From: a virus
Strand: one strand, 5' to 3'
Virus record (IMG/VR): IMGVR_UViG_3300022198_005617
Span: 1 to 20,105 of that record
DNA length: 20,105 nt
How positions within the stretch are numbered: the stretch's first letter is position 1; every line of letters begins with the position of its first letter. Of the stretch, positions 1 through 20,105 are shown piece after piece. A program made the position numbers and the translations under genes. The notes beneath the pieces are model-generated. The model was not told the origin of the DNA. It saw nothing but the letters and a program-made list of their open reading frames with translations, and did no database searches.

Positions 1-8
1 TCGAATTC

Positions 9-506
9 ATGAAGAAACACGATATCGATATCGTTGAAAATATCTATCGCCCACTATCAGAAAAGTATTTTGAGTTCTTCCGCGAAGCTCGTCGTATGAT
101 GCAAGAGGGAGAGATGGAATTTTCCGAACTCGACAAACAGATCCTTGAGACTGATCTTGGTGAGTTTGATTGGTACGAAGATATGGAAGTTCCACTTGAT
201 TGTCCTATGGTTCATATCGAAGAGGAAGAAGGACCAGAACTCAATAAACCAAAACGTGGTGGTTCTAAGAAGTACTACGTCTACGTGCGGAACCCAGATA
301 CAGGAAATATAAAGAAAGTTGAGTGGGGTGATACCACCGGCCTCAAAGTAAAAATTAATGATCCTGCCGCACGTAAATCTTTCGCCGCAAGGCATCAATG
401 TGATACACGGAATGATAAGACCACTGCTTCCTATTGGGCTTGTCGTCTGCCTCGTTACGCAAAGTCTCTAGGTTTACAGGTAGATAATCCGGGGAGTTGG
501 TGGTAA
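9..506 (+). CDS. Conserved phage hypothetical protein, possibly 5'-partial
   Basis: 165 aa from the first ATG. The reading frame stays open to the window edge, so the true start may lie upstream. Residues 1-75 are acidic and rich in E and D. From about residue 80 a basic module begins (KPKRGG, then KKYYVYVRNPDTGNIKKV) and ends in a Cys-containing segment (RKSFAARHQC...YWACRLPRY). I recognise this C-terminal module from many marine T4-like phage proteins, but I know no function for it. Six of its seven serines use TCN codons, like the rest of the left block. The stop codon lies two bases before the ATG of the nuclease gene, which suggests an operon. Confidence 0.7.
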   Translation: MKKHDIDIVENIYRPLSEKYFEFFREARRMMQEGEMEFSELDKQILETDLGEFDWYEDMEVPLDCPMVHIEEEEGPELNKPKRGGSKKYYVYVRNPDTGNIKKVEWGDTTGLKVKINDPAARKSFAARHQCDTRNDKTTASYWACRLPRYAKSLGLQVDNPGSWW

Positions 507-508
507 TA

Positions 509-967
509 ATGTATGAGTATAAATGTAAGATACTAAAGATTATCGACGGCGATACCGTTGATATAGATATTGATCTGGGTTTTGATGTTGTATTATCAAA
601 TCAGAGAGTACGGTTATTTGGGATCGATACACCAGAGTCGAGAACTCGTGATTTAGAGGAAAAGAAGTTTGGATTACTTTCTAAAAACTACATTAAAGGA
701 TACTTACCTGTGGGATCCATTCAGGTTCTTGTCACTGAAAAAGATGATGACCGTGGTAAGTTTGGTCGTATCTTGGGCAAATTTAAAGTATATGACACTA
801 AAGAAGATCGTGAAAACTTCTTGCACGAGATGATGATTCGTGATCATATGGCTGTAGAATATTTTGGTCAGTCTAAAGAAGATATTCAAGATCAACATAT
901 GAAGAACAGACAATTTCTTTATGAGCAGATGGCTGAATTTGTAAAACAGAACCCAGAACTAAGATAG
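509..967 (+). CDS. SNase-like (thermonuclease family) nuclease, copy 1
   Basis: 152 aa from ATG 509; an in-frame TTG at 497 would overlap the upstream stop and is less likely. Staphylococcal nuclease fold: IIDGDTV with D15, then RVRLFGIDTPESR carrying R35, D40, T41 and E43, and GKFGRILG with R87. These match the calcium-binding and catalytic positions of the family. There is no signal peptide, so it should act inside the infected cell as a Ca2+-dependent DNA/RNA nuclease, possibly in host DNA breakdown or virion use (inference). A second family member lies at 15604-16047, differs in serine codon choice and shares the MYEY start. All five serine codons here are TCN. Confidence 0.9.
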   Translation: MYEYKCKILKIIDGDTVDIDIDLGFDVVLSNQRVRLFGIDTPESRTRDLEEKKFGLLSKNYIKGYLPVGSIQVLVTEKDDDRGKFGRILGKFKVYDTKEDRENFLHEMMIRDHMAVEYFGQSKEDIQDQHMKNRQFLYEQMAEFVKQNPELR

Positions 968-975
968 AGCTTTCA

Positions 976-1164
976 ATGACTGTAAACGGCGGAACATATA
1001 GTGGTACAACAGGATCGAACACAAGGTGTGAAAATTGTGGGCATCCTAGTCATTGTGGATCACCACTATATGAAGACAAGTGGTCGGCTTATGGTAGACG
1101 TTTGGGGCACATAGATATTTGTAAACAGTGTAGGTGTGAAGAATGTACGAAAAGAAATACTTAA
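976..1164 (+). CDS. Small Cys-rich putative zinc-binding protein
   Basis: 62 aa. Cysteines are arranged as CENCGHPSHC (C18, C21, C27, with H23 and H26) and CKQCRCEEC (C49, C52, C54, C57), which suggests one or two zinc sites like a zinc ribbon. I recognise no family. The spacing to the upstream nuclease is 8 nt, and its 3' end overlaps the MaoC-like start by 22 nt, so it sits in a tight operon. No strong Shine-Dalgarno is visible. It could bind nucleic acid or protein; this is a guess from the cysteine pattern alone. Confidence 0.6.
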   Translation: MTVNGGTYSGTTGSNTRCENCGHPSHCGSPLYEDKWSAYGRRLGHIDICKQCRCEECTKRNT

Positions 1165-1517
1165 TTACAGAACAAATGCTTCATGCATTTGGTGCTGCTA
1201 CAGGTGATTTTAACCCAATTCATTTTGATGAAAATTTTGCAAAGAGGACAAGGTTTGAAGGTTGTATTGTTCATGGTATGTTGATTGGTGGATTAATCAG
1301 TGCTTCCATGACTGACTGTTATGGTATTGGTACAATATATCTTTCTCAAGACCTAAAGTTTCTTGCACCAGTCAGAGTTGGCGATGAAGTAACAATTAAA
1401 TTTACTGATTACAAAGAAGGCAATAAAGCAACAACGGTAAATACACAAGTGTTTGTTGATGACACTCAAGTTATAAGTGGTGAAGGTAAGATACTAGTTG
1501 GTAATAAGAATGAATAG
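1143..1517 (+). CDS. MaoC/PhaJ-like hot-dog hydratase ((R)-specific enoyl-CoA hydratase family)
   Basis: 124 aa, the usual single-domain length. The N-terminal half carries the MaoC signature GDFNPIHFDENFA (D22, N24, H27, D29) followed by F-x-G-C-I-V-HGM; the Asp and His five residues apart correspond to the catalytic pair of PhaJ enzymes. The family hydrates trans-2-enoyl-CoA to (R)-3-hydroxyacyl-CoA in fatty-acid or polyhydroxyalkanoate metabolism. Such a gene is unexpected in a phage and could be an auxiliary metabolic gene acting on host lipid or carbon storage (inference). It overlaps the Cys-rich gene upstream and the cupin-like gene downstream (ATG inside its last codons), so it is translationally coupled. 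Substrate cannot be told from sequence. Confidence 0.85.
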   Translation: MYEKKYLITEQMLHAFGAATGDFNPIHFDENFAKRTRFEGCIVHGMLIGGLISASMTDCYGIGTIYLSQDLKFLAPVRVGDEVTIKFTDYKEGNKATTVNTQVFVDDTQVISGEGKILVGNKNE

Positions 1518-1782
1518 ACCTTACAAGCAAACGCACACATATGATGGCGGGTTTTTACGGGAATTTGCTGTGGATGTTGATGATAAAGAGCTTGTATGGC
1601 ATAGAGATAAGAAAAAAAGATTAATCGAGGTAATTGAAGGGGAAGGATGGTTGTTACAGTGTGATAATCAATTACCAAGAGAGTTAAAAGTCGGCGATAG
1701 ATTTGGCATATTTGCAAATACTTATCATAGACTATTCAAAGGGACATCGAATCTTAAAATTAAGATTCACGAAGAATTATAA
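1510..1782 (+). CDS. Small cupin-like protein
   Basis: 90 aa from ATG 1510, which overlaps the MaoC-like stop by 8 nt; a TTG at 1498 is an alternative. The order of hydrophobic strands and turns (WHRDKKKRLIEVIEGEGW, then LKVGDRFGIFANTYHRLFKG) resembles a single short cupin barrel with its G-D-x-F and Y-H-R elements. The usual metal-binding HxH of enzyme cupins is not obvious. Role unknown, perhaps binding a small ligand. The TAA stop is embedded in a perfect late promoter (TATAAATA) serving the next gene. Confidence 0.65.
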   Translation: MNRPYKQTHTYDGGFLREFAVDVDDKELVWHRDKKKRLIEVIEGEGWLLQCDNQLPRELKVGDRFGIFANTYHRLFKGTSNLKIKIHEEL

Positions 1783-1785
1783 ATA
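1778..1785 (+). promoter_or_regulatory. T4-type late promoter (TATAAATA)
   Basis: Perfect match to the T4 late promoter octamer, recognised in T4 by the sigma-like gp55 with the sliding clamp. It overlaps the stop of the cupin-like gene and lies 33 nt before ATG 1819, with a Shine-Dalgarno-like AGAGGAAG between. It should drive the 530-aa modular protein late in infection. Confidence 0.75.
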
Positions 1786-1818
1786 ATAAAAAAATAACTC
1801 TAGACAGAGGAAGTTAAT

Positions 1819-3411
1819 ATGCCAAATTACTTTAGAAACCCAGACGCACTAGTAGATGCGGTCCGCGCTGTTCTTTCAGGTCAACCAGTTGAAGAAAAGA
1901 TGGACCCAGTAGATCCAAAAGCTCTCAAAGGTAAGCACAAGGATCGTAAAGACAAAGACATCGACAATGATGGTGATGTTGATTCCTCTGATGAATATCT
2001 TCACAATCGTCGTAAGGCAATCTCAAAGGCAATGAAAGAAGGCGTTGTACTTGGTGAGGCAAAGACGGATGCTTATCATAAAGAAATGTTAAAAGCACTC
2101 GGAAAATCAAAACTTCCTAAAGGGCATCAATACACATCAGCCGTGGCAAGTAACGGCGACTTCGTAGTGTATGATGGAGGAAAACGTATTGTCGGTCGTC
2201 TAAAGAAAGGTGAACATAGCATCAAAGAAGAGGTTGAGCTTGAAGAAGACATTATTCAAAAATATCGTGATGAAGTTTCAAAATTAGAAGCGAAAAAGAA
2301 TAAAACTTCTTATGAAATTGGTCGTCTGAAAATGATGAAACAAAGATTAAGAAAAATCGATGAAGAGACCGACGACAATCCAGCCAATACTCAACATCTC
2401 TGCGCTAAGAACGTAGTTCATGAAAACTGGGGCGAAGGCGTGTGCATTCCTACAATGCATGCTGATCCAGATGCTGAAGGTAATGTCGCTTGGTATGATA
2501 TTATGTTCGAGCATGGTATTGAGTCTCGTGTTTCGATTGACGAATTGAAAGTCACAAAAGCCGAAAGTCATATGCACGCCAGCAAGAAGAAAAAGATGGT
2601 CGAAAATGATGATATGGACGGCGAGGACGACACCGATTCCGAAGATGATGACGACAAGAAGGGCAAAAAGAAAGTAGGCAAGAAAGACGAGATCGATACC
2701 GAGCCAAATATGGACGATCGGAAAATGACTGCTGAAATGTCTGATAAGCAAATGAAGAAACGTGAAGAAATCGTCAAGTCAATGAAAAAGAAATCAGGCG
2801 ACTTTAAGAAAAGATATGGTGATCGTGCAAAAGATGTGATGTATGCGACTGCTACAAAGATGGCAATGAAGGAAGGTTTTGAACTTGGTATTGAGAAATC
2901 CGAATTCATTGAAGAAGTTGAACTTGATGAAGCAAAAAATTATGAAATAAAAAATGGTAAGATTCATATATCAAAAGCAAACTTTCGCAAGGTTCACAAA
3001 GACTATAAAAATTCCACAAAGGGTAAAGAACGCATGATGGCACTTGATCCCAAATCTGGTGCAACCACATCTTATGAAGTTGTTTTTGAAGAAGTTGAAC
3101 TTGATGAGGTGGGTGGTGCTGCGTTTGGTGGCACAATTGATAAAATTCAAAAGGTTGTTGATGACAAAACCGCAATGAAGATTGATGGTGTAATGGTTGA
3201 TACATTTACCGCATCATTGATTATGAATATCTTTAAAAAGGTAAACAAACAAAATCAAGACAAAATGAGGAAAATGAAAGTCACTCAACTTGCTAATGCG
3301 GCATATAAATTATCAGGAATGAAAGAAGAAGTTGAACTTGAAGAAAAATTTGATTACTGGCAGTCTCCAGATAGTCTAGCAAAACTTGCTGGAGTTAAAA
3401 AGGTTAAGTAA
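1819..3411 (+). CDS. Modular acidic/basic protein with four EEVEL[DE]E linkers, putative head-associated polyprotein
   Basis: 530 aa. Residues 50-66 hold an EF-hand/dockerin-like acidic loop (DKDIDNDGDVDSSDE). EEVELEE or EEVELDE recurs at 137-143, 365-371, 424-430 and 503-509, splitting the chain into five blocks. Block two contains a poly-acidic stretch and a GDFKKRYGDRAKDVMYATA motif that I recall from marine T4-like phages; block three reads KIHISKANFRKVHKDY. T4 prohead protease gp21 cuts after [LI]xE, and each linker contains LEE or LDE, so the linkers may be cleavage sites that release internal head peptides (inference). A late promoter at 1778 fits a structural role. The last codons (GVKKVK, stop) are repeated as DNA 389 bp downstream. 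Confidence 0.75.
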   Translation: MPNYFRNPDALVDAVRAVLSGQPVEEKMDPVDPKALKGKHKDRKDKDIDNDGDVDSSDEYLHNRRKAISKAMKEGVVLGEAKTDAYHKEMLKALGKSKLPKGHQYTSAVASNGDFVVYDGGKRIVGRLKKGEHSIKEEVELEEDIIQKYRDEVSKLEAKKNKTSYEIGRLKMMKQRLRKIDEETDDNPANTQHLCAKNVVHENWGEGVCIPTMHADPDAEGNVAWYDIMFEHGIESRVSIDELKVTKAESHMHASKKKKMVENDDMDGEDDTDSEDDDDKKGKKKVGKKDEIDTEPNMDDRKMTAEMSDKQMKKREEIVKSMKKKSGDFKKRYGDRAKDVMYATATKMAMKEGFELGIEKSEFIEEVELDEAKNYEIKNGKIHISKANFRKVHKDYKNSTKGKERMMALDPKSGATTSYEVVFEEVELDEVGGAAFGGTIDKIQKVVDDKTAMKIDGVMVDTFTASLIMNIFKKVNKQNQDKMRKMKVTQLANAAYKLSGMKEEVELEEKFDYWQSPDSLAKLAGVKKVK

Positions 3412-3414
3412 ATG
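3391..3414 (+). repeat. 24-bp direct repeat, copy A
   Basis: An exact 24-bp match to 3780-3803. It covers the last codons and stop of the 530-aa gene, an AAAGG element and the ATG of the next gene. Upstream both copies also share GCAAAAC, separated by five bases here and two bases in copy B. Confidence 0.9.
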
Positions 3415-3714
3415 AAATCATTCAAGCAATATTTAAATGAAGCAATTCAGAGACCTGTTTCAAAGTATGAGAACATGCCGGTCAATAAACTAATTGTGCA
3501 ATTGGAAAAATGCCGCACGTCGTTGCTCAAACATACAAGCAATCCTCGTTATATGCCGACATTAAACAATTCACGAAGCCAAGAGCTCGTTGATCGATTT
3601 GAAGAGATTAAAGATGTCCTCCGCAACACGAAAGAAGGTGGAGCAGCTTTACGTCAGTGGACACAAAAGCACAATTATTCGCCCGACGTTGATGGCTACG
3701 ATTTCTTCGCTTAA
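3412..3714 (+). CDS. Small protein with T4-like capsid-targeting N terminus, putative internal head protein
   Basis: 100 aa. The N terminus MKSFKQYLNEA closely resembles the T4 capsid-targeting peptide MKTYQEFIAEA, which directs internal proteins into the prohead and is cut by gp21 after [LI]xE; here LNE precedes A12. The rest is charged, with no domain I recognise. If the analogy holds, the mature protein (about residues 12-100) is packaged in the capsid and enters the host with the DNA. The gene follows the 530-aa gene directly and lies between the two copies of a 24-bp direct repeat, as an inserted cassette would. Five of seven serines are TCN. Confidence 0.75.
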   Translation: MKSFKQYLNEAIQRPVSKYENMPVNKLIVQLEKCRTSLLKHTSNPRYMPTLNNSRSQELVDRFEEIKDVLRNTKEGGAALRQWTQKHNYSPDVDGYDFFA

Positions 3715-3732
3715 ATATGAAATCTGGAAACA

Positions 3733-3740
3733 AATAAATA
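3733..3740 (+). promoter_or_regulatory. Late promoter-like octamer (AATAAATA)
   Basis: AATAAATA, one base off the T4 late consensus and identical to the octamer upstream of several genes to the right. It is 61 nt before ATG 3801. A small hairpin (ACTAAC at 3747-3752 with GTTAGT at 3761-3766) follows it in the leader. Confidence 0.5.
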
Positions 3741-3779
3741 ATAAAAACTAACTACTCCCAGTTAGTGCACGCAAAACCC

Positions 3780-3803
3780 GGAGTTAAAAAGGTTAAGTAA
3801 ATG
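3780..3803 (+). repeat. 24-bp direct repeat, copy B
   Basis: Exact copy of 3391-3414, ending in the ATG of the 119-aa gene. Here it is non-coding and serves as leader with the AAAGG element. It lies at the place where serine codon choice changes. Confidence 0.9.
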
Positions 3804-4160
3804 GCATATTTCCCCACAGGCGCACAAGCAAGAGAAAGAGCACAGGGCAACAATACACTGGCCCAACAAATTGCTATCATGGAAGTAGCAGTTTTAGATG
3901 CTGTGGCAAATGGTGCTTTTAGCGCAACTATTAGTAACACCAGCACAGTTACCATACAGGGTTCTACTATTACTGGTAGCCCAATGACCGACAATGACGC
4001 AGATGGTCAGAACTACTACAAAGCATGGCAAGGTACAATTACTGATGCTGTAAAAACTGAACAGATGGCAGAAGTTATTGCTCACTTTGAAGGCCGCGGT
4101 TATACAATTTCCCGTAAAAGTACTAGCGGCACATATTTTTATTGGTTTATCACTTTCTAA
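3801..4160 (+). CDS. Conserved-looking phage protein of unknown function
   Basis: 119 aa starting MAYFPTGAQARERAQGNN. The N-terminal half is Ala-rich and helical-looking, the middle is Ser/Thr-rich and strand-like, and the end (FEGRGYTISRKS...YFYWFITF) looks like a small alpha/beta fold. I recognise this type from marine T4-like phage genomes but not its role; a virion or assembly role is possible from its position before the tail spike region. Six of eight serines use AGY codons, in contrast with the genes to its left. Confidence 0.7.
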   Translation: MAYFPTGAQARERAQGNNTLAQQIAIMEVAVLDAVANGAFSATISNTSTVTIQGSTITGSPMTDNDADGQNYYKAWQGTITDAVKTEQMAEVIAHFEGRGYTISRKSTSGTYFYWFITF

Positions 4161-4170
4161 TTGTTATAAT
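4142..4170 (+). promoter_or_regulatory. Promoter with TATAAT 5 nt before the exonuclease ATG
   Basis: TATAAT at 4165-4170 with a weak TTGGTT at 4142-4147, 17 bp upstream. The stretch TTATAATAC-AAT-ATG has the same layout as AATAAATAC-NNT-ATG at other genes here, so it may instead be a variant late promoter. Either way the start site would fall at or next to the A of ATG 4176, predicting a leaderless mRNA. Confidence 0.5.
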
Positions 4171-4175
4171 ACAAT

Positions 4176-4853
4176 ATGATTACAGAAAAATTTGATTATG
4201 TTGGCCTTTCTAGGAAAAGTCTGGATGGGCAGCGAATGTATACTACCCCTGACGGTCTTGCTGTTCCCTCGGTAACAACAATACTAGATAAAACCAAACC
4301 TGAACAAGCAAAAAAAGCTCTACGTGAATGGAAAAAGCGTGTAGGTGAAAACAAGGCTGCTGAGATCACAAAAGAAGCGGCAGGCAGAGGCACACGTATG
4401 CATGCTTGGCTTGAACAGTATGTAAAAGAAGATCGCGTTGACGACCCAGGTAGCAACCCCTACAGTCAGCAGAGTCATAAGATGGCTAACATAATTGTTG
4501 AGCAGGGCTTGGATAAAATGGATGAATGTTGGGGTACAGAAGTGTCGCTGTATTTTCCACAGGTATATGCTGGTACCACAGACTGTGTTGGCTTATACAA
4601 TGGTATTCCTGCTATTATTGATTTTAAACAATCAAACAAAAGTAAAAAGCGCGAGTGGATTGAAGATTACTTTTTGCAACTGTGTGCTTATGGTGATGCT
4701 CACAACGAAGTTTATGGCACAGATATAGAAACCGGTGTTGTACTAATGTGTACGCAAGATTATCAATTTCAAACTTGGACAATTTCAGGTGACGAATATA
4801 GAGACTACAGCCGTAAATGGTGGGCTAGAGTTGGTGAATACTACGGTGCTTGA
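4176..4853 (+). CDS. PD-(D/E)XK exonuclease (RecB/MGME1-like)
   Basis: 225 aa. Motifs in order: GTRMH (H76), E122 in GTEVSLYF, D136 in AGTTDCVG, D149-F-K151 in IIDFKQSNKSK, and Q168-L-C-A-Y172. This is the core of the PD-(D/E)XK superfamily in its Cas4/MGME1-like form, giving a metal-dependent single-strand or end-processing exonuclease. In T4-like marine phages such nucleases are associated with recombination and replication. No helicase domain or iron-sulfur cysteine cluster is visible. It has no Shine-Dalgarno, and a -10-like box lies 5 nt before the start. Confidence 0.88.
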   Translation: MITEKFDYVGLSRKSLDGQRMYTTPDGLAVPSVTTILDKTKPEQAKKALREWKKRVGENKAAEITKEAAGRGTRMHAWLEQYVKEDRVDDPGSNPYSQQSHKMANIIVEQGLDKMDECWGTEVSLYFPQVYAGTTDCVGLYNGIPAIIDFKQSNKSKKREWIEDYFLQLCAYGDAHNEVYGTDIETGVVLMCTQDYQFQTWTISGDEYRDYSRKWWARVGEYYGA

Positions 4854-4856
4854 ACT

Positions 4857-4864
4857 AATAAATA
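4857..4864 (+). promoter_or_regulatory. Late promoter-like octamer (AATAAATA)
   Basis: AATAAATA 24 nt before the GTG of the tail spike gene, with a good Shine-Dalgarno (TTAGGAGA) between them. Expected to drive late expression of the spike. Confidence 0.55.
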
Positions 4865-4888
4865 ACATATATAGTTAGGAGAAATACT

Positions 4889-6460
4889 GTGGCCGTAGTT
4901 CAAATAAGTAGAATTACTCACCGAACTGGTGTATACGAAAACTTACCCCAACTTGCACGAGGCGAGTTTGGATTTGCTGTTGATTCTAGACGCTTGTTTA
5001 TTGGAAACGGTGGCACCGATGCTCCGCAGACAGAAAACATAGAAATTCTCACAGAACGCAGCGATGTTATTACATTAGCTGACACCTATACCTATAAAGA
5101 TAGTCAAATTGGTTTTTCTGCTCAAACTGGAGCCAGTGTTGGTAGTCCCGTTACTAGAAGTCTACAAGATAAGTTAGATGATTTTGCTAGCGTAAGAGAC
5201 TTTGGCGCAGTTGGCGATGGCACAACAGATGATACAGCAGCTATTAACCGCGCATTATATGAGCTGTTTGCTAGAGAACAAGAAAAAAGAATTCGTAGAG
5301 CACTTTATTTCCCCGCTGGAGATTATAAAGTAACTGATGTAATCAAAATCCCAACCTATGCTAAATTGGTAGGCGAAGGACCCGACGGTACAATTATTCG
5401 TAGTACCGATACAACAGGACCAGTTGCTCGCACTGCGGACAGTTTACAGCAAGTTGGAGCAAGCGTTGGATCTAGTAGTGCTACACATCCAAGTTTTATA
5501 GTTATTGAAGGTATGACCTTTGATGCTGACAATGATATTGATGTGTTTAATGTAGATCAGGCCAGCAATATTCATTTTATTAACGTTAAGTTTGTAGGCA
5601 ATAAAACCACAGCACCAAGTGGCGTTGGAAATAGCAAAGCCTGTGTAAAAATTACTAGTACAGCTACCTATCAAACAGGATTTTGTACATTTAGAAACTG
5701 CACACTACAGGGTCAGAACTTTTTAGTTCTCGCTGATGACGACGCACGAAATATTTTATTTGATGGTTGCTATTTTAATATCGCATACAAAGGTATGAAA
5801 ATTGGAGAAAATGTAACTGGTAGTGCGCCAAGCATTATTGGTCCTAAGAGCATGAAAGTTACTGGTAGTACCTTTGACAATATCTATAATGCTGCTATTC
5901 ACAGTTATAGTACTGTGCTAGGATTTGCCAGTGCTTATAATATCTTCAAAGATTGCGGTAACAGTGGTATAGGTATTGGTAATGCTAGCAGCGATGTTAT
6001 AATATTAGAAGGTGTTAGATGTTATAGTTTTGGTGATAGCTTTGATCGTCCTGATGCAGACGTAACCGGAAGCACAAGAAAAATTGATCATGGTACAACA
6101 AATATTGTTACCGAAGACGACAGTTTACAGGTTGGAAGTTTCATTCGACGAGCACAAGCAAGTATCTCACTAAGTAATAATACCACCGCAAGCACTGGTG
6201 TAACATTCGCTAGCAATGGTGATTTCTATGCTGTAGAAATTGATTACTATATTAGTAGGAACAGTAAATATCGCCAAGGTCGATTAACTATTACTCATGA
6301 CAGTACCGCACAGGTTCTCGACGATGAGTTTAATGAAAATAACGGTGATGTTGGCGTAACATTTAGTATATCTAACGGATCTGATATTACCACGTTAAGT
6401 TACACAACTGACAATCAAACCACAGGGACGATGTATTTCGCTACACGAATTATTCGCTAA
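4889..6460 (+). CDS. Tail spike/fibre with pectate-lyase-type beta-helix
   Basis: 523 aa from GTG 4889, preceded by TTAGGAGA. Residues 5-55 (RITHRTGVYENLP...RRLFIGNGG) match the small N-terminal attachment domain seen in phage tropism-determinant and tail-fibre proteins. From about residue 99, ASVRDFGAVGDGTTDDTAA is the classic start of a pectate_lyase_3 right-handed beta-helix, followed by many N/S/G-rich turns to about residue 400 and a strand-rich C-terminal domain. It probably binds, and perhaps cleaves, host surface polysaccharide. Catalytic residues cannot be assigned. Its serines are mainly AGT/AGC. The stop overlaps the next ATG (TAATG). Confidence 0.85.
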   Translation: MAVVQISRITHRTGVYENLPQLARGEFGFAVDSRRLFIGNGGTDAPQTENIEILTERSDVITLADTYTYKDSQIGFSAQTGASVGSPVTRSLQDKLDDFASVRDFGAVGDGTTDDTAAINRALYELFAREQEKRIRRALYFPAGDYKVTDVIKIPTYAKLVGEGPDGTIIRSTDTTGPVARTADSLQQVGASVGSSSATHPSFIVIEGMTFDADNDIDVFNVDQASNIHFINVKFVGNKTTAPSGVGNSKACVKITSTATYQTGFCTFRNCTLQGQNFLVLADDDARNILFDGCYFNIAYKGMKIGENVTGSAPSIIGPKSMKVTGSTFDNIYNAAIHSYSTVLGFASAYNIFKDCGNSGIGIGNASSDVIILEGVRCYSFGDSFDRPDADVTGSTRKIDHGTTNIVTEDDSLQVGSFIRRAQASISLSNNTTASTGVTFASNGDFYAVEIDYYISRNSKYRQGRLTITHDSTAQVLDDEFNENNGDVGVTFSISNGSDITTLSYTTDNQTTGTMYFATRIIR

Positions 6461-6930
6461 TGTGGAACTTAAATACGCAGGCTAGGCTTCAAGCTTGGTT
6501 TGAATTTAGAAAATCACTAACCAATATTGATTTTTTAGATGCCGTTCACAAGGTAAATCAACTCTGGCATTCCGCCCCGATTAGTAAAAATATCTATACA
6601 GCAGACAGTCCAAAAGCGTGGCCAGGACCGTGGCAATTAGTTGTGGATAACTTCTATGATAATATTGCTCGTGCGCTTGGCATGCTATATACTTTATATT
6701 ATTCAAAACATAAATGTCCTATAGAAATTCACTGTTACAGAAGTAAGGAAGAGTCCTGGGAAGCGGCCTTAGTATGGATTGATAATGGAAAATATGTACT
6801 TAATTGGGATCTTGAAGTTCAAGTAAATACAAAATTACAACTAGGAAAAGCTACCTTAATTCAACGTCAAACTATAGAGGATCTACTAACAAATGAGTCA
6901 AATTCAAGTTACAAAAAGAAATGGCCGTAA
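6460..6930 (+). CDS. Conserved-looking phage hypothetical protein
   Basis: 156 aa, starting inside the spike stop codon and ending 38 nt inside nrdA, so translation is probably coupled on both sides. The sequence is rich in aromatics (AWPGPWQLVVDNFYDNIA; ALGMLYTLYYSKH; VWIDNGKYVLNW) and looks like a compact soluble alpha/beta protein without membrane segments. I do not recognise a family. Its place between spike and nrdA does not settle the role. Confidence 0.65.
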   Translation: MWNLNTQARLQAWFEFRKSLTNIDFLDAVHKVNQLWHSAPISKNIYTADSPKAWPGPWQLVVDNFYDNIARALGMLYTLYYSKHKCPIEIHCYRSKEESWEAALVWIDNGKYVLNWDLEVQVNTKLQLGKATLIQRQTIEDLLTNESNSSYKKKWP

Positions 6931-9196
6931 AGAAGAACTAAATTTAGAAAAATTACATAAAGTTGTTTTTTATGCCTGTGACGGAATCACCGGTGTTAGC
7001 CCAAGTGAAGTAGAAATAAAAGGACATATACAGTTTTTTGATGGCATTTCAACCAGTGAAATACAAGAAACACTTATTAAAGCTGCGGCTGATTTAATCA
7101 GCGAAGAAACACCCGGTTATCAATATGTTGCTGGCAGACTCATTAACTATCATTTAAGAAAAATGGTTTATGGCCAATTTGAACCATGGTCATTGTATAA
7201 ATTGGTAAAACGCAACGTTGAAATTGGTATGTATGATCCAGCATTGCTAGAAGACTATACTGAAACCGAATGGAATATACTTGGCGAACACATAAAGCAT
7301 GACAGAGACGAAATATCTACCTATGCAGCCATGGAACAATGGCGAGGCAAGTATCTTGTTAAAAATCGTGTAACCAATGAAATATTTGAAACCCCACAAA
7401 TAGCATACATGTGTATTGCTGCTACACTATTCAGCAAATATCCAGTAACTGGTGAAAAATCTAGACTTGCGTGGGTGAAAGATTATTATGACGCTATATC
7501 TACTTATTATATTAGTCTTCCTACTCCTGTTATGGCAGGAGTTCGAACACCCCAGAGGCAGTTTTCGAGTTGTGTACTCATCGAGACCGGCGATAGTCTT
7601 GATAGCATTAATGCTAGTGCTAGCAGCATCGTTAAGTATGTTAGCCAGAAAGCGGGTATTGGAATTGGAGCAGGCTCGATCCGAGCAATTGGTAGCCCCA
7701 TTAGAAAAGGCGACGCTTATCACACCGGAGTAATTCCTTTTTACAAACTATTCCAAAGTGCTACACGTAGCTGTAGCCAGGGCGGTGTTCGCAATGGCGC
7801 TGCTACGCTCTACTATCCTATATGGCATTTAGAAGTTGAAGATCTACTAGTGCTCAAGAACAACAAGGGTACAGAAGATAATCGTGTACGTCATATGGAC
7901 TATGGTGTACAGTTTAACAAGCTCATGTACGAACGTCTCATTACTGGCGGAGATATTACGCTGTTTAGTCCTAGTGATGTGCCTGGTTTATATGAAGCTT
8001 TTTTTGCTGACCAAGAAAAGTTTAAAGAACTTTACGAAAGAGCCGAACGTAATACCAAAATTCGTAAAAAGACAATTAAAGCCTCAGAGCTGTTTAGTAT
8101 GTTCATGGAAGAGAGAAAAAATACCGGGCGCATTTATTTAATGAACGTCGATCATGCTAATGATCATAGCAGTTTTAAAACAGATGTAGCGCCAATTAGA
8201 CAAAGCAATCTTTGCTGCGAAATAGATCTTCCGACCAAGCCGCTAAATGACTACAACGATGCAGATGGTGAGATTGCGCTATGTACCTTAAGTGCTATTA
8301 ATTGGGGACTTATTCGTGAACCCAGTGATTTTGAAAAACCCTGTACACTGGCTGTTCGCGGACTAGATGCTTTGCTAAGTTATCAGAACTATCCAGTTGA
8401 AGCAGCCCGTACTAGCACAATGAAACGCAGACCACTGGGTATTGGCATTATTAATCTAGCATTTTTCCTCGCTCGCAATGATACTAACTACAGCAATCCT
8501 AACTTGAGACTAGTAGATGAATATGCTGAAGCATGGAGTTATTATCTTATTAAAGCCAGTGCCGATCTTGCTGTTGAGCAAGGAGCGTGTCCGGGTACCG
8601 CAGAAACAAAATACAGTGATGGCATACTACCCATTGATACCTATAAGAAAGACGTTGACGAATTAGTTAGTCACAAAGAACGTATGAATTGGAAAAGTTT
8701 GCGTAAACAGTTAAAAGAAACCGGCATTCGTAATAGCACATTAATGGCACTTATGCCCGCAGAAACCAGTGCCCAGATTAGTAATAGTACAAACGGCATT
8801 GAACCTCCGCGTAGTTTTGTTAGCGTAAAACAAAGCAAGGATGGTGTGCTTAAACAGGTTGTACCCGGATATCCTAGGCTTAAAAATAAGTATGAACTTC
8901 TTTGGGATCAACGCAGTCCCATGGGATATATTACAATTATGGCAATTTTGCAAAAATATATTGATCAAGGCATTAGTGTAAATACAAGCTATAACCCACA
9001 GCATTTTGACGACGAAAAAATTCCAATGAGTACAATGCTTAAAGATCTTATTGCTTGCTACAAGTATGGAATGAAACAGTTATATTATTTTAATACCTAC
9101 GACGGCGCCGGGGACGATATAGTAGAAAAGCAGTTAGTCACTGTTGCTGCTCCGGCGCAAGAAGATGCGGATTCATGCGAAAGTTGTGTTATTTAG
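6893..9196 (+). CDS. nrdA: Ribonucleoside-diphosphate reductase class Ia, large subunit
   Basis: 767 aa, full length. An ATP-cone allosteric domain occupies about residues 1-90 (VTKRNGRKEELNLEKLHKVV). Catalytic elements: FSSCVLIETGDS with C227, NLCCEIDLP with C441 (thiyl radical site) and E443, and ALCTLSAINWG with C464; C227 and C464 form the redox pair. ALMPAETSAQISNSTNGIEP is the conserved barrel segment, and the C-terminal CESC (C762, C765) is the swinging thiol pair. With NrdB it reduces NDPs to dNDPs for phage replication and is re-reduced by glutaredoxin, encoded just downstream. It overlaps the preceding gene and is followed by nrdB after 9 nt. Confidence 0.98.
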   Translation: MSQIQVTKRNGRKEELNLEKLHKVVFYACDGITGVSPSEVEIKGHIQFFDGISTSEIQETLIKAAADLISEETPGYQYVAGRLINYHLRKMVYGQFEPWSLYKLVKRNVEIGMYDPALLEDYTETEWNILGEHIKHDRDEISTYAAMEQWRGKYLVKNRVTNEIFETPQIAYMCIAATLFSKYPVTGEKSRLAWVKDYYDAISTYYISLPTPVMAGVRTPQRQFSSCVLIETGDSLDSINASASSIVKYVSQKAGIGIGAGSIRAIGSPIRKGDAYHTGVIPFYKLFQSATRSCSQGGVRNGAATLYYPIWHLEVEDLLVLKNNKGTEDNRVRHMDYGVQFNKLMYERLITGGDITLFSPSDVPGLYEAFFADQEKFKELYERAERNTKIRKKTIKASELFSMFMEERKNTGRIYLMNVDHANDHSSFKTDVAPIRQSNLCCEIDLPTKPLNDYNDADGEIALCTLSAINWGLIREPSDFEKPCTLAVRGLDALLSYQNYPVEAARTSTMKRRPLGIGIINLAFFLARNDTNYSNPNLRLVDEYAEAWSYYLIKASADLAVEQGACPGTAETKYSDGILPIDTYKKDVDELVSHKERMNWKSLRKQLKETGIRNSTLMALMPAETSAQISNSTNGIEPPRSFVSVKQSKDGVLKQVVPGYPRLKNKYELLWDQRSPMGYITIMAILQKYIDQGISVNTSYNPQHFDDEKIPMSTMLKDLIACYKYGMKQLYYFNTYDGAGDDIVEKQLVTVAAPAQEDADSCESCVI

Positions 9197-9205
9197 GAGA
9201 TTATT

Positions 9206-10378
9206 ATGGCAGTTCTAAGAATGGACAACAAGAGTCACATCAATCGGGCAGCATTTTTCGATGGCGACGTAGGCATACAAAGATATGATGATATCAAGTA
9301 TCGTGCTTTTGATAAACTAACCGAAAAGCAGCTAGGATTTTTTTGGTTACCCACCGAAGTAGATATTCTCCGAGATGCTAAAGATTTCAAAGAACTAACA
9401 AATCACGAAAAACATATTTTTACAAGTAATTTAAAAAGACAAATACTGTTAGACAGCGTACAAGGACGATCTCCAAATCTTGCTTTTTTACCTTGCGTAA
9501 GCCTTCCGGAAATTGAAAATTGGATTGAGACGTGGGCATTTAACGAAACTATTCATAGTCGTAGCTATACTCACATTATACGTAATATATACAGTGATCC
9601 TAGCAAGATATTTGACGAAATTTTAGAGATTGATGAAATTGTAAATTGTGCAAATGATATTAGCAAATACTATGATGATTTAATTCGTGCGGTTTCTTGG
9701 TACAATCTTCTAGGTGAAGGCACACATCTTGTGGTTAGTGGCAAAGAAGTTGATATCAAAAAAGTAAATGGCAATTTTAGTAGCTTGGCACAAGAAGTAA
9801 ATGTTAATCTTTATGACCTTAAGAAAAAACTTTACATGGCACTAATGAGTGTCAATGTACTCGAGGGTGTACGTTTTTATGTAAGCTTTGCTTGCAGTTG
9901 GGCATTTGCCGAGGTAAAGAAAATGGAAGGTAATGCTAAGATTATTAAATTTATTGCACGTGATGAAAATGTTCATCTTGCTAGCACACAACAATTAATA
10001 AAATTACTGCCCAAAGAAGATAAGGACTTTGCTAAGATTGCTAACGAAACTGAAAAAGAAAGCATAGATATGTTTGTTAATGCAGTGAATCAAGAAAGAC
10101 GTTGGGCAGAATATTTGTTTAAAGATGGTAGTATGATTGGTTTAAACGCACAACTATTATCTGATTACATCGAATGGATAGCTAACAAACGCATGCAGGC
10201 TATAGGAATAAACAGTCCATTTAAGGTTCCTGCGGCTAATCCATTGCCTTGGACACAAAAATGGATCAGCGGCGCAGAAGTACAAGTAGCCCCTCAGGAA
10301 ACAGAGATAAGTTCATATATTATAGGCGGGACAAAACAGGATGTTGAAGAAAATACTTTTAGTGGTCTTAGTCTTTAG
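9206..10378 (+). CDS. nrdB: Ribonucleoside-diphosphate reductase class Ia, small subunit
   Basis: 390 aa. All di-iron and radical residues are present at almost E. coli spacing: D83 in LLDSVQGRSP, E114 and H117 in ETIHSRSY, radical tyrosine Y121, E220 in VLEGVRFY, and E254 and H257 in ARDENVHLA. It generates the tyrosyl radical that is passed to NrdA. A Shine-Dalgarno (TAGGAG) lies 10 nt before the ATG, overlapping the nrdA stop. No intron or intein is seen, although phage nrd genes often carry them. A 45-aa lipoprotein frame starts within its last 38 nt. Confidence 0.98.
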   Translation: MAVLRMDNKSHINRAAFFDGDVGIQRYDDIKYRAFDKLTEKQLGFFWLPTEVDILRDAKDFKELTNHEKHIFTSNLKRQILLDSVQGRSPNLAFLPCVSLPEIENWIETWAFNETIHSRSYTHIIRNIYSDPSKIFDEILEIDEIVNCANDISKYYDDLIRAVSWYNLLGEGTHLVVSGKEVDIKKVNGNFSSLAQEVNVNLYDLKKKLYMALMSVNVLEGVRFYVSFACSWAFAEVKKMEGNAKIIKFIARDENVHLASTQQLIKLLPKEDKDFAKIANETEKESIDMFVNAVNQERRWAEYLFKDGSMIGLNAQLLSDYIEWIANKRMQAIGINSPFKVPAANPLPWTQKWISGAEVQVAPQETEISSYIIGGTKQDVEENTFSGLSL

Positions 10379-10478
10379 TTTTGTTGCGGCTTGTTCTAAT
10401 TTAGAACTTTTACCCGATCAACGAAATAAAAAGTGTGAAAATTGTCCCAATGACAATATTGCTAGGATTAAATTCTGA
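10341..10478 (+). CDS. Small lipoprotein, 45 aa, between nrdB and glutaredoxin
   Basis: Read from ATG 10341 (MLKKILLVVLVFSFVAAC): a charged start, a hydrophobic stretch and a VAAC lipobox with C18 as the lipidation site, then a 27-residue charged tail containing CENC (C32, C35). It overlaps the nrdB end in another frame, and its TGA overlaps the ATG of glutaredoxin (TGATG), so the three genes are coupled. It fills what would otherwise be a 99-bp gap. The size recalls Rz1-type spanin lipoproteins, but it is not proline-rich and is not nested in an Rz gene. Function unknown; an envelope role is inferred. Confidence 0.75.
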   Translation: MLKKILLVVLVFSFVAACSNLELLPDQRNKKCENCPNDNIARIKF

Positions 10479-10750
10479 TGTTAACTGTATATACAAAAAG
10501 TTTATGTCCTTATTGCGTTCGCGCCAAGCAATACCTAGATATACACAAGATTCCCTATGAGCTCATTAACATAGAAGAAGACAGCCAAGCCTGGGATTTC
10601 ATATCCTCGGCTGGACACAGAACGGTTCCGCAGATTTATCACAATGGTAAATTGTTTGTGGAAGGCGGCTGCGACAGTTTGGTTAAACTCAGTGCTCAAG
10701 AAATACGTGAGCGCATGGGAGATCTAGACCTAGGAAACCTTAGTCTCTAA
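10478..10750 (+). CDS. Glutaredoxin
   Basis: 90 aa, typical length. Redox motif C10-P-Y-C13 after VYTKSL, the cis-proline segment RTVPQIY, and a GGCDSL glutathione-binding turn. It should reduce the NrdA C-terminal dithiol using glutathione, the role of NrdC in T4 and Grx1 in E. coli. It lies directly after the nrd genes and is coupled to the small lipoprotein by TGATG. Its 3' end overlaps the convergent nucleotidyltransferase gene by 21 bp. Confidence 0.95.
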   Translation: MLTVYTKSLCPYCVRAKQYLDIHKIPYELINIEEDSQAWDFISSAGHRTVPQIYHNGKLFVEGGCDSLVKLSAQEIRERMGDLDLGNLSL

Positions 10751-11458
10751 ACTTTCTATACTAAGACGTTCGCTGTGCAGTTCATCACGTAGATCGTACA
10801 GCCTGTCAATGTAGCCTTGACTACGTAAAACTTTAAAAGCTAAATTTTCTGGTCCAAATTCTCCGGTTTCGGTTAGCCCCGCTTTTCTATATCTCTTTAA
10901 GGTATCCATAATGTTCAATACTAATTCGAGGCTTCTAGCACGTTCAGCAAGCTCAATTAGATCCTTGAGTTTTTCATATTTTGCCTTGGTGGCAGTCTGA
11001 TTCAAATTAGCACGAGTTTTAACTGGTTCCTTGATCCATTCGTCGTTCTTAACACTGTATATTCCTAGGCTTACGTGTGGTTGTGCGCTGTCTTGCACAT
11101 ATAGTTCTACTGGAATTCCACGGATTTTTAAGTCATGGCTTTGGTTGTATAATGATTTTCTGGCGTTAAAGAGTTTTTGTTGTAGTTCGCTGTTTGGTAA
11201 AGCAGCAATATCAACAATTAAATGTAGATCTAAGTCACTGTGTTTGCTGTAACTATAAGCAGCATTAGATCCAGAAATAGTTAGATCTTCAACTTCACTG
11301 TCGGGTATTTCTAATTCTTCTTTGAAATCGTCGGCAATAACCATTAGTTGTTTACGAACTTCAGGTCGTAGTTTATTATCTTCAAACAACTTAGTGTTAA
11401 GTTCGTCGTGAAAATTAATAGCGTCGCCAAGGTCAAAGTCTAATTCATGTAACTGCAT
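10730..11458 (-). CDS. Nucleotidyltransferase-fold protein (Pol-beta type)
   Basis: 242 aa, minus strand. ITISGSNAAYSYSKHSDLDLHL-like segment: residues G63-S64 followed by D75-x-D77 form the GS...DxD signature of the nucleotidyltransferase superfamily, and a further acidic strand (PVELYVQD) can supply the third metal ligand. The C-terminal third is helical. Such enzymes transfer NMP to RNA, protein or small molecules; the substrate is unknown. The N terminus MQLHELDFD resembles those of the adenylate kinase and the peptidase at 17570 and 18137. An AATAAATA octamer ends 5 nt before the ATG with no Shine-Dalgarno between. It is convergent with glutaredoxin. Confidence 0.82.
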   Translation of the reverse strand: MQLHELDFDLGDAINFHDELNTKLFEDNKLRPEVRKQLMVIADDFKEELEIPDSEVEDLTISGSNAAYSYSKHSDLDLHLIVDIAALPNSELQQKLFNARKSLYNQSHDLKIRGIPVELYVQDSAQPHVSLGIYSVKNDEWIKEPVKTRANLNQTATKAKYEKLKDLIELAERARSLELVLNIMDTLKRYRKAGLTETGEFGPENLAFKVLRSQGYIDRLYDLRDELHSERLSIESLETKVS

Positions 11459-11463
11459 ACATA

Positions 11464-11471
11464 TATTTATT
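11464..11471 (-). promoter_or_regulatory. Late promoter-like octamer 5 nt before the nucleotidyltransferase ATG
   Basis: On the minus strand it reads AATAAATA, then TATGT, then ATG. A T4-like late start site would fall about six bases after the octamer, on the ATG itself, predicting a leaderless transcript. Confidence 0.6.
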
Positions 11472-11476
11472 AAAAG

Positions 11477-11755
11477 TTAGTTTTTGCGAGTTAAATGTTT
11501 TTTATTCAAATAATTTTTTGGCATTATTTGATTTAATTCATCGAGGTGTCTTCTGCTATCGACCAGCGTTTTAAAACTTTTAATAATCGCACTACTGGTT
11601 GAAAATTTAAACCACCATGGAAAAACAGCATGTATAATACCTAGTATGCCGGCTAAAATCATCTTACAACTATTAATGAAACCAAATTTTCCGTGTTGCC
11701 AATAACCCTGAGGATTTTCAGTGTCGCGAGGATGATCTGTAAAAATGTTCTTCAT
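11477..11755 (-). CDS. Small membrane-associated protein, DUF6356-like
   Basis: 92 aa from the internal ATG at 11755 (MKNIFTDHPRDTENPQ). The frame is open further upstream, but that part overlaps the divergent purS gene and looks non-coding. IFTDHP near the start, GYWQHGKFGF and a hydrophobic segment KMILAGILGIIHAVFPWWF match my memory of the small DUF6356 family, which has a similar length and H-x-x-F-P/L-F pattern. Function unknown; one membrane-inserted hairpin or helix is likely. A TTTAAATAC box ends 4-5 nt before the ATG. Confidence 0.72.
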   Translation of the reverse strand: MKNIFTDHPRDTENPQGYWQHGKFGFINSCKMILAGILGIIHAVFPWWFKFSTSSAIIKSFKTLVDSRRHLDELNQIMPKNYLNKKHLTRKN

Positions 11756-11760
11756 ATAAG

Positions 11761-11768
11761 TATTTAAA
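11761..11768 (-). promoter_or_regulatory. Late promoter-like box before the DUF6356-like gene
   Basis: The minus strand reads TTTAAATAC-TTAT-ATG, the same short spacing as at the nucleotidyltransferase, PAAR and adenylate kinase starts. It matches six of eight late-consensus bases. Confidence 0.45.
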
Positions 11769-11798
11769 AGATAACAAAAGTTATAAAGCAGTAATATT

Positions 11799-12014
11799 AT
11801 GAAATTTAAAATCACAGTTACTTTAAAAGCAGGAATACTAGATAATGCTGGCAAAGCAGTTACTCGAGCATTGAATACCATGGGCTATGATGAGGTCAAC
11901 GATGTAAGAATCGGCAAAGAGTATTACCTAACTTGCAAAAAGAAAGACATAGCAAAAATAGCTAAAAGTGTTACAAATGAAGTTATGGAAAACTATATTA
12001 TTGAAAAATTATAA
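11799..12014 (+). CDS. purS: PurS, FGAM synthetase small subunit
   Basis: 71 aa, slightly shorter than the usual 80 or so. KFKITVTLKAGILDNAGKAVTRALNTMGYDEVNDVRIGK follows the PurS pattern (strand, LDxxGKA, helix, LGYDEV-x-DVRxGK). PurS bridges PurL and PurQ in phosphoribosylformylglycinamidine synthetase of the purine pathway. No other pur gene is in this window, so it would work with a phage purL elsewhere or with host subunits. It is divergent from the DUF6356-like gene with a 43-bp gap. No clear Shine-Dalgarno is seen; a TATAAAGC box lies at 11782-11789. Confidence 0.88.
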   Translation: MKFKITVTLKAGILDNAGKAVTRALNTMGYDEVNDVRIGKEYYLTCKKKDIAKIAKSVTNEVMENYIIEKL

Positions 12015-12032
12015 TAGCATATAATTTTTATC

Positions 12033-12040
12033 AATAAATA
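12033..12040 (+). promoter_or_regulatory. Late promoter-like octamer 4 nt before the PAAR ATG
   Basis: AATAAATAC-AGT-ATG. With a T4-like start distance the transcript begins at the ATG. No ribosome-binding site fits between them. Confidence 0.62.
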
Positions 12041-12044
12041 CAGT

Positions 12045-12326
12045 ATGAGACCAATAGTAAGAGTAGGCGATATTAACGCAGCCGGAGGTATGGCAATACT
12101 ACCTGTATTGAGTGTAACTGCTAATGGTAGACCTTTGGCTAAGTGGTTAGGTCCTGTAACTCCACATCCACTATGTCCATTGGTTCCTATACACTGTGCA
12201 GCACTAGCAGCATTACCAGGAAGTAGAACAGTACTTGCTGGCGGAGTACCTGTAATTAGAATTGGTGATATTGATACCTGCGGCCACCCTCGAGTAACAG
12301 GTGCCATGACAGTAGTAGCGGGATAG
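12045..12326 (+). CDS. PAAR-motif spike-tip protein (T4 gp5.4-like)
   Basis: 93 aa. PAAR repeats give a pointed trimeric cone: RPIVRVGDINAAGG at the start, HPLCPLVPIHCAALAALPGS in the middle and VPVIRIGDIDTCGHPR near the end, with H and C residues (HPLC, IHC, CGH) suited to binding the tip metal. In T4, gp5.4 caps the baseplate spike and first touches the membrane. The gene is directly followed by the Gly-rich protein (4-nt gap), which fits a baseplate operon. Its late promoter sits only 4 nt before the ATG. Confidence 0.92.
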   Translation: MRPIVRVGDINAAGGMAILPVLSVTANGRPLAKWLGPVTPHPLCPLVPIHCAALAALPGSRTVLAGGVPVIRIGDIDTCGHPRVTGAMTVVAG

Positions 12327-12330
12327 CAAA

Positions 12331-14202
12331 ATGGCTTGTAAAACTGCCTTAATTTCTGCATTTGGAATGAATGCTGTTGGTGGCTTGCTTGGTGGAGTAG
12401 GCCTTGGAAATCTCGGAGCAATTGCGGCAGCACCAATGGGTGCTGTAGGTGCTGTTGCTGGACAGATTGGCGCAGTTTCTGGATTATCAGGTATCGTTAA
12501 CTCTCTTGCACCAAACGTAGCAGGAATAGTTAGTCTTGGCGGAAATCCATTGGCAGTGGCGTCTGCTGCTGTTAGCGGGGCTGTGTCCGGACTTGGATCC
12601 TCTTTTGCAGCTGGGGCAGGCGCACTAACTAATGCTCTCGGTAGTGGTTTCAGCAGCATAGGCGGTACTGGTATACTAAACGGGATTAATCTTCACACGT
12701 CAGATCTATTTGGTAGTAGTCCTATTCAGATGGTACAAGGAATGATGAGTGCGGAAAGCTTTGCTGGCATTAGCAGCGATTTTGCTAATACATTAGCCGA
12801 CATGAGCACAATGCAGTTTGGATCTGCTCTATCAGCACTCAACTCTACCTTACCTTTTGATCAGGTATTGTCAGGTTTTAGCGGAAATTTAAATGAGTTT
12901 GCGTCTGGTATAGGTAATTTTGGCAATTTCCTCGGCGACGCCGTGGGAAATATAGGATCAATGGTTACTAACGGATTAACAAGTTTTCTCCCAAGTATAG
13001 AATCAATACCGGGATTTGCTGGAGATATGATTAATTTGGGAGGGGCATTCAATATAAACGACATCGCTAATTTTGGAAATCCCGGCCAACTTATCAACAA
13101 TTTGCTTGCCAGCGGCGCTGGCGAAGTTACTGGTGTACTACAAGCATTATCGGAGGTTGGTATAAATCCCAGTCAATTTGGCAATCTAGCAAGCGGACAA
13201 TTTAATGATATACTAAATGACGCACTAGGAATGGTAACTAATCCAGACATGTTAAGTATAGCTCAGGATGTACTGGGCAGTAAAATTCCTGGTTTAGAAA
13301 GTTTGGCAGATTTTACAAACTTAGCTAAAGTTTTGCCTACCAGTTTCGAAGATATACCATTTGATGAATTCGAACAGTTTGCTGAGGACGGATTATCCAA
13401 TATTGATCTTGGTAGCATAGCAACGCCAAAACAATTTGGTAATCTAGTGAATAATCTAGCTGTGTCTACGTTACCAATCATAGAAAATGTTAAAACTGTA
13501 CTAGATACGGAAGCTACTACAAACATAGCCACGAAATTCCTAGGCGGTACCGGAACAAATAATTCAATCACAGTATCGGATATGATGGGAAGCGTAGCAG
13601 GTGTTAACTTTAAAGAACCAATGAGTAGTTATTTGTCCGCAATGCAATCTATGGAAGATGAAGGCGCATTTACCCAGTTAAACACACTATATAGTCAACT
13701 CAACACCGGAATGACCGGAGCATATAATACAGGATCAACCTACGGTGTTGATACCATTGTAGATCCGTATGATAGCACTGCTTATGATGACATGGATGCT
13801 TTCGTAATAGCAAAAACAGGCCAAATTGATTCTGAAGTTACATCAATTGCTGGAAATTCCACTTGGAGCGGAGCGTTTAACCAAGCAAGAGCATCTATCA
13901 GTGAAGTTCAAAAGAAAATAGTAGATGAAAAAAGTTTTCTTGCTATTACTGATCTTCATTTAGATTATAGGACTAATGATCCTACCAGTGCGTATGGATT
14001 TGCTCTAGGCATGAAGGATAGGGTATTGGACAGTGACAAAATGGCCATGGTGCAAGGTCTTGCTGATGCCAGAATTACAAACGATGACAAATTTGGATCC
14101 TATATGCGAGCTTTTGCCAACGAATCATACAATCAAAATTTAACTCAACCATTAAGCATACGTTGGCGCGGAAATAGTTACGAAGATAATGAAATGATGT
14201 AG
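12331..14202 (+). CDS. Large Gly/Ala/Ser-rich protein, putative baseplate or tail virion protein
   Basis: 623 aa. Residues 1-115 are almost entirely small and hydrophobic, with recurrent GG, GLG and AAAP runs that could form a membrane-active or glycine-zipper segment. Residues 120-400 carry loose repeats around FG-N-L, with helices and N/D/G turns. The last 150 residues are more charged (DDMDAFVIAKTGQIDSE; DLHLDYRTNDPTSAYG). I do not recognise a named family. Position right behind the PAAR tip, in the same transcript, suggests a hub, spike-associated or ejected protein that acts at the host envelope; this is inference. A ribosome site (GCGGGA) lies before the ATG. Confidence 0.75.
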   Translation: MACKTALISAFGMNAVGGLLGGVGLGNLGAIAAAPMGAVGAVAGQIGAVSGLSGIVNSLAPNVAGIVSLGGNPLAVASAAVSGAVSGLGSSFAAGAGALTNALGSGFSSIGGTGILNGINLHTSDLFGSSPIQMVQGMMSAESFAGISSDFANTLADMSTMQFGSALSALNSTLPFDQVLSGFSGNLNEFASGIGNFGNFLGDAVGNIGSMVTNGLTSFLPSIESIPGFAGDMINLGGAFNINDIANFGNPGQLINNLLASGAGEVTGVLQALSEVGINPSQFGNLASGQFNDILNDALGMVTNPDMLSIAQDVLGSKIPGLESLADFTNLAKVLPTSFEDIPFDEFEQFAEDGLSNIDLGSIATPKQFGNLVNNLAVSTLPIIENVKTVLDTEATTNIATKFLGGTGTNNSITVSDMMGSVAGVNFKEPMSSYLSAMQSMEDEGAFTQLNTLYSQLNTGMTGAYNTGSTYGVDTIVDPYDSTAYDDMDAFVIAKTGQIDSEVTSIAGNSTWSGAFNQARASISEVQKKIVDEKSFLAITDLHLDYRTNDPTSAYGFALGMKDRVLDSDKMAMVQGLADARITNDDKFGSYMRAFANESYNQNLTQPLSIRWRGNSYEDNEMM

Positions 14203-14224
14203 GCAATGGCGAAGCATAAAACTG

Positions 14225-14253
14225 TTGACAAAAAACCAAAAATATAGTTAAAT
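14225..14253 (+). promoter_or_regulatory. Sigma70-type promoter for tmRNA
   Basis: TTGACA at 14225-14230, 17-bp spacer, TTAAAT at 14248-14253 (TAAATA at 14249-14254 is an alternative with 18 bp, also late-promoter-like). The predicted start near 14260 lies just before the acceptor piece of the tmRNA. Confidence 0.6.
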
Positions 14254-14321
14254 AGTATTGTAACGTTGAAGCACGTTAACGACGGAGTAGACAGCGGGGC
14301 AGTACCGCTCACCTCCACCAT

Positions 14322-14383
14322 AAACACACCGGGCACCAAAAGGTTCCCTTCCTGGGCTGGGTATAAAGAAGCCCGGTGTGTTT
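14322..14383 (+). repeat. Intervening-segment hairpin of the permuted tmRNA
   Basis: Perfect 13-bp inverted repeat (14322-14334 with 14371-14383) in the intervening segment, with a 36-nt loop and followed by a short T run (14381-14385). It brings the two ends of the acceptor stem together and is expected to be removed by tRNA-type processing, leaving two RNA pieces. The T run also gives it a terminator-like look. Confidence 0.85.
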
Positions 14384-14456
14384 TTGGGGGGTGTGATAGG
14401 ATCGATACACGTAATAGGCGCAGTGGAGTTACCGGTAGGCGATGACCGTAAATCAA

Positions 14457-14510
14457 GCAAACTTTATAAACGCCAACGATAATAACGTTGACTATGCACT
14501 AGCCGCTTGA
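14457..14510 (+). other. tmRNA proteolysis-tag reading frame
   Basis: Reads ANFINANDNNVDYALAA then TGA, starting from a GCA resume codon. The ANDNN part and the YALAA end match known bacterial tags; ALAA is the degradation signal seen by ClpXP-type proteases. At 17 residues it is longer than the E. coli tag, mainly through an extra ANFIN at the front. Confidence 0.9.
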
Positions 14511-14577
14511 GGCTAGACGGGGTTTCGCTAGCTGAACCTGGCAACAGAATCAGCTAGCATCTACTTTGGAGCAGGTA

Positions 14578-14892
14578 TTGAATTTAAGGTTGATATGTTT
14601 AAGTATTTTTGTTACAATGTTAGGAGGATGTGCAGCAGGATTACTTCCCGTTCCCTTGCAAATAATAGGAGCGGCCAAAACAACATATGACGTTGGCGCA
14701 ACAATAGCAGATGAACAAACTACCAGCGATCATATTATATCTGAAATAGTTGAAAAAGAATGTAAAACAAGAAATATTTTAGATGGTGACAAGTATTGTA
14801 AAATTAATCCTGATAAGGCAATGAAAGAATACATCGAAGAGTTAAAACAAAAACAACCATTAGAAGAAGAAAAGGATAGAATCAATGGGTAA
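14578..14892 (+). CDS. Small lipoprotein with acidic/basic tail
   Basis: 104 aa from TTG 14578, chosen because GGAG at 14568-14571 sits seven bases upstream; an in-frame TTG at 14566 is the alternative. The signal is MNLRLICLSIFVTMLGGC with lipobox LGGC and C18 as lipidation site, then a short hydrophobic stretch (LLPVPLQIIGAAKTTY) and a charged helical tail with two cysteines. I recognise no family. It probably sits in the inner or outer membrane facing the periplasm. It overlaps the next gene by 8 bp. Confidence 0.75.
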   Translation: MNLRLICLSIFVTMLGGCAAGLLPVPLQIIGAAKTTYDVGATIADEQTTSDHIISEIVEKECKTRNILDGDKYCKINPDKAMKEYIEELKQKQPLEEEKDRING

Positions 14893-15175
14893 AAAGAAGG
14901 GCGGAAAGAGCAGCGGTTATCAATCAAAAGGTGAACGTCCAAACGTATCAAAGTGGTGTACCAAGGCGATGCGGCGAGATTATCTTGCTAATAATTTGTT
15001 AAGGGCCCTTAATCAACTCACAGCTCATAAAAATAACAAACGTGTAATGGTTACTATTCCAAATCCAAATACCAATGAAACAAACAAGCGTTTTATTCGG
15101 GTGCCTGCTTACCAGGTCTGGGGTCCCAACAAAGTATTCAAGCTTACAGCACAAAATACAGCTGGTGAAGAATAA
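14885..15175 (+). CDS. Small basic protein of unknown function
   Basis: 96 aa, opening with a Lys/Gly-rich tail (MGKKKGGKSSGYQSKGERP) then a helical region (KAMRRDYLANNLLRALNQL) and a strand-like half ending in FIRVPAYQVWGPNKVFKL. The start overlaps the lipoprotein stop. The basic tail suggests nucleic-acid or ribosome contact. It forms a run of three small basic genes directly behind the tmRNA. No family is recognised. Confidence 0.7.
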   Translation: MGKKKGGKSSGYQSKGERPNVSKWCTKAMRRDYLANNLLRALNQLTAHKNNKRVMVTIPNPNTNETNKRFIRVPAYQVWGPNKVFKLTAQNTAGEE

Positions 15176-15177
15176 TC

Positions 15178-15378
15178 ATGGCAAAGAAAAATAAAAATGA
15201 TAAAGTATGGATGATCCCTGAAGACGAATCACGTACCAGTGCTAGCTTTCATTTTGTTCATCCTAAAACCTTAAGTGAAATACGTGAAGGTAAAAAGTTG
15301 CGTATGCGTAAGTATCATCCTGGTAGACGCAAGCACGTCTGGTTTGTTGAAAGTCGCATGCCACCACACAGCAAGTAA
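15178..15378 (+). CDS. bL33-like small basic protein (putative ribosomal protein homologue)
   Basis: 66 aa. The segment KLRMRKYHPGRRKHVWFVES lines up with the C-terminal half of bacterial ribosomal protein bL33 as I remember it from E. coli ([20 protein letters not shown]): K-L, [KR]-K-[FY], P, R-[KQ]-H-V, [YF], E are shared. The upstream SASFHF matches the SAGTGHF of bL33, and from HF to the end the lengths differ by one residue. No zinc cysteines, as in the Cys-free bL33 type. The N terminus is about ten residues longer. It could replace or mimic host bL33 on the large subunit; this needs a profile search. It starts two bases after the preceding stop. Confidence 0.65.
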   Translation: MAKKNKNDKVWMIPEDESRTSASFHFVHPKTLSEIREGKKLRMRKYHPGRRKHVWFVESRMPPHSK

Positions 15379-15414
15379 TTAGCTAAATAGAGAGTCAAAC
15401 TAGGAGGACTCAAC

Positions 15415-15579
15415 ATGGCTAAAGGTGGTAAAGCAATTGGCTCTAACAAAGGAGTTAAACTAACACACAATAGATCTGGAACTAAGAAAAGAACCAGCAT
15501 AGGTAAAAGTCCTCTATCTAAGCCTAACAACAAACATAAAATTAAAAACCATAAAGTATATCGCGGTCAAGGCAAATAA
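15415..15579 (+). CDS. Very basic 54-aa protein
   Basis: Read from ATG 15415 with a strong Shine-Dalgarno (AGGAGG, 15402-15407). It starts MAKGGKAIGSNKGVKL and continues with a Lys/Arg/Asn/His-rich chain ending NHKVYRGQGK. With no acidic residues and over a quarter K plus R, it should bind RNA or DNA. The KRTSIGKSP and C-terminal RGQGK elements recur in small marine phage proteins in my memory. Position after the bL33-like gene suggests a ribosome- or RNA-linked task (inference). A late-like CTAAATA lies upstream near 15382. Confidence 0.72.
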   Translation: MAKGGKAIGSNKGVKLTHNRSGTKKRTSIGKSPLSKPNNKHKIKNHKVYRGQGK

Positions 15580-15582
15580 ATA
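15575..15582 (+). promoter_or_regulatory. Late promoter-like octamer (AATAAATA)
   Basis: AATAAATAC overlapping the stop of the 54-aa gene, 21 nt before ATG 15604, with a GAGGAG ribosome site between. Unlike the leaderless group this spacing allows a normal short leader. Confidence 0.55.
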
Positions 15583-15603
15583 CTTCAGAAGAGGAGTATT
15601 TAA

Positions 15604-16047
15604 ATGTATGAGTATCGCGCAAGTATTCTACGAGTTGTGGATGGAGACACTGTAGACGTAGATATCGATTTAGGCTTTGGTGTTTGGTTACGAAATGAAC
15701 GTGTACGTATTATGGGCATTGACACACCAGAATCCCGAACCAGTGATAGTATTGAAAAGAAGTTTGGTCTTGCTGCTAAAGCAAGATTAAAATCTTTGCT
15801 GGGAAAGCAAGCAGTTCTTAAAACACAAGTAAACAAAGATGGTGAAGATATGAAAGGCAAGTTTGGCCGTATCCTTGGTGACTTTGTATGCTGGGATGCT
15901 AAAAATGACAGAGAATCAATGGTTACTACAATAATGATTGCCGAAGGACATTGTGTGCCTTATTTTGGCGGCAGCAAAGATGATGTACAAGAACAGCATA
16001 AGAAGAATAGAGAGCGCCTAGTTGCCGAAGGCATTGTAAAACTATAA
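15604..16047 (+). CDS. SNase-like (thermonuclease family) nuclease, copy 2
   Basis: 147 aa with GAGGAG upstream. All active-site elements are present: VVDGDTV (D15), RVRIMGIDTPESR (R35, D40, T41, E43) and GKFGRILG (R89). It is clearly related to the copy at 509-967 (both start MYEY, share DIDLGF, IDTPESRT, EKKFGL and a QEQHKKNR-like tail) but has diverged widely at DNA level. No signal peptide. It likely degrades nucleic acid inside the cell or has become part of the virion. Four of seven serines are AGY, unlike copy 1. Confidence 0.9.
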   Translation: MYEYRASILRVVDGDTVDVDIDLGFGVWLRNERVRIMGIDTPESRTSDSIEKKFGLAAKARLKSLLGKQAVLKTQVNKDGEDMKGKFGRILGDFVCWDAKNDRESMVTTIMIAEGHCVPYFGGSKDDVQEQHKKNRERLVAEGIVKL

Positions 16048-16051
16048 ACGG

Positions 16052-16079
16052 TTGACAGATAACGTTTAACTAGTACAAT
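16052..16079 (+). promoter_or_regulatory. Sigma70-type promoter before the cell-wall hydrolase
   Basis: TTGACA at 16052-16057, 16-bp spacer, TACAAT at 16074-16079 (five of six). It lies 31 nt before ATG 16111, whose ribosome site is TAGGAG. Host-polymerase transcription from this point is likely. Confidence 0.65.
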
Positions 16080-16110
16080 TAAATAAGTAGAAAACTCGTA
16101 GGAGTGTGTT

Positions 16111-16800
16111 ATGCTTAATAATGGCAATTTTGTATTTCACATCATAATTGGTGTGATTATTGGAATAGTTTTTTTACATTATGCACGAGATCCTATAATT
16201 AAGATTGAAGAAAAGATTGTAGAAAAATTTATAACGGTTGAACAAGAAAAAATAGTCAAGGTTCCAGTTAAAGAAAAAGTAATTCAAACTAAAATCGTAT
16301 ATATTCCCGAAAAGAAAAATACCCTAAAAAAGGTAGACAAAGATAGTTTATATTGTCTAGCCCTTAATATCTATCGTGAAGCCAATAATCAAAGCATAGC
16401 AGGAATGATAGCTGTAGGCAGAGTGGTTATCAACAGAGTAAATGATCGTAGATTTCCAGATTCTGTGTGCGGCGTTATCTATGAAGGTCCACATGTGGAA
16501 AGTTGGAAAACACGTGGTAAGGATGTGCCCGACGGCGAACGCGAATATATTCCATTAAAGAATCGATGTCAATTCAGTTGGTACTGCGATGGCAGAAAAG
16601 ATGAACCAGTAAAACCTAACCAAAATACCAAATGGCAAGTTGCTGAAGACATTGCTTATCAAATACTTGCATATGATAGATGGAAAGGCATGTTAGAAGG
16701 TGCTACTCATTATCACGCGGATTATGTTAAACCAAGCTGGGGATCGACTAAAACTCTGATAACCAAAATCGATAATCATATTTTCTATAGGTGGGAATAA
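16111..16800 (+). CDS. SleB/CwlJ-type cell-wall hydrolase with N-terminal membrane anchor (putative endolysin)
   Basis: 229 aa. Residues 8-24 form a hydrophobic helix (FHIIIGVIIGIVFLHY), followed by a Lys/Glu/Val-rich stalk to about residue 75. The SleB hydrolase_2 domain fills residues 80-229: LALNIYREANNQS with putative catalytic E90, GRVVINRVNDRRFP, CQFSWYCDGR, ATHYHADYVKPSW and KIDNHIFYR. The family cuts peptidoglycan glycan strands. An uncleaved anchor on an endolysin suggests a SAR-like, membrane-tethered enzyme that is released or activated at lysis (inference). No holin was recognised in the window. Confidence 0.88.
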   Translation: MLNNGNFVFHIIIGVIIGIVFLHYARDPIIKIEEKIVEKFITVEQEKIVKVPVKEKVIQTKIVYIPEKKNTLKKVDKDSLYCLALNIYREANNQSIAGMIAVGRVVINRVNDRRFPDSVCGVIYEGPHVESWKTRGKDVPDGEREYIPLKNRCQFSWYCDGRKDEPVKPNQNTKWQVAEDIAYQILAYDRWKGMLEGATHYHADYVKPSWGSTKTLITKIDNHIFYRWE

Positions 16801-17559
16801 TTGTTTAATACGGACGGATTGGATAAAGCACGAATCGATTTCCAACACAATCGATTTTGCGTAATTGATAATATTATCCAAGAGCCATGGATCGGACATC
16901 TTTACCAATGCTTGCCTACCATGAACATGGGCTATTGGATGTGTGTGGGCAATAAACATCAAAAAATAAGCCAAGAACGAGCGCAAACTATTGATATTAA
17001 TAGCTATAAAAGTTACCATAAAACAGGAGCGCAACAAGAGTTTGGCTACTGGCATAGAGCTAAGTGGATCCTCAAAGAAGAAGATATTATAGAAAATGAG
17101 TATCCTAGAGTTATTGAATTTACCAGGGTTGTAACAGAAGATTACAGTTTGGGTCGACCAGAAACCACATTCTTAGATATAGCAGAATATATCAGTGGTT
17201 TTCCTAATATGTATACCAGAGAACCCAGTTACAGTGCTTATGATCACGAATCATGGTTAAATCCACATCATGATCCAAGACGCTGGCTAGCCTATATATT
17301 TTATTTTAATCCAGACTGGCGAGCGCACTGGGGAGGACAACTGTGTATTATGAACTCAGACGAAACCAGCATAAAGCACAGTATTGAACCATTTGGTAAC
17401 CGTTTGGTATTCATGGATGTCAGCGAACTTGCTGGACATAGAATTAATAAACATTTTATTAGTCCTGTTAGTTATATAGCACCTACGCCTAGATATAGTT
17501 TAGCAGGGTGGTTTTACCCCCGCGATCCTAACGGCGAACTTCCTGTAATGCGCGATTAA
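16801..17559 (+). CDS. 2-oxoglutarate/Fe(II)-dependent oxygenase
   Basis: 252 aa from TTG 16801, directly after the hydrolase stop, with a GTGGGA ribosome site. The double-stranded beta-helix core shows H156-x-D158 in NPHHDPRRW, WGGQLCIM, PFGNRLVFMDV, distal H218 in NKHFISPV, and the 2OG-binding R231 in PRYSLAGWFY. These are the iron and cosubstrate residues of the prolyl-4-hydroxylase-like family common in T4-like marine phages. The target may be a protein, nucleic acid or small molecule; the sequence does not say. The N-terminal 120 residues are not recognised. Confidence 0.85.
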   Translation: MFNTDGLDKARIDFQHNRFCVIDNIIQEPWIGHLYQCLPTMNMGYWMCVGNKHQKISQERAQTIDINSYKSYHKTGAQQEFGYWHRAKWILKEEDIIENEYPRVIEFTRVVTEDYSLGRPETTFLDIAEYISGFPNMYTREPSYSAYDHESWLNPHHDPRRWLAYIFYFNPDWRAHWGGQLCIMNSDETSIKHSIEPFGNRLVFMDVSELAGHRINKHFISPVSYIAPTPRYSLAGWFYPRDPNGELPVMRD

Positions 17560-17565
17560 TAAATA
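17558..17565 (+). promoter_or_regulatory. Late promoter-like octamer 4 nt before the adenylate kinase ATG
   Basis: AATAAATACTATATG, overlapping the stop of the oxygenase gene. Same layout as before PAAR. Start of transcription is expected at the ATG. Confidence 0.62.
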
Positions 17566-17569
17566 CTAT

Positions 17570-18136
17570 ATGCGTATTTTTGAGTTAGAACAACCAAAGA
17601 AAACACGAATAATCATGATTGGCGGACCCGGATCCGGCAAATCAACCTATTCCGAAATACTTTCCGCAAAATTAGATATACCTCATATCTATACCGGTGA
17701 TATGATGCGAGATATTGCCAAACAGGATACACCAATTGGTAAGAAGGTTGCTGGTTTGCTATCAAAAGGAGAATTTGCTCCTATTAACGTGGTTATGAAA
17801 GCTGTACAAAGCAGGGTACAAGAACCTGATGCTAGACAAGGTTATATTTTAGATGGATTTCCTAGGAATCTAGAACAAGCTGAAAAAATGAATCAGCTTG
17901 GAATTGGCTATGATTATGTTGTAAATCTAGACGTGTCAGAAAAAGAAGTACTAAAACGATTATTATCACGCGGTAGAGAAGATGACGTCCCTTCCGTAAT
18001 TAAAAATAGAATAAAAATTTATCATAAAGAAACCGCGCCTTTGTTAGACTATTTTAAAGATAAGATTGTTAACATTAAAGCAGAAGGTGGTACACCAGAA
18101 GAAATAGCCAACAGAATAGCCGGAGAAATCAGTTAA
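17570..18136 (+). CDS. adk: Adenylate kinase
   Basis: 188 aa. P-loop GGPGSGKST (residues 18-26), AMP-binding YTGDMMRD, GYILDGFPRNLEQAEKM, and the arginines of LSRGREDDVPSVIKNRI. The LID is of the short type, without zinc cysteines. It interconverts AMP, ATP and ADP, keeping nucleotide pools open for phage DNA synthesis and supplying NrdA/B. An extra nine-residue leader, MRIFELEQP, precedes the usual start and resembles the N termini of the genes at 11458 (minus) and 18137. The gene is followed without gap by the peptidase. Confidence 0.93.
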   Translation: MRIFELEQPKKTRIIMIGGPGSGKSTYSEILSAKLDIPHIYTGDMMRDIAKQDTPIGKKVAGLLSKGEFAPINVVMKAVQSRVQEPDARQGYILDGFPRNLEQAEKMNQLGIGYDYVVNLDVSEKEVLKRLLSRGREDDVPSVIKNRIKIYHKETAPLLDYFKDKIVNIKAEGGTPEEIANRIAGEIS

Positions 18137-18826
18137 ATGTTACTCCATGAATTACTAGAAGGTAGGCTTGCTGCCAACACGGATTTTCTCAGCGTGGTAG
18201 AAGAAATGCTCAATGACGCGGTAAAAGAATACGCCGATTTCCTCGAATCAAATAATAACAAGGATGACTTAGAAGAATTAGCAGATATACTCCAAAGCTA
18301 CAGTGATAGCGATGATTTAGAATTAAACTGGCATGTAGGAAAAACCGGCATGAAAGCAGTAGACTGGTATATTCAAAGTGCTATAGTGCACGGTGATGGT
18401 AGCATAGACATTATTTTAGATCCAGATAGTACAATTGGATATTGGGGACCAAAAAGTTTTAAGGACAGTGTGTTAAAAACCTTGGCACATGAAACAATAC
18501 ATCTTGCTCAACGTGACAGAATGGGCGTTAAAAAATATAAAAGTTTACCCAGTGGATATCAGCTGGGTTTGAGGAAGAAAGAAAAAACCGGTAAAGAGCG
18601 TGATCTAGTACGCACATATTTCCGTGATCCACAAGAATTAATGGCACACGGTCATGATCTGGCTGTTGAAATAATAAAAAGCAGTGATCCAAAGGAAGCA
18701 CTGCGTAATCCAGAAAAATTTAGGGAGGAACTACCTACCTATGATAAACATAGACAGATTTTTCCTCCCAATGCAAAACCACTCCAGCGTTTATTATCTT
18801 ACGCCGCAGGTTATATTAACGACTAA
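18137..18826 (+). CDS. HExxH zinc metallopeptidase-like protein
   Basis: 229 aa. H118-E-T-I-H122 in TLAHETIHLAQ is a zinc-binding HExxH helix, and E167 in RDPQELMAHGHD is a good third ligand, giving a gluzincin-type site. The N terminus MLLHELLEGR again has the M-x-[LI]-x-E-L form and contains LLE before G, a possible prohead protease cut. No signal peptide. It may be a head-packaged or intracellular protease (inference). It starts right after the adk stop and overlaps the convergent lipoprotein gene by 11 bp. Confidence 0.8.
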   Translation: MLLHELLEGRLAANTDFLSVVEEMLNDAVKEYADFLESNNNKDDLEELADILQSYSDSDDLELNWHVGKTGMKAVDWYIQSAIVHGDGSIDIILDPDSTIGYWGPKSFKDSVLKTLAHETIHLAQRDRMGVKKYKSLPSGYQLGLRKKEKTGKERDLVRTYFRDPQELMAHGHDLAVEIIKSSDPKEALRNPEKFREELPTYDKHRQIFPPNAKPLQRLLSYAAGYIND

Positions 18827-19301
18827 GCCCTTTAGAATAAGCATCATTTTCTAAACGACGTTGTTCATCGCGGGCTCGTTGTGAAAGACCACGCTGGCAA
18901 GCAGCCAATGCGCCTTCGTTACTGCGATATTGTCCACAAGGATCGGCAGGTCCTGTGTATACCATGCCTGCTCCGGGTGTTGGTTGCATATAGCTTGGTT
19001 GACCATACCCTTGAATGGGTTGATGCAACGCACGGTCTCTAGCAATTGTTTTATCATTGGCTTCTTTGTCCATATTTGAACCAAGGACATTGCCTAGTAG
19101 TGCTCCGCCAACAGCACCTGCCGCTGTGGCAGCAAGGTTACCAGATCCCTTGCCAATTTTACTTCCGAGAAAACCGCCGCCGGCGCCACCTAAGATTGTA
19201 CCACCAATTTGATTAATATTTTGTGAACCTGGTTGTGTACTACAAGCGCCGAGGCTAGTAGCAACAACAAGAGCAATCACAGAACTACGATAGTTAAACA
19301 T
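18816..19301 (-). CDS. Glycine-zipper (17-kDa antigen-like) lipoprotein
   Basis: 161 aa, minus strand. Signal peptide with lipobox SLGAC (C20). Residues 32-75 form a glycine-zipper pair (GGTILGGAGGGFLGSKIG and GAVGGALLGNVLGSNMD), as in the rickettsial 17-kDa surface antigen/glycine-zipper 2TM family common in alphaproteobacteria. The tail is Gln/Pro/Tyr-rich, then helical. It likely sits in the outer membrane or spans the envelope. In a phage it could alter the host surface, for example blocking superinfection (inference). It has a consensus promoter and GGAG ribosome site, and may be captured from a host. Confidence 0.85.
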   Translation of the reverse strand: MFNYRSSVIALVVATSLGACSTQPGSQNINQIGGTILGGAGGGFLGSKIGKGSGNLAATAAGAVGGALLGNVLGSNMDKEANDKTIARDRALHQPIQGYGQPSYMQPTPGAGMVYTGPADPCGQYRSNEGALAACQRGLSQRARDEQRRLENDAYSKGLSR

Positions 19302-19333
19302 TAAATTTCTCCATAAGAAACTATTCTCTTATA

Positions 19334-19362
19334 ATTATAGTGAAAATATTTAAAAATGTCAA
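19334..19362 (-). promoter_or_regulatory. Consensus sigma70 promoter for the glycine-zipper lipoprotein
   Basis: On the minus strand: TTGACA, exactly 17 bp, TATAAT. Both hexamers are perfect. It lies about 33 nt before ATG 19301. Its -35 overlaps the TGA of the upstream mini-protein. Confidence 0.85.
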
Positions 19363-19484
19363 CGGAAAAAGAAGTACCATATGATCGCTCCAATCGCAAA
19401 GATATCAGCGCAGATTGACCATACAATGTACGCACGAAATGCCCATGGGCCTATGTACCTTAGTACTAGCCGGATCTTCCGCAT
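19359..19484 (-). CDS. 41-aa membrane mini-protein
   Basis: Minus strand from ATG 19484: MRKIRLVLRYIGPWAFRAY then a hydrophobic run (IVWSICADIFAIGAIIWYFFF) and a terminal Arg. One transmembrane helix with positive N terminus, so inside-facing by the positive-inside rule. It overlaps the 38-aa frame at 19405-19521 in the +1 frame and lacks its own clear ribosome site, so it may depend on that frame for translation. The amino acid pattern (amphipathic basic start, Trp-rich helix) argues for a real product. Function unknown. Confidence 0.6.
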   Translation of the reverse strand: MRKIRLVLRYIGPWAFRAYIVWSICADIFAIGAIIWYFFFR

Positions 19485-19521
19485 TTTCGCTCGCCAGTAA
19501 TTGGCTTGGCACTACGTCCAT
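19405..19521 (-). CDS. 38-aa mini-ORF with strong ribosome site
   Basis: Minus strand from ATG 19521: MDVVPSQLLASENAEDPAS and on to HCMVNLR. GGAG (complement of 19528-19531) stands six bases upstream, and a late-like CATAAATA lies at 19544-19551. The second half overlaps the membrane mini-protein in another frame. It may be a real short protein, a leader that couples translation, or the first part of a frameshifted product. Confidence 0.5.
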   Translation of the reverse strand: MDVVPSQLLASENAEDPASTKVHRPMGISCVHCMVNLR

Positions 19522-19543
19522 TTTGATCTCCAAAATATTTCAG

Positions 19544-19551
19544 TATTTATG
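19544..19551 (-). promoter_or_regulatory. Late promoter-like octamer (CATAAATA)
   Basis: Minus strand CATAAATACTG, one base off the late consensus, 22 nt before ATG 19521. Confidence 0.5.
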
Positions 19552-19583
19552 TAGATGATAGTGATAATTCTTTAAAGGGTGTC

Positions 19584-19674
19584 TAGGGGGCCCAGGAGTC
19601 GAACCTGGCTTCGGGTCTGCATACCCTACGCTGCCTATGCAGTGGTCAGCGATTCAGGCCCAATCGCACCCCCC
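19584..19674 (-). ncRNA. tRNA-like RNA with two complementary 8-nt loops
   Basis: 91 nt on the minus strand. The 3' half is a clean tRNA: T-arm CCAGG-TTCGACT-CCTGG (19608-19592), then GCCCCCT that pairs with the 5' GGGGGGT (five G-C, two G-U) and an A discriminator; CCA is not encoded. The 5' part has a D-arm-like hairpin, GCGATT/AATCGC (4-6 bp) with a GG-containing loop. The middle hairpin (CTG, bulged A, CC / GGCAG) has an 8-nt loop ACTGCATA, and the next (GGG/CCC) has loop TATGCAGA. No normal 7-nt anticodon loop fits; forcing one gives mismatches and candidates TGC (Ala) or GCA (Cys). The extra arm resembles a class II tRNA. A promoter 15 nt upstream supports transcription. Confidence 0.7.
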
Positions 19675-19689
19675 TCAAACTGTGTATAC

Positions 19690-19717
19690 ATATTAGCACA
19701 TATAAGGGTTTTGTCAG
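19690..19717 (-). promoter_or_regulatory. Divergent promoter, left (minus-strand) half
   Basis: Minus strand CTGACA (19717-19712), 16-bp spacer, TAATAT (19695-19690), with an extended -10 TGC. Predicted start near 19683, about 9 nt before the tRNA-like RNA. Confidence 0.72.
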
Positions 19718-19805
19718 CCTTTTTTGGCTACTTTTTTGGCTTGCTAAGTCATTGATATTACAGGGTTTTTTAGCCCAGTTTTTTTACCAAAAAAGGCTGA
19801 CAAAA
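19709..19805. repeat. 19-bp perfect inverted repeat spanning two promoters
   Basis: Arms 19709-19727 and 19787-19805 are exact reverse complements (right arm CCAAAAAAGGCTGACAAAA), with a 59-bp spacer. Each arm holds the -35 box of an outward promoter plus an A/T tract. Within the left part, CTTTTTTGGCT is repeated directly at 19719-19729 and 19731-19741. The stretch could also be a cruciform or a protein-binding site. Confidence 0.9.
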
Positions 19806-19824
19806 TGGGTATTCGTGCTATTAT
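19797..19824 (+). promoter_or_regulatory. Divergent promoter, right (plus-strand) half
   Basis: CTGACA (19797-19802), 16-bp spacer, TATTAT (19819-19824) with TGC directly before, an extended -10. Its position mirrors the left promoter base for base about the same centre. It should drive the gene at 19863. Confidence 0.75.
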
Positions 19825-19862
19825 ACATTATAAGTTGAGTTTGAAGGAAGCAGATAAAACAG

Positions 19863-20105
19863 ATGTCTACCACGTACACCGAAGCCCAAGAGCGCGAAGA
19901 CCTCGCCCTCTACATCTACGAGGGTCACAAGGACGCCTTTGGCGTCAAGGGTCGTCACTACGACTTCGATGCTATGAGCCTCGAGGATCTGCGGTCCACA
20001 GCCGCCTACATCGAGCGGTCAATCGAGGAATCGATTGCTGCCGAACAGGCTGCTGAAGCTCAGGCTCTCGAAGAGTTTGAGCATCGCATTGCCGAGACCA
20101 TCCGC
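19863..20105 (+). CDS. GC-rich phage hypothetical protein, 3'-truncated by the window
   Basis: 81 codons open to the window edge from ATG 19863, with AAGGAAG upstream. It starts MSTTYTEAQEREDLALYIYE and continues GHKDAFGVKGRHYDFDAM, then a helical Glu/Ala-rich stretch. I recall similar small proteins in marine T4-like phages, function unknown. Codons end mostly in C or G, making it far more GC-rich than anything else in the window. It lies under the right divergent promoter, so it is probably an early gene. Confidence 0.8.
   Translation, partial: MSTTYTEAQEREDLALYIYEGHKDAFGVKGRHYDFDAMSLEDLRSTAAYIERSIEESIAAEQAAEAQALEEFEHRIAETIR

What the first reader, a model, noticed from the sequence alone, without database searches (positions are those of the whole stretch)
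14225..14560. Phage-encoded circularly permuted tmRNA with its own degradation tag
The sequence directly shows a T-arm, an encoded ACCA, a 7-bp acceptor pairing between 14310-14316 and 14387-14393, the GGATCGA D-loop region, a 17-codon tag ANFINANDNNVDYALAA and a stop in a hairpin loop. Gene order acceptor-then-coding is the permuted form known from alphaproteobacteria and cyanobacteria. A phage copy could rescue ribosomes stalled on cleaved host mRNA or redirect tagged host proteins. The ANFIN extension is a distinctive feature.
Basis: partly seen in the sequence, partly recalled or inferred. Interest (0 to 1): 0.88.

Follow-up and report, generated by a model that had tools for sequence, protein, structure and literature searches.

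The report
Phage-encoded two-piece permuted tmRNA
An uncultivated bacterial virus carries its own complete copy of the bacterial RNA that frees stuck ribosomes and marks unfinished proteins for destruction; such virus copies are already known, but this one belongs to a large, barely described virus-borne lineage that appears to mix parts of two bacterial types.

Summary
Rfam tmRNA_permuted (116.6 bits, 14260-14510) and alpha_tmRNA (91.5 bits, 14221-14558) both match far above threshold, although ARAGORN misses the gene. The T-arm, encoded ACCA, 7-bp acceptor stem with the G3-U70 alanine determinant, permuted order, stop codon in a hairpin loop and terminal helix are all present. T-arm and acceptor pairs covary across 151 phage relatives. 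A TTGACA-N17-TTAAAT promoter precedes the gene and aligns with those of relatives.

One claim is wrong: the "ANFIN" extension. The resume codon is GCC at 14472, so the tag is the 12-residue ANDNNVDYALAA. Relatives keep T(-5)A(-4) before AND, but the residues upstream are not conserved and some have in-frame stops.

The kind is known: Melnitz-type marine phages carry permuted tmRNAs (PMC9004378). What is new is the lineage. The tRNA-like body is alpha-type, but the PK1 segment holds a 24-nt block shared exactly with beta-type phage tmRNAs. The block is in at least 120 viral contigs and in 0 of 399 Pseudomonadota genomes, though no beta-type genome was sampled. No SmpB was found in 48 phage records, so it presumably uses host SmpB.

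The parts
14226..14254 (+). dedicated sigma70-type promoter: TTGACA (14226-14231), 17-nt spacer, TTAAAT (14249-14254)
   Evidence: Aligned with the same layout (TTGACA-N17-TATAAA/TTAAAT directly before GTAACGTTGAAG) in relatives L011, L020, L058, L365, L395, L408; a TTGA(C)-type motif lies in the -110..-60 interval of 56/79 distinct phage loci vs 19/79 at a control offset.
14260..14558 (+). permuted tmRNA gene (precursor RNA, acceptor piece first, coding piece second)
   Evidence: RF04321 116.6 bits 14260-14510; RF01849 91.5 bits 14221-14558.
14260..14320 (+). acceptor piece: P2 strand GTAAC (14260-14264), T-arm 14293-14309, acceptor 3' strand 14310-14316, discriminator and CCA 14317-14320
   Evidence: T-arm covariation in 151 non-redundant phage sequences.
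14321..14386 (+). intervening segment, folds into a long hairpin stacked on the acceptor stem (AAACACACCGGGC/GCCCGGTGTGTTT); presumably removed in processing
   Evidence: window -28.5 kcal/mol, z about -5.4; 77% of 208 phage segments have z below -2.
14387..14393 (+). acceptor 5' strand GGGGGTG; expected 5' end of the coding piece (RNase P site inferred)
   Evidence: pairs with 14310-14316, third pair G-U; acceptor pair 5 covaries, 148/151 paired vs 95 by shuffle.
14398..14405 (+). D-loop region AGGATCGA, the alpha-type signature
   Evidence: Rfam alignment to alpha_tmRNA.
14428..14432 (+). P2 3' strand GTTAC, pairs with GTAAC 14260-14264 and ties the two pieces together
   Evidence: structure line.
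14435..14458 (+). 24-nt block GTAGGCGATGACCGTAAATCAAGC in the PK1 region, beta-like and shared by alpha- and beta-type phage tmRNAs
   Evidence: at least 120 viral contigs, 0 of 399 Pseudomonadota genomes (1 mismatch allowed), no BLAST match of a 39-nt query holding it in 50,697 phage records.
14472..14510 (+). tag reading frame ANDNNVDYALAA plus stop TGA; resume codon GCC 14472-14474
14499..14516 (+). hairpin CTAGCC-GCTTGA-GGCTAG with the stop codon in its loop
   Evidence: sequence.
14527..14558 (+). terminal helix GCTAGCTGA/TCAGCTAGC around the core ACCTGGCAACAGAA; 3' end of the coding piece
   Evidence: 29 different helix sequences keep pairing around the same core in phages.

Best explanation
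This is an intact phage ssrA gene of the permuted, two-piece form. Host RNA polymerase would transcribe it from its own promoter at 14226-14254. Host tRNA-processing enzymes would cut out the 66-nt hairpin between the pieces and give an acceptor piece ending in CCA and a coding piece starting at GGGGG, held together by the acceptor and P2 stems. Host AlaRS would charge it through the G3-U70 pair and host SmpB would carry it to ribosomes stalled on cut or non-stop mRNA. Translation then switches to GCC 14472, adds (A)ANDNNVDYALAA and stops at TGA, which frees the ribosome and hands the product to host proteases such as ClpXP. The most likely benefit is a kept supply of free ribosomes while mRNA is being cleaved during infection. 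Shown: gene, structure, tag, promoter-like sequence and comparative conservation. Inferred: transcription, processing, charging, SmpB use, tagging, benefit.
For: Two Rfam models far over threshold. T-arm pairs 1-4 and acceptor pair 5 covary across 151 phage sequences. Terminal helix kept with 29 different sequences. AND- and -LAA ends conserved as peptide with free third codon positions, and U(-5)/A(-4) before the resume codon, matching the E. coli U85/A86 determinants (PMC2481249). Promoter layout conserved. A 99.9% identical contig from another sample record, L009. A minority of tmRNA-bearing loci (about 40 of some 200) also hold nrdA and/or nrdB homologues. No smpB in 48 phage records, consistent with use of the host protein.
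Against: No expression or function data. The alpha_tmRNA score (91.5) lies below nearly all bacterial alpha tmRNAs sampled (mostly 150-310 bits), so a changed function is not excluded. The host is unknown. The window is a 20-kb fragment.
Confidence: 0.8

Rival explanations
1. Decoy: the phage tmRNA competes with host tmRNA for SmpB or AlaRS and so dampens host trans-translation, as proposed for the TLD-only RNA of mycobacteriophage DS6A.
For: DS6A precedent (PMC4131195; PMC11915505); divergent body.
Against: The tag frame, resume signal, ALAA end and stop hairpin are all intact and conserved at the peptide level, which a decoy does not need.
Confidence: 0.08
2. Tag-swapping: the main point is the phage's own tag, used to steer host proteins to a strong protease signal and recycle amino acids, as the Melnitz authors suggest as one option.
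For: 37 of 40 distinct tags of GGATCGA-type phage tmRNAs end in LAA vs 25 of 42 sampled alphaproteobacterial tags, where VAA/IAA/MAA also occur.
Against: LAA is also the commonest bacterial ending; the sample is small and not corrected for ancestry; the host's own tag is unknown.
Confidence: 0.1
3. Passive host gene capture: a recent host ssrA copy or attachment-site fragment without function for the phage.
For: ssrA is a common integration site (PMC9004378).
Against: The gene is complete; its nearest relatives are other phage contigs (alignment score 253 vs at most 83 for sampled bacteria); conserved promoter; many phage lineages carry it.
Confidence: 0.03

Closest known systems
Methylophilales phage Melnitz ssrA and other permuted tmRNAs of marine phages (PMC9004378)
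   Same: Phage-encoded permuted two-piece tmRNA, alpha-type by covariance model (RF01849 106.7 bits, L002), no smpB found in the record.
   Different: Melnitz carries a glutamine riboswitch downstream; none was found in the window. PK1 differs: the window's block was not found in Melnitz. Only a 38-nt DNA match.
Alphaproteobacterial two-piece tmRNA (RF01849)
   Same: Permuted order, D-loop AGGATCGA, GGCAACAGAA terminal core, AND...AA tag.
   Different: Alpha PK1 motif absent (found in 62 of 125 bacterial loci, beta-like PK1 in 0). Only 27 nt from stop to the core, vs 31-33 or 63-65 nt in the bacteria where it could be measured.
Betaproteobacterial two-piece tmRNA (RF01850) and its phage relatives (e.g. 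L149, 161 bits)
   Same: PK1 segment AGGCGAUGACCGUAAAUCAAGCAAA resembles the beta consensus and is identical in L149 and others.
   Different: D-loop and 3' end are alpha-type; the best model for the window is alpha_tmRNA.
Mycobacteriophage DS6A TLD-only RNA
   Same: Phage-borne tRNA-like domain of tmRNA (PMC4131195).
   Different: DS6A lacks the tag frame; the window keeps it.

Membership tests
permuted (two-piece) tmRNA | covariance-model match above the gathering score | tested here: met
   RF04321 116.6 vs 47; RF01849 91.5 vs 50
permuted (two-piece) tmRNA | acceptor 3' half and CCA upstream of the coding half, joined by an intervening segment | tested here: met
   14310-14320 and 14387-14393 with 66-nt hairpin between
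permuted (two-piece) tmRNA | alanyl-tRNA identity: G3-U70, A73, CCA | tested here: met
   sequence
permuted (two-piece) tmRNA | T-arm supported by covariation | tested here: met
   pairs 1-4 exceed every shuffle in 151 sequences
permuted (two-piece) tmRNA | short tag frame after a resume signal, ending in small hydrophobic residues | tested here: met
   ANDNNVDYALAA; U(-5)A(-4)
permuted (two-piece) tmRNA | cleavage into two pieces, alanylation, SmpB binding, tagging | not testable with these tools
   needs RNA work
alpha_tmRNA (RF01849) | alpha-type PK1 | tested here: not met
   beta-like block instead
alpha_tmRNA (RF01849) | alpha D-loop and GGCAACAGAA terminal core | tested here: met
beta_tmRNA (RF01850) | best clan match is beta_tmRNA | tested here: not met
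   alpha_tmRNA is the reported best match for the window
DS6A-type TLD-only decoy | no tag reading frame | tested here: not met
   tag frame intact

The most novel reading that the evidence does not exclude
Aquatic phages maintain their own lineage of two-piece tmRNAs that evolves by exchanging modules (tRNA-like body, PK1, tag) between alpha-type and beta-type phage tmRNAs, independently of any one host; the window is an alpha-type body with a beta-type PK1 block.
Probability: 0.45. Interest if true: 0.62.

Novelty: new member of a known kind. Interest (0 to 1): 0.42.

Why it matters
It adds an environmental lineage, unseen among isolates, to the few described phage permuted tmRNAs, gives clear two-piece anatomy with a conserved promoter-like sequence, and shows that a standard annotation program (ARAGORN) misses 14 of 51 phage tmRNAs of this D-loop type. 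The mosaic PK1 suggests phages can mix tmRNA modules, and the question of what phages gain from trans-translation becomes testable in a laboratory ssrA-deletion strain.

Tried and rejected
(1) 17-aa tag with ANFIN: rejected. (2) The GC-rich hairpin plus T-run in the intervening segment as an intrinsic terminator inside the gene: rejected, since most phage relatives have the same acceptor-stacked hairpin and only 26% have a run of four or more T near its end. (3) Phage smpB: none in 48 records. (4) Host identification: NrdA relatives are spread over many phages, the 623-aa neighbour has no match among sequenced phages, the closest sampled bacterial tmRNAs are distant, so the host stays unknown. 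(5) A bacterial beta-type control set: the 249-genome phylum sample gave no beta_tmRNA over cut-off, so whether the PK1 block is phage-specific or simply beta-derived stays open. (6) ARAGORN tRNA at 19584-19674: not supported as an ordinary tRNA.

Full report
Identity. The window holds a permuted tmRNA gene on the + strand. Rfam's tmRNA_permuted model matches 14260-14510 with 116.6 bits (threshold 47) and alpha_tmRNA matches 14221-14558 with 91.5 bits (threshold 50). ARAGORN reports no tmRNA there, and in a test on 140 phage loci it missed 23, the window among them; for the D-loop type of the window it missed 14 of 51.

Anatomy. CACCTCC 14310-14316 pairs with GGGGGTG 14387-14393; the third pair is G-U, the alanine identity pair (general knowledge of AlaRS). 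ACCA is encoded at 14317-14320. The T-arm is 14293-14309, the alpha-type D-loop AGGATCGA is 14398-14405, GTAAC 14260-14264 pairs with GTTAC 14428-14432, and the coding piece ends in the helix GCTAGCTGA/TCAGCTAGC around ACCTGGCAACAGAA. Between the pieces lies a 66-nt segment that folds into a long hairpin continuing the acceptor stem; most phage relatives have such a hairpin, so I do not read its T-run as a terminator.

More than chance. In 151 non-redundant sequences the T-arm pairs 1-4 and acceptor pair 5 are kept through compensating changes, well above column shuffles; the other acceptor positions were largely fixed by the search pattern and prove nothing. The terminal helix is kept in 29 different sequence versions.

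The tag. In 72 non-redundant phage relatives the tag begins A-N-D/E, preceded by T at -5 (66) and A at -4 (69); the five upstream residues vary, 22 have an in-frame stop within ten codons and 6 within five. U85 and A86 at the same places set the frame in E. coli tmRNA (PMC2481249). For GCC 14472 the window has T(-5)A(-4); for the GCA of 'ANFIN' (14457) it has A(-5)T(-4). The tag is therefore ANDNNVDYALAA. Its -LAA end is conserved as peptide while third codon positions vary.

Promoter. TTGACA 14226-14231, 17 nt, TTAAAT 14249-14254 stand directly before the acceptor piece. Relatives with otherwise different upstream DNA have TTGACA-N17-TATAAA or TTAAAT in the same register; the -35-like motif occurs in 56 of 79 distinct loci against 19 of 79 at a control offset (the control is crude).

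Distribution. L009, from another sample record, is 99.9% identical over 9.3 kb. The next closest tmRNAs are in phage contigs such as L020, L043, L058 and L011, several of them also with nrdA and nrdB nearby. In all, 38 of the fetched loci match the window's NrdA and 44 its NrdB, a minority of the tmRNA-bearing loci. Sampled alphaproteobacterial tmRNAs are distant: best alignment score 83 against 253 for L043. No smpB was found in 48 phage records, one of them the complete Melnitz genome; most are fragments.

Known or new. Permuted tmRNAs in phages are published: Melnitz and others, with 53 two-piece genes in 18,146 phage genomes in 2021 (PMC9004378); the tmRNA database lists 79 phage sequences (PMC11915505). 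The window is a new member of that kind.

The mosaic lead. The window's PK1 region reads AGGCGAUGACCGUAAAUCAAGCAAA, like the beta_tmRNA consensus (alignment), not like the alpha PK1, which 62 of 125 bacterial alpha loci show by a simple motif while none shows the beta-like one (the rest were not classified). A 24-nt piece of it is exactly shared by at least 120 viral contigs, some with alpha-type D-loops (GGATCGA) and many with beta-type ones (GGTTTCGAC); the exact sharing is partly by selection, because the scan asked for exact matches, but 8 alpha-type and about ten beta-type loci with the block had been found independently of it. It is absent from 399 Pseudomonadota genomes at one mismatch, and a 39-nt query holding it had no match in sequenced phages. 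No genome with a true beta_tmRNA was in the sample, so a bacterial beta source is not excluded.

Function. Most likely ordinary trans-translation in the service of the phage, with host AlaRS, SmpB and proteases. Decoy and tag-swapping readings are less likely but open. Nothing here shows expression.

Noticed in passing
window 19584-19674, - strand; L473 272-384: tRNA-like element with a good T-arm, 5-bp D-stem and long variable arm but a badly paired anticodon arm (ARAGORN: 4-base anticodon actg; Rfam only 18 bits to tRNA-Sec). A 113-nt copy, 93% identical, sits in a viral contig that shows no other DNA match to the window.
   Followed up: partly
L015, L039, L057, L077 (viral contigs): Phage permuted tmRNAs with an odd tag, ALAFKPEVTVPVSIFADRELVAV, that ends in LVAV instead of LAA.
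   Followed up: no
L013, L017, L036, L063, L072: Phage tmRNA tags of 22-30 residues, e.g. ANLKASGNVTFVNFGAKLPTNDQVFALAA, much longer than the usual 10-14.
   Followed up: no
window 1143-1517, 11799-12014, 17570-18136: Metabolic genes in the phage fragment: MaoC-like dehydratase, PurS-like FGAM synthase subunit, adenylate kinase.
   Followed up: no
window 497-967 and 15604-16047: Two staphylococcal-nuclease-like genes in the same 20 kb.
   Followed up: no
phage loci L002-L208 and bacterial loci L234-L333: Distinct tags of GGATCGA-type phage tmRNAs end in LAA more often (37/40) than sampled alphaproteobacterial tags (25/42).
   Followed up: partly
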